Source: a candidate division LCP-89 bacterium B3_LCP
GTDB lineage: Bacteria; Electryoneota; B3-LCP
DNA length: 64,000 nucleotides
Assembly: GCA_005223185.1 (NCBI GenBank)
Contig: NJBN01000006.1
Coordinates: 186,001 to 250,000, forward strand
Direction: 5' to 3'
The number at the start of each line of letters is the position of its first letter. Position 1 is the stretch's first letter. The position numbers and the translations under genes are program-made. The notes under the pieces were generated by a model. It was given only the letters and a program-made list of their open reading frames with translations. It had not been told where the DNA came from and did not search any database. Below, one piece after another: positions 1 through 64,000 of this stretch.

Positions 1-624
1 TCCCATTTTCCCAATAATGTCTGAGAGTGTCGGCCAGGGTTTTAATTGTGAGTTCATTTTGTTTGAATGTGTCTTCGGTGGTAAAGGAACACTGAATCCC
101 TTACCTGCAAGAAGAACGAACCTTCTCCTCGATTGTGGAACTCCATAGTCCGCAAGTTGGAGAACGTCCATATTAATGACGTAATCAAGTTCCTCAAGAC
201 GAAGGATAAATTCATCTAATATCTCTTTCCCACGCGTTACTATTCCTGAAACATTCTCAAACATGACCATTTTGGGTTGTATTTCTTCGATTAACCTTGC
301 CATCTCCAATACGAGGTCATTTCGGGGATCGTTTCTGTGGTATTTATCTGTTAGCTTGGAGAATCCTTGGCATGGAGGACAACCTGCAACCAAATCAATA
401 GTGGAAGTTGGCACTAATTTTAAAAAATCCTTCCCCGAAAGGTTTCGAATATCATCTATAAAAAGCTCCACTTCAGGATGATTGGTTGAATACGTATGGG
501 CTATCTCCGACTTAAATTCAACACCTGCGATCACGTTGAATCCCGCTCTTTTCAGACCGAGAGTCAACCCACCTGCTCCACAGCATAGATCAATCGCTAC
601 CGGTTTTACTTTCTTATTGCGCAT
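1..624 (-). CDS. DNA (cytosine-5-)-methyltransferase, 3' part beyond the window
   Basis: This partial gene reads from ATG at 624 to the window edge, giving 208 codons without a stop. It transfers a methyl group from S-adenosylmethionine to C5 of cytosine in a target site. Motif I (LCCGAGG, residues 13-19), the catalytic motif IV (GCPPCQGFS, 80-88, nucleophile Cys84), the ENV motif VI (122-124) and a later QSRRR motif VIII are all visible. The target-recognition domain would lie off the window. The start overlaps the end of the vsr gene by 11 bp, so the two are co-transcribed. No cognate restriction enzyme is visible inside the window. Family assignment is very secure; the target sequence is unknown. 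Confidence 0.95.
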   Translation of the reverse strand, partial: MRNKKVKPVAIDLCCGAGGLTLGLKRAGFNVIAGVEFKSEIAHTYSTNHPEVELFIDDIRNLSGKDFLKLVPTSTIDLVAGCPPCQGFSKLTDKYHRNDPRNDLVLEMARLIEEIQPKMVMFENVSGIVTRGKEILDEFILRLEELDYVINMDVLQLADYGVPQSRRRFVLLAGKGFSVPLPPKTHSNKMNSQLKPWPTLSDIIGKMG

Positions 625-1036
625 CGATTATCCGTAATAATCGGCTTTTTACCTTTACCTGGTTCTTATTAATGTCAGTGTCCCAAAATCTCCAGACTGA
701 CCAGCCATCTCTGCGTAACTTACTTCTGATTCTCTCGTCCCGTTTCTTATTATTTTTTAATTTATTCACCCAGTATTCACGATTTTTCCTAAAAGCCTTA
801 CCGGTGATTTCTTTCTCCCTTCTTCCATGCCAAAAGGAGCTATCGCAAAATATCAGGACGTTTGTACCCTTAATTCTGAAGTCAGGATTACCTTCTAATT
901 TCGGTTGTCTATGATATTTTATCTTCAATCCCTTTAATAATTTCTCCATTTCTTTTTCGATGCTAGTACCTCGACTCTTAACTTTCCGCATCCTTTCTGT
1001 CGTCTCTATGGTTGGTTTAACGTAGCTCTGCTTCAT
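614..1036 (-). CDS. vsr: very short patch repair endonuclease (Vsr)
   Basis: 140 aa, the usual length for Vsr. These enzymes nick next to T:G mismatches that arise when 5-methylcytosine deaminates, so they accompany cytosine-5 methyltransferases. Visible hallmarks are the N-terminal MRKVKSRGTSIEKE segment, the core PDFRIKGTNVLIFCDSSFWH (PDF...F.D..FWHG) and a C-terminal RDERI...GWSVWRFWD block. The ATG at 1036 lies 13 bp after the glgC stop, and its end overlaps the start of the methyltransferase at 624. The pairing with a C5-methyltransferase supports the call. Its placement directly behind glgC suggests insertion of the modification module into an existing transcription unit. Confidence 0.93.
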   Translation of the reverse strand: MKQSYVKPTIETTERMRKVKSRGTSIEKEMEKLLKGLKIKYHRQPKLEGNPDFRIKGTNVLIFCDSSFWHGRREKEITGKAFRKNREYWVNKLKNNKKRDERIRSKLRRDGWSVWRFWDTDINKNQVKVKSRLLRIIDAQ

Positions 1037-1049
1037 GATGTTTCAAAAC

Positions 1050-2333
1050 CTATATCACCGCGCCATCCGGGATGACGGCGTCCTTTTCGATTACAGTTAT
1101 GCCGTCCTTTACCATATAGCCGTGCCCGGCGTAGTTTTCGTGGGGTTTCTTCGGTGTAATCTTCACGCCTCTGCCTATACGGGCATTCTTGTCAACAATC
1201 GCGCCGGAAATGTCGGTGTCTTCTCCGATGCCGACTGGAGGTAAATCACCTCTGTTTTTTACAGAAGAGGATTCGGGGTCGAACTCGTAGTAATCAGCGC
1301 CCATAACGTACGAATTTTCTATGGATGTGCCCTTTTTGATTATGGTGCGCACACCCAGGATAGCGCTACGAATCTTCACCTTTTCAACGATGCAGCCTTC
1401 GCTTATCTGCGCCGATTGAGCATCGACCGACAGGAGCTTCGAAGGTGGTAAAAAACGAGCGTGCGTATATATGAAGTTCGTCTCTGTGAAGAAATGAAAT
1501 TTAGGGTCAGGTGAAATAAAATCCATATTCGCATTGAAGAAAGAACCAATAGTCCCCACATCCTTCCAATAACCATCGAAGACGTGTATTTGAACTTTAC
1601 CCGATTCGATGGCAGAGGGAATGATATGTTTGCCAAAATCCTGGTGCTCGAGATTCTTCAGTGAGGACTTTAGCGCTCCGACTTTGAATAGGTAAACGCC
1701 CATACTTCCCAGCAGGCACTTTTCCTCATCAAAGAACTTGTATTTATCCCGGATCTTATCGTTAATTTGAAATTTTGTCAGTATGCTGGAATCCTGAGGT
1801 TTTTCCAAAAAATTAGTGACTAACCCTTTAGTACCAACGCTCAAAATACCAAATCCCTTAGCTTCCTGGGTGGTTATGGGAGAAACCGCAACGGTAACAT
1901 CGGCATTTGATTTTCGGTGCGTTTCCAGCATGCTGCGGTAATCCATCTGGTAGATGTGATCGCCTGCTAAAATCAGATAATCATCCGCATGGAAACGCTG
2001 AAAATGCCGCCATGTCTTGCGGACGGCATCAGCAGTTCCCTGGAACCAGTCCATGCTATCGGTGGTCTGTTCCGCCGCCAAGACATTGACGAATCCCTCA
2101 TGGAAGGCATCGAATTTATAGCTCAGATTGACGTGCCGGTTGAGCGAAGCTGAGTTAAACTGCGTGAGCACGAAAATCCGTTCGATGTGGGAATTGATGC
2201 AGTTGGATACGGGAATATCTATCAGGCGGTATTTCCCGGCAATGGGAACAGCAGGCTTGGAACGGAATTTCGTCAACGGGTAGAGGCGCTGCCCCTGACC
2301 ACCGCCTAAGATTATGCAAAGTACTGATGACAT
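1050..2333 (-). CDS. glgC: glucose-1-phosphate adenylyltransferase
   Basis: 427 aa. It makes ADP-glucose from glucose-1-phosphate and ATP, the committed step of bacterial glycogen synthesis. The nucleotide-binding signature GGGQGQRLYPLT is at residues 10-21, followed by KPAVPIAGKYRLIDIP (substrate/activator region) and LAGDHIYQMDY. The C-terminal third has the left-handed beta-helix character of the family (IGRGVKI, VIEKDAVIPDG). It starts with ATG at 2333, only 9 bp downstream of the HEPN gene stop. Other glycogen genes (glgX, glgP) are 45 kb away in the window; no glycogen synthase or branching enzyme is seen. Confidence 0.96.
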   Translation of the reverse strand: MSSVLCIILGGGQGQRLYPLTKFRSKPAVPIAGKYRLIDIPVSNCINSHIERIFVLTQFNSASLNRHVNLSYKFDAFHEGFVNVLAAEQTTDSMDWFQGTADAVRKTWRHFQRFHADDYLILAGDHIYQMDYRSMLETHRKSNADVTVAVSPITTQEAKGFGILSVGTKGLVTNFLEKPQDSSILTKFQINDKIRDKYKFFDEEKCLLGSMGVYLFKVGALKSSLKNLEHQDFGKHIIPSAIESGKVQIHVFDGYWKDVGTIGSFFNANMDFISPDPKFHFFTETNFIYTHARFLPPSKLLSVDAQSAQISEGCIVEKVKIRSAILGVRTIIKKGTSIENSYVMGADYYEFDPESSSVKNRGDLPPVGIGEDTDISGAIVDKNARIGRGVKITPKKPHENYAGHGYMVKDGITVIEKDAVIPDGAVI

Positions 2334-2342
2334 GTGATATTC

Positions 2343-2723
2343 TTACTTCTTTAATATGGAAAGTAGTGCCTTACGTAAACAGCTGCAGATCGCAATTGCC
2401 TCTTCTGCTTCCTCCCTATCTGCAGATTCGCCGGGATAGCGGAAATCCACAGCAGCACGGGTCAAATAACGTAAATCCTTTATGTCCGGTCTAAAATCAA
2501 CGCAAAGTGGCTCAAGCAAAATATAAAGTTGATAAAGATCATGCGTTTTAGGTGGAGTTGAACTGAACTTTATAAGAGCTGCTTTCATCAGTTTTTCAAT
2601 ACATTGTTGAGCATGAAAACAGGCGGCATCGTAATTCGGTGATTTTAATGCTTCTGCTTCCCGTTTCGCTGTTACATAATCACCTTCAGCTTTGGTCAAC
2701 CACTCTTTAAGCAGGTCGCTCAT
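2343..2723 (-). CDS. HEPN domain protein, partner of MNT nucleotidyltransferase
   Basis: 126 aa all-helical protein of the HEPN family (PF05168 type). The recognisable core is CFHAQQCIEKLMKAAL, with a THDLYQL segment and an RYPGES stretch after it. HEPN proteins of this type form two-gene modules with MNT nucleotidyltransferases; in several studied pairs the HEPN member is an RNase toxin that the MNT member AMPylates. The canonical R-x4-6-H RNase motif is not obvious here, so RNase activity is uncertain. The start at 2723 overlaps the end of the MNT gene by 17 bp, showing translational coupling, and glgC follows 9 bp later. Confidence 0.85.
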   Translation of the reverse strand: MSDLLKEWLTKAEGDYVTAKREAEALKSPNYDAACFHAQQCIEKLMKAALIKFSSTPPKTHDLYQLYILLEPLCVDFRPDIKDLRYLTRAAVDFRYPGESADREEAEEAIAICSCLRKALLSILKK

Positions 2724-3024
2724 ACAACACCTTCCCTTTATCTATAGCCTCTCTGATTAATGGATCACCTTGTTCATAGCGCCAGCGTGTATCTTCCGGT
2801 CGTCGTGCGATGAGATCTACACCAAACTGAGGATTTACCGCAATTAGGATTTCCAACGATTTCCGGAAGTTCTTCCCTTCAAACGGCAACACAACTAACA
2901 GATCCACATCCGAATCGGGGCCTGGTGTTCCGTATGCATAAGAGCCAAACAGCAGGACGCGTTCAGGTTGAAACTGATGTACAATCTGATCTGCAAGTTG
3001 CTTAATTTTCGTGAATGGAACCAT
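2707..3024 (-). CDS. MNT-type nucleotidyltransferase (minimal, antitoxin-like)
   Basis: 105 aa counted from ATG at 3024. It has the minimal nucleotidyltransferase fold with GS at residues 27-28 and the metal-binding DSDVD (Asp39, Asp41), the hallmark GSx10DxD pattern of the polymerase beta superfamily. A longer reading from 3072 is possible but would run through the perfect hairpin at 3051-3068, so I prefer the internal ATG. Known members are paired with HEPN proteins and neutralise them by transferring AMP. The overlap with the HEPN gene at 2707-2723 matches that arrangement. Confidence 0.85.
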   Translation of the reverse strand: MVPFTKIKQLADQIVHQFQPERVLLFGSYAYGTPGPDSDVDLLVVLPFEGKNFRKSLEILIAVNPQFGVDLIARRPEDTRWRYEQGDPLIREAIDKGKVLYERPA

Positions 3025-3050
3025 GGTGATTCTATCGATTGCGTATCTAT

Positions 3051-3068
3051 CCCACCGCAAGCGGTGGG
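3051..3068. repeat. perfect GC-rich hairpin upstream of the MNT gene
   Basis: CCCACCGC at 3051-3058 is followed by its exact complement GCGGTGGG at 3061-3068 with two bases between. It lies between the HEPN/ApeA-like gene and the MNT gene. There is no T-run on either side, so it is not a clear intrinsic terminator. It could be an attenuator, an mRNA-stabilising hairpin, or part of a dispersed repeat. Confidence 0.6.
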
Positions 3069-3083
3069 GCACTTCAGAAAGAC

Positions 3084-4385
3084 CTATTTGACATCTTTAT
3101 AAAGAAGTAGTAACTCTTTATAAATAACCTTCTCACAAATTTCCTGTAGATGATACATTAGATATTTTGCCTTCAAATCCAGTCTATTCTCTCCTCCATG
3201 TACTATTTTTGATCTGGTGGTGTATATTTCTCTGAATTTTTCGAGGATTAGTTTTCTTTTTTTGTGGCTATCCCCTATTAAATAGGCAGATCTATTACCG
3301 ATAAGTTCCCCTAATCCAACCTCATTGTGTTGTGAACCTTTACCGAGTAGTATTTCTAATACCACAACTGCTTGTACGAATGATAGAATCTCGTTCTTAC
3401 CAATTTGGCTTTCAAAATACCATTGGCAAGCTTTTTTAATCCTCTTTGATTGATCATCTTCTGTAAACGCATGCTTTATCAGTTCAAGACGAATTAATTG
3501 TTCCTTCTTAAGGTTTTCAATTCCTTGAGGAATCCGTAATCCTTGAATATAATCTGATAAGTTCTCATCAAAAATAAATAGTCTCTGAAATACTAACTGT
3601 TCATTTGATCCTTTATGAACAGTAAAATAAGAATTAGACTTTTCGAATGATAAACGCAAAGGAGGAAAATTCTGAAATAGCCCTGTTGCCAAGGAAACCC
3701 CACAGAAAGACTTTAATATCATAATAGTTTCCTCAATCGGTCTAGTAATTATATTCTCAGAAATAAAACCTTTCATATCTATCTGGATATATACCGAATT
3801 TGCATCCCATTCAGTAGGCCACTTAATCTGGTCTATAAAAGCGTATCTAAGATGATCAAGGTGGTTTACGTTCTCTGGTATTGGAAAACGATCGATTGTT
3901 TTCGAGCTTGGTTTAAACAGTTTTACTGTATTGGAAACTTGGTATTCTTCCCCTTCTTCTAGCATACACCCAATATTATTCTCCAATTTTATTGTGAAAA
4001 AATAATCTTTTGGGAGTGAATCCAATTGACTAATATATCTTTCTGCCACTTGTTGAACATCTTTAAAAAGTGGAAAACTTGTAATATTAATGCCCTTAGT
4101 GTCGTCGTATTCATTACTTTGTGCTAATTCAGTTGAAACTAGTCCATAGATATAATCACGAACTGGTTGATCACTGATGTATTGGTTCAGTAGTTCTCTT
4201 TTTTGTCTTAGCTTTTGTTCCTTTTTTTGTTCGCTTTTCTTTTGTATTATATTGTCAAGTTCGTACAACTCCATTGATGAATTGACATCTATATAGAGTC
4301 CATTATTCACTTTTAATTTCTGCAGAATTTCGGCTAATTTAGCTATTAGCTGTTTCTTGCAGTTATCAGGTAGATTGATACTCAT
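3084..4385 (-). CDS. large HEPN (ApeA-like C-terminus) protein, possible defence effector
   Basis: 433 aa from ATG at 4385 (MSINLPDN). A longer reading from 4460 would begin inside the palindromic repeat at 4433-4458, so the internal start is preferred. The last ~90 residues resemble the HEPN domain of ApeA-type proteins: a helix-rich region with RSKIVHGG, giving an intact R-x4-H RNase motif about 40 residues from the C-terminus. The N-terminal 300 residues are not recognised; they include a Lys/Glu-rich coiled segment near residues 45-70. ApeA-type HEPN proteins act in phage abortive infection, but that role here is inference. The gene is AT-rich relative to glgC, consistent with transfer. 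Confidence 0.6.
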   Translation of the reverse strand: MSINLPDNCKKQLIAKLAEILQKLKVNNGLYIDVNSSMELYELDNIIQKKSEQKKEQKLRQKRELLNQYISDQPVRDYIYGLVSTELAQSNEYDDTKGINITSFPLFKDVQQVAERYISQLDSLPKDYFFTIKLENNIGCMLEEGEEYQVSNTVKLFKPSSKTIDRFPIPENVNHLDHLRYAFIDQIKWPTEWDANSVYIQIDMKGFISENIITRPIEETIMILKSFCGVSLATGLFQNFPPLRLSFEKSNSYFTVHKGSNEQLVFQRLFIFDENLSDYIQGLRIPQGIENLKKEQLIRLELIKHAFTEDDQSKRIKKACQWYFESQIGKNEILSFVQAVVVLEILLGKGSQHNEVGLGELIGNRSAYLIGDSHKKRKLILEKFREIYTTRSKIVHGGENRLDLKAKYLMYHLQEICEKVIYKELLLLYKDVK

Positions 4386-4432
4386 TATTTGTGTAAATCT
4401 TCTTTTATCGCTATTGGAATTCAGTCCCGTAG

Positions 4433-4458
4433 GTTGGGTTAAGCGTAGCGAACCCAAC
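4433..4458. repeat. intergenic palindromic repeat (GTTGGGTT/AACCCAAC)
   Basis: GTTGGGTT at 4433-4440 and AACCCAAC at 4451-4458 form a perfect 8-bp stem around AAGCGTAGCG. This REP-like motif is of a kind scattered through intergenic DNA of many bacteria. It overlaps the extended reading frame of the HEPN gene, which argues against that longer start. Confidence 0.7.
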
Positions 4459-4601
4459 AACCTGTTTCACCAGAATGAATTCTGGTTCTCAATTTTCTCC
4501 TACAAAGTCGTTGAAACGACTGGTGCATTCCCCCGTATTTATTGGTTTTAACCAATTTGTACTTGAAAATTGAGTATGGGATTTCAATCCCGTACCTCTG
4601 G

Positions 4602-4629
4602 ATTCCGGATAAGCTTCGCTTTCCGGAAT
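4602..4629. repeat. intergenic hairpin repeat (ATTCCGGA/TCCGGAAT)
   Basis: ATTCCGGA at 4602-4609 pairs with TCCGGAAT at 4622-4629 around an 12-base loop. The same arms occur at 9883-9921, and a variant with ATTCCTGCG arms is at 8177-8196, so this is one copy of a dispersed hairpin family. The rest of the 4386-4670 gap holds the palindrome at 4433 and low-information sequence. Confidence 0.7.
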
Positions 4630-4670
4630 GACAGCCAACCCCTGAACCCCTGAACCCCGACTACCGACCC

Positions 4671-5510
4671 CTAACTAACAATCGCCACTGAAGCCGAAGC
4701 TCCAATGCGAGTAGCGCCTGCTTCCACCATCTGCAGGACGTCACCCAAATCCTTGACGCCGCCAGCAGCTTTAACGCCTACTGCGGGGCCGACCACCCGG
4801 CGCATCAACGCAACATCACCCAAAGTTGCTCCACCGGTGCTGAAACCGGTCGAAGTTTTCACAAAGGCAGCTCCAGCCCTCTTAGCAACCAGGCATGATT
4901 TGACCTTTTCATCATCGCTAAGCAAGCATGCCTCTATAATAACCTTCACGTGAACGCCGTTGGCAGCTTTGACAACCTCCCAGATGTCCCTCTCAACTTC
5001 CTCGTATCGGTTGGACTTGATAAAGCCGATGTTCGCCACCATGTCCAGTTCGGTAGCACCGTCGTTCACAGCCCTAGTTGCTTCAGCAGCTTTGATTGAA
5101 CTGTGGCTAGCCCCCAGCGGAAAACCGACAACCGAGCAGATCTTGACTCTGGTATCCTCCAACAATTTCGCACATAGTGAAATCCAGCATGGATTTACGC
5201 ACACAGAGGCGAAGTTGTAGCGACGGGCTTCTTCACATAACTGTTTCACCTGGGCTTCGGATGCATCCGGTTTCAGCAGAGTGTGATCTATCAATCCAGC
5301 AATACCAGATTTCAGGGACTCCACGCTGCCCGGAGTTAAACTGATTCGGTCTGCACCCGCTGATGTGATGCGGTCAACTGATTCAGAGCGTTCCACAACG
5401 CAGCGACCGCAGGCAGAACAATCATCCGAACTATCACCGCAGACAGCAGCATCCACCTGCCCGGGCACCATAACTTCGGATACAATTCTGGAAATTAAAT
5501 CATCTGGCAT
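4671..5510 (-). CDS. deoC: deoxyribose-phosphate aldolase with Cys-rich N-terminal extension
   Basis: 279 aa; it cleaves 2-deoxyribose-5-phosphate to acetaldehyde and glyceraldehyde-3-phosphate. The catalytic core spans about residues 68-279: IDHTLLKP start, SVVGFPLG, the Schiff-base lysine in FVKTSTGFS, and KAAGGVKD. The family is usually about 220 aa, so roughly 65 extra residues precede the core. They carry Cys24, Cys31, Cys34 and Cys37 (CX6CX2CX2C), which could bind metal or serve as a targeting region. It lies 46 bp after a microcompartment vertex gene, on the same strand. DeoC-type aldolases are known cargo in some microcompartment loci because acetaldehyde is volatile and toxic; encapsulation here is inference. 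Confidence 0.93.
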
Positions 5511-5556
5511 AACACATACTTCTGAAGAGTCTTGAAGTTAGGGGTCTATAACCCTT

Positions 5557-5832
5557 TCACTCCCCGAAAACGTCCAGATCATCGACAACCGCCACTATGA
5601 CAGCCTGCAAAGGTATATCGGGATTTTCGAAAATAATACGAGCGCTTCCGCCCTCTTTGTTCACCAGGACCACGTCATCCACACCAGCATCCACGCGATC
5701 CAAAGCTAACAGTGTATCACCCTTGGGTGATAAGTCAGTATCTAGCGGCTGAACGATCAGAATCTTACTCCCCTCGAAATGAGGGCTCTTAACCGTAGAA
5801 TACAGATCACCTATCACCTTAGCTAAGATCAT
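5557..5832 (-). CDS. EutN/CcmL-family microcompartment vertex (BMC-P) protein
   Basis: 91 aa, full length for the pentameric shell protein that caps the vertices of bacterial microcompartments. The family pattern is clear: MILAKVIGDLYSTVKSPHFEG, then KILIVQPLD, ALDRVDAGVDDVVLV and a C-terminal AVIVAVVDDLDV. Its ATG at 5832 overlaps the stop of the phosphohexomutase gene by 4 bp, and deoC follows. No hexameric shell (BMC-H) or trimer (BMC-T) gene is visible in the window, so this is an orphan vertex gene here. It may pair with shell genes elsewhere or form pentamers with another use. Confidence 0.92.
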   Translation of the reverse strand: MILAKVIGDLYSTVKSPHFEGSKILIVQPLDTDLSPKGDTLLALDRVDAGVDDVVLVNKEGGSARIIFENPDIPLQAVIVAVVDDLDVFGE

Positions 5833-7202
5833 TCGTCGCTTCCTGCTTGGGGAAACAGTTTTTCCAGAGCTTCGGTGCCTTCCCTGATAAAAGCATCAGC
5901 GCTATGTTGATCTTCACCTTCTGCATAGATACGTATCACAGGTTCTGTATTGGAAGGTCTCATCTGGAACCAGCCATTCTGACGGATGATTTTCAAGCCG
6001 TCAGTACGATCCTGCTCATCATTCTTGAAATGAGAATGAAGCGCAGCCAACAGTTCATCACGATGGTAGTCTTCTATGGATATCTTGGTTTTCGCCATTG
6101 TATAGTCAGGCATGGATTTCATAAATTCTGAAAGCGAACAGTCCGCTTCTATCAACGCCTGCAAAACCATGGCAGTCCCCACAGCAGAATCACGCCCTAA
6201 ATGCACTCCGGGATATATCACGCCGCCATTGCCTTCTCCACCAATAGCAGCTTTAACATCCTGCATTTTTTTAACCACGTGGATTTCTCCAACCTTGGTG
6301 CGATGAATGGGCACTCCCGCGTCCTTAGCTATATCATCTAATGCACGAGTTGACGAGACATTGGTAACTAACGGTCCGGGTTTATGTTTTAACACTAACC
6401 GAGCGGCGATAACCAGGGTGTTCTCCTCACCGATCGGTTCACCCTTATCGTCAATTATTGCCAACCGGTCAGCATCAGGATCGAGCGCCAGACCTAAGTC
6501 GCAGGATTCTTCCTTTACTTTATTGCAAAGATCGCCTAAGTATTCCGGTAGTGGTTCAGGATTGCGGGGAAATCGCCCTTTGATCTCACAGTTGACTTTG
6601 ACCACTTCACAACCGAGTTCAGCTAAAAATTGCGGAAGAAGATAGCAACCCGCCCCACATACGGCGTCAACTGCAACACGGAAATTGCGCTTGCGTATAA
6701 CCGGCAGATCAAACATGGTATCTTGTAACACTGCGGAAATATGGTCGTCAACTGCACCTTGATAAAGGGAGACATGACCGATTTTACTCCAGGGCACGTA
6801 ATCAACCTTCCAGTCATCCTTGATGGCGTTCAACTCCCTTGCCTGCACTTCATCTAAGAAGATTCCGTCAGCGGAAAAGAACTTCAGAGCATTCCATTCA
6901 TCTGAGTTATGAGAAGCGGTAAAAGCGATCCCGCCGGAAGCATCACTCTTTGCTACCGCCAATTCTATTGTCGGAGTGGGCACTATACCTAAATCCACCA
7001 CGTCACAACCGACCGCTAAAAGACCTGCTAAAGCTGCATGACGCACCATTTCACCGGTCGTGCGGGTATCGCGCCCCACTATCACCTTTCCTCCACCGCA
7101 GTACGAACCGAAAGCAGCAGCATACGCAGTGGTTACCTCCGGCGTCAGCCCTTCGCCAACTATCCCGCGAATGCCGGACACCGATATCATCAGACGCTTC
7201 AC
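5829..7202 (-). CDS. phosphohexomutase (phosphoglucosamine/phosphomannomutase family)
   Basis: 457 aa alpha-D-phosphohexomutase. These enzymes move a phosphate between C1 and C6 (or C5) hydroxyls of a sugar through a phosphoserine. The active-site TASHNS is at residues 95-100 (Ser97), the metal loop DPDADR near residue 243, and the sugar-binding GEGNGG near 320. The C-terminal phosphate-binding RPSNTEP motif is present. The start is GTG at 7202 with an AAGGT ribosome-binding site. Substrate cannot be told from sequence: GlmM, ManB or a pentose-acting form are all possible. The 4-bp overlap with the vertex gene and nearby deoC would fit conversion of deoxyribose-1-phosphate to the 5-phosphate, but this is inference. 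Confidence 0.88.
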   Translation of the reverse strand: MKRLMISVSGIRGIVGEGLTPEVTTAYAAAFGSYCGGGKVIVGRDTRTTGEMVRHAALAGLLAVGCDVVDLGIVPTPTIELAVAKSDASGGIAFTASHNSDEWNALKFFSADGIFLDEVQARELNAIKDDWKVDYVPWSKIGHVSLYQGAVDDHISAVLQDTMFDLPVIRKRNFRVAVDAVCGAGCYLLPQFLAELGCEVVKVNCEIKGRFPRNPEPLPEYLGDLCNKVKEESCDLGLALDPDADRLAIIDDKGEPIGEENTLVIAARLVLKHKPGPLVTNVSSTRALDDIAKDAGVPIHRTKVGEIHVVKKMQDVKAAIGGEGNGGVIYPGVHLGRDSAVGTAMVLQALIEADCSLSEFMKSMPDYTMAKTKISIEDYHRDELLAALHSHFKNDEQDRTDGLKIIRQNGWFQMRPSNTEPVIRIYAEGEDQHSADAFIREGTEALEKLFPQAGSDE

Positions 7203-7633
7203 ATTATACCTTAAAATTATCCAATAGTAGCTGTTATCTAGTCAGGTTGAGAATTTATCCTTTTTACGGGGGAAAGTCAAGTGGTTTTTTGGGATTCGGG
7301 ATTCAGAGGGTGGAGTTGGGGGTTGGAGGGAAACAAACTTCTCTTGGCTTGCAGCGAATCGAAAGCGTGTCACGCCGTATCTAACACAGAATTGGGAGGA
7401 TAGGCATTCCTGCCTGTCAGACACGAATGTCTAACCTCCCCAAGAAGGAAGCGCGGGGGCTCGTCCCCCGCCGGTTCACAATCAACGGTCAACGGTTGGG
7501 TGGCATGCTTCTGGCTCCGCTTTAGCGGGGACGAAGCATGTCTGTTGAATGTTGCATCAGGTCACACCCCTTAAGGGCCAAGACCTGCCGCAACTGAGAA
7601 AGGTAACTGGTCAACGGTTCACGGTCAACGGAC
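7203..7633. repeat. gene-free stretch with palindromic elements
   Basis: No gene is supported here. It contains a GCGGGGG/CCCCCGC hairpin (7453-7471) and short repeats of TCAACGG (7480-7500, 7608-7632). It also has a two-hairpin element: CATGCTTC 7504-7511 with GAAGCATG 7533-7540, then CAGGTC 7558-7563 with GACCTG 7582-7587. The two-hairpin element recurs at 10030-10128 with the first hairpin's strand bias flipped, which suggests mobility. Confidence 0.75.
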
Positions 7634-8038
7634 TTACCCGGCTTCAGTTTTGGATAGCTTTCGCATCCAGAACCAGTGCGTGGAAAAGAGAATGAGACAT
7701 ACCAGGATAATCATAATATCCACCGTGATATCACGCTTCGCTCTGAAGGAGACATTCTGGATAATATCGTTCTTGGCGGATTCATACATGATTTTCAGCG
7801 TCTGATCGTCCGGTAGTTGTTGACCCTCTTTCAGCGAGATCATGAGATCCATCTTGTAGTTGTCAAACGATGCCAGGCTGGGACCCGATGAACGGCTGTA
7901 ACTACTGCGGCTCTGGAAGGGATTGCTAAGGTCGATGATGGCGCTGACCATGGCAGTCATGGCTATGAGAAAAGTAATGATGGATACCAGACAGATCATG
8001 TACCCGTAGAGTTGGGTTATTTTGTGCCGCTTCTCCAT
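7634..8038 (-). CDS. two-helix membrane protein of unknown function
   Basis: 134 aa from ATG at 8038, which has an ideal GGAGG site five bases upstream; the reading frame four codons longer would need a TTG start. Two strongly hydrophobic segments (about residues 12-36 and 109-127) flank a polar loop rich in Ser, Arg and Lys. This suggests an inner-membrane protein with one sizeable loop outside the membrane. I do not recognise a family. It stands alone between two repeat-bearing intergenic regions. Confidence 0.6.
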   Translation of the reverse strand: MEKRHKITQLYGYMICLVSIITFLIAMTAMVSAIIDLSNPFQSRSSYSRSSGPSLASFDNYKMDLMISLKEGQQLPDDQTLKIMYESAKNDIIQNVSFRAKRDITVDIMIILVCLILFSTHWFWMRKLSKTEAG

Positions 8039-8430
8039 GGCTTCCTCCAAAGTATTTTAAGGAGTTTTACTCTTCATCCCATAACAGATGAGGCAATATA
8101 GGGATTTGGGTGTATAAAGGCAAGGGAGATTTTGGGGGATCGGTTGTTGGGATACGGTAATATCCACCCCATTGTCATTCCTGCGGACGCAGGAATCCAG
8201 AGGCTATACTAAAATAAGGGTTGGGGATTGGGATTTGGGGTTCGGTAGTTGGGATGCAGGATTTGGTAAGGGAGACCTGCCCTCACCGTCGCACGAGGGT
8301 GCTCGGTAGCACTTTATTCAGACTATTAATACTACTATTATTAGTGTCTGCGTAATTTTCATTTTCCGTACTTACAAATACCGCTACACTACAACATTTA
8401 AAAGAAAGCATCACAACAACTTTATAAACC
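8039..8430. repeat. gene-free stretch with hairpin repeat
   Basis: This gap of about 390 bp holds the perfect 9-bp inverted repeat ATTCCTGCG (8177-8185) and CGCAGGAAT (8188-8196), a member of the dispersed hairpin family also seen at 4602 and 9883. It is followed by low-complexity GT-rich sequence (8218-8275). I see no reading frame or promoter I would defend. Confidence 0.6.
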
Positions 8431-8826
8431 TCAATTCTTATCAATTATCTTAAAATTACCATTTAATTCGAACCAAGAACCCTTGGGACGTTTTTCGGAA
8501 TACTTAACGATCTCAGGCCATTTTTTAATGGTTCGCCATGATTGTTCAAAAATATCCAACTGTGAAAACTTTTTAGGGAAGAAGAAAGTGGTAAGGCCTG
8601 AATCCTGTAAAACGGTCTTCGTTGTACGATTCTTTGCTATGCGTAAATCTGATGTGAGCACCACCCAATTACCATCTTTTGACAAATCCCTTATCCATTC
8701 CTCATCCTGAACATTCTGTGAAAACATATCTTGGAGGTGTTTTATAGTTTGGTTTTTCTCTATCCCAAGTTCAGCAAGGAATTTCGTTAATTTTTTTGAA
8801 AAACAATTATCGAAGAAATATTTCAT
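8431..8826 (-). CDS. PIN-like toxin (DUF5615/VapC45-like)
   Basis: 131 aa. The start MKYFFDNCFSKKLTKFLAELG is typical of the PIN-like group of putative RNases, with an acidic residue right after the first beta strand (Asp6). Further conserved acids appear in QDEEWIRDLS and VVLTSDLRI, as expected for a metal-dependent nuclease site. Its start overlaps the upstream DUF433-like antitoxin gene by 4 bp (8823-8826), the usual antitoxin-first order. RNase activity and toxicity are family-based inference. Confidence 0.75.
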   Translation of the reverse strand: MKYFFDNCFSKKLTKFLAELGIEKNQTIKHLQDMFSQNVQDEEWIRDLSKDGNWVVLTSDLRIAKNRTTKTVLQDSGLTTFFFPKKFSQLDIFEQSWRTIKKWPEIVKYSEKRPKGSWFELNGNFKIIDKN

Positions 8827-9530
8827 GCAGCTAAACGTTTCGTATGATTCACTTCATAATCGTAGGCAATTTGTACAGCTTCAGGATGTACTTCATACCA
8901 GTGGGCTACCTTTTCAATTGATTGTTCTGCTCTCACAGCACTTGCCAATACAATTGTCGGAACCCCTTCATTTGATACAATTGGTTGGCCGTAGCAGCGT
9001 CCAGGGTCGATTACAATTGGATTTTCTTTATCCAAAGGCCACCAGCATTTTGCAACATCATCAGCAGTAACCTCAATCGCTTTATTGAACATCAAGGTTA
9101 CATTTCTAAGCTCAAACTGGTTTCGTTTTAAATTAAGCAAAGAAGGATCTTTAGTTTCGGTTTCAATATCTGCTAATATCTGCCGCCCATCCGTCCAATA
9201 TCTACTTAATGCAAAAGGATGTTTCGTCTCAAATATTTTCTTTGCCTCAGAGTGGACTCTACGTACGAGGTGAATGCTGACTCCTTCCTTAAGGAATTGA
9301 TCAATCATTAGGACCTCAATCATATCAAGAAAGCTTAATAGATATATGCCATCGACCTTGCCGAAGTCCAAATCAATTATCGGTTCGTTACGATTTCTAT
9401 TACCTACATCGGTGCGCAGATCTCCACGTATCCAATGACGTACTTTTGCCCATGAAACCCCTGTGAGGATTGAGGCTTCGTTCATCGAATACATGCCTTT
9501 GCCCAGGTATTTATAGTCCTGCATTGTCAT
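8823..9530 (-). CDS. DUF433/VapB45-like antitoxin with N-terminal DNA-binding region
   Basis: 235 aa. The N-terminus (MYSMNEASILTGVSWAKVRHW) looks like a winged-helix or MerR-type recognition helix. The C-terminal ~70 residues have the DUF433 pattern: IVIDPGRCYGQPIVSNEGVPT, then VAHWYEVHPEAVQIAYDYE. Proteins of this kind precede PIN-like toxins and act as antitoxin and autorepressor. The 4-bp overlap with the toxin gene supports the pairing. ATG at 9530 is used; the promoter should lie in the AT-rich 9540-9700 region. Confidence 0.78.
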   Translation of the reverse strand: MTMQDYKYLGKGMYSMNEASILTGVSWAKVRHWIRGDLRTDVGNRNRNEPIIDLDFGKVDGIYLLSFLDMIEVLMIDQFLKEGVSIHLVRRVHSEAKKIFETKHPFALSRYWTDGRQILADIETETKDPSLLNLKRNQFELRNVTLMFNKAIEVTADDVAKCWWPLDKENPIVIDPGRCYGQPIVSNEGVPTIVLASAVRAEQSIEKVAHWYEVHPEAVQIAYDYEVNHTKRLAA

Positions 9531-9653
9531 AAGAGATCTCTAACTTATCTCATTCTACATGATAAAATTAACAAAAGCAAGAGAATTTTGTCCCAATTTG
9601 ATGTTTAATCATTTTATTTCTCTGTCCCAAATCCCAAAAACCTCAATTACCCC

Positions 9654-9682
9654 TTGACAAGTGCACATTTGTTTAGTATATT
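9654..9682 (+). promoter_or_regulatory. sigma-70-type promoter with flanking inverted repeat, no intact gene downstream
   Basis: TTGACA (9654-9659) and TATATT (9677-9682) are separated by exactly 17 bases. A perfect 7-bp inverted repeat, ATTTGTT (9667-9673) and AACAAAT (9690-9696), straddles the -10 element and looks like an operator. The next gene on this strand is only a polymerase remnant at 10182, so the promoter appears orphaned by repeat insertion. A LexA-type control of a lost mutasome operon is possible but speculative. Confidence 0.55.
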
Positions 9683-9726
9683 ATAGGTGAACAAATTTGT
9701 AGTAGTTACACAATAAAGCTCCTTAA

Positions 9727-10128
9727 GGCTGTCATTCTCGCAAGCGAAGCGCGTCGGGAATCTGACAGCCGGCAATGTCTGATTCTGGACAAGCCCGTAA
9801 GGGCTCTTAGCAGCTGGAATGACGGCTATGGCTCATGTCGGGGTCAGGGGCGACCCCGACTACGGAGTAGTTTTCAACTGTCATTCCGGACAAGTCCGCC
9901 TTTTAGGACTTGATCCGGAATCCAGGCATCAATTCGTTAGCTAAGTTACTAGATACCAGCTTTCGCTGGTATGACAGAATAGTGAGTAGATCAAGGTCAG
10001 GGGCGACCCCGACTACGGGATTATGCAGACATGCTTCGTTCCCGCTGAAGCGGAACCAGAAGCATGCCACTCTTTGTAATGCCAAAAGCGTCAGGTCACA
10101 CCCACCTTCGGTGTCCAAGACCTGACGC
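9727..10128. repeat. cluster of nested palindromic elements
   Basis: At least five hairpins are packed here. They are GGCTGTCA/TGACAGCC (9727-9734, 9763-9770); GTCGGGGTC/GACCCCGAC (9837-9845, 9852-9860, partial recurrence near 9996); and ATTCCGGACAAGTCC with GGACTTG-A-TCCGGAAT (9883-9897, 9906-9921). The last two are CATGCTTC/GAAGCATG (10030-10037, 10059-10066) and GCGTCAGGTC/GACCTGACGC (10088-10097, 10119-10128). The final two form the same two-hairpin unit as 7504-7587. No coding sequence is supported between 9531 and 10181. Confidence 0.8.
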
Positions 10129-10181
10129 AACAGAAAAGGGGCAGGCAACCCCGATTACAGGATTTTCATATATAGCATCCA

Positions 10182-10493
10182 ATGCCACTCAACCGTTCTA
10201 TAGTCTTCATGCGGATACCAGCGTTTGGTATCGCAGTAGAGAGAGCCTGCCGGTCAGGTCTGGTTGAGCGCCCTCTGGTGGTGGCTCCACCGGATTCCGC
10301 GCGCGCCCTGGTGCAGTTGGTTTCAGATGAAGCCCGAGCGGCGGGAATACGCAGAGGCATGCGGTTAAATGAAGCCAGAAGAATCTGCCGGGACGTTATC
10401 ACGCTCTATCCCAATCCGCCGCTCTACGCCCGCGCCGAAGCTGCCATCCTGCGCATCCTGGAACAGTACAGCCCCTGCATCGAACCTGATAAT
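10182..10493 (+). pseudogene. 5' remnant of an ImuB/DinB-like Y-family polymerase
   Basis: The first ~104 codons match the N-terminus of Y-family DNA polymerases. Recognisable parts are RIPAFGIAVERA, PLVVAP, SDEARAAGIRRGMRLNEA and ILEQYSPCIEP. The catalytic aspartate of motif I (normally DMDAFF) is replaced by RIPAFG, as in the non-catalytic ImuB mutasome subunit. Similarity stops abruptly at EPD near 10490, where the opposite strand becomes a T9SS sorting-domain fragment. The residue ~300 aa of polymerase are missing, although a short LPEDLREVAVAL-like segment at about 10696-10735 might be another piece. It is a broken gene, or a chimeric assembly join. Confidence 0.7.
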
Positions 10494-10694
10494 ATACACT
10501 CCACTGGAATACTCTGCCGCATTCCAGATGTGGGTATGGGGGCCGGGGGGCTGTATGCCGGTGGTGAGGGTAGTGACTTTGGCGCCTAAGATGTTGTAAA
10601 CGGCAAGTGTAGCTTCTTGCGGGGAAGGAAGAGTAAACGAGATCCAGGTAATAGGATTAGCAGGATTGGGACCGATACTGAAATCTACACTCAC
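10472..10694 (-). pseudogene. orphan T9SS C-terminal sorting-domain fragment
   Basis: Read on the minus strand from GTG at 10694, this encodes about 74 residues of a type A sorting domain: GPNPANPITWISFTLPSPQ, then LAVYNILGAKV and SSGVYIIRFDAG. The final ~10 residues (KxxLLK-type tail) and the whole cargo are missing. An in-frame stop lies just upstream. The fragment is joined back-to-back with the polymerase remnant at about 10472-10493, so it is non-functional debris. Confidence 0.7.
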
Positions 10695-10840
10695 GTTTTG
10701 CCGGAAGATTTACGGGAAGTTGCGGTGGCTTTGACATGCGTGGGATAGATTATGCAATTATTTTGCAATTACAAATACCAAAAATCCCCACATTCTCCCA
10801 CCTAAAGCAACATGGTAGAATGCAGGGAAATGTCGTTTTT

Positions 10841-10857
10841 ACAGTACTTTGTACTGT
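10841..10857. repeat. perfect palindrome ACAGTAC-TTT-GTACTGT
   Basis: A 7-bp perfect inverted repeat with a three-base loop sits 55 bp beyond the 3' end of the tRNA-Val gene. It has no T-run in the tRNA direction and is therefore not a good terminator. It could be a protein-binding site. The rest of 10695-10910 holds nothing I can support. Confidence 0.5.
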
Positions 10858-10911
10858 GGGGCTATTGGATTCTTCCATGGGAATGCCTACGGCAGAACCA
10901 ACGACTTCCTG

Positions 10912-10986
10912 TGGGCGATATTGGATTCGAACCAACGACCTCCTGCTTGTAAGGCAGGCGCTCTAAACCAGCTGAGCTAATCGCCC
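10912..10986 (-). tRNA. tRNA-Val (anticodon TAC)
   Basis: Read on the minus strand, GGGCGAT at the 5' end pairs with ATCGCCC at the 3' end. The D-arm GCTCAGCTGGTTTAGAGC, anticodon stem CCTGC/GCAGG around the loop CTTACAA (anticodon TAC), and T-loop GGTTCGAATCC are all canonical. The discriminator is A and CCA is not encoded. The last codons of the small membrane protein gene (stop at 10977-10979) lie inside the tRNA 5' end. An imperfect copy of the T-arm side (GAACCAACGACTTCCTG, about 10896-10911) lies just past its 3' end. Confidence 0.95.
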
Positions 10987-11222
10987 TGAGTACCCTTCGA
11001 CCGCTTGAGAATAGCCAGAGGGATCAGAACACAGTAACCGATTACCAGAAGCACTGGAGCTAAGTGCAATGACAGGAACGAATCATGAGGACCCTGCATC
11101 ATAGCTAAGTAGCCTGCTATAAGAACCACTATTCCAGCCCCAAAAAAGCGATAGTTCACCGCATCAAAAAGCTTCCACCCCGAACCTTTATGCCCCTGTC
11201 TGCGTTTTTTCTGTTCTTTCAT
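10977..11222 (-). CDS. small two-helix membrane protein (DUF3098-like)
   Basis: 81 aa. A basic N-terminus (KKRRQGHKGSG) precedes two hydrophobic segments (about residues 27-43 and 54-72) separated by MQGPHDSFLSLHLAP. The arrangement of a short glycine- and proline-bearing loop followed by an LAPVLLVIGY helix resembles DUF3098-type proteins found in Bacteroidetes and relatives. Function is unknown. It follows porB by about 100 bp on the same strand and its stop codon lies within the tRNA-Val gene. Confidence 0.6.
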   Translation of the reverse strand: MKEQKKRRQGHKGSGWKLFDAVNYRFFGAGIVVLIAGYLAMMQGPHDSFLSLHLAPVLLVIGYCVLIPLAILKRSKGTQGD

Positions 11223-11319
11223 CAGTATATTCTGCGTTTTGTATTTAATTTGGACTCAGCCGGTCGCATCAATTTATCATAATGACACGGCTGAAGCAAG
11301 CAGAAAAGTTTTTTTCTCT

Positions 11320-12225
11320 TTAGGCAAATAGGGAAATCCGCTTATCCAATACATCCCATTCGTAATCTACGCGTTGCTGCATTTGCTTGAGATCTTCTTC
11401 TGTGAGATGCTTGAAGCGACCCTGTAAACGGGTATATTCCTGAACCGGTATGCCTTTTGGTTTGTGATTTAAGGTATATTTCAGTCCATTTTCTATCTCA
11501 TATAGAGGAAAAACCTTAGTTTCAACCGCCAACCGGCTGATTTTGATGGAATCGCTTTCCAATGACTTATGTCCGGGAGGGCAGGGACTGAAGATATGCA
11601 GAAGGCGGGTACCTTCCATATCCCGGATTCTCTTCAGTTTACGTGTCAAATCGTCCATGAAAGCGACGGTTGCTGTGGCAACGTAGGGGATGCGGTGGGC
11701 AGCCATTATTTCGACCAAGTTCTTTTTAGGCTCCTCTTTGGGATGTTCTCCCGGAGTAGTCGAAGTCCAGGCTCCAATCGGCGTCGCGGAAGAACGCTGA
11801 ATACCGGTGTTCATGTAGGCTTCGTTGTCATAGCAGACATAAGCGATGTTTTCATTGCGCTCGACTGTTGCAGACAGCGCTCCGAAACCGATATCGAAAG
11901 TCCCCCCATCACCAGCCCAGGCGACGACGGTGCAGTCTTTTATGCCGCGTATATCCAAACCATGGCGAACTCCTGTGGCAGTGATAGCAGCAGTTTCAAA
12001 GGCGCAGTGCACTACCGGGACGCCAGCGGCTGAATAAGGAAAAGGACCATCTATTACCGCCCAGCAGCACGCCGGTACGCAGAGTACCGTACGGGGTCCG
12101 AATATCTTCAGGGCGATCCTCATACAGAGGGAAGCTCCGCAACCGGGACAGGCGAGATGTCCGGATGACATGATCTCCTGTTGAGGAATATCGTAAGTGA
12201 TCTGGCCGGGAATCTGTGGTGACAT
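11320..12225 (-). CDS. porB: pyruvate (2-oxoacid):ferredoxin oxidoreductase beta subunit
   Basis: 301 aa thiamine-diphosphate-binding subunit. It decarboxylates the 2-oxoacid and passes electrons to ferredoxin, forming acyl-CoA with the alpha, gamma and delta parts. Key features are the GHLACPGCGASLCMR start (Cys residues for a 4Fe-4S cluster) and the ThDP motif GDGGTFDIGFGAL...NEAYMNTG. A further Cys lies in CPPGHKS. It begins with ATG at 12225, with a GGAGAT site, 34 bp after porA. Pyruvate is the likely substrate by context, but branched-chain oxoacids cannot be excluded. Confidence 0.93.
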   Translation of the reverse strand: MSPQIPGQITYDIPQQEIMSSGHLACPGCGASLCMRIALKIFGPRTVLCVPACCWAVIDGPFPYSAAGVPVVHCAFETAAITATGVRHGLDIRGIKDCTVVAWAGDGGTFDIGFGALSATVERNENIAYVCYDNEAYMNTGIQRSSATPIGAWTSTTPGEHPKEEPKKNLVEIMAAHRIPYVATATVAFMDDLTRKLKRIRDMEGTRLLHIFSPCPPGHKSLESDSIKISRLAVETKVFPLYEIENGLKYTLNHKPKGIPVQEYTRLQGRFKHLTEEDLKQMQQRVDYEWDVLDKRISLFA

Positions 12226-12259
12226 ATCTATCTCCGTGAATATTTTACATTTACTTTAC

Positions 12260-13420
12260 TTAATCTCTCAATGCAATCCAATTCAGATGTTTTTCCGTCT
12301 TTTCCGGGTGAATGGTCTTCTCGAGTATCTCATTGATAGTATCCGGTGTGATATCGCGGCCACCTAAACCAGCAATAAAACCGTAAATATCAGGACGGAA
12401 TTTCTCTTCCATGTCATACATAGAAGCTTTTATCTCCTGAGCGAAAATTCCACCGAAACCGGGGCATATATTACGGTCAAGGATACCCACTTTAGGGACG
12501 CCGCGCAACGCTTCCCGCACCAGTTCTGTGGGGAAGGGACGGAAAGTGCGGATCTTCAACAGACCTACCGATTCACCGCGATCGCGCCACTGGTCTATGA
12601 CTTCCCGTGCTGTGGAAGTAGCAGTTGCGGTAGTTACGATGATGGCTTCAGCATCTTCACAACGGTACGGTTCCACCAACCCATACGTGCGACCGAATTG
12701 CTTACCGTATTCCTGATCGACTTTTTCGGTTACGGTAAGAGCCTCATTCATGGCTTCATGCTGCAGATAGCGGAATTCCTGGTATATATCCACACCGGTC
12801 ATGCCACTGAAAGCCCGTGGGTTATCGAAATCAACCTTAAGGTCAGCTTCGTATGGTGGGAGGAACTTATCTACCTCTTCCGGTTCGGGGATATCTACCG
12901 CTTCAGCGGTATGCGAGAGGAAAAAGGCATCCAGCACCAGCATGACCGGCAATTTCACTATTTCGGCTATCTTGAATGCTTGAATTGCCGTATCCATAAC
13001 CTCCTGGTTGGATTCGCAGTAAAACTGCAACCAGCCGGTATCCCGTTGTGAAAGCGAATCGTTCTGGTCGGTCCAGATGGTCCAGCCGGGAGCCATAGCG
13101 CGGTTGACGTCAGCCAACACGATGGGCAGGCGACCCAGCGAAGCCCAGTGGATGAGTTCATGCATCAGCGCCAGACCCTGTGCAGACGTTGCAGTAAACG
13201 TGCGTGCCCCTGCCTGCGCTGCTCCGATGCAGCCCGCCAGCGCAGAATGTTCGGATTCCACTTTGATGAAGCTGGCTTCCAGTTTGCCTTCGTCAACCAA
13301 GTTGGCTAACTCTTCGATGATGGTGGTCTGCGGAGTGATGGGATAAGCGGCGATAACTTGCGCTCTGGCCCGCATCACACCCCAGGATACTGTCTGATTA
13401 CCGGTTAAGACTTTTTGCAT
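12260..13420 (-). CDS. porA: pyruvate (2-oxoacid):ferredoxin oxidoreductase alpha subunit
   Basis: 386 aa. It carries the pyrimidine-binding fold with YPITPQTTIIEELA near the N-terminus, SEHSALAGCIGAAQAGART, and TATSAQGLALMHE, all characteristic of PorA. The C-terminal half has the transketolase-C-like domain (VGLLKIRTFRPFP) and KVGILDRNICPGFGG. Length and domain order match stand-alone alpha subunits of four-subunit enzymes. It is the fourth gene of the por set (porG, gltD/porD fusion, GNAT, porA, porB). Confidence 0.94.
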   Translation of the reverse strand: MQKVLTGNQTVSWGVMRARAQVIAAYPITPQTTIIEELANLVDEGKLEASFIKVESEHSALAGCIGAAQAGARTFTATSAQGLALMHELIHWASLGRLPIVLADVNRAMAPGWTIWTDQNDSLSQRDTGWLQFYCESNQEVMDTAIQAFKIAEIVKLPVMLVLDAFFLSHTAEAVDIPEPEEVDKFLPPYEADLKVDFDNPRAFSGMTGVDIYQEFRYLQHEAMNEALTVTEKVDQEYGKQFGRTYGLVEPYRCEDAEAIIVTTATATSTAREVIDQWRDRGESVGLLKIRTFRPFPTELVREALRGVPKVGILDRNICPGFGGIFAQEIKASMYDMEEKFRPDIYGFIAGLGGRDITPDTINEILEKTIHPEKTEKHLNWIALRD

Positions 13421-13475
13421 GGTGGATTATTTCTGTTATTGAAGAATCACAATTTTTATTTATAATCTCAAGTTA

Positions 13476-14048
13476 TCAACGTAATTTCAACCTCCACACC
13501 CCTCTGCCCGTCTTACCTCTACGGATGGCAACCTCAAAGCCTGCCTCTTCGAAGATCGGTTCCATGCCGGTCCAGGCGAAGGCATCGGGTGTGCGTTCTT
13601 TCTTCCGGGGAAGGGGATAACCTTCTATTGTATCGGCACCCTTTGTACGGGAATGTTTGACTGCGGCTTCCAACAGAGCTTTCGATACTCCCTGCCGTCT
13701 GTGCCCTTTAGCAATGAAGAAACATACTACAGACCAGACCGGTTCATCGTCCACTCTAGCCAGTACTCGCGATCTTTCCAGCGCCGGGAATCTCCCTCGG
13801 GGACCTACACAAATCCAGCCGACAGGTTCGCCATCCGAATAGGCAATCAGACCCGGTTCTTCCCCACTCCGGATAATTTCAAAGAATGCCTTGCGGTTGG
13901 CTTCTCCTTTGTTCCTCTCAAATTCGGAACGGCTCTGCCGCCACCACATGCACCAGCATCCCCCGCAAGCGCCCTTCGAACCGAACAATTTTTCAATATC
14001 ACCCCATCGATCCGGGGTTAAAGACAGTATTTCAAGAGCAGTATTCAA
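13476..14048 (-). CDS. GNAT-family N-acetyltransferase, Cys-rich N-terminus
   Basis: 190 aa starting with TTG at 14048 behind an AGGA site, 9 bp after the reductase gene. The acetyl-CoA binding loop appears as FFIAKGHRRQGVSKALLEAAV (R-R-x-G-V), and GEPVGWICVGP is the preceding strand. An unusual N-terminal GACGGCWCMWWR holds three cysteines and three tryptophans, a pattern seen in one subgroup of GNAT proteins. The substrate is unknown. Its placement inside the por operon may mean regulation of, or protection from, acyl-CoA products. Confidence 0.8.
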   Translation of the reverse strand: MNTALEILSLTPDRWGDIEKLFGSKGACGGCWCMWWRQSRSEFERNKGEANRKAFFEIIRSGEEPGLIAYSDGEPVGWICVGPRGRFPALERSRVLARVDDEPVWSVVCFFIAKGHRRQGVSKALLEAAVKHSRTKGADTIEGYPLPRKKERTPDAFAWTGMEPIFEEAGFEVAIRRGKTGRGVWRLKLR

Positions 14049-14057
14049 GGTATCCTA

Positions 14058-15761
14058 CTACAACACCTTAATGGAAATGGCACTGCGCGGGCATTCCGCC
14101 ACACAGATACCGCAGCCTTTGCAGAACTCATAATTTATGGTGTAACCACCGTCAGGGTTTTTGGTAACAGCCGAATCGGGACAGAACACCAGGCAGTTAT
14201 CGCATTCGGGACAGTTCCCACAGGACATACAACGGCTGGTTTCATGAAGTACTTCCTCCTCAGTAAACCCGGAATATACCTCTTCGAAGTTCTTGACTCT
14301 ATGCGGTATTTCGAGACCCTTTGGCTTCAATCGTTCCGCTGGTTCAAAGTAAACAGGATTGATCTCCTCCCATTCCACCTGATGCATACTGCGACCTTCG
14401 ACAGAATGTTCAATAACTTCACAGTCAGGTGGATCTTCGCCTTTGAGGAAGGCATCTATAGCCAAAGCTGTCTGGCGGCCGTGCCCAACAGCATGCGTTA
14501 CAGTTCCGTCACCTGTAGCAGAATCGCCTCCGGCAAAAACATCCGGAAGGTTGGTGCGCCCGTAGCCGTCAACCAGGACACCCCAGCTTTCGGCTTTAAC
14601 ATCTGAAGTCAGATAGGACAGATCGGGTTGTTCACCGATGGCGGTGATGACCATATCGGCTTCGACGTTGAAGTTCGATCCCTCTATTTCCACCGGACGG
14701 CGGCGACCTGAATCATCCGGTTCACCCAATTCCATGCGCACGCATTCTACCTTGACGATCTTGCCATTATCATTCCCGTAAACTCTCTTCGGCAGGGTCA
14801 AGAAATCTATGGGGATGCCTTCCTCTATGAGATCCTCAATTTCCTCCGCAATAGCGGGCATCTCTTCCCGCGAACGGCGATAGACAATCCTGGGTTTACA
14901 GCCCATTCGCAGTACCGATCGTGCTGCGTCCAGGGCGGTGTTACCGCCGCCAACGACCAGTATCTCATCTCCCAGACTGATTTCATCTTTAAAGGCAATT
15001 TTGCGCAGCACTTCAATCCCTGGGATGACGTCTTCCAGTTCCTGCCCTTCGGCGCCCAAATTGCGGGAAAGATGGAGACCTGTAGCAACGTAAACCGCAT
15101 CGTGTTCAGCACGGATGTCTTCGAAGGTGATTTCTTTTCCTATGCGCGTATTGAGCTTCAGTTTCACACCGTGATCCAAGATGAAATCTATCTCCCTTGT
15201 GAGGATCTCCTTGGGCAGACGGTAATCAGGGATACCGACACGCATCATGCCACCAGGTTCAGATAGAGCTTCATAAACGGTTACACCGTAACCTCGGCGA
15301 GCCATCTGGTAGGCACAGGAAAGACCAGCAGGACCAGCTCCTACTACTCCAATTGATTTGTCTTTCTTATCCTCTAAAAATTCGGGTTCCAGTTTTTTAT
15401 CGAAATTAACGTCCCCTAAGAACCTCTCGATCATGTGAATGTTCAGCCTGCCGCCAAGGTTTTCCCTGTTACAGTTGACTTCACAAGGGTGAGGACAAAC
15501 GCGACCGCAAGTCGCGGGGAATGGATTGGTATTGAGTATAGTCTTCCAGCCCTCCTCATATTTGCCCTGAGTAGCAAGATGCAGGTATTTCACCACATCG
15601 GTGCCTGCGGGGCAGCCTAAGTTGCAAGGGGCTGATTTCTCCTCGTAATAGGGCTCAGCGTTACGCCAGGAGGCTGTTTTGTTAACACTCATCTTCCCCA
15701 GGGATGCTGCGGCTATGGGGATGTCACGGTAGCTTTTTATGTTGACTTTTTCATCGTTCAT
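14058..15761 (-). CDS. NAD(P)-binding flavoprotein (GltD-like) fused to PorD-type 2[4Fe-4S] ferredoxin
   Basis: 567 aa with three visible parts. An N-terminal Fe-S region (CNLGCPAG, then CGRVCPHPCEVNC) is as in the glutamate synthase small subunit. An FAD/NAD(P) reductase core has GVVGAGPAGLSCAYQMA and LVVGGGNTALDAARSVLRMG, plus GGDSATGDGTVTHAVGHG. A C-terminal ferredoxin has CMSCGNCPECDNCLVFC and CKGCGICVAEC. The ferredoxin part equals the delta subunit (PorD) of pyruvate:ferredoxin oxidoreductase. The fusion probably wires the oxidoreductase to NAD(P)H. It lies between porG and the GNAT/porA/porB genes; no separate porD is present. Confidence 0.9.
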   Translation of the reverse strand: MNDEKVNIKSYRDIPIAAASLGKMSVNKTASWRNAEPYYEEKSAPCNLGCPAGTDVVKYLHLATQGKYEEGWKTILNTNPFPATCGRVCPHPCEVNCNRENLGGRLNIHMIERFLGDVNFDKKLEPEFLEDKKDKSIGVVGAGPAGLSCAYQMARRGYGVTVYEALSEPGGMMRVGIPDYRLPKEILTREIDFILDHGVKLKLNTRIGKEITFEDIRAEHDAVYVATGLHLSRNLGAEGQELEDVIPGIEVLRKIAFKDEISLGDEILVVGGGNTALDAARSVLRMGCKPRIVYRRSREEMPAIAEEIEDLIEEGIPIDFLTLPKRVYGNDNGKIVKVECVRMELGEPDDSGRRRPVEIEGSNFNVEADMVITAIGEQPDLSYLTSDVKAESWGVLVDGYGRTNLPDVFAGGDSATGDGTVTHAVGHGRQTALAIDAFLKGEDPPDCEVIEHSVEGRSMHQVEWEEINPVYFEPAERLKPKGLEIPHRVKNFEEVYSGFTEEEVLHETSRCMSCGNCPECDNCLVFCPDSAVTKNPDGGYTINYEFCKGCGICVAECPRSAISIKVL

Positions 15762-15811
15762 GATGATCTATAAGGTTTAAACCGAATTCTCCTTGTTATA
15801 AATATTCAGAC

Positions 15812-16369
15812 TCAGATGGCTACTGCTTCAACTGAGTTATACGCTTCGATGGCAGCGGCGGCATTGGCTTCAGGCTTGACCGGCGCTTCCTCCTTCACAG
15901 CCGCCACGACTGAATCCAGGCTTACTATTCCGGTAATCTTCGCCAGGGCGCCCAGTATGGCAGTATTCACTATTGGCTGAGTGATAGATCCTAACTTGTG
16001 ATTTATGGCAATGCGGGCAGCATTGACAGCTACTGGATGGAAATCAGACGGGAAATTAAACTCGGAAACGTCCTTATCAGTATTGATGATGATAATCCCG
16101 TCTTTTTTCAACCCTTGAGTAACGTCGAAATGCTGTATGAGGGAAGGATCTAAGATCACTATGTGATCCGGTTCATACACCTGGTTGCGAAGCCGTATGG
16201 GTTCATCAGATATGCGCACGAAGGTCATCACCGGTGCTCCCCTGCGTTCCACTCCGAAAGTCGGGAAAGTCTGCACATGCTTTCCTTCTTTAAATAGAGA
16301 GACTGCCATGAGCTTACCTGCGACAACGCCTCCTTGTCCACCTCGACTGTGAAATCGAAATTCGACCAT
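15812..16369 (-). CDS. porG: pyruvate (2-oxoacid):ferredoxin oxidoreductase gamma subunit
   Basis: 185 aa. The start VEFRFHSRGGQGGVVAGKLMA is the standard gamma-subunit signature, with FPTFGVERRGAPV and FVRISDEPIRLRNQVYEPDHIVILDP. The subunit binds CoA and completes the active site. It starts with ATG at 16369 and leads the por genes on the minus strand; the radical SAM gene ends 60 bp upstream and may belong to the same transcript. Confidence 0.93.
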   Translation of the reverse strand: MVEFRFHSRGGQGGVVAGKLMAVSLFKEGKHVQTFPTFGVERRGAPVMTFVRISDEPIRLRNQVYEPDHIVILDPSLIQHFDVTQGLKKDGIIIINTDKDVSEFNFPSDFHPVAVNAARIAINHKLGSITQPIVNTAILGALAKITGIVSLDSVVAAVKEEAPVKPEANAAAAIEAYNSVEAVAI

Positions 16370-16428
16370 GATATAAGTACGTTTTTTATGTTATGTTGTT
16401 GCTTCTAATCTATAATTCACGCTACGGG

Positions 16429-17541
16429 TTACAATGGAATTTCTTCCATGTCATCAGTTACCTGAATTACCCTTGAACGACCGTGCGGGTTATAATCGTG
16501 ATCTATGCTGCCGAATTTGTACATGACGTTGGAATCACGGCGTAAAACGTTCTTCCAGGAAATACCGGTTATCGGTGTACGGGTAGGAAGAAAATGCAGG
16601 AGATCCACTCCAATTTTTCGAGCATGATTTACGGTAGCACGTAGAGATTTATCTGAATCATTCCAGCGGAAATATAGATACTGCCACACTATATAAGGAT
16701 GTGCTAAACCTTTAGTCTGACGCTTATTCACCAGACGTTCCATCGCGGATAATGCTCGTTTCAGATCCCCACCTTTTCGGTACTTAACGTATTCTTCCTG
16801 GGTGATTCCATCCACTGAGAACAGAACGATATCCAATGGAGTATTCAGCAGCTTTTCTACATTATTTTCATTATCCAGAGGAATTCCGTTGGTAGAGATT
16901 GATACGATAACTTCAGGAAAACGTTCCTTCAGGTAGCTAACATAGTCGTAAATATTTTTATCCAGAAATGGTTCTCCAAAACCGAAGAAAAGAACGAATT
17001 TATTTGTCTTATGCTTTATTATTTCATCGAGCATGCGGTAAACCGTATCTGGCGACAGCCTGGCGTTACCGCGATGCTTCTCCACTTCATCGCGACGACA
17101 GATGGCACATTCGAGATTACAAACGGGGGTGGTCTCAATATGAGTATTCCAGAAAAAAGGAGTAATATCGTAAATATCATCTGAGGGCTTTTTAATCTTT
17201 TCAAAAGCAAAGCAAACCGCACAGTGCCTCAAAGGCAATCTATTATTTCGGAAGCTTTTGCGTAAATCTTCAAATCCTTTGCCTTTCCAGATATCTTCAA
17301 CAGACGAATCATTCACGTTACCTAAATTGATCAGTCCGTGATCGGCACATACACAGGTAACTTCTCCATTGGCAAAGATCAGAGCGTTTCGTCCCTCAAA
17401 GATATTCCTGCAATGAAAGCGCACGGACGGTCGTAAAGGACGATAGACAAAATGGTAGAAAGCTCGTAGAAGTTCCTTCGCAACTATACGGAATAAGACG
17501 TTAAATCGGTAAGTTATCCCAGGGTTTGGATTATTTTTCAT
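16429..17541 (-). CDS. radical SAM protein with SPASM-like cluster region before the core
   Basis: 370 aa from ATG at 17541; a longer reading to 17649 would overlap the divergent priA leader and is less likely. The radical SAM motif CNLECAIC sits at residues 141-148, followed by FGFGEPFLD and SISTNGIPL. Before it, residues ~44-110 hold Cys44, Cys63, Cys65, Cys107 and Cys110 in a context typical of SPASM domains (FANGEVTCVC, INLGNV...IWKG.GF..LR). SPASM domains normally follow the core. The order here is inverted. Such enzymes usually modify peptides or proteins. No obvious substrate peptide gene is adjacent. Confidence 0.8.
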   Translation of the reverse strand: MKNNPNPGITYRFNVLFRIVAKELLRAFYHFVYRPLRPSVRFHCRNIFEGRNALIFANGEVTCVCADHGLINLGNVNDSSVEDIWKGKGFEDLRKSFRNNRLPLRHCAVCFAFEKIKKPSDDIYDITPFFWNTHIETTPVCNLECAICRRDEVEKHRGNARLSPDTVYRMLDEIIKHKTNKFVLFFGFGEPFLDKNIYDYVSYLKERFPEVIVSISTNGIPLDNENNVEKLLNTPLDIVLFSVDGITQEEYVKYRKGGDLKRALSAMERLVNKRQTKGLAHPYIVWQYLYFRWNDSDKSLRATVNHARKIGVDLLHFLPTRTPITGISWKNVLRRDSNVMYKFGSIDHDYNPHGRSRVIQVTDDMEEIPL

Positions 17542-17772
17542 TTTACCATGATATGTCGGTCGGTGCGGCTTTCTAAGATAAAGAATAATTGCCCGCTTTT
17601 CAAGGAAAAATTGGAAAAGATGGTGAACCGGGCGGAGCTGAAGTATCATCGTGCAGGTTTTCGGTCAATATTGCAGCCTGCACAAAGGACTTGCATTCGA
17701 TGTAAGAAAAGCGTATTTTACGCTCAGGTATGTTTTATAACCAGGGATTCCGACAACAAAACAATTAGATTT

Positions 17773-20025
17773 ATGCCTAATTTCCTACAGGTGGCATTAC
17801 CGCTACCTATAGACAAGACCTTCGTTTACCGATTCCCCCCGGAATTACAGAGCCACGTTCAACCCGGCTGCCGCGCAGTAGTACCGTTCGGCAGAAGAGT
17901 TTTGACGGGAATAATAGTTGACGATCCTGTCGAAGATCTTCCCGATAAACAGATTCGTGACGTCCTGGATCTACCGGATATTGATCCTCTGCTGCCGGAA
18001 GACATACTGCAACTAGCTCATTGGATTAAAGATTATTACCTGTGTTCCTGGGGTGAAGCCTTAAAGGCGGCGTTACCTTCCGGTCATCTAAAAAAAGGAA
18101 AAGGGACGGCAATTCTCATCGAAGAGCGAATTTCTGCGGCAGATGGATTGATTCCCGATAACCTGCTTAAGAGAGCTGGTGAACTTGATGGTCGAGCGCC
18201 ACGCCAGGCGGAGATGCTGCGTGTTGTAGTCGAGTCGGTAGTGAGTTTACCTGCAGGGGAACTATTACAGCGGTCAGGCGGACAGCGTTCCGCACTTAAA
18301 TCACTGTTATCGGCGGGATTACTTCAATCACAGAGAACTCAGGTTAAGCGTTATCCCACATTAGAAGCCTTATCGATAAGAGATGAAGCTCCCCTTCCCA
18401 CGCCAAACGAAGATCAGCAGAAAGCCATCGAAACAATCAGCAGAAGCATCGAAGCAGGTGCGAATCAAACGTTTCTCCTTTACGGCGTTACCGGATCAGG
18501 CAAAACACTGGTTTATCAAAAGGCAATCGAGGAGGTTATCGAGCAGGGCGGCACTGCGTTGGTGCTGATCCCTGAAATATCCTTAACACCGCAACTGGTG
18601 GGGAGATTCCGATCACATTTCGGTGACAGGATCGCGCTGCAGCACTCCGCCATGCCAGCGGGTGAACGCCTGGACGTATGGAATGGCATCCGCAGTGGAG
18701 AGTTCCCTGTAGTTATAGGTGCACGTTCAGCACTGTTCGCTCCGTTGAAGAATCTAAAGTTGATAGTGGTGGATGAAGAAGGAGATTCCAGCTTTAAGCA
18801 GAATGAACCTAATCCTCGATACAACGCCAGGGACGCAGCGTTGGTACGAGCCAAAATGAACAACGCCGTGGCAATCTTAGGCAGCGCTACTCCCAGTCTG
18901 GAATCATTTTATAATGCCGAAGGGAGCAGATATACCTTATTGGAACTTCCCACGCGTGTGGATAACGCTTCCATACCCGAAATAAATTTTACGCTGCCAT
19001 CCAACAGCCGCACCGGTGTTTTAGGCAAGGTGCTTAAAAAGGCGATTTCAGAAAAAATAGCAAATGGGGAACAGGTAATTCTCCTCCACAATCGACGTGG
19101 TTTTTTCACCTTTGTTTTCTGCCCATTCTGTGACCATATTCTGCAGTGCCGTCATTGTGAAATATCACTAACGTATCACCATACGGACAGGATGCTACGC
19201 TGCCATGTCTGCGGATATGATGCTCCGCCGCCGAGATTGTGTCCCGAATGCAGTGGCGCGCTACGTTATACCGGTAGCGGCACACAACGGCTTGAAGATG
19301 ACTTAAAGGGGATACTACCTCTGGAAGAAACCGTAAGGTTAGATGCCGATACCACCCAGCGGAAGGGCTCGCATCATAGCATCCTCAAGATGTTCGCTGC
19401 CGGTGAGAAATCGGTGCTGTTAGGAACGAAAATGGTAGCCAGAGGACACGATTACCCCAGGGTTACGTTAGTAGGAATAGTAGCAGCGGATGCTGAACTC
19501 TTCTTCCCTGATTTCCGTAGCGATGAAAGGTCCTATGCCATGTTCCTGCAAGCTGCGGGGCGTGCCGGCAGGTCCGCAGAAAATGCCAATCCAGCGCAGG
19601 TTTTGGTGCAGACCTGGATGCCGGAAAACCGGGTTCTGCAATTGGTTAAATCGGGTGATTACCGTACCTTTTACGAAGGGGAGATAAAGCTGCGGCGCAG
19701 TTTAGGTTATCCTCCTTGTGGGGGGATGATTCTCTTCGTATTTTCTGCAAAAAGTGAAGAGAAAGCAAAAAAATCGGCCAAAGATTTTATACTTAAGGCT
19801 AAGCAGGATATTCCCAGGGGTAACTGGCTTGGTCCAGCACCGGCATTCCGCTTGCGCGTGAGGGATCGTTACCGATACCAGGTTTTCCTGAAATTCGACT
19901 TGAAACAGAGGTCTCCGAAATCATCCCTGCGCGTGAAACTACGGGAGATGCTTAACAAATTCAAGGCAGAAATCGGGAAGGACGTTAATATGACGATTGA
20001 TGTGGATCCAATCCAGCTTCTCTGA
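17773..20025 (+). CDS. priA: primosomal protein N' (replication restart helicase)
   Basis: 750 aa from ATG at 17773 (MPNFLQVALPLP), the conserved N-terminus of PriA; the reading frame is open back to 17548 but the extra 75 residues do not resemble the family. It recognises stalled forks and reloads the replisome. Walker A is GVTGSGKT, and the paired zinc-binding region has CPFCDHILQCRHC and CHVCGYDAPPPRLCPEC. Helicase motif II, normally DEEH, reads VVDEEGDSSFKQ, so the histidine is glycine. The other helicase motifs (LGSATPSLES, AGRAGR) are intact, so the protein is probably functional. Confidence 0.96.
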   Translation: MPNFLQVALPLPIDKTFVYRFPPELQSHVQPGCRAVVPFGRRVLTGIIVDDPVEDLPDKQIRDVLDLPDIDPLLPEDILQLAHWIKDYYLCSWGEALKAALPSGHLKKGKGTAILIEERISAADGLIPDNLLKRAGELDGRAPRQAEMLRVVVESVVSLPAGELLQRSGGQRSALKSLLSAGLLQSQRTQVKRYPTLEALSIRDEAPLPTPNEDQQKAIETISRSIEAGANQTFLLYGVTGSGKTLVYQKAIEEVIEQGGTALVLIPEISLTPQLVGRFRSHFGDRIALQHSAMPAGERLDVWNGIRSGEFPVVIGARSALFAPLKNLKLIVVDEEGDSSFKQNEPNPRYNARDAALVRAKMNNAVAILGSATPSLESFYNAEGSRYTLLELPTRVDNASIPEINFTLPSNSRTGVLGKVLKKAISEKIANGEQVILLHNRRGFFTFVFCPFCDHILQCRHCEISLTYHHTDRMLRCHVCGYDAPPPRLCPECSGALRYTGSGTQRLEDDLKGILPLEETVRLDADTTQRKGSHHSILKMFAAGEKSVLLGTKMVARGHDYPRVTLVGIVAADAELFFPDFRSDERSYAMFLQAAGRAGRSAENANPAQVLVQTWMPENRVLQLVKSGDYRTFYEGEIKLRRSLGYPPCGGMILFVFSAKSEEKAKKSAKDFILKAKQDIPRGNWLGPAPAFRLRVRDRYRYQVFLKFDLKQRSPKSSLRVKLREMLNKFKAEIGKDVNMTIDVDPIQLL

Positions 20026-20108
20026 AGTTACATAATACAGTGTAAGATTGTATAGAAAAGGGAGAAGGAAAAACGGAAACCAAAATTAAGAAACCCGTCA
20101 CCCTCCGC

Positions 20109-20750
20109 ATGGTTCAAAGCCATCCTAAAGTCAAGATGCTGATGGATAAGGCAAATGAATTCTTAGGAGTGATCGGGTACACAGAACACGGCAATCGCCA
20201 TGGCAAGGTGGTGGCAAAGACCGCCGGAAATATTTTAGAATCTTTAGGTGACGACGAACGCATCCGGGAATTGACTACCATAGCGGGGTATCTGCATGAT
20301 ATCGGCAACGTTATAAACCGCGACCATCACGCTCAATCTGGAGCTTTAATCGCCGGTCAGATACTGGAAGAGTTGGAAATGCCTTTTGAGGAGTCCATCG
20401 AAGTTATAGGCGCCATAGGCAACCATCACGAAGAGGACGGCACTCCGGTCAGCCGCATCACTGCCGCATTGATCCTAGCGGATAAAGCGGACGTGCATCG
20501 TTCCCGTGTGAGAACCACGCGCACGCTGAAAACCGACATACACGACCGCGTTAACTATGCTGCCACTAAGTCCATAGTTAAAGTGGATTCAGGTAACGGG
20601 ATTACCCTGGAAGTAAAAGTTGACAACCGCATCGCTTCGGTGATGGAATACTTTGAAATCTTCATGGAGAGAATGCTGATATCCAAAAAAGCCGCCAATT
20701 TCTTGGGACGGGAATTCCATCTCGATATCAACGGAAACCACTTGCTTTAA
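20109..20750 (+). CDS. HD-domain phosphohydrolase
   Basis: 213 aa. The metal-binding pattern is clear: His31 (NRHG), HD at 63-64 in YLHDIGN, then NHHEEDG and ADKADVHRSR with a later Asp. HD proteins hydrolyse nucleotides or phosphate esters, but the substrate here is unknown. It lies 84 bp after priA and one base before the peptidase gene. No clear ribosome-binding site precedes ATG 20109; a non-ATG start a few codons upstream is possible. Confidence 0.8.
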   Translation: MVQSHPKVKMLMDKANEFLGVIGYTEHGNRHGKVVAKTAGNILESLGDDERIRELTTIAGYLHDIGNVINRDHHAQSGALIAGQILEELEMPFEESIEVIGAIGNHHEEDGTPVSRITAALILADKADVHRSRVRTTRTLKTDIHDRVNYAATKSIVKVDSGNGITLEVKVDNRIASVMEYFEIFMERMLISKKAANFLGREFHLDINGNHLL

Positions 20751-20751
20751 T

Positions 20752-21663
20752 ATGTCTAAATTCAGATGGGTTCTCGTAATCATATTACTGCTTCAGAGTG
20801 CTGCGGCATCTTTGACAACCCGTGATTGGAAAGAGGAGAGCAACGCTCATTTCCAGGTCTATCACCACGATACCGACGCCAGCAACGTTACCGCTCTGTT
20901 AAAAGCATTGATACCGATTAAGATTGATCTTGAGGAACAACTGCAAATCAAGTTAGCTTTCCCGGCACGGATCTTTCTCACTTCAAACCAGGAAGAATTT
21001 GATCGTATAACCGGAGGACGGTTACCTGTCTGGTCTCAGGGAGTGTCCTTCCCTACAACCGGAGTAATTGTGCTCAAGTCACCGGGATTTTCTCATGACA
21101 TGAGCACCTTTCATAAAACTGCAGCACATGAACTGGTTCATCTAATAATCGGGGTTAGAACGGGCAATAACATTCCCCGCTGGTTAAATGAGGGTTTGGC
21201 GCAGATGCTTTCAGGAGAAGGTCCGGGCAAGCCCATGGCGCGTCTTTCCCGAGCGCTCTGGTCGGGTACGCTCATCTCTCTTAAATCGATTGAACACGTT
21301 GATTCTTTCTCTCACAGTCAAGCGGACCTGGCTTACCTACAGAGCTATCATGCAGCGGAGTTTCTCATAAAACAGTACGGCTGGGAAGCATTGCATGAAA
21401 TAATGGGCTACCTGAATCAGAATCTACCGTTCGATGATGCGCTTTACCGGACATTGGAGATGGATTCTACAGGTTTTGAAGCTGCCTGGCTGGCGAGTCT
21501 GAATAGATCTTACCGCTGGGTTATTTTATTAGATCTTCATCTTTACCTTTTCTTAGGCGCCACCATCCTGGTAATTGCGGCGGGTATCAGCGTCATCAGG
21601 CGCCGCAAGAAGATTTACCGGAAGTGGGAAGCTGAGGATGGACCGCAGGAGGATATATTTTAA
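20752..21663 (+). CDS. membrane-anchored MA-family metallopeptidase (gluzincin)
   Basis: 303 aa. An N-terminal hydrophobic segment (residues 4-20) resembles a signal peptide, and a C-terminal helix (about 257-280) is followed by RRRKK, implying an outer-facing protein anchored in the membrane. The zinc motif HELVH is at 126-130, with the gluzincin WLNEGLA at 144-150 supplying the third ligand. Its substrate is unknown. The ATG follows the HD gene stop by one base, so translation is likely coupled. Confidence 0.85.
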   Translation: MSKFRWVLVIILLLQSAAASLTTRDWKEESNAHFQVYHHDTDASNVTALLKALIPIKIDLEEQLQIKLAFPARIFLTSNQEEFDRITGGRLPVWSQGVSFPTTGVIVLKSPGFSHDMSTFHKTAAHELVHLIIGVRTGNNIPRWLNEGLAQMLSGEGPGKPMARLSRALWSGTLISLKSIEHVDSFSHSQADLAYLQSYHAAEFLIKQYGWEALHEIMGYLNQNLPFDDALYRTLEMDSTGFEAAWLASLNRSYRWVILLDLHLYLFLGATILVIAAGISVIRRRKKIYRKWEAEDGPQEDIF

Positions 21664-21733
21664 AGAAATATCTTGTTTTTTTACCATTTTTCGATAATTT
21701 GTATAGGACATTCATCTCGTAAAAAGGTACATT

Positions 21734-22732
21734 ATGCCGATTCGCCGTAAACATGTCTATCTCTCAGTTTTATCAATAATTACGTGGATGCTGATCTGTG
21801 CGCAGGTATCCGCACAGGGAACCACCGGTTTCGAGATCCTGCGTCTGCAAACGCATCCGCGCGGAAGTGCCCTGGCAGGGGCTGTCATAGCCGATGCGGG
21901 AAACATAGAAAGTCTGTACTATAATCCTGCTGGATTGGGAACCGTAGATAAAAGAGCCGCTTCTGCAGGGTACATGAATTATGTACTGGACATCGGATCC
22001 GGTTACATGTCCTACATTCAGCCGGATCCTCATTGGGGTGGCGTTTGGGGAGTGGGTTTAACTTACACCAATTACGGAGATTTTGACGGGAGGAGCGCTA
22101 CGGGTGAAAATCTTCCCACTTTTTCAGCAACTGACATAGTTTTGAACGTTGCATACGCGATACACTACCGCGAGAAGTTCAATATTGGTTTAGGAGGAAA
22201 ATTTGCCTATTCTGAGATTGAATCGTACACCGGGTCGGCGCTGGCGTTTGATCTGGGCGCACAATATACGTTAATCGCAGATCGGATGGGTTTAGGTGCG
22301 GGCATATTCAACATAGGATGGACGACGAAAGCCTTCGTGGATACCAAGGATAGCCTGCCACTTTATTACCGAATCGGTATCTGGGGAACGCCTGAGGGTT
22401 TGCCCGCTAAACTGTTCTTTTCGATGACACTGTACGAAGAATACGCCGATAATTATTCGATTGGCAACCTGAGTGGGTCGGGTTTCTTAGATCTGCTTGG
22501 GGAAATATACTACAGCGCTGGCGCTGAATTTCACCCGCAGGATGCGGTTTTTCTAAGGATTGGATACGATACGCGCGGTTTAGATCAAAAGGTAGGTACC
22601 CGTAAGGATGCATTAGCCGGTATCTGCGGCGGGTTCGGGCTGGACGTTGGATTTATAAGGATGGATTATGGTCTTGCTTCTTACGGTGAATTGGGACTGG
22701 TGCAGAGATTGTCTCTATCGAGAAGCTTTTAG
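21734..22732 (+). CDS. PorQ/PorV-like outer-membrane beta-barrel protein
   Basis: 332 aa. A signal peptide ending near residue 28 (VSAQG) leads into GFEILRLQTHPRGSALAG, the conserved opening of PorQ/PorV-type proteins (UPF0164-like). It continues with alternating beta strands ending in an aromatic residue (SLSRSF), as for an outer-membrane barrel. In Bacteroidetes these proteins shuttle T9SS cargo to the attachment complex. The window encodes at least eight proteins with T9SS sorting domains, which supports the role. PorQ versus PorV cannot be decided by eye. A terminator follows directly. Confidence 0.82.
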   Translation: MPIRRKHVYLSVLSIITWMLICAQVSAQGTTGFEILRLQTHPRGSALAGAVIADAGNIESLYYNPAGLGTVDKRAASAGYMNYVLDIGSGYMSYIQPDPHWGGVWGVGLTYTNYGDFDGRSATGENLPTFSATDIVLNVAYAIHYREKFNIGLGGKFAYSEIESYTGSALAFDLGAQYTLIADRMGLGAGIFNIGWTTKAFVDTKDSLPLYYRIGIWGTPEGLPAKLFFSMTLYEEYADNYSIGNLSGSGFLDLLGEIYYSAGAEFHPQDAVFLRIGYDTRGLDQKVGTRKDALAGICGGFGLDVGFIRMDYGLASYGELGLVQRLSLSRSF

Positions 22733-22755
22733 TGCGGAGTATATTTAGCTATTGG

Positions 22756-22791
22756 AAACCCGATCTGCTCTTGCACGGATCGGGTTTTTTA
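22756..22791 (+). terminator. intrinsic terminator after the PorQ-like gene
   Basis: AACCCGATC pairs perfectly with GATCGGGTT (22757-22765, 22778-22786), followed by a run of T. It ends the priA-to-PorQ group and separates it from the ECF sigma factor gene. Confidence 0.9.
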
Positions 22792-22828
22792 TTACCTCAT
22801 TAAACCTTTCTGAAGATTATGGGTCTAA

Positions 22829-23395
22829 ATGAGTAGAATCGAAAGAGAAAGAAACCCGGCTTTGGACGATCAACGACTGGTAAAGCAATTCCTGAATGGT
22901 GACAAAGGAGCGTTCAATGAATTAGTGCGGAAATATCAAAAGCCGGTCTATCAGATAGCCAGAAAACTGCTTAATTCGCATGAAGAAGCGCAAGACATAG
23001 CTCAGGAAGTGTTCATAAAAGTTTACCATAAATTAGAGCATTACAGAGGTGAAGCCTCTTTCTTCACCTGGATTTACCAGATAACCAAGAACCTGAGCTT
23101 CAATCACCTGCGCAAGAGAAAGATGCACCAGATATTGAGCTTAGAACATGTAGGTATGTCAATAGCAAGTTCCCAACCCTCAGCATCAAGTCTGGTCGAA
23201 GGGAAGGAAACGGAAATACTGCTAAATAAAGCCATCGAGCGTTTACCAAAAAAACAGAAGTTAGTATTCTACTTACGGTATTACCAGAAACTCCCGCATG
23301 CGGAAATAGCCCGAATTATGAACCGTGAAATCGGTACGGTAAAGGCAAATTATCATCAAGCTGTGCGAAAACTGCGCGAGGCGATTGGAAAATGA
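22829..23395 (+). CDS. ECF-type RNA polymerase sigma factor
   Basis: 188 aa. Region 2 is visible as EAQDIAQEVFIKVYHKLEHY with FFTWIYQITKN, and region 4 as KQKLVFYLRYYQKLPHAEIA followed by IGTVKANYHQAVRKLR. There is no region 3, as in ECF factors. It shares a 4-bp overlap with a putative zinc-finger anti-sigma gene, a typical pair. The target regulon is unknown, but the adjacency to a PorQ-like gene and a Spy-like gene hints at envelope stress or secretion. Confidence 0.92.
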   Translation: MSRIERERNPALDDQRLVKQFLNGDKGAFNELVRKYQKPVYQIARKLLNSHEEAQDIAQEVFIKVYHKLEHYRGEASFFTWIYQITKNLSFNHLRKRKMHQILSLEHVGMSIASSQPSASSLVEGKETEILLNKAIERLPKKQKLVFYLRYYQKLPHAEIARIMNREIGTVKANYHQAVRKLREAIGK

Positions 23396-24000
23396 AGCAG
23401 AACCGAAAAGATCTAAACTGTGAAGAAACCAGCAATAATCTGGTGGAACTGTTTGATAAAGGAGCTATCGGAAAAATTCCTCAGCATCTTCAAGCACACC
23501 TGAATGAATGCGAGAGATGTTCAGAAGAACTGCGAACATTAGAGTTATTATCCGATAATCTTGCCAGTCAGAAGGAAGAAGACCCCGGTGAGTTGTTCTG
23601 GGTTAACTTCGTTCCCAACTTGCGCAAGCGTCTGGAATACACTCAGATTACCAAACGCAGCAAGGATTTCACCTGGGCACCGGCATTGGGACTGGCTCTT
23701 CTGTTGGTAGCGGTATTGATAAATTCACCTTCTGAGATCGCTCCGCCAAAGTGGTATAGCGACGGTATTGCAGCTCAAAACATCAGCGTGAGTTCAGCCT
23801 ACACTTATGTCGAAACTGATGAACTGTACGATGACCGATCCTTCACTATGGATGAAGCGGTAACAGATTTCATCGATAGTCTCTGCGAGCCTTATTCTGA
23901 TTCGTCATCAGACCATATAGACAAGTTAGTGCAGTTTGATGATGAATCCAGAACAGAATTCTTCAAGAAATTGAAGCAGATAAATATAATTCGATCATGA
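23392..24000 (+). CDS. membrane anti-sigma factor, putative zinc-finger type
   Basis: 202 aa. The N-terminal anti-sigma region has HLQAHLNECERCSEEL, the H-x3-C-x2-C signature of zinc-associated anti-sigma domains. A transmembrane helix follows at about residues 96-111 (APALGLALLLVAVLIN). The remaining C-terminal ~90 residues, rich in Ser, Asp and Glu, would face the periplasm. It overlaps the sigma gene by 4 bp. By analogy it holds the sigma factor at the membrane until an envelope signal triggers release. Confidence 0.85.
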   Translation: MKQNRKDLNCEETSNNLVELFDKGAIGKIPQHLQAHLNECERCSEELRTLELLSDNLASQKEEDPGELFWVNFVPNLRKRLEYTQITKRSKDFTWAPALGLALLLVAVLINSPSEIAPPKWYSDGIAAQNISVSSAYTYVETDELYDDRSFTMDEAVTDFIDSLCEPYSDSSSDHIDKLVQFDDESRTEFFKKLKQINIIRS

Positions 24001-24038
24001 CAAAAAGACACCAATAAGCAAAATACAAACGGGAGGAA

Positions 24039-24572
24039 ATGATGTTATCAAGAAGCCACATCTTCATACTGACCTGGGCGATATTACTGCCAGCGGTGGT
24101 ATATGCACAGGGACCTCCACCAGTGCCGGGACCGGCGCAACGCCATCGCGCCAAAATGGAGGCTAAAATCAAAACGATGAAAATATGGAAGATGACCGAA
24201 GAACTGGAACTTACAGAAGAACAGGCTACGCGCTTTTTCCCTCTGCTTAATGAAATGGAAAAACGGATGGAAGAGGTCGAAGAGAACCGCCGCGAAGTTT
24301 TACGGAAGATGGGCGATTTAGTATGGAGTAACGATGGAGACGATGACAAAATTGACGAATTCTTAAATATACTGGAAGAACTTGGAGCTAAACAACTTGA
24401 AATTCGCAAGCAATTCCGCCAGGACGCTGAACAAATTCTCCAGTCGAAACAGATTGGCAGGATGGTTCTCTTCAATCACCGATTCCCTGAAATTGTCCGG
24501 GAATTGATACGCGATATGGAAGTTCCAAGATCACACGATAGACGACCGGGACCGCCTGATCCGGGTTGGTAA
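24039..24572 (+). CDS. periplasmic Spy/CpxP-like sensor or chaperone
   Basis: 177 aa. A signal peptide (MLSRSHIFILTWAILLPAVVYAQ) is followed by a proline-rich spacer. A long helical region rich in Glu, Lys and Arg carries ELELTEEQATRFFP, the LTxxQ pattern of the Spy/CpxP family, with further helices after it. Members bind unfolded proteins or metals in the periplasm. It follows the anti-sigma gene by 38 bp with a strong GGGAGG site, so it is likely part of the same operon and a candidate target or sensor. Confidence 0.8.
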   Translation: MMLSRSHIFILTWAILLPAVVYAQGPPPVPGPAQRHRAKMEAKIKTMKIWKMTEELELTEEQATRFFPLLNEMEKRMEEVEENRREVLRKMGDLVWSNDGDDDKIDEFLNILEELGAKQLEIRKQFRQDAEQILQSKQIGRMVLFNHRFPEIVRELIRDMEVPRSHDRRPGPPDPGW

Positions 24573-24604
24573 AAACCACTTAAATCCCTATCCGTAACCT
24601 TTGC

Positions 24605-24640
24605 ATTCCGCTTGACTCCAAGCGGAATTTTTATTATATT
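24605..24640 (+). promoter_or_regulatory. terminator hairpin overlapping the next gene's promoter
   Basis: ATTCCGCTT (24605-24613) pairs with AAGCGGAAT (24620-24628), followed by TTTTT: an intrinsic terminator for the ECF operon. Its loop also spells TTGACT (24612-24617), exactly 17 bases before TATATT (24635-24640). The -35 element thus sits in the terminator stem-loop of the previous operon, and the -10 lies just after the T-run. Confidence 0.75.
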
Positions 24641-24685
24641 ATAGAGTTATATTTCATGAGATAACAGATTAACGGAAGAAAGTCT

Positions 24686-25432
24686 TTGCGAAACACAGCA
24701 TGGTATCATCACTGGTTCGGAGCTGACTATTTGCAGTTGTACCAGCATCGCTCAGCGGGTGAAGCTGAAAGGACAATTGCATGGCTTGTAGGGGCGATAG
24801 GATTATCTCCTCCGGCAAAAGTCCTGGATTTAGCCTGTGGGAACGGCCGACACAGCGTAGAGTTGGAAAAATGGGGATTTACAACTTACGGGTTGGATCT
24901 ATCCTGGCCACTACTCATCAACGCCGATTCACCTGGAAATTCTTCAGGTATAGTGCGCACACGCGGCGATATGAGGTGTCTGCCGTTTGCCGATGGGTCT
25001 TTTAATCTTATACTTTCGCTATTCACAAGTTTTGGTTATTTCAGCCTTCCGGAAGAGGACAATAAAGTGCTGGGCGAGGTCTCTCGTTGTCTTTCCGGCG
25101 GTGGTTTCTACGTTCTGGATTTCCTGAATGCAACTGTGGTCAGGGAAGAGATCATTCCGTCTGAAGAAGCGGAAATTGATGGAAAAAAGGTTGATATTCT
25201 GCGCTGGGTGGATGACCGGAACGAACGTATTGAAAAGCGGATATTAATTCATGAAAGGGATGGCGCTTTGCGTGAGTATAGAGAATCTGTGAGGTTGTAT
25301 TCACGTGATAAGCTTATTGACATGATGAATGCTGCAGGGATTTCAGTAAAATCAGTTTACGGAGATTACACTGGATCAGCGTTTGAAGATAACTCGCCAC
25401 GCTTGATAATAATCGGTCGTAAAAATGCCTAA
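24686..25432 (+). CDS. SAM-dependent methyltransferase, class I
   Basis: 248 aa with TTG start at 24686 after GGAAGAAAG. The cofactor motif VLDLACGNGRHSVELEKWG is unmistakable, followed by GDMRCLPFADGSFNLILSLF and the post-motif region. Its end overlaps the bshC start by 8 bp, so the two are translated together. The acceptor is unknown. This fixed partnership with bshC suggests a role linked to thiol metabolism or shared expression only. Confidence 0.85.
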   Translation: MRNTAWYHHWFGADYLQLYQHRSAGEAERTIAWLVGAIGLSPPAKVLDLACGNGRHSVELEKWGFTTYGLDLSWPLLINADSPGNSSGIVRTRGDMRCLPFADGSFNLILSLFTSFGYFSLPEEDNKVLGEVSRCLSGGGFYVLDFLNATVVREEIIPSEEAEIDGKKVDILRWVDDRNERIEKRILIHERDGALREYRESVRLYSRDKLIDMMNAAGISVKSVYGDYTGSAFEDNSPRLIIIGRKNA

Positions 25433-27074
25433 GAGTATCTCATTTCGCCGTCTGCCCGCCCCCAACCCGATCTTCTGGGACTATGTCGATAATTTCGACA
25501 AATTAAGACGATTTTACAATATAGATTACCAACAACCAATTGAGAAGTGGGTTTCCACGGCAGAACTAACCAATTCCGTTAAAGAAGATTTAGTCAAAGG
25601 GTTGCTCGCAAGCGCGGAAAGGTGGGGCAGCGGTGCGCATGTAATAGATAACATACACAAACTATCCCAACCTGAAACCCTCGCAGTGGTAACCGGACAG
25701 CAAGCGGGGCTTTTCGGTGGTCCTCTTTTCACTTACTATAAAGCTACCGGTGCTGTGTTGTGGGCGAAGGAGATTGAGCGGGTTACCGGTCGTCCTACAG
25801 TTCCGGTTTTCTGGATGGAAACTTCCGACCATGACTTCTATGAGATAAATCACATTCGGTTGTTAGATAAAGAAGGCGAGGAAATTACTCTCTCCCTGAC
25901 TACTCCACCAAAAGAGAAACGCCGGGTGGTGGGAAGTATTGCCTTCAACGGCGAGATAGAACAACTGGTTCACAGGTTGTGGAACCTGCTGCCTGCCAAT
26001 ACCAATCGCGGCCCTCTATTAGAGGAGATCGGATCCATATATAAACCCGGGGAGACGGTAGGTGACGCTTTCGCTCGCTTATTGAACGCCCAGTTTGCCG
26101 ATGATGGGTTAATAGTGTTCGATGCAGAGTGTGCGCAGTGTAAAAAAGCTGCAATTCCTTTAATTGATAAGATTCTAGCTACTTCAACGGATCTCAATAA
26201 AAAACTCACAGAGATAACTGAAGGGGTCCAAGCCTGTGGGTATCCACCACAGATCCAGCCGCAGGAAGACCGATTGCAGCTATTTGCCAAGGTTGGTGAC
26301 GTCAGAATCCCCATTGACGAACGAGGTACACTCCTCTTCGAAGACCAGCAACCGGACAAGGTGGGCATAGAGGAATTACGCAGGCGTGCTCAGGAGCACC
26401 CTGAACAATTTCTGCCGAAAGTCAGTTTACGCCCCATCATGCAGGATTACCTCTTCCCCACTGCAGCTTACATAGCCGGACCATCAGAAATCGCATATTT
26501 CGCCCAGCTTAAGCCGCTATACGAGAGTTTGGACGTAACAATGCCAGCAATTATCCCCAGAATATCGATCACTTTAATTGAAACCAGGATAAAACGAATT
26601 CTCGATAAATACCACTTCACGCCTGAAGAACTTAAAGATGGCTCCCAAAAACTGATCAGAGATCACCTGGAAAACGATCCAACCAATGATTTGGTAAGCC
26701 TCTTTGCTCAAGCTAGAAAGAAATGGGAAGAGATAGATAACGACCTGTCATTGGGGCTCATGCGCATCGATCCAACTTTGCAGCATCCGTTGGAAAAAGC
26801 TGTACAACGTTGGCAACAGGGTTTAAATGTCTTAGAAGAAAAAGCTCGAGATGCGTTAAACAGGAAGAACATAACAACCGTCAATCAGATCAAAAAATGC
26901 TGTATGCACCTCCTCCCCGGCGGACATTTTCAGGAAAGGCGCTTCAGCCTCTTGTATTATCTGGTTCATCATGGTTCCGGACTGGCTGAGCAAATCCGTT
27001 CACAAGTTGACATAAAACTATACCGCCATCAACTGGTTTATCTCGAAAAAGGCGCAGGACAAGTAAGTAGATAA
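25425..27074 (+). CDS. bshC: bacillithiol biosynthesis cysteine-adding enzyme
   Basis: 549 aa, full length. It links cysteine to glucosaminyl-malate, the final step of bacillithiol synthesis. Hallmarks are LAVVTGQQAGLFGGPLFTYY, VFWMETSDHDFYEINH and a long C-terminal coiled-coil ending in ERRFSLLYYLVHHG. BshA and BshB are not in the window. Bacillithiol occurs in Firmicutes and in several Bacteroidetes and Deinococcus relatives. Confidence 0.93.
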   Translation: MPKSISFRRLPAPNPIFWDYVDNFDKLRRFYNIDYQQPIEKWVSTAELTNSVKEDLVKGLLASAERWGSGAHVIDNIHKLSQPETLAVVTGQQAGLFGGPLFTYYKATGAVLWAKEIERVTGRPTVPVFWMETSDHDFYEINHIRLLDKEGEEITLSLTTPPKEKRRVVGSIAFNGEIEQLVHRLWNLLPANTNRGPLLEEIGSIYKPGETVGDAFARLLNAQFADDGLIVFDAECAQCKKAAIPLIDKILATSTDLNKKLTEITEGVQACGYPPQIQPQEDRLQLFAKVGDVRIPIDERGTLLFEDQQPDKVGIEELRRRAQEHPEQFLPKVSLRPIMQDYLFPTAAYIAGPSEIAYFAQLKPLYESLDVTMPAIIPRISITLIETRIKRILDKYHFTPEELKDGSQKLIRDHLENDPTNDLVSLFAQARKKWEEIDNDLSLGLMRIDPTLQHPLEKAVQRWQQGLNVLEEKARDALNRKNITTVNQIKKCCMHLLPGGHFQERRFSLLYYLVHHGSGLAEQIRSQVDIKLYRHQLVYLEKGAGQVSR

Positions 27075-27097
27075 CTAACCAATTATATGGGGAAAAC

Positions 27098-27340
27098 ATG
27101 AAAGCACAAGCTCACATACTAATTTCCGTTACAGTTGGAAAGGCTCGCCAGGTATATGAAAAGATGCGGGACATTCCAGAAATTACGTCTGTTGACGCCA
27201 TTTCGGGACCTTATGACATCATCGCTAAAGTGGAAGCATACGATTTCTCAATCATAGGGACAGTAGTCCTCGATAAAATCCAAGCGATTGAAGGGGTTGT
27301 GGACACTATCACCTGTCACGTTGTTCCTCTGGAAAATTAG
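27098..27340 (+). CDS. stand-alone RAM (Lrp/AsnC ligand-binding) domain protein
   Basis: 80 aa that match the C-terminal ligand-sensing domain of Lrp/AsnC regulators: AHILISVTVGKARQVYEKM, ISGPYDIIAKVEA and a GVVDTITCHVV end. There is no DNA-binding helix-turn-helix. Such single domains exist in many genomes and may assemble into rings that bind amino acids or work with another protein. It follows bshC by 23 bp. Confidence 0.85.
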   Translation: MKAQAHILISVTVGKARQVYEKMRDIPEITSVDAISGPYDIIAKVEAYDFSIIGTVVLDKIQAIEGVVDTITCHVVPLEN

Positions 27341-27548
27341 CTGCTATTCAATCAATTTTCGCCTGCCGAACCAAGATATTAGTGCACCTGTGTGTTGCAA
27401 AACACAGACGGCCCGCATTTTGCTTGTTATCCTATAGTCTGATGATTAATATCTACTTCACTTCAAGTAGTGCAAAAACCTGTTTTACAGCGAAAAAAAC
27501 GCCAAGTCATTGATGCGACTGCAACGGAAGGTTAGAGAAGTGCATAAT

Positions 27549-29219
27549 ATGCGGCGCTGGGTGTATTCATTTGGAATGGTAATAGCCGTTCTTGCTACAC
27601 TAATTCCTGCATACGCTCAAAATCCATTTACATCGTCGTATCAATATATTACCGTACACGAAACGACCGTCTTCGGTGAGACGATCAAGTTCTGGAGTGA
27701 GGATACTCTCTGGGGACCCGTTCACAGCAACGATAAGATCGCCATTATGCAGTCCCCGGTATTTTTCGATACAGTATCCACCAGTTCATCTTGCTTCTGG
27801 CAGGGATCAGGTTATCATCCGCAGTTCTCTATTGAACCGATCTTTAACGCACCGCGCGTTGCGCTTCCGGATAGTGCTATTGCCATTCGAGAAATGGCTG
27901 CACAGCAAGGCTTGTTCTTTATATCCGCGAACGGTTATTATGCCAGCAGGCTTTGTTTTAACGATAATCTTGGGTGGACGCTCTACCAGTGGCCCATGGG
28001 GACCCACTTTGACAGTACCGCAATTATAGCTACCGGAGCGCCTCCTGATGATCGGGTGTTCTACATTGATGGCTATTTGGAATTAAAAGGCATTTTTCGG
28101 GGAACGGCTACTGTCGGAGCCACGGGACATCCTGATCCGGATAATTACTTAGGGTATCATAGCATCCGGCTCTTAGATGATATACGCTACTGGTTTGCCG
28201 ATCCGGCGACGGGTGCATTTAATGATACAACCGGTGGTTATACGGACATGCTGGGTATAGTGTCCGAAACCAACATAACCGTCGCCAACACCTGGGAAAA
28301 CGGCCGCGAAAACATGGCACAGGGATCTGATATAATCATTAATGCAGCAATAGTGGCATTAAATGAGAGTTTCTCGTTTGAAGATCAGAATGAAGATCCC
28401 GCTACAGCTACTCCCTGGGAACTCTGGACTGGTCACTATAACTGTCCCTCACCGCCTTATAACGACGAACGTGGTGATATTTTCCTCTACGGATCGGTAG
28501 CTCAGAAAAGACGGGGCTATGTTCATCGTTCAAATCACAACGGCACTGGCTACGGGAAAAAGTATCATTTCGATGCCAGATTGAGAGAACAATCACCTTT
28601 TTTAGGAATTCTGGCGAGGCACCAACCCGTACTTGATCCTGAATCGCTGGATTTCGGCGGTACACCACTGAATCAGCCGATAGTGTCAGAGCTGGCACTC
28701 TACAATGAAGGGGGCACATTCATAGACGTGGAAAGCATAGCACTGGCAAACCCGACATTCAGCTTCAGCGTGCTGGGTCCGCAAGATTATTCTGAGATCG
28801 CACCCGGGGACAGCATCATCTTTTCAGTGTCATTTCAACCGGCTGAACCGATGACATATGAGGATACACTGACGATCACTCTGTTCTATGGGGATGATAT
28901 ACTGGTACCGCTATGCGGAACTGGATCAGCACTGGGAATCAAGGATAACGTAGAGGTACCGGAAGATTATGAAATATCAGTTTTCCCCAATCCATTCAAT
29001 GATGAATTGAAGATCGCCTGGAACTTCGATGCGCAGACTGTACGTGTTGCGATATACAACATTCACGGTCAGCAGATTGAAGCAGTTGATACGAATGGCG
29101 CCCACCAATCGGGAGGGCATTATATGTGGAAACCAGGAAATATGACGGGAGGAATCTATTTTGTTTCGGTTACAGCTCCGCAATGGCGTCACGTTCAGAA
29201 GGTGATATATTTGAAATGA
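27549..29219 (+). CDS. secreted protein with T9SS sorting domain; function unknown
   Basis: 556 aa from ATG at 27549; the longer frame from 27510 lacks support. Signal peptide MRRWVYSFGMVIAVLATL...AYAQ. The middle (about 60-370) is not confidently recognised; it has NDKIAIMQ and HFDARLR segments that may resemble DUF4900. Residues ~385-470 form a HYDIN/choice-of-anchor-like beta domain (DFGGTPLNQPIVSELALYNEGG). The end FPNPFNDELKIAW...GGIYFVSV...KVIYLK is the T9SS type A sorting domain. It probably exports to and attaches at the cell surface. Confidence 0.8.
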   Translation: MRRWVYSFGMVIAVLATLIPAYAQNPFTSSYQYITVHETTVFGETIKFWSEDTLWGPVHSNDKIAIMQSPVFFDTVSTSSSCFWQGSGYHPQFSIEPIFNAPRVALPDSAIAIREMAAQQGLFFISANGYYASRLCFNDNLGWTLYQWPMGTHFDSTAIIATGAPPDDRVFYIDGYLELKGIFRGTATVGATGHPDPDNYLGYHSIRLLDDIRYWFADPATGAFNDTTGGYTDMLGIVSETNITVANTWENGRENMAQGSDIIINAAIVALNESFSFEDQNEDPATATPWELWTGHYNCPSPPYNDERGDIFLYGSVAQKRRGYVHRSNHNGTGYGKKYHFDARLREQSPFLGILARHQPVLDPESLDFGGTPLNQPIVSELALYNEGGTFIDVESIALANPTFSFSVLGPQDYSEIAPGDSIIFSVSFQPAEPMTYEDTLTITLFYGDDILVPLCGTGSALGIKDNVEVPEDYEISVFPNPFNDELKIAWNFDAQTVRVAIYNIHGQQIEAVDTNGAHQSGGHYMWKPGNMTGGIYFVSVTAPQWRHVQKVIYLK

Positions 29220-29240
29220 CGGGTATGTAAGCGAATTAAC

Positions 29241-29269
29241 TTGAATATAAGATTAATTACGACTATAGA
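29241..29269 (+). promoter_or_regulatory. promoter of the peptidylarginine-deiminase-like gene
   Basis: TTGAAT (29241-29246) and TATAGA (29264-29269) are 17 bases apart, 58 bp before the ATG at 29327. It matches the pattern seen in front of other operons in this window. Confidence 0.5.
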
Positions 29270-29326
29270 TGTCATGTGTATCGAAATGAAAGTGCTAAAT
29301 AGAGGATTATTTAGAAAGGGAACAGT

Positions 29327-31183
29327 ATGAAAAACTTGTCAATTCTTATGTGCGGCTTACTGATGATAGCAGCCGCAGCGCAAATCTCCTACGCTAATGA
29401 AGAAATACCTGAAACGTTATCATGGCCTGAGGGCTTGCCCCTGCCGGCCTGGGAAACGCCCCAGGAAAAACTGGTACCGCCCGAACCGACCGACGACGTT
29501 ACCCCGCCTCCAACAGAACCGGTAACTGCCGTTCCCGAATTTGGGTTGCAGGAAGCCGTGCAGGTGGTTTATCCTTACAGTTTTGATCAAAACATTCTCA
29601 TTGAGATGGTGCGTGCCTGCGAAGAGGTGGGTGTGGTCTATATTGTCGTCCCCAACACGGCATCTATGAGTAACTGTAACAGCTTGCTCATAGCCAACGG
29701 TGTACCTGTGGACAATGTGGAATACTATATCCACGCCGTCGATGGTCAGTGGTCCCGCGATTATGGTCCACACTTCATCTGGGGAGACGTCTCCGGCGAA
29801 ATCGCCATGCTCGACTGGCAGTACTACGACAGCCGCCCCAATGATGACGAGATACCGGACTACATGGCTGATCTCTGGCACATGAATTTCTACGAAACGC
29901 CCATTTACCACGAAGGGGGTAACTACATGTCAGATGGGCACGGTACGGTCATGTGCAGTACCGTTCTCTACAATAACAATCCATCCTGGACACCAGCCCA
30001 GTGCCGGCAGGAAATAATGGATTACTTCGGCGCATCGTCGGTGCACGTCTATGAGCGTATCCCCAATTCTCATGATGCTACCGGGCATATAGATTTGTGG
30101 GCTAAGATGCTGAACGATACCACAATTATGGTGGCCCAATTACAGCCGACCGATCCCAATTATAACATGATCGAGCAGCATGCTGCTGCAATGGCGACTG
30201 TGCCTACGGTTTACGGCACCCCCTTCAACATAGTACGCTGTCCCATGCCGCGACCTTATCAGTACTATATCTGGTACTACTACAAGAGTTTCCTGAACAG
30301 CCTGATCTTCAACGGCAAAGTTCTTGTACCGATTTATGCAACTGAACCCGTGCTGACTCAACAGGCGCTAGACGCTTATCAGGCTGCTATGCCAGATTAT
30401 GAGGTTGTCGGTATTTACTGCGACAATATCGCCTTTGCTGGTGGAGCAATCCACTGCACCACCATAGGTATCGCCGATCATATAGATGATTACTACCATG
30501 ATGCCACCGTAACCGCCGATCCCGTTTCACCGCCCATTACCATACCGGCTGGTGGTGGCACCTTCGATTTCACCGCTTCGGTGACCAACAACGAAGCCGA
30601 CAGCATCTACACGCAAGTTTGGTCGGAAGTTATCCTCCCCAGCAGCACAGTCTTTGGACCGCTTCTGGAGAGAAACCTGCTTCTGGCCAGCAGTGGAAGC
30701 GTTAGCCGCACGCTCACGCAGAACGTGCCTGCTGGAGCTCCGGCTGGGACCTACACCTACACCATGTATACCGGAAGCCGCCTTCCACGTGTGGTTAACG
30801 ATGAGAGTTCCTTCACCTTCACCAAGACTGCATCTGACGGCGGTATTTCCGAAGATATGACCGGTTGGTGGGCAGAAGGATGGGAAGATGTTGCAGAAAC
30901 AGTTTCACCAGTTACGCCGATGGACCACAATTTGATAACGGCACATCCCAATCCCTTCAATCCAACGACAGCACTCAGTTTCGAGTTGCGAGATGCCGGT
31001 TTAGTGGGACTTACTGTGTACGACATTTCCGGTCGTCAGGTTGCCGAACTGGTAAATGGCTGGCGGGATGCTGGTCTGCATGAGGTCAACTTTGATGGAT
31101 CATCGTTAACCTCAGGAATATATTTTGCCAAACTGGCTCACGCTGGCAACACCAGTACCATTAAGATGGTGTTGATGAAGTAG
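29327..31183 (+). CDS. secreted peptidylarginine-deiminase-like (PAD_porph family) enzyme with T9SS domain
   Basis: 618 aa. Signal peptide ends near residue 22 (ISYA). The catalytic domain (about 65-390) shows RDYGP, EGGN, the GHIDLWAKM motif with His254 and Asp256, and the nucleophile Cys377 in AIHCTTIGI, as in the Porphyromonas-type deiminase and agmatine deiminase family. It may convert peptidyl-arginine to citrulline, or act on agmatine-like compounds. A beta-sandwich linker (about 400-515) shared with neighbouring cargo precedes the NPFNPTTALSFEL...KMVLMK sorting domain. In P. gingivalis the equivalent enzyme is also a T9SS cargo. Confidence 0.85.
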   Translation: MKNLSILMCGLLMIAAAAQISYANEEIPETLSWPEGLPLPAWETPQEKLVPPEPTDDVTPPPTEPVTAVPEFGLQEAVQVVYPYSFDQNILIEMVRACEEVGVVYIVVPNTASMSNCNSLLIANGVPVDNVEYYIHAVDGQWSRDYGPHFIWGDVSGEIAMLDWQYYDSRPNDDEIPDYMADLWHMNFYETPIYHEGGNYMSDGHGTVMCSTVLYNNNPSWTPAQCRQEIMDYFGASSVHVYERIPNSHDATGHIDLWAKMLNDTTIMVAQLQPTDPNYNMIEQHAAAMATVPTVYGTPFNIVRCPMPRPYQYYIWYYYKSFLNSLIFNGKVLVPIYATEPVLTQQALDAYQAAMPDYEVVGIYCDNIAFAGGAIHCTTIGIADHIDDYYHDATVTADPVSPPITIPAGGGTFDFTASVTNNEADSIYTQVWSEVILPSSTVFGPLLERNLLLASSGSVSRTLTQNVPAGAPAGTYTYTMYTGSRLPRVVNDESSFTFTKTASDGGISEDMTGWWAEGWEDVAETVSPVTPMDHNLITAHPNPFNPTTALSFELRDAGLVGLTVYDISGRQVAELVNGWRDAGLHEVNFDGSSLTSGIYFAKLAHAGNTSTIKMVLMK

Positions 31184-31216
31184 ATACAGAAAACAGAAGA
31201 CAGAGAACAGAAGACA

Positions 31217-31244
31217 AAAGCCTCGCATTGCGGGGCTTTTTATT
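31217..31244 (+). terminator. intrinsic terminator after the deiminase gene
   Basis: A stem AAAGCC/GGCTTT with inner CGC/GCG (31218-31240) is followed by a T-run. It is immediately followed by a new promoter for the next cargo gene. Confidence 0.75.
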
Positions 31245-31251
31245 TCAGTGC

Positions 31252-31280
31252 TTGATTTTAATGCCAAAATGTATTATATT
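31252..31280 (+). promoter_or_regulatory. promoter of the M14 carboxypeptidase gene
   Basis: TTGATT (31252-31257), then 17 bases, then TATATT (31275-31280), 46 bp upstream of the ATG. Confidence 0.65.
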
Positions 31281-31325
31281 TAGAGTCAGCCGAAAAATTT
31301 CGATCATTTAAAGCGGAGATCCGTT

Positions 31326-33230
31326 ATGAAGTACTCACACACTTTGCTGATATTGATAATACTACTGCTGACATTGGCAGTTGTAAACGCTGAAGAACCC
31401 CCCTACATGTTAGTTCGCGTTGACGTCGAAGCTGAAATGCAGGTTATTCCCCTTTTAAGGATGGGATTGGACATTGTGGACGGAGTGAAAGGTGAATACG
31501 TTGAACTGGTCTGCCATCCTGAAGAATATACTCAGATATTAGCGCAGGGATATGCGGCAGAGATCCTGATAGAGGACATGGAACAGTTCTATGCGGATAG
31601 AGCCGCCACCGATGACATGGGCGGATATCACACCTGGTCTGAAGCAATTGATGAGATCTATCAGATTCATCTGGATCACCCTGACATAACCACCGAACCG
31701 TTTTCTATAGGTCAGACCATCGAAGGACGGGAAATGTATGTCATCAAGATTTCCGATAATCCGGAGATTGATGAAGACGAAGGGGAAGCATTCTTCAACG
31801 CGCTTATTCACGCTCGAGAGCCAATAGGTGTTGAACTGGCTTTAGGATTAGTAAACCATCTGACTGATCAATACGGATCTGATCCGTACATCACCGATCT
31901 CGTGGACAACAGGGAAATATTCGTTCTACCGGTTTTCAATGTGGACGGTTACGTTTACAATGAGACCACAAACCCGTCCGGCGGCGGTATGTGGCGCAAG
32001 AACCGGCGTGATAACGGCGGCGGTATATACGGCGTTGACTTAAACCGCAACTTCAGCTTCGATTGGGGCTATAATAACATCGGCTCATCGCCCAGTCCCG
32101 GGTCAGCAACCTATCGAGGAACCGGACCTTTTTCCGAACCTGAAACTGAGAATGTCAGGCAGTTCTGCAACGAACACAACTTCGCTATAAACCTGAACAT
32201 TCACTCATACTCCAACCTGATGATGTACGCATGGTCAGGTCCACACCGGGGATTTACTCCTGAAGATGCGCTCTTTGCCGCCATCTCCACGACAATGATC
32301 CAATGGAACGGTTATCCCTTTGGTACCGGATGGCAGGTCCTATATGAGATGAACGGCGAAGCCAACGACTGGATGTACGGTGAACAGTCTGAAAAGCCGA
32401 GGATCTTATCGTGGTTATTTGAAGTTGGTTCGAGTTTCTGGCCGGCGCCTTCACAGATTCCTGGCCTAGTGGCTGAAAACTTGCAGCCCTGCCTCTATCT
32501 GATCGAACAGGCGCAGTATCACATGTCGCCACGCCTCACCTTGACGCCTTATAATCCACCGATACAGATTCCCGCAGCAGGTGGAAGTTTCGATTTCAAC
32601 ATCGCCAGTGCGTACATCGGCGCAGAACCGGTTACGGTCAATCTATGGATTGACGTTACCCTGCCTTCAGGAACGGTCTTTGGTCCCTTGTTAGGGCCAG
32701 CACAACTGACTATGCCTTCGGGTTTCACCTTTGATCGCGATAGAACGCAGGACGTTCCAGGTAATGCACCAGAAGGGACGTACATTTACAGCGTTCATGC
32801 AGGTATCTACCCTGATATTAACTGGCATACTGCCAGCTTCGAATTTGAGAAGCTAAGTACGGGAGATGGTGAAGGTGCTTCATCCTGGTGGAATTATGTT
32901 GATGCTCTGGATGAGTTCAGCGGGGATACCATTGGCATGGCTTCGCCGCAAGCCTCCGCGCTACCGGCTGGGCATGAGATTATGGGAAATTACCCCAATC
33001 CTTTCAATCCTCTGACAGTTATTAGTTTCGAGTTGCGAGTTTCGAGTTTAGTGAAACTGTCAATTTACGATATTACCGGCCGTCTGGTTGTTGAACTGGT
33101 CAACGGTTGGCGAGATGCGGGTGCGTATGAGGTTAACTTCGATGGATCAGCACTGGTGTCCGGAATATACATCGCCAAGTTGATTCATGGTAGTAATACC
33201 AGTACTGCCAAGCTGGTATTGATGAAGTAA
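31326..33230 (+). CDS. secreted M14 zinc carboxypeptidase with T9SS sorting domain
   Basis: 634 aa. Signal peptide MKYSHTLLILIILLLTLAVVNA. The catalytic domain has the zinc pair HAREP (His162, Glu165), DLNRNFSFDWG, LNIHSYS (His293) and FEVGSS (Glu366, the catalytic base). The activation-type N-region precedes it. A beta domain similar to that of the deiminase (about 420-530) leads to NPFNPLTVISFEL...KLVLMK. It should remove C-terminal residues from peptides at the cell surface. It is next to the deiminase but has its own promoter. Confidence 0.92.
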   Translation: MKYSHTLLILIILLLTLAVVNAEEPPYMLVRVDVEAEMQVIPLLRMGLDIVDGVKGEYVELVCHPEEYTQILAQGYAAEILIEDMEQFYADRAATDDMGGYHTWSEAIDEIYQIHLDHPDITTEPFSIGQTIEGREMYVIKISDNPEIDEDEGEAFFNALIHAREPIGVELALGLVNHLTDQYGSDPYITDLVDNREIFVLPVFNVDGYVYNETTNPSGGGMWRKNRRDNGGGIYGVDLNRNFSFDWGYNNIGSSPSPGSATYRGTGPFSEPETENVRQFCNEHNFAINLNIHSYSNLMMYAWSGPHRGFTPEDALFAAISTTMIQWNGYPFGTGWQVLYEMNGEANDWMYGEQSEKPRILSWLFEVGSSFWPAPSQIPGLVAENLQPCLYLIEQAQYHMSPRLTLTPYNPPIQIPAAGGSFDFNIASAYIGAEPVTVNLWIDVTLPSGTVFGPLLGPAQLTMPSGFTFDRDRTQDVPGNAPEGTYIYSVHAGIYPDINWHTASFEFEKLSTGDGEGASSWWNYVDALDEFSGDTIGMASPQASALPAGHEIMGNYPNPFNPLTVISFELRVSSLVKLSIYDITGRLVVELVNGWRDAGAYEVNFDGSALVSGIYIAKLIHGSNTSTAKLVLMK

Positions 33231-33253
33231 CCTTTAACCAAATCCTGAATCCC

Positions 33254-33286
33254 GAAAGGGCGAACCTCGCGTTCGCCCTTTCCTTT
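33254..33286 (+). terminator. strong intrinsic terminator after the M14 gene
   Basis: GAAAGGGCGAAC (33254-33265) and GTTCGCCCTTTC (33271-33282) form a perfect 12-bp stem with a five-base loop, followed by CTTTT. Confidence 0.85.
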
Positions 33287-33335
33287 TCCCCGCCATCCTT
33301 CGAACTCAAGTGAACAAAGCTCTTGAATTCAATAG

Positions 33336-34247
33336 ATGGATTTCGTATATTCCGGTATTATGGATCCGACGCAGATAGCCGTTAGTCATCGTGAAGATGA
33401 TAGTTTTAAACAGGCAGCCCAGGTTGTGTCCAACCTGCAGAAAGGCGGCTGGCGGGCTTACTTCGTGGGTGGTTGTGTGCGGGACCTGATGTTGGATTTG
33501 AAACCCCAGGACTACGACATTGCCACCGATGCCAAGCCTGAGGACGTGAAAAAGATCTTTCCGGATGCAAAAGGAGTCGGCAAGCGTTTCGGGGTCTCCA
33601 TCATAGATACGCCTTCCGGCAAATTTGAGATCGCAGCATTTCGGGAGGATGGCGTTTATTACGATCACCGGCGTCCTGCGTGGGTGAAATACGCGGGCAT
33701 GGCTGAGGACGCCACGCGGCGGGATTTTTCCATCAATGCGCTTTATTACGATCCTGTTGCCGGTGAAACGATTGATTTAGTTGACGGCATTCAAGACCTG
33801 AATAACCGCCTGCTCCGCATGATTGATGACCCTTTCGAGCGGTTGGACGAGGACTGGCTGCGGCTGTTACGCGTGGTGCGTTTTGCGGCGCGTTATTCCC
33901 TGCTAATCGAAAGACGCACCTGGGACGCTTTGCGGACATTAGCGCCAATGATCCCAGGTCTGTCAGCGGAAAGATGTACTGAAGAGATGCGGTTGATGTT
34001 GCAGGATAAGAATGCTGGCAGAGCAATTGGGCTACTCAAATCCAGTGGATTGTGGCGCGCAATGTGGCCAGATCTGCCCTTTGCGAGACACAGAATCCGA
34101 AAAGTCATCAGGCTTCTTGAGAAGACCGGATCAAAATCTGCCATCTGGAAATGTTTTTTTACCGATCTACCCGAAGAAACAGTCGTCAAGACTTGTGAAA
34201 ACTTAAGGCTTACTCGAGCTGAAAAAAGATCATTGGGAATAAAATAA
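33336..34247 (+). CDS. CCA-adding/poly(A) polymerase family nucleotidyltransferase, C-terminally short
   Basis: 303 aa. The class II nucleotidyltransferase core is well kept: YFVGGCVRD, QDYDIATDAKPEDV with the two catalytic Asp residues, RRDFSINALYYD and ERLDEDWLRLLRVVRFA. It should build or repair the CCA end of tRNAs, or act as a poly(A) polymerase. The family usually extends 100-150 residues further; this protein stops after NLRLTRAEKRSLGIK, just before an AT-rich restriction-modification cassette. Either the cassette removed the tail or this is a naturally short form. An ATG at 33360 is an alternative start. Confidence 0.82.
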   Translation: MDFVYSGIMDPTQIAVSHREDDSFKQAAQVVSNLQKGGWRAYFVGGCVRDLMLDLKPQDYDIATDAKPEDVKKIFPDAKGVGKRFGVSIIDTPSGKFEIAAFREDGVYYDHRRPAWVKYAGMAEDATRRDFSINALYYDPVAGETIDLVDGIQDLNNRLLRMIDDPFERLDEDWLRLLRVVRFAARYSLLIERRTWDALRTLAPMIPGLSAERCTEEMRLMLQDKNAGRAIGLLKSSGLWRAMWPDLPFARHRIRKVIRLLEKTGSKSAIWKCFFTDLPEETVVKTCENLRLTRAEKRSLGIK

Positions 34248-34388
34248 TGGGATTAAGTATTTAACATGTCATGATGAGTGTAGTTTTTTACAAAACAGAT
34301 GCAAGGAAGGAATTATTGTACTAATTCAGTACTATCAGTAGTTATCAGTAAGCAAAGGAAATAACATGAATCACAATAGAAGAATCCT

Positions 34389-35921
34389 ATGAAAAACAGC
34401 AATTTTATCGGTCTACCATTTTCAGGGCAGATATCACTTTTCAAAGATGTTGATAAGGATAACTACAACAAACAGATTTTAATACCTGAAGGTTATAAAG
34501 GATTTTCTGCTTTTCACAAATACTGGGGTAAGAAGCCCGTTGAATATTTAGTGTTTCTAATAGAGATTCTAACTGTACCAGGTGAGATAATTCTTGATCC
34601 ATTCTTAGGATCTGGTTTAATAGTGAGAGAGGCAGTATCTCGAGGAAGGAACTTCATTGGAATAGATATAAATCCCATTTCTGTTGAAATGGCCGTTTTG
34701 TCTTTAGATTTGCCTTTATTGTCTTCATTTAAAGAAGCAATTGAGCAAATGCATATTGAAGTAAGGCCTGAAATCGAAAAGACATATAAAATGAAAGACA
34801 GTAGAATTGCGACCCATTATCTATGGGAAGGTGATTCTTTGAAATCTGTCTGGATAGCAGGTAGGGGGAAGGGTAAACGTCAAGAAATAAAACCTGATAA
34901 TCATGATTTGGACAATCTTGCGAAGCATTATAACTATCAATCTGAGTTCATACGAGAAATAAAACTCTTTCAAAACTCTCGTATTAATACGTTTAAAGGC
35001 ATGACAACAAGAGAAATTTTTACTGGGAGAGCATTATTTAATATTGATCTTCTTCTTGAATATATCAACAGCCAACCGGAACAATTAAGACGCGCTTTGT
35101 TGCTGTCTCTAACAGCGGCCTCTGGCCAAATGTCCAAAATGGTATTTGCAATTACCGGTAGAGGGAAGACCAACGGCGTGCGGTCTGACAAGATTGAAGT
35201 CGGTAGTTGGGTGATCGGATACTGGCGTCCGAAGCTACATTTCGAGATTAACGTTTGGAATTGTTTTATAAATCGAGCTTTAAAATTACAGAAACTTCTA
35301 TCTGATCTTAAAAAACCTCCGCACATCCGAATAGTTAATGACTTAGATCCATTGATCGGTAATTGTGAAACAACTGCTTGTATAATTGGTTCAGATGCAA
35401 GGGTGAAAATGAATGAAATTAAGGATGAAAGTGTATCTTTAGTGCTAACTGATCCTCCACATAGTGATAGGATTCCCTATTTAGAACTTAGTGAACTATG
35501 GAACTCTATAATTGGAAGTGAGTCAGATTTTACAAAGGAGATAGTTGTTTCTAATGCTAAAGGGCGAAATAAAACAAAATCAGTTTACTCTAATGAAATG
35601 AAGAATTTCTTTTCAGAGGCAATTAGGGTAACAAAAAAGGGTGGCTTTATAGCTTTTTTATTCAATGCCCGCGATGAATTGAGTTGGAGTTACCTGAAAG
35701 ATTTTAAAGAGCTATCAGAAGGAATTGAATATGTAGGCTATTTCCCAATGGCATATTCAGCAAATTCTGTTGTCCAGGACAATAGGAAGGGTGGGTTGAA
35801 GAATGATTACATCCTAATATACCAGAAGAACACTTCAACTTGTAGCAGTACTAATCATCTTTCTATACTAAATCACTTACCTGGTTGGTCAATTTCTTTT
35901 CCAACCTTAAAGGGAGACTAA
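34389..35921 (+). CDS. DNA methyltransferase (N6-adenine/N4-cytosine type) of a restriction-modification pair
   Basis: 510 aa. Motif I lies near the N-terminus as DPFLGSGLIVREAVSRGRNFIGIDINP, and the catalytic motif IV appears late as LTDPPHSDR (DPPY variant with His), at about residue 356. FHKYWGKKPVEY resembles DUF1156-type methylases. The gene is distinctly AT-rich compared with its neighbours, indicating transfer. It is followed 3 bp later by a likely restriction endonuclease. Confidence 0.85.
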   Translation: MKNSNFIGLPFSGQISLFKDVDKDNYNKQILIPEGYKGFSAFHKYWGKKPVEYLVFLIEILTVPGEIILDPFLGSGLIVREAVSRGRNFIGIDINPISVEMAVLSLDLPLLSSFKEAIEQMHIEVRPEIEKTYKMKDSRIATHYLWEGDSLKSVWIAGRGKGKRQEIKPDNHDLDNLAKHYNYQSEFIREIKLFQNSRINTFKGMTTREIFTGRALFNIDLLLEYINSQPEQLRRALLLSLTAASGQMSKMVFAITGRGKTNGVRSDKIEVGSWVIGYWRPKLHFEINVWNCFINRALKLQKLLSDLKKPPHIRIVNDLDPLIGNCETTACIIGSDARVKMNEIKDESVSLVLTDPPHSDRIPYLELSELWNSIIGSESDFTKEIVVSNAKGRNKTKSVYSNEMKNFFSEAIRVTKKGGFIAFLFNARDELSWSYLKDFKELSEGIEYVGYFPMAYSANSVVQDNRKGGLKNDYILIYQKNTSTCSSTNHLSILNHLPGWSISFPTLKGD

Positions 35922-35924
35922 TTT

Positions 35925-37022
35925 ATGCCTTTTACTTATGATCAAGCAGTAAGGTCCTTCAACGAGAATAAAATTAGAGAGTTATCTGAAGATTCTGAAG
36001 GATTACGTTTTCTGCTTCTTAGGTCCTTATCTAGACGCGAACAAATGGAACGTCTTATAAAGGAAACTGGCATTAAAATAGAAGCGTCTGGGGCACGGCA
36101 GCTTCTTCCTGCTATCTATCAATCGGAAGTTGCAATTGAGGACATAAAAAAGATTATCAGAGCCATTTATTCTGAGGAAAGAAAACAGCGACAACAGTCA
36201 GAAGACGAGCTGATCAGCGAACTCTATAAAATTAAAGTCTTCGATTGGGGAGGACTACATCAAAACAGCTTAGAAAAAACGATTGTGAATAATTACGTTA
36301 AGAAGATACGTTCTTTTAACACACTATCGGAAAAAATTGAGGATGAGTTACACCACAGTATGCGAGCTTATGTGCAATGCTCATGGTATAACCATTGGAC
36401 CTCCATAATAATCGAGGATGTTTTTAGAGATCATCATCGTGTTTTACCCGCAGTTGGTCAAATTAAACAGATAGACTTCTTCATTGATGATACACCTTTC
36501 GATTTAAAAGTCACTTATTTGCCAGAAGGATACATAAAAGAAAAGAGAAGAGATGATGGATTACGACCAGAGACAACACTTTTAAAACAAATTTCGCGCT
36601 CGCTTGGAATTCATATTGATGCAAGTCTGCCGGAGGCTCGACTTTTAGAGGATCTTTGGAATAAAATATATGATCACCCATCCGGGGACGCACGTAGTTT
36701 AATTGATGAACTAAAATCTAAGCGATTTGAGATACTTAGGGCTTGTGTATCGAATCCTGAAGAGTTAATTCGCTGGCTTTATGAAAATCAAGGAGTTAGG
36801 AGATTTGATGCATCCAACCGATTATTCCTGGTTTTGATTAATCGCAATGACTTCTTTTCATCCTGGAAATTAAAAAGAGCTAAGCCACTTCTTGTTAACC
36901 AGATTCATAACCATCTTAATCAATTAGGAAAGCATCCAGGGCAAGAGATCACGTTCAAGTGGGACGGAGATCACTATAAAGCAGTTTCTGAATCAATTTT
37001 TATAGTTCCATCTGAAGAATAA
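35925..37022 (+). CDS. probable type II restriction endonuclease (PD-(D/E)xK)
   Basis: 365 aa. It begins 3 bp after the methylase with a GGGAGA site. I do not recognise the family by overall similarity. About residues 185-200 hold QIDFFIDDTPFDLKVTYLP, compatible with a PD-(D/E)xK nuclease core (Asp...DLK), with an upstream IEDVFRDHH helix that could supply the first acidic residue. The N-terminal half is helix-rich. The same AT-rich composition and tight linkage to the methylase make it the likely cognate restriction enzyme. Confidence 0.7.
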   Translation: MPFTYDQAVRSFNENKIRELSEDSEGLRFLLLRSLSRREQMERLIKETGIKIEASGARQLLPAIYQSEVAIEDIKKIIRAIYSEERKQRQQSEDELISELYKIKVFDWGGLHQNSLEKTIVNNYVKKIRSFNTLSEKIEDELHHSMRAYVQCSWYNHWTSIIIEDVFRDHHRVLPAVGQIKQIDFFIDDTPFDLKVTYLPEGYIKEKRRDDGLRPETTLLKQISRSLGIHIDASLPEARLLEDLWNKIYDHPSGDARSLIDELKSKRFEILRACVSNPEELIRWLYENQGVRRFDASNRLFLVLINRNDFFSSWKLKRAKPLLVNQIHNHLNQLGKHPGQEITFKWDGDHYKAVSESIFIVPSEE

Positions 37023-37274
37023 AAGGGTTATCATCGATAGTGCTAATTCTAAAATAACCCATACATGATAAATACCTAGAACCTAAATCACTTTATCCGC
37101 AGAAAACAGAAAATGCCTTTAATACTGCTTTCAAAGCTGACCCAGTAATGGTAGAGGTGAAAACTTAAGTCGAAAGGTATAAAGCAGGGTTGGTAGGGTT
37201 TTATTCCAGAGATAAGTATATATAAATTCACGGTTTGTTAAAGAAGTAATTCTGTAAAATACGACTAAAACATC

Positions 37275-37679
37275 ATGCCTTCCAAAGATGAAGAGATCGC
37301 CTTCCTGATTAAAGCGGCTAAGGTAGCTAAGAAATTTGCCCGCGCCAAATACTCAAAATTCGAAGTTGGAGCCGCCTTGCAGACCAAGGATGGTCAAGTG
37401 TTCGTGGGATGCAATGTAGAGTCATCTTCGTACGGTTTGACCGTATGTGCAGAACGGGTAGCGCTCTTCAAGGCGTTATCAGAAGGTGCTGACGATTTCC
37501 TACGGCTTGCAATCGTAACCAATTCGAAAACCCCGACGTCGCCCTGCGGAGCCTGCCGACAGTTGCTCTTCGATTATGCTCCGGGAATAGAGATCATTCT
37601 GGCTGGAAATGACGGGGAACCCATAATCATCAATTCAGAAGAATTATACCCAAGACCTTTCGGCGATCATGACTTGTGA
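37275..37679 (+). CDS. cdd: cytidine deaminase
   Basis: 134 aa, typical of the homotetrameric class. It converts (deoxy)cytidine to (deoxy)uridine. The zinc motif is CAERVAL with the later SPCGACRQLL, and SKFEVGAALQTKDGQ is the substrate strand. It is the first gene of a pyrimidine salvage cluster (cdd, udk, tdk). The region 37023-37274 before it has no gene I can support. Confidence 0.95.
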   Translation: MPSKDEEIAFLIKAAKVAKKFARAKYSKFEVGAALQTKDGQVFVGCNVESSSYGLTVCAERVALFKALSEGADDFLRLAIVTNSKTPTSPCGACRQLLFDYAPGIEIILAGNDGEPIIINSEELYPRPFGDHDL

Positions 37680-37720
37680 CCGCATTCAACTGGGAATCAT
37701 AAACATCAGCAGATTTAACA

Positions 37721-38374
37721 ATGTATAGTGCGAATATAAATCCGAATAAAAAAGGCATCCTGATTGGTATTGCAGGCGGCACCGGGTCGGGGAAGACTAC
37801 GGCAGCGAAGAACATCCTGCGCGGCTTGGGGTCCAAAGATGTAGCGATCGTGACTCAGGATTCCTACTATTTCGATCTATCGGATCTGCCGCAGAGCAAT
37901 CTGCGCCACCACAATTTTGACCACCCAGACGCAATTGATCGAACGCTACTCTTCGACCACATGAGGACGCTGCTATCCGGCGGAATGGTGGATCAGCATA
38001 TTTACGATTATTCCGAACACTGCCGCACCGGTGAATTCAGGTCAGTCGGACCGCATACCATCATCGTCCTGGAGGGCATTCTGGTTCTGTACTATCCTGA
38101 ACTGCGCGAAATGATGGACATCAAAGTCTTCGTCGATACTGATGACGACATCCGCTTGATGCGGCGGCTACGCAGGGACATTCAGGAACGGGGGCGTACC
38201 ATGGAAATGGTTTTAGAACAGTACATGGAAACCGTGCGCCTCATGCACGAACAGTTCGTCATACCCACCAAACGATATGCCGATATAATCATTCCTGAAG
38301 GTGGTAAGAAATTAGTAGCTATCGATCTTCTACGAACAAAAATCAAGCAGTTACTCCAGGAAAGAGGATTATAA
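37721..38374 (+). CDS. udk: uridine kinase
   Basis: 217 aa. Phosphorylates uridine and cytidine to the monophosphates. Walker A is GIAGGTGSGKTTAAKNIL, followed by the substrate-binding QDSYYFDLSDLPQSN, HNFDHPDAID, and the lid IFVDTDDDIRLMRRLRRDIQ-like segment (KVFVDTDDDIRLMRRL). It ends with TAATG overlapping the tdk start. Confidence 0.95.
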   Translation: MYSANINPNKKGILIGIAGGTGSGKTTAAKNILRGLGSKDVAIVTQDSYYFDLSDLPQSNLRHHNFDHPDAIDRTLLFDHMRTLLSGGMVDQHIYDYSEHCRTGEFRSVGPHTIIVLEGILVLYYPELREMMDIKVFVDTDDDIRLMRRLRRDIQERGRTMEMVLEQYMETVRLMHEQFVIPTKRYADIIIPEGGKKLVAIDLLRTKIKQLLQERGL

Positions 38375-38982
38375 TGAATGAGGCTACTCATCCCGCTTCA
38401 ACAGATATCGACCGTTCTCACTATCCCCACCGAAGTGGATGGATAGAAGTAATTTGCGGCCCCATGTTCTCCGGCAAGACGGAGGAACTCATTCGCCGCT
38501 TAAGGCGTGCTCAGATTGCCAAACAGGAAGTAGCAATCTTCAAGCCGCAGATAGATGACCGCTTCAGCGCTGACCATCTGGTATCCCACAGTGACAGCAG
38601 CCTGCCTTCGACGTCGGTCAGATCCGCACGGGAAATAATGGAAAAACTAGGCAATGCAACGGTGTTGGGGATAGATGAAGCGCAATTCTTCGGAAATGAA
38701 TTGGTTGAGATTTGCAGGAAATTAGCCGCGCAAGGCTGCCGTGTTATCGTGGCGGGATTGGATCAGGATTACCGATGTGATCCGTTCGAACCGGTGCCCC
38801 AGTTGCTGGCTGAGGCTGAATACATCACTAAAACGCTGGCTATATGCGTCAAGTGTGGAGCGCCCGGCAGCCGCACTCAACGCCTTTCAACAGAATCCGA
38901 ACGCGTTATAGTAGGCGCCCAAGACCGCTACGAAGCCCGCTGCCGGTATTGTCATGAGATATTGGCAGATGACCAATCATAG
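38374..38982 (+). CDS. tdk: thymidine kinase (type II)
   Basis: 202 aa. GPMFSGKTEELIRRLRRA is the P-loop of type II thymidine kinases, followed by VLGIDEAQFF and VAGLDQDYRCDPF. A C-terminal zinc module is seen as CVKCGAPGSRTQR and CRYCHE. Its ATG overlaps the udk stop, so the two are coupled. It feeds thymidine into dTMP. Confidence 0.95.
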   Translation: MNEATHPASTDIDRSHYPHRSGWIEVICGPMFSGKTEELIRRLRRAQIAKQEVAIFKPQIDDRFSADHLVSHSDSSLPSTSVRSAREIMEKLGNATVLGIDEAQFFGNELVEICRKLAAQGCRVIVAGLDQDYRCDPFEPVPQLLAEAEYITKTLAICVKCGAPGSRTQRLSTESERVIVGAQDRYEARCRYCHEILADDQS

Positions 38983-38997
38983 AATGCACTACCCCCT

Positions 38998-39636
38998 ATG
39001 AAATCCCTGAAAAAAACCGTCGCAACAGGATATCTTAAGGCTAAGGACTGGGAAGGTCTACTCTGCTGGTCTGAGAACGAGAGAGCAGCTATCAGAATAT
39101 TATCTTCATTAGCGCTCGACTTGGATCCTCTAATTCACTGGCGCGCCATTGAAGGGTTGGGTAAACTGTTCGCTGGGTTGGCTGTAAATGATATGGGCAA
39201 GGTGAAGCAGTACATCCGCCGCCAGTTGTGGGGTATGAATGACGAATCGGGGAGTGTTATCTGGAGTGCACCGGAAACCATCGCGGAGATAATCACTAAC
39301 GTGCCTTCACTTATTGAAAAATACGGCATTATCTTAGCTTCATCGATCGATCTGGAACCATTCCCCCGAGGCGTGCACTGGGGGATAGCCCGCATTTCAT
39401 CGGTAAATCCGGCTATTTATTCGGAGACGGTTCCAGTCTTGCGGCAATCGCTAAGTAGTAGTGACCCAGTTATAAGGGGTTGCAGCGTTATCGCTTTGAA
39501 CAATATCGATCCCAGAGGATCATATGCACATATCGACAACCTCAAGACTGATGAGGTAGTATTCGAGATGTACGATATGGAACTATCAGACTTCCGCAGC
39601 ACCAGCCCGGCGGCCATGGTGCGTGATAAAGCATAG
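38998..39636 (+). CDS. DVU0298-type HEAT-like helical protein
   Basis: 212 aa. The segment ALDLDPLIHWRAIEGLGKLF, the RRQLWGMNDESGSVIWSAPETIAEI block and GVHWGIARIS match the DVU0298 family of helical (HEAT-like) proteins known from Desulfovibrio. The function is unknown; the shape suggests a protein-binding scaffold. It lies 15 bp after tdk on the same strand. Confidence 0.75.
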   Translation: MKSLKKTVATGYLKAKDWEGLLCWSENERAAIRILSSLALDLDPLIHWRAIEGLGKLFAGLAVNDMGKVKQYIRRQLWGMNDESGSVIWSAPETIAEIITNVPSLIEKYGIILASSIDLEPFPRGVHWGIARISSVNPAIYSETVPVLRQSLSSSDPVIRGCSVIALNNIDPRGSYAHIDNLKTDEVVFEMYDMELSDFRSTSPAAMVRDKA

Positions 39637-39655
39637 AATATTATCTATTTGATAC

Positions 39656-41545
39656 CTATTCGTTTATCCGTTTTAATGCCTCTGCAGCCTGTCTCCCCCA
39701 GGGACTTCCCGGATTCCTCTGTACGGCTCTGTTGTAATGCATGACTGCCGCTCCACTGTTTCCCAACGCCTCTTCTACCATACCGAAGATGCAGTGAAAC
39801 TGTTCGTTCTGTTTGCGAGTCTGCTTCATACCTGCTAACAGCATCTTCTTGGCTTCTTCCGGTTTGTCTCTACCCAGGTATATGTTTGCCAGCATGGAAT
39901 AATGGTTGCCATCTGTGGATCCCAGTTGGATCGCTCGGGATAGAGCAGGTCCAGCCTGAGGCATCTTGCTCTGAAAAAAGAGAGTATAGCCGTAAAGCCC
40001 GTGCGCATGGAAATCGTCGGGCAGTTTTAGTGCTGCTTCACGCGCTAACGGTTCTGCTTTATCATAACTCCCGCGGGCGATTTCTATCTGTGCCAGACGC
40101 ATGAAGTAGCGCCCGTTAGGTGAATGCCTGATGGCTTCCTGCAAGATGGATTCTTCCCTTCCGGTATCGCCTTTATCGCGGAAATAGACGCTCAATACCT
40201 CCCAGCCATATCCCGACCTTATGGGATCTAATTTCAGATGCTTAACATGCCTGTTCACAGTGCGGTCTTCATCGTGCTGCAAGACAACCTGAGCGCCTAC
40301 GGTTATCAAGCCAATGAAGAGAACGGCTGATACCAATCCGGCATTTACAGGTATTTTCCTATGATGAAAACGCCATAAAAACCACAGCGTCATAGGTATC
40401 GCGAACAAGCAGAGGAGATCCGCATCCCTCGCCACACCCAGATCAGGAGAGAAGAATAACACAAAAGCCAGCGTTCCAGCCAGTGCTGCAAGAAGGAATT
40501 TATCGACAGGGTCATCGATCTTTTGCAGTTTGATCTTGGAACCTAAAGAAATAGCTAATACTAAGAGAATCGGCGCAGCCCAGACCAACAAATTCAACAG
40601 GTCAATAAAATGCCGCATACTCCACAGCGTATAGGCATCTTCCGGCATGGGACCCAAGGGATAGAGAAGGTTGATCCTCGCCACCATCAGGGCGGCAGAA
40701 AACCCCAGAATAGAAAGAACCGCAAAGGATATAATTGCCCCGCGTTTTCCTAAAAGCGGCCTGGAAGCCAGTGCGAAAGCGGGCAGCAAAACCACCGCTT
40801 TGAAATGGAAACCAACAGCGATAAAAGCTGCTAATAAACCTAACCAGGGAAATCGTTCCTTTTCGATGGCACCTACCGCGAGAACCAGGGACAGCATCAT
40901 GAATGCCTGGGTCAACGGATAATATTCCACCAATCCACTTAAAACAAGCAAGGAACCGGTGAAAATCCCCGAAACCATGACGAAGGCTTTAGCTGGAGCG
41001 CTGGAGAAACGGCTGCTGAATTTCATCAGTGCTAAAATATAAATCAATGCCGCGATACTGTCAATTATGCGGAAAGCGACGGCAGGTTGAAATCCTAGTT
41101 GACGCACCATGGTCATCATTAGAGCGTTGTAGAAAAAGGTGCGTTCGTACACAATTTCATATTTCGCCAGCGTACTGATCAGAAGTTGACCGTCTCCTCG
41201 CAAGAATGTACTGGCTGGAAGTAGTATGGTTACCAGGAAAGCTGACAATCCAATCACAGGTACCAATAGAGAGATTCGGCTGGTTTTAAAGCACGCCCTG
41301 ATCAATACTTTAAACAGAAACGCCAGCGCAAGAGCGCTGGCAACCCAAACGATTTGGGTTGTCAAATCCAGACCCGACAGCCCGTCCAAACCCCATATCC
41401 GCCAATCTTGCGGAGCATTTGAAGCCAACATAACTAAGGCAGCTAACAATCCCGCGCCTATCCAAGTCTTAGCGATAGAGCAGGGATCATCTGTTAACAG
41501 CTCATCAGGCTGGCGACTCTTCGGCTTTTTCTTTCGTTTAGCCAT
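39656..41545 (-). CDS. polytopic membrane protein with C-terminal TPR repeats
   Basis: 629 aa. The basic start MAKRKKKPKSRQ is followed by about ten to twelve hydrophobic helices (roughly residues 30-420), then a soluble part with several TPR-like repeats (LAQIEIARGSYDKAEPLAREA, GYTLFFQSKMPQAGPALSRA, NIYLGRDKPEEAKKML). It resembles the GT-C glycosyltransferase-like or O-GlcNAc-transferase-like membrane proteins with TPRs, but I cannot identify a catalytic motif with certainty. It converges on the DVU0298-type gene. Confidence 0.6.
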   Translation of the reverse strand: MAKRKKKPKSRQPDELLTDDPCSIAKTWIGAGLLAALVMLASNAPQDWRIWGLDGLSGLDLTTQIVWVASALALAFLFKVLIRACFKTSRISLLVPVIGLSAFLVTILLPASTFLRGDGQLLISTLAKYEIVYERTFFYNALMMTMVRQLGFQPAVAFRIIDSIAALIYILALMKFSSRFSSAPAKAFVMVSGIFTGSLLVLSGLVEYYPLTQAFMMLSLVLAVGAIEKERFPWLGLLAAFIAVGFHFKAVVLLPAFALASRPLLGKRGAIISFAVLSILGFSAALMVARINLLYPLGPMPEDAYTLWSMRHFIDLLNLLVWAAPILLVLAISLGSKIKLQKIDDPVDKFLLAALAGTLAFVLFFSPDLGVARDADLLCLFAIPMTLWFLWRFHHRKIPVNAGLVSAVLFIGLITVGAQVVLQHDEDRTVNRHVKHLKLDPIRSGYGWEVLSVYFRDKGDTGREESILQEAIRHSPNGRYFMRLAQIEIARGSYDKAEPLAREAALKLPDDFHAHGLYGYTLFFQSKMPQAGPALSRAIQLGSTDGNHYSMLANIYLGRDKPEEAKKMLLAGMKQTRKQNEQFHCIFGMVEEALGNSGAAVMHYNRAVQRNPGSPWGRQAAEALKRINE

Positions 41546-41615
41546 GTTTTATAGCAGTTATTGGCAAACCAGGCGAATATTACCTTCTGTACTTTTTTTC
41601 AAGTGAAACAGAAAA

Positions 41616-41813
41616 GGGGCTGTTCCAGAAGCCAGGAAATGTCATTGCTCCATTGGAGTCCCTACGGGACGAGTTCCAATTTATTGGGGCGAAGCAATCT
41701 CGTAACCTATAAAACAGTTGAGATTGCTTCGTCATCCGTCGGTTGACGGATTCCTCGTTCCAAAGGAACCCCTACGGGGCAATGACCATCAGAGACACAT
41801 TTGGGACAGTCCC
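41616..41813. mobile_element. long palindromic element, MITE-like
   Basis: A nested inverted-repeat structure of about 200 bp. The outer arms are GGGGCTGTTCC (41616-41626) and GGGACAGTCCC (41803-41813), complementary with two wobble or mismatched positions. Then come GTCATTGC/GCAATGAC (41641-41648, 41779-41786) and the core CGAAGCAATCTC/GAGATTGCTTCG (41690-41701, 41720-41731). A small GTCCC-TAC-GGGAC hairpin lies at 41658-41670. It encodes no protein and sits between two genes, as non-autonomous transposable elements do. Confidence 0.7.
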
Positions 41814-41844
41814 GTACACTGTGCGAAGATATCTGGCGCACACC

Positions 41845-42300
41845 TTAGAAAGTTACTGCTTCCTGTAATCGCGATAGAATGTTGATATATCTGTTAAAGT
41901 AGATGCGTGCAACTCTATTTATTATATCTAACCCGGCTGGACAATTCTCGCGAAGCAGATCCCTGAATGGTTTCGCTTCGATTGAGAGAACTTTTGTTGG
42001 TTTGTAACATTTTGCAGTAGCCGTATATCTGGGTGAATCGAGCAATGGCGACAGACCGAACAGTTCGCCCTGCTCAACTTTCAGTACAGCAAAGCTGAAT
42101 TCGCTGGTTTTGCCCGGAAGTTGAAGATAAACCCCACCTTCCAAGAGCACATAGAAATGGGAGCTCGCCTGGTTGTAATCAAAGATAATCTCATCCGCCT
42201 CGAATTCCTTCACTGAGGAAAAAGTACTGGTGAGGTAAACTTCATCCACACTCAGCGATGCAAACAACTCCTGACCTTTCAGCATCTTATCGATAATCAT
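41845..42300 (-). CDS. cyclic nucleotide-binding-type regulatory protein (no HTH)
   Basis: 151 aa from ATG at 42300, which has GGAGGAAAG in the preceding bases; a longer open frame to 42369 is not needed. The CNMP-binding beta-barrel is evident: LFASLSVDEVY, FEADEIIFDYNQASSHFYVLLEGGV, then VEQGELFGLSPLLDSPRYTATAKC. It lacks a DNA-binding helix-turn-helix, so it is a stand-alone sensor domain. The phosphate-binding arginine pattern is not clearly seen, so its ligand is open. Confidence 0.78.
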   Translation of the reverse strand: MIIDKMLKGQELFASLSVDEVYLTSTFSSVKEFEADEIIFDYNQASSHFYVLLEGGVYLQLPGKTSEFSFAVLKVEQGELFGLSPLLDSPRYTATAKCYKPTKVLSIEAKPFRDLLRENCPAGLDIINRVARIYFNRYINILSRLQEAVTF

Positions 42301-42468
42301 GATTCTTTCCTCCATATTAGGATTAGGCTTAGCCCTAAATCTGCAAGGATAAAATTCTACATTGATCAAATCGAAAGAGCTAAGCAGGGCAAATCACATG
42401 CTAGTCTTATAGTAGGTATTGGCGCTTTTTCTGGTCTTGTGAGCAGCGCGAGTCGGTTTTTTGGTAAC

Positions 42469-42678
42469 TTACTTGATGCTTGCGGCAATTTCCTGGATGT
42501 CTTTCAGGTAACTGGTACTCAAATTTTCAAACATCGAGAGGACTTTTTTCAAAATATCGTCCTTCTCAGTATTATTGGGTTCGCGATCGTTGTTAAGACA
42601 GAAGCTGACCTTGGCGGCGTAGTATGAAGATAGAATGTTAGATACCACGACCATAGTTAGAAGGCGTTTTTCGTCCAT
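42469..42678 (-). CDS. small helical protein of unknown function
   Basis: 69 aa from ATG at 42678 with a GGAGGAAGAA site directly before it. The sequence MDEKRLLTMVVVSNILSSYY continues with a run of charged and helical residues ending EIAASIK. I know no family. Its ribosome-binding region resembles that of the CNMP-type gene downstream, and the two may be co-expressed. Size and helix content suggest a small regulatory protein. Confidence 0.5.
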   Translation of the reverse strand: MDEKRLLTMVVVSNILSSYYAAKVSFCLNNDREPNNTEKDDILKKVLSMFENLSTSYLKDIQEIAASIK

Positions 42679-42961
42679 TTCTTCCTCCAATTTTGAAGTG
42701 ATTGACCAGCAGTTTTCAGGTAAAGTAATTTATCCTATCCCTAAAGTCAACGGGTTTTATGGACAATTCGTGTTCACTATATCTGCAGAATACCACAGAT
42801 TTAGTTGATTTTATGCCGGTTTTGCAGCTTTCTAAATGGACGCCGGAACCGTTTTTTATTCTAAATATCAAACCATAGCTTAAGCATAATCACCTATGTT
42901 TCTATTTCAATTTTACCGTTTTGTTAGCATATTATAGTATAACGTATGGGAATTTATATTG

Positions 42962-44512
42962 ATGACAAAAAGTTCAAGTAAATTGAAAGAAACCTGCCGG
43001 ATATATCTCAGATCGGAAGAGAGAACAATCAAGGCTACTGTAGGAGCAAATCTAAGGTCAGCTTTGATGGACGCCAGCTATTATTTCCCTCAGAACTGTG
43101 GCGGTAAGGGTCAATGCGGGCATTGCCGCGTGGAAATTCACGGGTATCCGCCCAAAATGCGCCATCGTGAACGTGAGTTGTTGGGGAAATCGAGTAGCCA
43201 ACGTATGGCGTGTCTGTATAAGGTTACCGAGGATATTGAAATCTCCCTTCCTGATGTCCAGGAATGGCTGATAGAAAAGAGCATCACTGATTTTGATTTC
43301 GCCGGTATAGTCGGAGACAGGTACGGAATTGCTGTGGATCTAGGCACCACTGTAGTAGCACTTTATCTGGTGAGCTTTAACTGCGGGGAAATTGTTACTC
43401 AATACAGTTTCCTGAACCCCCAGGTTCATTTAGGTGGGGACGTTATGACCCGCCTCGATATGGCTAAGAAGGAAGGACAGCGAAGGGATCTGACCAAAGC
43501 AATCCGCCAGGGATTTAAGGTTGGCGTTAAAAAATTATTAATCCGCCAGGGATTATCAGAAAGAGACATTGCCAAACTTTTTCTGGCAGGAAATACTGCC
43601 ATGTTGCACCTGCTGTTGGGAAGAGGCGGTGAGGGTTTAGAAGTTGCTCCGTTTCGCAGTCCTTTAGAGGAACTCGATAAAATTCACCTACAACCTGACT
43701 GGTTCGATTTAACCGATGATTGCACCTGTGCTGCTTGTCCGGTTATTCGAGGTTTCATCGGGGGAGACACCATTTCTGCTATTGTTGCCACAGACCTTGA
43801 CCGAGGTGAAGGCAACCGGCTTTTAATAGATTTAGGAACAAACGGGGAGATTGTTTTAGCAGTAAAGGGAACTTTACAGGCGGTATCCACGGCTGCCGGA
43901 CCTGCCTTTGAGGGAGTGGGGCTTCATAATGGTATGCCTGCTGTCAAGGGAGCTGTGGAAGGGTTTGATGATCAGGGCAATCCTTTCGTAATTGGAGGTG
44001 GTCAACCGGTTGGTTTCTGCGGTTCGGGTTACATTGCTGCCATTGCCCGATTGCTTAAGTCCGGTAAGCTGGATAATACCGGTTTATTGGACAAAGATGA
44101 AAATGAGATAAGACGATGGGTATTGGAACAGCCGGAAGGTAGACACATCTCTGTAATTCAGGATGACATTCGTAAGTTTCAATTAGCCAAAGGTGCCATT
44201 GCCGCTGGTATAACGATTTTATGTAAGGAAACTGGAATTAACCCCTTAGAAGTTGACCAAGTCATTATCACCGGATCTTTCGGCAACCGCATAGATATAC
44301 CGGCAGCCATGAAGGTTGGTTTAATTCCGGCAGTAGGGATAGAGAAGGTTACGTTTTTGGATAATGCAGCTGGCAGGGGAGCGTTACTATGTCTGGGTAA
44401 TGCTCATTTTGAGAGGCGAGCCGAAAACTTACACAGATTGGTGCGGATTATCAACTTGGGTGAGCATCCCGATTTCCAGGATGCCTACATAGCCAACATG
44501 TCCTTCAAGTGA
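42962..44512 (+). CDS. ferredoxin-ASKHA (RACo/DUF4445-like) protein
   Basis: 516 aa. The N-terminal 90 residues form a plant-type [2Fe-2S] ferredoxin with Cys46, Cys52, Cys55 (CGGKGQCGHC) and Cys84. The rest is an ASKHA-fold ATPase of the RACo type with AVDLGTTVVALYLVSF, a second phosphate-binding GTNGEIVLAV and ITGSFGNRIDIP. RACo proteins reductively activate corrinoid methyltransferases at the cost of ATP. No corrinoid protein or methyltransferase is nearby, so the client is unknown. Confidence 0.85.
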   Translation: MTKSSSKLKETCRIYLRSEERTIKATVGANLRSALMDASYYFPQNCGGKGQCGHCRVEIHGYPPKMRHRERELLGKSSSQRMACLYKVTEDIEISLPDVQEWLIEKSITDFDFAGIVGDRYGIAVDLGTTVVALYLVSFNCGEIVTQYSFLNPQVHLGGDVMTRLDMAKKEGQRRDLTKAIRQGFKVGVKKLLIRQGLSERDIAKLFLAGNTAMLHLLLGRGGEGLEVAPFRSPLEELDKIHLQPDWFDLTDDCTCAACPVIRGFIGGDTISAIVATDLDRGEGNRLLIDLGTNGEIVLAVKGTLQAVSTAAGPAFEGVGLHNGMPAVKGAVEGFDDQGNPFVIGGGQPVGFCGSGYIAAIARLLKSGKLDNTGLLDKDENEIRRWVLEQPEGRHISVIQDDIRKFQLAKGAIAAGITILCKETGINPLEVDQVIITGSFGNRIDIPAAMKVGLIPAVGIEKVTFLDNAAGRGALLCLGNAHFERRAENLHRLVRIINLGEHPDFQDAYIANMSFK

Positions 44513-44532
44513 TACAACATGGCTGATGATAG

Positions 44533-46188
44533 TTAATGAATCATCAAGTTCGCGATAATTAACAGTAGTTGTGCAATGAAGATCTTACCCACCATTGCCA
44601 CCGGATAGGTCGTGGCATAAGCAATATAGGTATCATCCGAATTCGACATTTCGTACGCTCGAGCCAGAGTAGCAGGTTGCGTCTGCATGCCGCTGGTGGC
44701 GCCGATGGTTTCGATAATGGTAGCCTTTCCAAAATACCTCAATAGAAGCAGAGTTATCCCGGTAGTAACAGTCGTCGTTAACAGCCCCAGGAGAAACAGT
44801 TGCCCGCCTGTGCCGGATAGCGCCTGAAAGAAGCGTCCTCCCGCCATCACACCTACTGCTGCAAGGAAGAACAGGAGTCCTATATGCCGTAACGCATTGT
44901 TCGATTCCGCTGGCAGTGACCAGACTAAAGGACCGGTGCGACCTAACTTACCAAGAATCAATCCCGCCACTAAAGGTCCTCCGGCAAAACCCAAAGAAAC
45001 AGCCGCCCCGCCAGGGATGGGTATGGGAATCATACCCACCAACACACCGATGAAAATCCCCAGAGTCAGTGCAGTGTAGTCAAGTTCAGAAATACTTCTT
45101 TCTGAGTCACCAAAAAATTCGGCAACTTCAGCAGATCTTTCCGATGGCATAACCACGCGCACTCTGTCGCCCAGTTCTATCCTGGTGTGATAATCAGGAA
45201 CTATATCCACGTCTGCTCGCCGCAATCTGGTGATCTGAGCGTTAAAATAGTGGTCTAATTCCAGTTGCTGAATTGTTTTTCCGGCAAGTTCTTTACGTGA
45301 AACGAGGATACGCCGCATAGTTATGGCGCCCCCAACTTCATCTAAATTTGCGTTTGATTCGACCCCAAAATAACCTTCAGCTTTCCGCAAATCCGCTTCA
45401 ACCCCGACAACTTTGACAATATCACCTTCATACAGGACGGTATATTTGGTAGGAACTGTTGTATTCTGCGAATGCCGATAGCGGGAGATAATCAATCCCA
45501 TCTTCTCCTGAATGCGCAATTCACCGATGGCTTTATCGATGATTTCCGGATTTGTTACTCCGAAACAGGCTGACTTCAAATCTGCCCTTTCTTTCGAGCG
45601 GGTTTCCGCCGCAATGCGCTCTCTATGGGCAGGTTTCCGGTAAACCCAGGCGAATAATTGAAAGGCAAGCATCCCTCCGACAATGCCGAAAGGATAAGTC
45701 ATGGAATAGCCGACAATAGGATCACGGGGATCACCTACGCCGCTGTTTGATATAAGTTCGGTAACTGCGGCAAGCGCTGGAGTATTGGTGAGACTTCCAC
45801 AGAAGACACCGGCAATCTGGCCAGCTTGAAGGTGCATCAAGTAACCAAACATAAGGGTGAGGGCACCACCACAGAAAAGAGCAATAACCAGCGCCAGATT
45901 GAACCGAAGACCCTGCCTTTTTAGAGAAGCGAAGAAACCCGCGCCACTGGTCAATCCTACAGTATAGACGAACAGGATCAAACCTATTTGCATAACCTGA
46001 TGCGCTATTTTGAATGACTGCTCGCCTTCAGGACACCAGGCGCCAAAGATCAAGCCAGCGAAGAGGACCCCAGCGACCCCTAACTTAAAACTGCCGATCT
46101 TAACCTGACCCAGGAGAAAGCCGCAACCGATCACTAAAAAGAGTAAAAGCGGTTCACTCTGCAGCAGGATGTCTCTTATAGATTCCAT
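44533..46188 (-). CDS. AspT/YidE-like membrane transporter with TrkA-C (RCK-C) domains
   Basis: 551 aa from ATG at 46188 (MESIRDILLQ); a TTG 21 bp upstream is the alternative. Two groups of about five hydrophobic helices (roughly residues 15-185 and 385-550) flank a soluble middle with two RCK-C-like modules, seen in VTNPEIIDKAIGELR...GDIVKVVG and SRKELAGKTIQQLEL...GDRVRVVMP. This is the arrangement of aspartate:alanine exchanger relatives. The substrate is unknown. It follows glgX on the same strand. Confidence 0.85.
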   Translation of the reverse strand: MESIRDILLQSEPLLLFLVIGCGFLLGQVKIGSFKLGVAGVLFAGLIFGAWCPEGEQSFKIAHQVMQIGLILFVYTVGLTSGAGFFASLKRQGLRFNLALVIALFCGGALTLMFGYLMHLQAGQIAGVFCGSLTNTPALAAVTELISNSGVGDPRDPIVGYSMTYPFGIVGGMLAFQLFAWVYRKPAHRERIAAETRSKERADLKSACFGVTNPEIIDKAIGELRIQEKMGLIISRYRHSQNTTVPTKYTVLYEGDIVKVVGVEADLRKAEGYFGVESNANLDEVGGAITMRRILVSRKELAGKTIQQLELDHYFNAQITRLRRADVDIVPDYHTRIELGDRVRVVMPSERSAEVAEFFGDSERSISELDYTALTLGIFIGVLVGMIPIPIPGGAAVSLGFAGGPLVAGLILGKLGRTGPLVWSLPAESNNALRHIGLLFFLAAVGVMAGGRFFQALSGTGGQLFLLGLLTTTVTTGITLLLLRYFGKATIIETIGATSGMQTQPATLARAYEMSNSDDTYIAYATTYPVAMVGKIFIAQLLLIIANLMIH

Positions 46189-46198
46189 AGTGGAGTAT

Positions 46199-48325
46199 TT
46201 ATTTACCAATCAGAACCACAACAGATCGGGGACCTACATTATACTCAATCTGGGATTCAGTAATAATCTCGTTGTCATTCTCTAAGATATCATCCGGGTT
46301 CTTTAACATCGTATCGATCTTCCGATACCACTTCCGTTCATCCGATAATACAGGTAATTGAAAATTAGATGGCTCCCAATGAGCGTTGGTGGCAAGATAG
46401 ATATCAATAATTCCACCAGAAAAATCAAGACACTTTTCGGTTATCTGCATGGCTAAGCAGTGTGATTCATAATTCCAATCAGGTTGGCGGAGTTTCTCAC
46501 CATGCCAGACAACAGCAGAACCAGTGGTTTCATCGGGGACCGCGAATTCATCATGGCGAAACACCGAGTGATCCTTGCGGAATTTTATCAATAATTTGAA
46601 AAACCGCAACAAGCCAGCATTTTTTTCTATTAAATCCCAATCAATCCAACTGATCTCGTTATCTTGACAATAGGCGTTGTTGTTCCCCTTCTGGGTTCTG
46701 CCGAATTCATCTCCAGCCAATATCATGGGGACACCGCGCGAAAGCATCAATAGCGTCGCAAAATTACGTACTTGGCGGTCGCGCAAGAACGCGATTTCAG
46801 CAGGGATAACAATGTCAGGAGAATTGAGCAATTTCAATCCGAAAGGATCTTCAACACCGCAGTTCCAACTGTCGTTCTGGTTAGATCCATCCCGCCCATC
46901 CTCACCGTTGTCCTCGTTGTGTTTTTCATTATAGGAAACTAGGTCGTTTAAGGTAAATCCATCGTGGCAGGTGATGAAGTTTACGCTGTGATAGGAAGAC
47001 CTGTTCTCATCTTTGTACAGATCCGGGCTGCCCATCAGTCTCTTCGCCAGCAAGGGCACCATCCCGGGATCACTCTTGACGAATTTTCTGACGTCATCGC
47101 GGTATTTCCCGTTCCATTCAGCCCAACGGTGCCCCGAAGGGAACATGCCCACTTGATAAATACCAGCAGCATCCCAGGGTTCAGCAATTAGTTTGGTGTT
47201 TCTCAGAACCGGATCTGCTGCGATTCTCTCTATAATAGGCGGATTGTCCAAGATTTCACCGTCTCGCCCCCTACCCAATATGGAGGCCAGATCAAATCGA
47301 AATCCATCAACGTGCATTTCTATCACCCAATAACGGAGACATTCTAAGATCATATCTCGCACAACGGGGTGGTTGCAATTGAATGTATTACCGCAACCGG
47401 TGAAGTTCTTGTATTCCCCGGAAACTGGATCAATTATGTAGTAAACACTATTATCCAATCCCCGAAAGGAGTGAGTCTTCCCACGCTCGTCACCTTCGGA
47501 AGTGTGATTGAACACGACGTCAACAATCACTTCAATGTTAGCTTCATGGAGGGCTTTTACCAGTGACTTGAATTCATTTACCTGAGATCCCAAATTGGGG
47601 TTGGACGCATAGGACGCCTTTGGTGCGAAATAGTTGATGGAGTTGTATCCCCAATAATTGAGCAGCCTTTCACCGGTAAAAGGATTGATCATATTGGAAT
47701 CGGTCTCTTCGAATTCATTGATAGGGAGCAGTTCCACAGCCGTAATTCCCAATTCCTGCAGATGAGGTATCTTCTCCTTTACACCGGCGAAAGTTCCAGG
47801 CTGTTTTGCACAGGATGAAGGGTGTCGGGTGAATCCACGGACGTGTACTTCATATATGATGCTTTCCAAAAAAGGCAGGTTCAAAGGGGTATCAGACCCC
47901 CAATCGAACTGCTGGTCTGTGATCAATGAACGGCGTGATTTCCCCTTTGGCTGCGATTGCTGCCCTTTATTCAATTCACCCCAGGTTTCACCACCGGTGA
48001 GAGTTTTAGCATAGGGATCAACCAGGATAACAGAAGGGTCGTAACTGTGGATATGTTTACTAACGTTGGGCTGCATATCCACGCGATAGCCGTATTCAAT
48101 CTTGGGATTGATACCTATAAGGAGGGTGTGCCAGACGTCACCGGTTTTATTCAGCAAAGGGTCGAGATGAAATTCAGCGTAGGGATTGTCTTCGCCCGGC
48201 AGGAATAGTATCAATGTAACCGAAGTCGCATGTCTGGAAAAGAGGGCGAAATTGATCCCATCTCGCTCTATGGTAGGACCCAGGGGAAGAGGCTTTCCCC
48301 TGGTGATCGTAATATCTTGTTCCAA
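46199..48325 (-). CDS. glgX: glycogen debranching enzyme (GlgX/TreX type)
   Basis: 708 aa, GH13 family. The start is TTG at 48325 (rather than ATG), right at the usual RGKPLPLGPTIERDGINFAL beginning. Catalytic signatures include VVFNHTSEGDE, DGFRFDLASILGR (nucleophile Asp), IAEPWDAAGIYQVG (acid/base Glu) and FITCHDGFTLND. It removes alpha-1,6 branches of glycogen. It is followed by the transporter gene and preceded by glgP on the same strand. Confidence 0.92.
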   Translation of the reverse strand: MEQDITITRGKPLPLGPTIERDGINFALFSRHATSVTLILFLPGEDNPYAEFHLDPLLNKTGDVWHTLLIGINPKIEYGYRVDMQPNVSKHIHSYDPSVILVDPYAKTLTGGETWGELNKGQQSQPKGKSRRSLITDQQFDWGSDTPLNLPFLESIIYEVHVRGFTRHPSSCAKQPGTFAGVKEKIPHLQELGITAVELLPINEFEETDSNMINPFTGERLLNYWGYNSINYFAPKASYASNPNLGSQVNEFKSLVKALHEANIEVIVDVVFNHTSEGDERGKTHSFRGLDNSVYYIIDPVSGEYKNFTGCGNTFNCNHPVVRDMILECLRYWVIEMHVDGFRFDLASILGRGRDGEILDNPPIIERIAADPVLRNTKLIAEPWDAAGIYQVGMFPSGHRWAEWNGKYRDDVRKFVKSDPGMVPLLAKRLMGSPDLYKDENRSSYHSVNFITCHDGFTLNDLVSYNEKHNEDNGEDGRDGSNQNDSWNCGVEDPFGLKLLNSPDIVIPAEIAFLRDRQVRNFATLLMLSRGVPMILAGDEFGRTQKGNNNAYCQDNEISWIDWDLIEKNAGLLRFFKLLIKFRKDHSVFRHDEFAVPDETTGSAVVWHGEKLRQPDWNYESHCLAMQITEKCLDFSGGIIDIYLATNAHWEPSNFQLPVLSDERKWYRKIDTMLKNPDDILENDNEIITESQIEYNVGPRSVVVLIGK

Positions 48326-48390
48326 GAATAGCTGATGGTTGCTTATTAGTGAACGTTACACTAAGTTTCTTTTGACTCCATTCAGAAGGG

Positions 48391-51018
48391 TCATGATACG
48401 AATTCTTCGGAGGGAACTTTCAAAGCTTCAGCAGTATGATGAGACCTTCCCCCTTGAAATTCTCCTATCCAGTGCATCATTTCCAAACCGAAATGATCGA
48501 TCATATCAGGATGATCGGGAAGCACTCTGACGGAATAACCAAATTGCCCGCTTTCATTGCAGGGTATATGTCCTTCATACCTATAGTTGGCATCCTCAAG
48601 TGTTTCCACGCATTTCATATTCTCAATTACACTCTCAACTATGTTATAATCCCCATCCAACGGTCCACTGTAGATTTGTACTACAACGTCCTCCGGTTTT
48701 AGAGCGCCTAAGTGCACTTCGGCGTCCACCTTCATGGACATACCCACTTTAGCTTTGCCTTTCTCCTGGAAGGTCTTGACAATTTTTACATCATGCCAGT
48801 TGTCCCGAATAATTTGTTTCCACTGTACCAAGGTTTTCGTTTTGGCAAAATTATCAGCGGAAAGTTTCTGCCAGTTGTCAATTGCCCTCAGGTAGAATTT
48901 CTCCGTGTATTCCTGGACCATCCTGTTGGTACTGAATACGGGACTTAATTTAGTCATGGATGCCTTCATTTTGGCAATCCAGCCGCGTGGAAGACCGTCG
49001 CTGCCTAAATCGTAAAACAGCGGCATGATCTCATTTTCCAAGACGTCGTAAAGGTCCTTGCTTTCGACCTCATCCTGGTATTCTGGATCGTGGTACTGTT
49101 CTCCGGCGCCGATAGCCCAACCGGTATCTGTGTCATAACCTTCGCACCACCACCCATCCAGAACGCTAAAATTCAAACCACCATTGGGGATAACTTTCAT
49201 GCCACTGGTGCCGCTAGCTTCCATAGGACGCTGAGGATTGTTCAGCCATACATCAACGCCTTGCACTAAGTAGCGCGCAATGCTGATATCATAGTTTTCC
49301 AAGAAGACAAAATGCTTGCGCACATCATTCTGGCGAGCGAAATGGATCAACTCCTTGATGAATTCTTTGCCCGCATTATCCTTGGGGTGCGCCTTCCCTG
49401 CGAAGATAAACTGCACTGGCATCATATGATTGCCAAGTATTTTCTTCAGTCTATTTAAGTCTTTCAGTAAAAGTGTGGCGCGCTTGTAAGTCGCAAACCT
49501 GCGGGCGAATCCTATGGTTAAGGCTTCAGGATTTAAGGTTTCCATAGCGTCGTCAAGTTCCTTGGCGCTGGCGCCGCGGCGCTTTAATTGTTCCACAAGC
49601 CTCCGGCGCGTGAAAGCAACCAGCCTCTCCCGCCTGCGTTCGTGCACTCGCCATAATTCCACATCCGGTATTCTTTCAACCCGGTCCCAGATGGATTGAT
49701 CCGCCGGTTTCCTATGCCAGTCCGGTCCTAGATAACGCAGCAGCAATTCGGACATCTCTTTGGATATCCATGAATTTGTATGAATACCGTTGGTAACATA
49801 GCCGATGGGCACTTCTTCTTCAGGAATGTTTGGCCAGATGAAATGCCACATTTTTTTCGACACTTCACCATGAAGCCGGCTGACACCGTTGGCGTAGGCA
49901 GTAGTACGGAGCGCCATTAGCGCCATATTCAACGGCTCCCGGTGGTCATTGGGGTTTTCCCTGCCGAACGAAACGAAAAATTCATTATCGATATCGGAGA
50001 GCTGGGACAGATTGTGGATGTACTTATTTACTGTTGACAATTGGAAAATATCAATACCGGCAGGCACCGGAGTATGAGTGGTGAAGATTGTTCCGCTCTT
50101 GACGATTTCGGTCGCCTCTTCGGTCGAGAGCCCATCTTTTTCCTTTCTATGCCTGATCCGTTCAAACGACATGAAGCCTGCATGTCCTTCGTTCATGTGA
50201 CAGACTTTAACGTGATATCCAAGCTTCCTCAATGCCAGCATCCCGCCTATCCCTAAGATCAACTCCTGTTGAATGCGGGTCTCTTGATTCCCACCGTAAA
50301 GCTGGTAGGTGATTTTACGATCATCATAGCTGTTTTCAGGAGTGTTTGTATCTAAGAGGAGCAGGGCGACGCGTCCAACCTGCACTCGCCAGACATAACA
50401 AGAAACCACACGTCCCGGGAATTGAACTTGCACCACTATGGGTGATCCTTCCTGATCGACTTCCAATTTGATGGGCAGGTTATAGAAATCGTTGTCAGGA
50501 TAGGTTTCCTGCTGCCAACCGTCGGCATTCAGATACTGCTGGAAATAGCCCTGCTGGTACATTAACCCTATACCCACCAGCGGAAGGCCTAATTCACTGG
50601 CGGATTTCATGTGGTCGCCCGCCAGAATTCCCAGACCGCCGGAATAGATCGGCAGACATTCAGAAAGACCGTATTCCATAGAAAAATAGGCGATTGCAGG
50701 TGCGTCAACCTTTCCGTATTTACTTGCAAACCAGGTCGAACCGTTCATGTACTGCTGAAGCTGATTATAAGCTCGGTCTAGATGAGCCATAAAACCGTCA
50801 TCCTGAATGATCTGATTGAACCTCTCCTGCTTTATCTTCCCCAGCATTTTTATCGGATTGTGATTGGTCAAATCCCAAAGATCCCGATCCAGCCTATGGA
50901 ATAGTTCAATAGCTTCGTGATTCCAGGTCCAGTACAGGTTGAAAGCCAGGTCTGTCAATCTATTCAGTTCTTCTGGTAGAGTGGCTTTGACCTGAAAGGT
51001 GTTAAACGCTTTTGGCAT
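48391..51018 (-). CDS. glgP: alpha-glucan phosphorylase (TIGR02094/DUF3417 type)
   Basis: 875 aa. It cleaves glycogen by phosphate to glucose-1-phosphate. The N-terminal DUF3417 region includes LAFNLYWTWNHEAIELFHRL and the active core has AYFSMEYGLSECLPIYSGGLG, HMNEGHAGFMSFERI, FVTNGIHTN-like VTNGIHTNSWIS, and EASGTSGMK, which contains the pyridoxal-phosphate lysine. A C-terminal ~100 residue beta domain follows. It lies between fba and glgX, all on the minus strand. Confidence 0.94.
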   Translation of the reverse strand: MPKAFNTFQVKATLPEELNRLTDLAFNLYWTWNHEAIELFHRLDRDLWDLTNHNPIKMLGKIKQERFNQIIQDDGFMAHLDRAYNQLQQYMNGSTWFASKYGKVDAPAIAYFSMEYGLSECLPIYSGGLGILAGDHMKSASELGLPLVGIGLMYQQGYFQQYLNADGWQQETYPDNDFYNLPIKLEVDQEGSPIVVQVQFPGRVVSCYVWRVQVGRVALLLLDTNTPENSYDDRKITYQLYGGNQETRIQQELILGIGGMLALRKLGYHVKVCHMNEGHAGFMSFERIRHRKEKDGLSTEEATEIVKSGTIFTTHTPVPAGIDIFQLSTVNKYIHNLSQLSDIDNEFFVSFGRENPNDHREPLNMALMALRTTAYANGVSRLHGEVSKKMWHFIWPNIPEEEVPIGYVTNGIHTNSWISKEMSELLLRYLGPDWHRKPADQSIWDRVERIPDVELWRVHERRRERLVAFTRRRLVEQLKRRGASAKELDDAMETLNPEALTIGFARRFATYKRATLLLKDLNRLKKILGNHMMPVQFIFAGKAHPKDNAGKEFIKELIHFARQNDVRKHFVFLENYDISIARYLVQGVDVWLNNPQRPMEASGTSGMKVIPNGGLNFSVLDGWWCEGYDTDTGWAIGAGEQYHDPEYQDEVESKDLYDVLENEIMPLFYDLGSDGLPRGWIAKMKASMTKLSPVFSTNRMVQEYTEKFYLRAIDNWQKLSADNFAKTKTLVQWKQIIRDNWHDVKIVKTFQEKGKAKVGMSMKVDAEVHLGALKPEDVVVQIYSGPLDGDYNIVESVIENMKCVETLEDANYRYEGHIPCNESGQFGYSVRVLPDHPDMIDHFGLEMMHWIGEFQGGRSHHTAEALKVPSEEFVS

Positions 51019-51048
51019 GATCTACTCCCGTAGCTACGTGCAATTAAA

Positions 51049-52020
51049 TTAAGAGGATGAGGTTATTGAATAGGGCTCTGTTTCTACGCCCTCAACAGAC
51101 ACACGGTTGGCGCTTCCCAACACTTCCATTTTCCCTTTTATTATGGTTTTAACCGCTTGACGCGCGTACCCCAGAATCTTTCTCGGATCGAAGACACCGG
51201 GATCAGAGCTTAAGAGTTCCCGAATGGCAGCAGTAAACGCCAGACGCAGATCCGTATCTATGTTTATCTTATTTATGCCTCTATCGATGGCCTGGTGATA
51301 AGCTTCATCAGGAACACCTTTGGCGCCGGGAATATCCCCGCCGTATTGGGAAATTTTACTGATGAGATCTTCAGGAACGCCGCTGGCTCCGTGCAATACC
51401 AGCGGGATGCCTGTCATCTGTTTGATCGTTTCTATCCTGTCGAAATCTAATTTTGCTTCACCCTTAAACTTATGGGCGCCGTGGCTGGTGCCTACTGCAA
51501 TCGCCAGAGCATCACATCCACTTTCCTGCACAAACTTTACAGCTTCATCAGGGTCGGTGTAACAGGAATCTTTGGCTTCAACTTTGACTTCATCCTCCAT
51601 CCCACTCAGCCTGCCCAGTTCAGCCTCAACGGTGACGTTAAACATGTGAGCATAATCAACAACCTCTTGCGTGAGGTGTATGTTCTCCTCCAGGGGGTGC
51701 TGCGATCCATCGATCATGACAGACGTAAATCCCGCATCCACGCACTGCCTGACGATTTCAACATCCGCGCCATGATCCAGGTGCAGAGCGATGGGGACGT
51801 CCAGATTCCCAACAGCAGTTCTGACTATGGCAACCAGATTTTCCAGCCCGGCATATTTGATGGCACTGGAAGATGCTGCGATGATAGCAGGTGAATTCAT
51901 CTCTTCAGCGGCTTCCAACACAGCCTGGACGAATTCCAGGTTGCTGACATTGAACTGACCGATTGCGTAGCGGTTGGCAACAGCGTCCTGGTACATTTCA
52001 TGTAAGGGAACCAGCGGCAT
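51049..52020 (-). CDS. fba: fructose-1,6-bisphosphate aldolase, class II
   Basis: 323 aa. It interconverts fructose-1,6-bisphosphate with dihydroxyacetone phosphate and glyceraldehyde-3-phosphate. The zinc-binding LHLDHGADVEIVRQC, GFTSVMIDGSQHPLEEN, VEAELGRLSG and LVLHGASGVPEDLI are class II motifs, and INKINIDTDLR is the phosphate-binding loop. ATG at 52020 has an AGGAGG site. glgP follows 30 bp later. Confidence 0.95.
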   Translation of the reverse strand: MPLVPLHEMYQDAVANRYAIGQFNVSNLEFVQAVLEAAEEMNSPAIIAASSSAIKYAGLENLVAIVRTAVGNLDVPIALHLDHGADVEIVRQCVDAGFTSVMIDGSQHPLEENIHLTQEVVDYAHMFNVTVEAELGRLSGMEDEVKVEAKDSCYTDPDEAVKFVQESGCDALAIAVGTSHGAHKFKGEAKLDFDRIETIKQMTGIPLVLHGASGVPEDLISKISQYGGDIPGAKGVPDEAYHQAIDRGINKINIDTDLRLAFTAAIRELLSSDPGVFDPRKILGYARQAVKTIIKGKMEVLGSANRVSVEGVETEPYSITSSS

Positions 52021-52223
52021 GAGATACCCTCCTATTTATTTGGTTCAATCAAAGTAAACTAAATTCATGAATTTAGCAATACCATTATGGAAAAAATCAA
52101 GGTGTCAGGACAATTTTAATTTTACTCGATTATTTTTCCAGCACACTGCCGGGACATCCTGACTTTGTTAGCCCGCATATTATTTCAAAAATTACACCTT
52201 ATTAAACGCAGTTGGTACGAAAT

Positions 52224-52252
52224 TTGACTTATTATTCTTATGCACATGATAA
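52224..52252 (+). promoter_or_regulatory. promoter of the surface-protein array
   Basis: TTGACT (52224-52229) is followed after 17 bases by TGATAA (52247-52252), giving a start site about 10 bp before the GGAGGT site of the first array gene. The rest of 52021-52239 holds no gene; fba starts in the opposite direction. Confidence 0.45.
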
Positions 52253-52275
52253 TCAACAGTATGGAGGTATCAATC

Positions 52276-54141
52276 ATGCAGTATCGTAATTTATCGAGGT
52301 TTTTCATGCACAAATTTCATACTTCTCTGCTAATAATTCTGTTCTGGCTCACCAGTGGTAATGCTCAACCTACTATCTTCTGGTCGCAAAATATCGGAGG
52401 TACTTTAGATGAACAAGGTAATTGTGTCCGACAGACAGATGATGGCGGATTCATTGTTACGGGGAAATCTGGACCTCCAGGTACAGGCGCGCCCGATTTA
52501 GTCCTGATTAAAACTGACTATCAGGGAACGACCGAATGGACTCAAATGTACGGCGGCCACCAAGGCGATTGCGGCTACTGGGTTGAACAAACAAACGATG
52601 GCGGGTACATAATTGTTGGATCAGCAGATGAAGGGATGTATGAACTCTACGGTGATTTGTACGTACTCAGAACAGACGCGCTGGGAGACACGATCTGGAC
52701 GCGCAAGTATAACTGGGGTGAAATTGACCGCGGATTTGGCGTCGTGGAAACAGAAGAAGGAGATTTCGTTATTGCTGGCATCTATGATGGCGCATTTACC
52801 GCGCCTAATGGGGATGTTTTCCTGATGAAATTAGATAGTGATGGCGGAACTCTTTGGTTACAAACTTATAACTATCACGGACGTGATTGTGGATACGCTC
52901 TAGCTCAAACAGATGACGGCGGATTCATCATCTCAGGAGCCACGAATGAGGATCCATACGCTCCCTACGGTACCATCTTCATCATAAAAACTGACGGTGA
53001 TGGGAATACCCTCTGGATGAACGAATACGGAAACGGTCTGGGTTTGAGCGTTTTACAGGCGTCTGACGGTAATTACGTTGTCGGCGGTTGGACGGGAGGA
53101 CCTGTATATGGTTCAGAAGACCTCTTCATGCTGAAGGTTGATCCCGATGGTTTAGAGATATGGAAGGACTTTTGGGGTACACCCAATTCGGACAGTGGAC
53201 ATGGAGTTGTTGAATCAACCGATGGTGGATATTTGTTGGTTGGTAGAGCCTTTGATGCATGGGTCATTTGTCATGAATTGTATATGGTGAGGACAGACAC
53301 TGAAGGAAACACCATCGGCACCTGGACATATTCCGGAGGTAGTTATGATCACGCAAGCTGCGTAACCCGGACCCAGGATGGAAACTATGTCCTTACCGGT
53401 AGTACTGTAGGTCTGGGATATGGTGACATACTTCTATTACATCTGGATGATAACTTGGGTTCAGTGGTGGTGAAACTGACGCCACACGAACAACCGATCC
53501 AGATACCTGCGAGTGGCGGTTCCTTTGATTACGATTTCGAACTGGCCAATAACAGTGACACCAACTACACCGTTGACGTTTTGCTCTATGCTGTTCGGGA
53601 TTGGTACTTAGGTTCGTACAATGCTGCTTTCAGAACGGGGATAAGTTTGCCTTCGGGTGAGACAATTACTAGAAATGATTTAAGTCAACGCATACCTTCC
53701 AGTCTTCCCGGTGATGGATATAATTACTGCGCCTGGATAACGGACTCCAACACTCAGCAACTGCTGTCCCTGGATTGTTTCCCCTTTGAGAAAATGGAAA
53801 CCGGGGGTGATGGTTTGGCTGAAGCTGACTGGCTACTGATGGGATGGGATATAAAAACTGAGTCTGTAGCTGGTTCGAATTTAGTCGAGCTTAATTCAGC
53901 TTCTCCCAATCCCTTCAATCCTTCGACACTCATCAGTTACAAATTACCGGCTATGAGCTGCATATCCCTAAATGTATATGATATATCCGGCCGTCTGGTG
54001 TCAGAACTTGCCAACGGCTGGCGGGATGCGGGTGTGCATGAGGTGACGTTCGATGCTTCTGGTTTGACATCTGGTATCTATATCTACCGGTTAAAATCCG
54101 GTGATCATACAGTATCTGGCAAGATGGTGCTGATGAAATAA
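52276..54141 (+). CDS. secreted repeat protein with T9SS sorting domain
   Basis: 621 aa from ATG at 52276, which has GGAGGT seven bases upstream. The signal peptide ends at about residue 31 (SGNAQP). About seven repeats of roughly 45-50 residues follow, each with QTDDGGFI(V/I)xG...LIKTDxxGxxxW, likely blades of a beta-propeller or solenoid. A beta linker (about 420-530) and NPFNPSTLISYKL...KMVLMK end it. The function is unknown; adhesion or a structural surface role is plausible. Confidence 0.85.
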   Translation: MQYRNLSRFFMHKFHTSLLIILFWLTSGNAQPTIFWSQNIGGTLDEQGNCVRQTDDGGFIVTGKSGPPGTGAPDLVLIKTDYQGTTEWTQMYGGHQGDCGYWVEQTNDGGYIIVGSADEGMYELYGDLYVLRTDALGDTIWTRKYNWGEIDRGFGVVETEEGDFVIAGIYDGAFTAPNGDVFLMKLDSDGGTLWLQTYNYHGRDCGYALAQTDDGGFIISGATNEDPYAPYGTIFIIKTDGDGNTLWMNEYGNGLGLSVLQASDGNYVVGGWTGGPVYGSEDLFMLKVDPDGLEIWKDFWGTPNSDSGHGVVESTDGGYLLVGRAFDAWVICHELYMVRTDTEGNTIGTWTYSGGSYDHASCVTRTQDGNYVLTGSTVGLGYGDILLLHLDDNLGSVVVKLTPHEQPIQIPASGGSFDYDFELANNSDTNYTVDVLLYAVRDWYLGSYNAAFRTGISLPSGETITRNDLSQRIPSSLPGDGYNYCAWITDSNTQQLLSLDCFPFEKMETGGDGLAEADWLLMGWDIKTESVAGSNLVELNSASPNPFNPSTLISYKLPAMSCISLNVYDISGRLVSELANGWRDAGVHEVTFDASGLTSGIYIYRLKSGDHTVSGKMVLMK

Positions 54142-54165
54142 TAGATATACGCAAAGGAGATTACC

Positions 54166-56001
54166 ATGGCTAAGAAAATGTTAATGACTTTGCTTGCGGG
54201 AATGATTGTAATTGCAGGGTTATGTCATGCTGACACCCTCCTCGTTCCTAGCCAATACCCAACCATTCAGGCGGGAATTAACGCTTCGAACGATGGGGAT
54301 ACAGTTCTGGTTTCATCCGGGACCTATACAGAAAATATCGATTTTCGGGGTAAGGAAATCGTCGTAAAGAGCGAACAGGGCGCTGATTTCACCGTTATCG
54401 ATGGGGATCAGTACGGGAGCGTGGTGACATTCGAGAGTGGAGAGACTACGAACTCCGTACTGGATGGATTTACAGTGGAGAATGGAATGGGTGGGGGTAG
54501 TTATCCGAATTATAGGGGCGGAGGAATAAATTGCACCAATTCATCCTCTCCAACTATTACGAATAATATCTTTACCAGGAATATATCCCCCACAGCAGGT
54601 GGCGCAATCGCCTGTCTCAACTACTCTGACGCAATCATTACAAACAATATAATTTACGGGAATACCGCCTCCAATGGTGGTGGAATTTACGGCAAGGATT
54701 GCTTCATGACCATCATGAACAATACGATAACTGGGAATAGTGCCAGCAGTTTTGGTGGCGGGATCTATGGTTACTACGCAGGTGCAATAGTCAGTAACAA
54801 TGTCATCGAAGGGAATACTGCTTCTTATAAAGGCGGTGGGATGGCAATCCTCGAAGCAACGCATACCCCCTACCCTATCTGGGAAATCAGTAACAACATA
54901 ATCGCGAATAACTGGGGCCGCACTGCCGGTGGTGGAATATCCATCCAATGCTCCTTCCCTCCCCCAGGTCATAACATCATAAACAATACAATCACCGAGA
55001 ACAGTGCTGATCAGGGTGGTGCGGTCGCCCTCTTTTTAAGTGCTTACCCGGTCATCACAAATTCGATCCTTTGGGACAACAGCGCACCGGAGATATACGA
55101 ATCAACGGGAGGAGGATACGCGACGGTTAATTATAGCAACGTCACAGGTGGTTGGACAGGAACGGGAAATATCGATGACGATCCATTATTCATCTATCCA
55201 GACCAGAGCGACTACCGCCTACAGTGGGGTTCCCCCTGCATCGACAGGGGAGATCCGGTCTCACCTCTGGATCCAGATGGTACTATCTGCGACATGGGCT
55301 ATTCGTTTTACGATCAGAGCATCCCTGTACGCATCTTGATGACTCCGCACGATGTGCCAATAAAAATCCCGGCAAGTGGAAGTAGCTTTAACTATACCAT
55401 CTGGGCTACTAACATAGATCCTGTATCTCAACTGGTCAATCTCTGGTGTGATGCCACACTACCAGATGGGAGTATTTTCGGGCCCGTTTTGGGGCCAGTT
55501 TCGATAACGATGGATTCAGCTCTGACCATCAGCCGTGAGAGAACACAGATCGTTCCAGCAGGGGCGCCGATGGGTAACTACACATATAATGCTTATGCAA
55601 CTGTGGGAGCTGATACTTCATCTGATGTGTTTACCTTCGTTAAGTTAGGATCGGTTGGGTTGGATGGATTAGCGGGATGGTTTAATACGGGGGAAGAGTT
55701 CGGTGAAGTTGGCGGGGGAAGCACCCCCGCTCTACAGGAAGATTTCGCCTTGTTAGGGGCATTTCCGAATCCATTCAATCCCATAACAGTTATCAGTTAC
55801 AAGCTGCAAGATGCAAGTCTTGTAAAACTATCGGTTTATGATATTTCCGGCCGTCTGGTAACAAAACTTGCCAACGGTTGGCGGGATGCGGGTGTGCATG
55901 AGGTGACGTTCGATGCTTCTGGTTTGACATCTGGCATCTATATCTACCGATTAAAATCCGGTGATCATGTAGCATCCGGTAAGATGGTGTTGATGAAATA
56001 G
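54166..56001 (+). CDS. right-handed beta-helix surface protein with T9SS domain
   Basis: 611 aa. Signal peptide MAKKMLMTLLAGMIVIAGLCHA. Residues ~25-365 are a parallel beta-helix: PTIQAGINASNDGDTVLVSSGTY, then repeated NNxI/GNTA..GGGI rungs. The beta linker ends at about 500 and the sorting domain is NPFNPITVISYKL...KMVLMK. It lies 24 bp after the previous gene with AAAGGAG. Its first ~147 bp are almost identical to those of the gene at 57525, as is a ~178-bp stretch near the end. No TGA codon interrupts it. Confidence 0.88.
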   Translation: MAKKMLMTLLAGMIVIAGLCHADTLLVPSQYPTIQAGINASNDGDTVLVSSGTYTENIDFRGKEIVVKSEQGADFTVIDGDQYGSVVTFESGETTNSVLDGFTVENGMGGGSYPNYRGGGINCTNSSSPTITNNIFTRNISPTAGGAIACLNYSDAIITNNIIYGNTASNGGGIYGKDCFMTIMNNTITGNSASSFGGGIYGYYAGAIVSNNVIEGNTASYKGGGMAILEATHTPYPIWEISNNIIANNWGRTAGGGISIQCSFPPPGHNIINNTITENSADQGGAVALFLSAYPVITNSILWDNSAPEIYESTGGGYATVNYSNVTGGWTGTGNIDDDPLFIYPDQSDYRLQWGSPCIDRGDPVSPLDPDGTICDMGYSFYDQSIPVRILMTPHDVPIKIPASGSSFNYTIWATNIDPVSQLVNLWCDATLPDGSIFGPVLGPVSITMDSALTISRERTQIVPAGAPMGNYTYNAYATVGADTSSDVFTFVKLGSVGLDGLAGWFNTGEEFGEVGGGSTPALQEDFALLGAFPNPFNPITVISYKLQDASLVKLSVYDISGRLVTKLANGWRDAGVHEVTFDASGLTSGIYIYRLKSGDHVASGKMVLMK

Positions 56002-56057
56002 GCGTTGATAATAAAATCAATGCGATCTAAAGAAGTGTTATAGAGAAGGAGACAATC

Positions 56058-57500
56058 ATGTTTCAGATCAAATTATCAATTGTGGCTTCTGCATTGTTTG
56101 TAGTTTTAGCAGGGGCAATTTCCTACGCGCAGACGACAATCAGCGGCGTGCAGTCGGGCACGCTGGGACCTGGACAATATCTCGTGGTCGGTGAAGTTAC
56201 CGTTGGCGGCCAAGATACCCTGACCATTATGCCGGGCACTGAGTTTCTGCATAATGGAAACCACCAATGGAAAATTTACGGACTCTTCATCGCCGAAGGC
56301 ATGGAAAATGACAGTATCAGCTTTGTCCGACAGAATCCCGTTGAAAACCATCGATGGGGTGGACTTCGTTTCCAGTCCGGCGCCTCAGCCAACAGCACCA
56401 TCGATTATGTAATAATCGACAACTGCAAGAATGAGTTCAATTTTAATTACGACCTCGGCGGCGGTATTTATACCGATGGTGTTCCGATTACAGTCACCAA
56501 TTCCAGAATTTCGGAATGCGATAATTATTGGGGTGGCGGCGGAGTCTATGCAAGTTCAGCAAATATAATCATCGAAAATTGTATTATAGTGGACTGTGAA
56601 GCTTTCGACGACGGTGACGAAGGCGGTAACGGCGGCGGTATATACCTTTACAACTGCGGCGATGCACAGATTTTAAACAACATAATTGCCCGCAATATCG
56701 CAACAGGAGGTTGAGGCAGCTGTGGAGGCGGCGGGATCCGCTGCGAAAACTCAGTTGCTTTGATATCTCATAACCTGATTTATGACAATATTTCCGTACT
56801 TAACGGTGCTGGAATATTTGCTACTTATTCGTCAACTGTAACGATTATAAATAATACTGTTGTTAATAACGAATGTACCTCAACCTCAACTGAAGCAAAA
56901 GGTGGCGGTATTTGCGTTGGAACTGGAAATTCTTCCTTTTCTGGACAAAACAACATTATTTACTATAATTCATCTTATAATGATCCTGAAATTTACGGAA
57001 CCGTGCAACTTACATATTCATGCGTTTCAACCGGCTTAGCTGGAACCGGCAATATTTCCAATAGTCCGGAGTTCCTCGATTTAATAGGCGGCGATTTGAA
57101 TTTGCATGAAACATCACCCTGTATCGATGCAGGTGATCCGAATAGTCCGCTTGATCCTGATGGAACTACTGCAGATATGGGAGCACTCTTCTATGATCAT
57201 GGTTTAGGTGTCAACAGCGACAATCCGCTAATCCAACCAAGTACTATGCGATTGAGCGCATACCCCAATCCCTTCAATCCTGTTGCGGTCATCAGATACC
57301 AATTACCGGTTATGAGCTACGTATCCCTAATTGTATATGACATTTCCGGTCGATTGGTAACAGAACTTGCCAACGGTTGGCAGGATACGGGGGAGCATGA
57401 AGCGATATTCGACGGATCGGATTTAGCATCCGGTATTTATATTTACAGGCTTTCGTCCGGTGATCAGGCAATATCAGGTAAGACGGTGCTGATGAAATAA
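56058..57500 (+). CDS. beta-helix T9SS protein read through an in-frame TGA at 56712 (possible selenoprotein)
   Basis: If the TGA at 56712-56714 is read through, this is one 480-residue protein: signal peptide (AISYAQ), beta-helix rungs, then NPFNPVAVIRYQL...KTVLMK. ATG 56058 has GAAGGAGA. The stop falls at residue 219, between rungs, and sequence on both sides is coherent beta-helix (RNIATGG-*-GSCGGGGIRCENS). The second half has no start or signal peptide of its own. Read-through as selenocysteine would give Sec-Gly-Ser-Cys. The neighbouring protein at 59458 has the same break in the same 12-mer. A pseudogene or sequencing error is the alternative. Confidence 0.65.
56712..56744 (+). promoter_or_regulatory. 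TGA plus downstream stem-loop, bSECIS-like
   Basis: After TGA (56712-56714), GCAGC (56716-56720) pairs with GCTGC (56740-56744). Bases TGT bulge on the 5' side, GGA (56724-56726) pairs with TCC (56737-56739), and the loop is GGCGGCGGGA, beginning 13 nt after the TGA. The bulged U, short upper stem and G-led loop are like bacterial SECIS hairpins, although the loop is a little close to the UGA. Confidence 0.5.
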
Positions 57501-57524
57501 TAAATATACACAAAGGAGATTACC

Positions 57525-59351
57525 ATGGCTAAGAAAATGTTAATGACTTTGCTTGCGGGAATGATTGTAATTGCAGGGTTATGTCATGCTGACACCCTCC
57601 TCGTTCCCAGCCAATACCCAACCATTCAGGCGGGAATTAACGCTTCGAACGATGGGGATACAGTTCTGGTTTCCCCCGAAACCTATATAGAAAATATCGA
57701 TTTTCGGGGTAAGGAAATCGTCGTAAAGAGCGCATCCGGGCCGGTATCCACCGTCATAGACGGAAACCAGGCTGGAAGAGTGGTAACGTTTGAGAGTGGG
57801 GAGAGTGTGAACGCCGTATTGGAAGGATTTACGGTGATGAACGGTGCGGTAAACGGCAGCGGAGGCGGCATCAGATGTACCAACTCATCCAACCCGACCA
57901 TCGCAAATAACATTATTACGAGGAACTCGTCCTCAGGGTTCAGTACTAAAGGAGGTGGGATCGGTTGCGACGATTACTCCGACCCGATCATTATAAACAA
58001 TACAATTACCATGAATACGGCTAACGACGGAGGTGGAATCGGTTTCGAAGATTGCTTTGTAACCATCACGAATAACACCATCACCAGGAACACCGCCAGC
58101 CACGGCGGCGGGATCTACGGCTACTACGCCGGTGCGCATGTTACTGATAATGTAATCTCAGAGAATTCGGCTTCCAGCTGGGGAGGCGGGTTGGCTGTCC
58201 TCGAAGCAACGCACTATTCTCCGAACCCCATCTGGGAAATCTGTAACAACCTTATCGCGAATAATGATGGTAGCAGCGACGGCGGCGGGTTATCTATCCA
58301 ATGCTCCTGGCCCGACGGCCATAACATCACGAACAACACAATCACCGGGAACACTGCCGACAACGGTGGCGCGATTGCTCTCTGGCTAACAGCAAACCCG
58401 GTTATTACAAATACGATCCTTTGGGGCAACACTGCACCGGAGATATATATCTCTTCGGGAGGAGGAAATCCCACCGTCAATTATAGCAACGTCATGGGCG
58501 GCTGGCCGGGAACAGGAAACATCGATGACGATCCCTTATTCGTCTATCCAGACCAGAGCGATTACCGCTTGCACTGGGGTTCCCCCTGTATCGATACGGG
58601 AGACCCGGTTTCACCTCTGGATCCGGATGCCACCATCTGCGATATGGGAGCATTTTTTTACGACCAGAGTATTCCCGTTCGCATCCTGCTGAATCCGCAC
58701 GAGGCACCCATCGAAATTCCAGCTGGTGGCGGCAGCTTTGACTACACCATCCAGGCGACCTATATTGACCCAATATCCCAAATAATTAGCGCTTGGTGCG
58801 ATGTTACACTTCCCACAGGAAGTATCTATGGTCCAGTTTTAGGACCGGTTTCCATCACGATGGATTCAGCTCAAACCATAAGCCGTGTAAGAACACAGAC
58901 CGTTCCAGCAGGGGCGCCGATGGGTAACTACACATATAATGCTTATGCAACTGTGGGAGCTGATACTTCATCTGATGTGTTTACCTTCGTTAAGTTAGGA
59001 TCGGTTGGATTGGATGGATTAGCGGGATGGTTTAATACGGGGGAAGAGTTCGGTGAAGTTGGCGAGGGAAGCACCCCTGCTCTACAGGAAAATTTCGCCT
59101 TGTTGGGCGCATTTCCGAATCCTTTCAATCCCACAACAGTTATTAGTTTCGATTTGCGAGTTGCGAGTTTGGTAAAGTTCACGGTTTATGACATTTCGGG
59201 ACGAAGGGTTGCTGAATTAGTAGATGGTTGGCGGGATGTTGGGGTGCATGAGGTTACCTGGAATGCGTCAGAAATGGCATCGGGCATTTATGTTTACCGT
59301 CTGACGGCAGGTGAGTTTGCCGCATCTGGCAAGATGGTGTTGATTAAATGA
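57525..59351 (+). CDS. right-handed beta-helix surface protein with T9SS domain
   Basis: 608 aa. Same plan as the gene at 54166: signal peptide, PTIQAGINASNDGDTVLVS, about ten beta-helix rungs, linker, then NPFNPTTVISFDL...KMVLIK. The upstream 24 bp and the first ~147 bp are nearly identical to 54166. The sorting-domain part differs more, so the genes look like a tandem duplicate patched by conversion. It has no internal TGA. Confidence 0.88.
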   Translation: MAKKMLMTLLAGMIVIAGLCHADTLLVPSQYPTIQAGINASNDGDTVLVSPETYIENIDFRGKEIVVKSASGPVSTVIDGNQAGRVVTFESGESVNAVLEGFTVMNGAVNGSGGGIRCTNSSNPTIANNIITRNSSSGFSTKGGGIGCDDYSDPIIINNTITMNTANDGGGIGFEDCFVTITNNTITRNTASHGGGIYGYYAGAHVTDNVISENSASSWGGGLAVLEATHYSPNPIWEICNNLIANNDGSSDGGGLSIQCSWPDGHNITNNTITGNTADNGGAIALWLTANPVITNTILWGNTAPEIYISSGGGNPTVNYSNVMGGWPGTGNIDDDPLFVYPDQSDYRLHWGSPCIDTGDPVSPLDPDATICDMGAFFYDQSIPVRILLNPHEAPIEIPAGGGSFDYTIQATYIDPISQIISAWCDVTLPTGSIYGPVLGPVSITMDSAQTISRVRTQTVPAGAPMGNYTYNAYATVGADTSSDVFTFVKLGSVGLDGLAGWFNTGEEFGEVGEGSTPALQENFALLGAFPNPFNPTTVISFDLRVASLVKFTVYDISGRRVAELVDGWRDVGVHEVTWNASEMASGIYVYRLTAGEFAASGKMVLIK

Positions 59352-59457
59352 TTTAGAGCTTATAAGGCATGTGATCTAAATCAACGATGTTACGCCGATA
59401 CTTGGATAGATTTACGGGGATAATTTGATAAACAACAAAAAGAAAGGAAGAGTTCTT

Positions 59458-61023
59458 ATGAAACGACTTAGTACTGCTGTATGCGTTATTATGCTCCTGG
59501 CAATGGCGGCATACGGCGCTACAATCTTAGTTCCCGATCAGTACCCCACCATACAGGCAGGGATTAATGCTGCCAGTGCGGGAGATACCGTCTTAGTCTC
59601 AGATGGTGACTGGACCGGTCCCGGGAACAGAGGCCTGGACTTCGGTGGACGTGCCATTGTGGTCATGTCCGCAAACGGCCCTGAAAACTGCGTGATCGAC
59701 TGCCAGAGCGGCGACCGCGGATTCTACTTCCGTTCAGGTGAAACCGCTTCATCGGTTTTATACGGATTCACAATCGTGAATGGATATATGACGCAGGGTG
59801 GCGGGATTCACATCGCCAACTCGAGTCCAACCATCGAGCGCTGCATCGTCTTCGATAATGGTGCTTCATACGGTGGCGGATTCTACATCGCCAACAGCAG
59901 CCCGGTTATCGAACACTGCACGATCATCGAGAATTCAGCCACTAACGGTGGAGCTGTCTATTCCACCAACTCCAATCCGGACATCAATAGCTGCGTAGTG
60001 GCGGATAATACCGCCTCTGGTTGAGGCAGCCTCTGCAGTGGGATCTACTGCGTATCAGGCAACCCGACCATTACTTACAATGACATCAGCAATTCCGGTG
60101 GTAACTTCTATGGTGGTGCAACACCTGCAGGAGCCGGGACTATTACCGGTACCAACTACAATGGAGATCCGTGCGATCAGTACAACAATATCTTCTTGGG
60201 TCCGCAATTCCCATACGGTGGTGGCTTTAACGTTAAACCCAGTTCACCTTGTATAGATGCCGGTGACCCAGCCCATCCCAACGATCCTGATGGAACAATC
60301 GCCGACCAAGGAGCTCTTCCGATTGATCAAAACAATCCCACTATGGCGGTTACCATCAATCTAACTCCAGCACAATCAACAATCTATGTACTTCCCGGTG
60401 GTAGTTCCTTCGATTTCTCAATTGCTATCGAGAACGTCACTACCAACACTCAGACCGTGGACGTCTGGACTATGGCGCAGCTTCCTAACGGTGCAATGCG
60501 CGGTCCCATTATTTTACGGGAAGATATTGAATTGCCAGCCGGTATGGTCATGAGCCGCGATTTGAATCAGTATGTCCCAGGGTCAGCGCCCGGTGGTTCA
60601 TACACTTACTTTGGGTTTGTCGGCATCTATCCAGGCGGTGAGGATGACCTGGATGGATTTAACTTCCTCAAATTTGGGGACGGTGATGGCGCCGGTAACG
60701 CCATGCCCGGCTGGTCGTTTGATGGCTGGGATACTGAACCGGTATCATCCGTATTGCCGACAGAAGTAACCCTGTCGTCAGCCTATCCGAATCCCTTCAA
60801 CCCACAGACGACCCTGTCTTTCTCTCTGCCAGAGGCAGGACAGGTTACTCTGATTGTCTATGACGTATCAGGACGCGAGGTTGCCAGACTATACGACGGT
60901 TGGTATGCTGCTGGTGAACATCAGGCAGTATTCAATGGCGGTTATCTTGCCAGCGGTCTTTACATAGCTAAATTGACTTCCGCAAACAGCCAATTGACTC
61001 AGAAGTTGATGTTGGTGAAGTGA
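59458..61023 (+). CDS. beta-helix T9SS protein read through an in-frame TGA at 60022 (possible selenoprotein)
   Basis: With the TGA at 60022-60024 read through this is one 521-residue protein from ATG 59458 (GGAAGAG site; the open frame from 59425 would need a non-ATG start). Signal peptide ends at YGA, the beta-helix begins PTIQAGINAASAGDTVLVSDGDW, and after linker and NPFNPQTTLSFSL it ends KLMLVK. Codon 189 is TGA: NTASG-*-GSLCSGIYCVSGNPTI. Both halves are in one frame and the second lacks its own signal peptide. Sec would sit in Sec-Gly-Ser-Leu-Cys, next to the GIYC cysteine. See the gene at 56058 for the matching case. Confidence 0.65.
60022..60060 (+). promoter_or_regulatory. TGA plus downstream stem-loop, bSECIS-like
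   Basis: GCAGT (60035-60039) and ACTGC (60047-60051) form a perfect 5-bp upper stem with loop GGGATCT (60040-60046), starting 16 nt after the TGA. GCCT (60029-60032) and AGGC (60057-60060) can add a lower stem across an internal loop. A G at loop start and 16-nt distance fit published descriptions of bacterial SECIS elements. Confidence 0.55.
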
Positions 61024-61048
61024 TATAAAGTACAACTACTATAAAAAT

Positions 61049-61079
61049 AAGAGGCTGAACTCCGGTTCAGCCTCTTTGC
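61049..61079. terminator. bidirectional intrinsic terminator
   Basis: AAGAGGCTGAAC (61049-61060) and GTTCAGCCTCTT (61065-61076) form a perfect 12-bp stem with a TCCG loop, with T's after and A's before. It lies between the array's last gene and the convergent aconitase gene and could serve both. Confidence 0.85.
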
Positions 61080-61105
61080 CGTTTATTTCAGCGTGATATA
61101 CATCC

Positions 61106-63076
61106 CTATAGCTTCTCCTTCACCCAGTTTTCCAGACCACCGGCGATGATTAATTCCTGCGCAGCTTCGCCGATGGGGCTAAGTCGATAGTCCTTATCGT
61201 CCAATACTAATCTGCTCTGACGGAAGTCAATCTTGGCTGTCAAACCGGTTCTGATGGTGAGCTTCTCCGAACCGAATTTCTCCTTAAAGTCGTTCACCAG
61301 TTCCGGCGCTTCGATCACCAAAAAGCCGTTATTCAAGGCGTTGCGCTTGTAGGTTTCGGAAAATGAACCTGCCAGAACCAGACGGATTCCGCGATATTTC
61401 AGCGCAGTTGCCGCTTGCTCCCTGGAACTCCCGCTGCCGAAGGTGAAACCACCCACCAAGACGTCTCCCTCTTTTACGATTTTACCGAAATCGGGATCGT
61501 AGTTTTCCATAACCACAGAAGCCTGTTGTTCCGGAGTGAAATCATCGATGTAGGTGTATTTCCCTGGGTAGATACCATCCGTATTCATGTTATCCTGGTG
61601 GCAGAATATCAGTTCACCTTCGATTTCTTCAGGGAAACCGTCTAAAATGTTTATCTCAACGGTAACCTTTACTGCCTTCGGTTTGACTTCAGTCTCCCCC
61701 TTGAGAGTACCGGATAATGCCATTTCTCCGGGAAGATCGATCTTGCCTGAAATTGCCGAAGCCGCCACGACGGCAGGTGAAGCTAAGTAAGCTTCTGCAC
61801 TCTTGGCTCCCATCCTCCCCTTGAAATTTCGGTTGGTGGCGGAAATGCCAACCTCACCATCTTCTAAAAGACCCTTACCCAAGCCGATACAAGCTCCGCA
61901 TCCCGGGGGTAAGGGAATGGCGCCAGCATCCAGCAGAACCTGCCAATTACCGCGCGCCTTGCTTTCAGCCTGAATCTCATCAGATGCTGCGGCAATGTAC
62001 AGTTCAACTCCAGGAGCTACTTTTCTGCCACGCACTACATCAGCAGCATCCGCGAGGTCTTCAAGTCGGCCGTTCACACAGCTCAATACGTACGCCTTAT
62101 TTATCTTGACGTCACGGTCACGCATTTCCATGGCAGGGGCCATCACTTTTACAGTATTAGGACCGGAAACATACGGCTGTACCGTATCCAGATCCAACAC
62201 CAGTTCGCGGCCGTATTCAGCGTCGGGATCAGCTTGCAGGCCTTCAGATTGCAGCGCTTTTATTCTGACAGCGTTCATACGCGGATGAAGACCGTTTCCA
62301 TCCGTATCTGATGGCACTCCAGCGAGCCCACGTTTTGTAACGGTTTTTACCCGCTCATGTAGCCAATTAATAAGCACATCGTCAATAGGAAAGATTCCCA
62401 CTAACGCTCCCCATTCAGTGGTCATATTAGCGATTGTTAGCCGTTCGCTGATGGAGAGATGCCTTAAACCGCTTCCATGGAATTCTATAGCGTGATTCAG
62501 CACTTCGTCGTTGTTGAACAACCCGCATAGAGCCAGTATAGCGTCTTTACCTGAGACTCCGGCTGGCAACTTTCCATTAAGAACAACTCGCGCCACCGGA
62601 GGAACCTGCCACCAGGTGCGTCCCGTAGCCCAGATTGCGGCAGCATCGGTGCGCACTACAGGCGTCCCTAAACAACCTAAACCACCGTATGTGTTAGAAT
62701 GACTATCGGATGCAACCACCATAGTCCCGGGCCAGGCGTAGCCCTCTTCGCACATAATCTGGTGTCCGATACCTCGTCCGGCGGGATAGAAATCGTTACC
62801 CATGTCCCGTGCGAAGGATTCGATATTAGCGTATTTTTTGACGTTGGCTTCCGAAGTGTCCTGCACGTTATGATCAAGCGCAAAGACGACCTGTCGCGGA
62901 TCTGCCAATTTTGTCGCGCCGATTCCCTTGAACTTGGGAATTACAGCGCCGGTATTATCATGCGTCATCACGTGTGCGGGACGAATGCTGATATAATTGC
63001 CGCTGCGAACTTCATGATCGTTTTTTAGACCAACTGCATGCTTCTGGGCAATCTTTTCGATTAAAGTCTGAGGCAT
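61106..63076 (-). CDS. aconitate hydratase, Aquifex-type
   Basis: 656 aa from ATG at 63076 with GGAG upstream; the open frame to 63175 adds 33 unlikely residues. It isomerises citrate and isocitrate using a [4Fe-4S] cluster. Cluster cysteines are in LSCVNGRLEDL and PPGCGACIGLGKG, and the C-terminal swivel domain has FGSGSSREQAATALKYRG. The short length and SCVNG form (rather than SCTNS) point to the Aquifex-type family, which is close to isopropylmalate and homoaconitate dehydratases, so substrate is moderately uncertain. Confidence 0.87.
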   Translation of the reverse strand: MPQTLIEKIAQKHAVGLKNDHEVRSGNYISIRPAHVMTHDNTGAVIPKFKGIGATKLADPRQVVFALDHNVQDTSEANVKKYANIESFARDMGNDFYPAGRGIGHQIMCEEGYAWPGTMVVASDSHSNTYGGLGCLGTPVVRTDAAAIWATGRTWWQVPPVARVVLNGKLPAGVSGKDAILALCGLFNNDEVLNHAIEFHGSGLRHLSISERLTIANMTTEWGALVGIFPIDDVLINWLHERVKTVTKRGLAGVPSDTDGNGLHPRMNAVRIKALQSEGLQADPDAEYGRELVLDLDTVQPYVSGPNTVKVMAPAMEMRDRDVKINKAYVLSCVNGRLEDLADAADVVRGRKVAPGVELYIAAASDEIQAESKARGNWQVLLDAGAIPLPPGCGACIGLGKGLLEDGEVGISATNRNFKGRMGAKSAEAYLASPAVVAASAISGKIDLPGEMALSGTLKGETEVKPKAVKVTVEINILDGFPEEIEGELIFCHQDNMNTDGIYPGKYTYIDDFTPEQQASVVMENYDPDFGKIVKEGDVLVGGFTFGSGSSREQAATALKYRGIRLVLAGSFSETYKRNALNNGFLVIEAPELVNDFKEKFGSEKLTIRTGLTAKIDFRQSRLVLDDKDYRLSPIGEAAQELIIAGGLENWVKEKL

Positions 63077-63203
63077 TTTATCTCCATGATAAGGGGTAAT
63101 ATTTAGTCGAAGGTACAATATATGAAGATTCTCCATAAAAAGCAAGTGGGAACATGGACGGTAATTTTTCCACAACTATGAAGAATTCGATTGCAGTTTT
63201 TTG

Positions 63204-63232
63204 TTGACATAGCTTGAGTAATAGAGTATATT
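63204..63232 (+). promoter_or_regulatory. promoter of the oligoendopeptidase gene
   Basis: TTGACA (63204-63209) and TATATT (63227-63232) with exactly 17 bases between them, 133 bp ahead of the ATG, in the divergent 63077-63364 region. The remaining sequence holds no other gene. Confidence 0.7.
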
Positions 63233-63364
63233 ATATACGTATCCTACCCCATCTCAAGTTATGTTTGCTACCCACAATATGATTACGGATTTGGCAGATC
63301 CGCAATCCAGCTTAAATTCGGAAATACACAAGAAAAATCAATCAATAAACACGAAGGAATAGCA

Positions 63365-64000
63365 ATGAAAACAAAGAACATCTTCATCTTCTTTATCGCT
63401 GCTCTCTTTTTGGTGAGTATGCCTTTCACACTGACTGCTCTGGAACGCAGCGAAATCCCCGACAAGTACAAATGGCACCCGGACCATATCTATCCGAGCC
63501 TTGAGGAATGGGAAAAGGACTTCGAATATTTAGGGGAACAGATTGACGTCCTGGCCGCCTTCAAAGGGCGCTTCGCCGGTGAAAATGCAACTGATCCTGC
63601 CGGAGCATTAATTGAGTTCCAGGAAATCGGTGAAATTCTCGAACAGAAGTTAGAACGCCTCTGGGTGTACGTCATGTTCAACTACCACGTTGACATGGGG
63701 AACTCGGACTGGGCTGGAATGCAGCAGCGTATTCAGATGTTAGCCATTGGATTCAGTCAGAAGTTAGCCTGGGCTGAACCTGAACTGCTGGAAATCCCCC
63801 AGGAAACGATGAACAGGTACGTTGCAGAAAATCCCGAACTCGTCGATTATCAGAAGTCTTTCGATGATATGTACCTGCAGCAGGAACACGTGCTGTCTGA
63901 AGCGGAAGAGTCGGTTATAGCGGCTTCTTACAATATCACCGGGACCTCTCGCGACGTTTTTGGAAAATTAACTGACGTCGATATGAGTTTCGGTGAAATT
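63365..64000 (+). CDS. pepF: secreted M3-family oligoendopeptidase F-like, 5' part
   Basis: The first 212 codons of a gene that continues beyond the window. A signal peptide (MKTKNIFIFFIAALFLVSMP, cleavage around TLTALE) precedes IPDKYKWHPDHIYPSLEEWEKDF, the standard opening of oligoendopeptidase F, continuing with LERLWVYVMFNYHVDMG and MYLQQEHVLSEAEE. The zinc motif HExxH is not yet reached. The signal peptide is unusual, because most PepF proteins are cytoplasmic; this one is likely exported. Confidence 0.85.
   Translation, partial: MKTKNIFIFFIAALFLVSMPFTLTALERSEIPDKYKWHPDHIYPSLEEWEKDFEYLGEQIDVLAAFKGRFAGENATDPAGALIEFQEIGEILEQKLERLWVYVMFNYHVDMGNSDWAGMQQRIQMLAIGFSQKLAWAEPELLEIPQETMNRYVAENPELVDYQKSFDDMYLQQEHVLSEAEESVIAASYNITGTSRDVFGKLTDVDMSFGEI

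Follow-up and report, generated by a model that had tools for sequence, protein, structure and literature searches.

Bacterial selenoproteins of the UxxC type, of the thioredoxin fold and others, are encoded with an in-frame UGA, a SECIS element directly 3' of it and a cysteine at position +3 from the selenocysteine (Sec, U) (PMC13188914). The two genes described here likewise have an in-frame UGA, a SECIS-type hairpin directly 3' of it and, in one of them, a cysteine at +3, but their products are predicted right-handed beta-helices with a type IX secretion system (T9SS) tail and have no thioredoxin fold. Ordinary T9SS type A beta-helix cargo (PF13229 plus TIGR04183) resembles them in fold, signal peptide and sorting domain, and differs in that it is without the inserted U-G-S-(x)-C turn. 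Envelope selenoproteins have been predicted as well, among them the TonB-dependent receptor FCYxU (NF049945) and the MtrB/PioB-type proteins (PMC13188914). By their names, however, these are outer-membrane receptors or barrels and not T9SS-exported repeat proteins, and their models did not match the proteins studied here. The likeness to the UGSC-containing selenoprotein family NF041046 consists of the four letters UGSC, and neither protein matched that model at E <= 0.01.

An earlier note on this DNA knew of no beta-helix selenoprotein family, and this agrees with the 2026 inventory of prokaryotic selenoproteins (PMC13188914), in which a text search for beta-helix, FG-GAP, VCBS and T9SS found no entry. 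A literature search found no paper joining selenocysteine, selenoprotein and type IX secretion; Haft and Tolstoy 2025 was covered via the table of a later review only. For the genome concerned, LCP-89 B3_LCP (GCA_005223185.1), deep-Sep had listed 4 known and 0 new selenoproteins (PMC12013277, table 2). To pass its filter a candidate needs Cys homologues or a homologue already known to contain Sec (PMC12013277), and this would explain why the genes were missed. The about 14 beta-helix genes and one FG-GAP gene that we found in this genome thus make up a large selenoproteome hidden from Cys-dependent predictors, and they belong to two selenoprotein families whose folds (beta-helix and FG-GAP repeats) and predicted location (T9SS surface export) are without precedent in the literature searched.

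Two T9SS beta-helix genes with an in-frame TGA

The window, the whole stretch of 64,000 nucleotides that was analysed, contains on its plus strand a type A gene at 56058..57500 and a type B gene at 59458..61023, and each is open but for one TGA, as the earlier note had described. In the type A gene the TGA lies at 56712..56714 (+), and reading it as selenocysteine gives a protein of 480 aa with Sec219 and the motif U-G-S-C-GGGGIRC, in the context ATGG-U-GSCGGGGIRC. The type B gene has its TGA at 60022..60024 (+), where the conservation of the family supports the reading as selenocysteine. It would encode 521 aa with Sec189 and the motif U-G-S-L-C-SGIYC, in the context TASG-U-GSLCSGIYC, and it terminates with an ordinary TGA stop. 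The sequences Sec-Gly-Ser-Cys and Sec-Gly-Ser-Leu-Cys followed by GI(R/Y)C, which the earlier note had derived by read-through, are those seen in the two translations. The same note had emphasized a 12-mer shared by the two sites, GGTTGAGGCAGC. It is indeed identical at both, encloses both focal TGAs and has no other exact copy in the window; it is nevertheless less remarkable than it seemed, given that other family members differ around the TGA (ACG-TGA-GGC-ACC, GGC-TGA-GGT-TCG) and that the constant elements are the TGA and the hairpin apex GGATC.

Pfam Beta_helix (PF13229) scored 49.5 and 33.4 bits in the two proteins against a gathering score of 25.9, TIGR04183 scored 38.8 and 40.0 bits against a curated cut-off of 23, and Por_Secre_tail (PF18962) is present in both. 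The T9SS C-terminal sorting domain (PF18962 plus TIGR04183) is found 3' of the TGA, at 57261..57485 (+, residues 402-476) in the type A gene and at 60784..61011 (+, residues 443-518) in the type B gene. Both proteins have a candidate hydrophobic signal peptide, read from the sequence, 5' of the TGA. In the type A gene it spans 56058..56132 (+), where a helix is predicted for residues 2-22, and the homologues have similar hydrophobic N-termini. A structure model gave a confident beta-helix of repeating short strands to about residue 340 (mean pLDDT 83.8 overall), with Sec at a turn between short strands. A fold search of the PDB returned weak matches (best E 0.005), none of them informative about the U turn.

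On either side of the type A gene, at 54166-56001 and 57525-59351, is a close beta-helix T9SS paralogue that does not have the Sec turn; their C-terminal parts are closely similar.

Conservation of the TGA in the family

The host genome (G000; 3,794,239 bases) was searched with a profile around the Sec site, which picked out 12 strong members, each with exactly one in-frame stop that is always TGA. An RNA model added two weaker members, bringing the family to about 14 genes in this genome. The extent of the phenomenon had accordingly been understated in the earlier note, which was right about both genes but did not have the rest of the family, the FG-GAP family or the second Sec system described below. 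Two weak matches of the first covariance model, C18:288959 and C18:292136, are family members; its other weak matches (C6:141596, C12:518973 and others, E 0.02-6) had no supporting frame and were rejected as chance. One of the 12, at G000:C16:54839-55066 (L060), is a 5'-truncated remnant that has kept the TGA and the hairpin and lost the first half of the gene.

At a threshold of E <= 1e-12, the same kind of search over 39 genomes of the phylum gave 46 matches from 8 genera in three families. Forty-five of the 46 contain one TGA and none contains TAA or TAG; the single stop-free match is an ordinary beta-helix without the motif. These counts far exceed chance expectation, and they rule out sequencing error, already judged improbable in the earlier note, as well as random pseudogenisation. 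The type A members follow the pattern U-x-x-C-G-G-x-G-I-R and the type B members the pattern U-x-x-x-C-(S/G)-G-I-(Y/R). Among the 21 full-length type A proteins neither U nor the Cys at +3 ever varies, and a few other members are without the +3 Cys but have the Cys of GI(R/H)C.

Alignment of the TGA with Cys in homologues, which the earlier note had suggested looking for, was not found: Sec is invariant in every member that was recovered. There was no Cys version among the 46 strong homologues of the 39 phylum genomes, and none when the type B patterns, U not included, were scanned over 84,980 species genomes. What that scan returned was either members with U, confined to LCP-89 and close kin, or relatives in which the entire U-G-S-x-C segment is missing. 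Nearly all selenoproteins have Cys homologues (PMC13188914), although such homologues do not define a selenoprotein, and because none was found for this family the classic Cys/Sec test is lost. Constraint on the protein can be seen in the codons. Across the 21 type A genes, divergence at codon positions 1/2/3 was 0.47/0.38/0.66 upstream of the TGA and 0.46/0.39/0.66 downstream, and this match indicates that protein-coding selection of the same kind acts on the downstream half. Beyond the TGA, nearly all of the members listed have a frame that stays open over about 190-570 codons.

A SECIS-type hairpin downstream of the TGA

The type A gene contains the hairpin GCGGCGG-GAU-CCGCUGC at 56728..56744 (+), with 7 bp, a GAU triloop and a calculated energy of -10.6 kcal/mol, and the type B gene contains GCAGUGG-GAU-CUACUGC at 60035..60051 (+), also with a GAU triloop and at -8.4 kcal/mol. 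The loop begins 20 nt after the UGA in the first and 17 nt in the second, and the two spacings hold for types A and B throughout the family. Over 48 distinct sequences the stem positions pair in 97.3% of cases, with five of the seven pairs changed on both sides, and the GGATC apex is invariant (48/48). None of 500 shuffles reached as high a value, and sliding the pairing partner gave far lower values.

The published rule for bacterial SECIS elements asks for a loop of 3-9 nt with G in the first two loop positions and a stem of 4-16 bp, located 16-37 nt after the UGA and with an MFE <= -7.5 (PMC13188914). We built a strict scoring on this rule, with no mismatch allowed. Forty of the 48 family TGAs passed, both window genes included, compared with 1.9% of all plus-strand TGAs in the window and 2 of its 16 ORF-terminal TGAs, a set that contains the focal TGAs, which both pass individually. 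The remaining eight hairpins, including the FG-GAP one, did not reach the -7.5 kcal/mol cut-off. In the published model the second loop base is usually G or U, whereas the family hairpin has A.

Two sets of selenocysteine genes

The genes selA, selB, selC and selD, whose presence the earlier note had proposed to check, are all in the same genome, and the first three are duplicated. SelA is encoded at C7:557622 and C6:6935, SelB at C16:189863 and C18:232578, and tRNA-Sec at C18:55476 and C13:102551, both with anticodon UCA and both over the Rfam cut-off. One tRNA-Sec gene is adjoined by selD, which has a Sec-type TGA of its own (CAGUASK) and a hairpin whose triloop, GGA, is likewise spaced 20 nt from it. 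Two SelA copies occur in each of the eight genomes that have the beta-helix family and in none of the 31 others, two SelB in 7/8 versus 0/31 (p = 5e-7), and two tRNA-Sec in 6/8 versus 1/31 (p = 6e-5), counts that come from related genomes and are not independent. In the SelB, SelA and tRNA-Sec trees one copy groups with family f2 and the other stands apart, nearer the remaining families. The trees thus place two distinct systems in families f1, f7 and f8, the first system only in f2, and the second type only in the rest.

Genomes with several likely functional tRNA-Sec genes have been reported, one of them Photobacterium profundum 3TCK with its two complete operons (PMC5330540, Secmarker). Unlike in those cases, SelA, SelB and tRNA-Sec each fall here in two deep clades that have been inherited over eight genera, alongside a new selenoproteome.

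A second, probably exported family with FG-GAP repeats

An FG-GAP-repeat T9SS protein adjoins the tRNA-Sec gene and selD, and its gene is split by a TGA around a G-U-C motif. Genes of this putative selenoprotein family are at L003 (G000:C18:54762-55568), L279 and L283. Across the phylum 24 homologues were found, each carrying one TGA; 17 of them are in the taxonomic family of the host genome and 7 in family f2, and in relatives they are often in tandem and beside tRNA-Sec and a Sec-type selD. In the f2 genomes they occur with the first system only, and in the host genome the FG-GAP gene is beside the tRNA-Sec of the first system. This distribution suggests that the first system reads the GAU-type SECIS. 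A strict division of labour between the two SelB by the GAU apex was considered and dropped: the selD of this cluster also has its hairpin at 20 nt but with GGA at the apex, and exclusivity is unsupported.

Perhaps each cell has two complete orthogonal Sec systems, of which the C18/C7 type, the one found with f2 and linked to FG-GAP, would be dedicated to a T9SS-exported selenoproteome with an obligatory, never-Cys Sec and a GAU-loop SECIS class of its own, although we regard this as tentative and rather doubtful. Two Sec-decoding systems per cell would provide a natural case for the study of orthogonal SelB/tRNA-Sec pairs.

Reading of the in-frame TGA

Taken together, the sequences make it very probable that both genes encode exported selenoproteins in which UGA is read as Sec by means of the SECIS hairpin. 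The conserved UGA, the Sec machinery, the SECIS-type RNA constraint, the coding constraint on both sides and the sorting domain are the established part of this explanation, from which we infer insertion and export. That the TGA might simply be a stop, the genes being shared pseudogenes or the truncated first half their sole product, is suggested by a standard ORF call, which cuts both genes in two, and by the L060 remnant (C16:55013-55063), a true case of 5' truncation. However, a plain stop is hard to reconcile with long downstream frames that carry the same coding signature as the upstream ones, with an interruption that is always TGA, with a sorting domain located beyond it, or with an RNA-level constraint specific to the TGA site, and we consider it extremely unlikely. 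We give just as little credence to the insertion of another amino acid, whether by genome-wide reassignment of UGA or by near-cognate read-through promoted by the hairpin. Nothing specific favours it, except that a context element would suffice for read-through alone. TGA serves this genome as a regular stop codon, as the earlier note had also held for the rest of the window, and ends 14 of the 42 long ORFs of the window and the type B gene itself; the Sec machinery is complete, with a SelD that has a Sec-type TGA and a hairpin whose loop is likewise 20 nt from it; and the loop G falls within the 16-37 nt of the SelB-type SECIS rule (PMC13188914).

A further alternative accepts Sec at the TGA but takes the hairpin as a by-product of the Gly-Gly-Gly-Ile-Arg-Cys peptide and not as a SECIS. 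The beta-helix family hairpin does fall within this conserved peptide, but the synonymous choice there is fixed, the codon pair GGG-ATC being used at 35/35 GGI sites beside U and at 7/102 of the other GGI sites of these genes (p = 5e-26). The amino acids moreover vary with the RNA, so that GIRL goes with GAG...CTC, GIRH with GTG...CAC and NGIRC with AAC...GTT. A hairpin of this kind, with the GAU core and the spacing unchanged, is also present in the FG-GAP family, where the peptide (PRIVD/PQIVD) is unrelated, and this speaks strongly against deriving it from the Gly-rich motif of the beta-helix. This alternative is thus very unlikely.

Under the preferred reading, with UGA decoded as Sec, the ribosome would meet the in-frame UGA, and the SECIS hairpin, with an apical loop starting 17 or 20 nt downstream, would recruit SelB and Sec-tRNA-Sec, so that Sec would be placed at a turn between two rungs of the right-handed beta-helix. 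Translation would continue to the T9SS C-terminal sorting domain, and the protein may then pass the outer membrane to the surface. Because the signal peptide precedes the UGA and the sorting domain follows it, the T9SS signal is on the read-through form only. Sec insertion would in this way gate surface export, and without selenium there would be only a truncated product with no sorting domain. Surface display may thus be switched by Sec insertion. Judging by the motif, the Sec site most likely serves redox chemistry at the surface, by selenenylsulfide/thiol exchange or electron transfer, or the binding of soft metal(loid)s, because Cys residues are near Sec, in UxxC in type A, in UxxxC in type B and in GI(R/Y)C on the next strand.

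Other T9SS proteins of the genome

An amidohydrolase with a T9SS tail, split by an in-frame TGA (G000:C2:14217-15014, L037/L048; GEPSG-U-LLEMPA), was rejected as a candidate: its homologues are distant and stop-free, and its hairpin is far too near the TGA. This TGA may have arisen by recent mutation or by an error of the assembly, or may mark a selenoprotein that lacks support. Another secreted T9SS-type protein, L045 (G000:C12, TGA at L045:501, minus strand), lies near T9SS genes and has the context ENPAT-U-TNAQRQ, with a strong hairpin that is without the GAU apex. The T9SS sorting domains number at least 150 (150 scored of 338 candidates), an unusually large cargo set for a genome of 3.8 Mb, and from these cargo domains the genome would be expected to encode a T9SS translocon.
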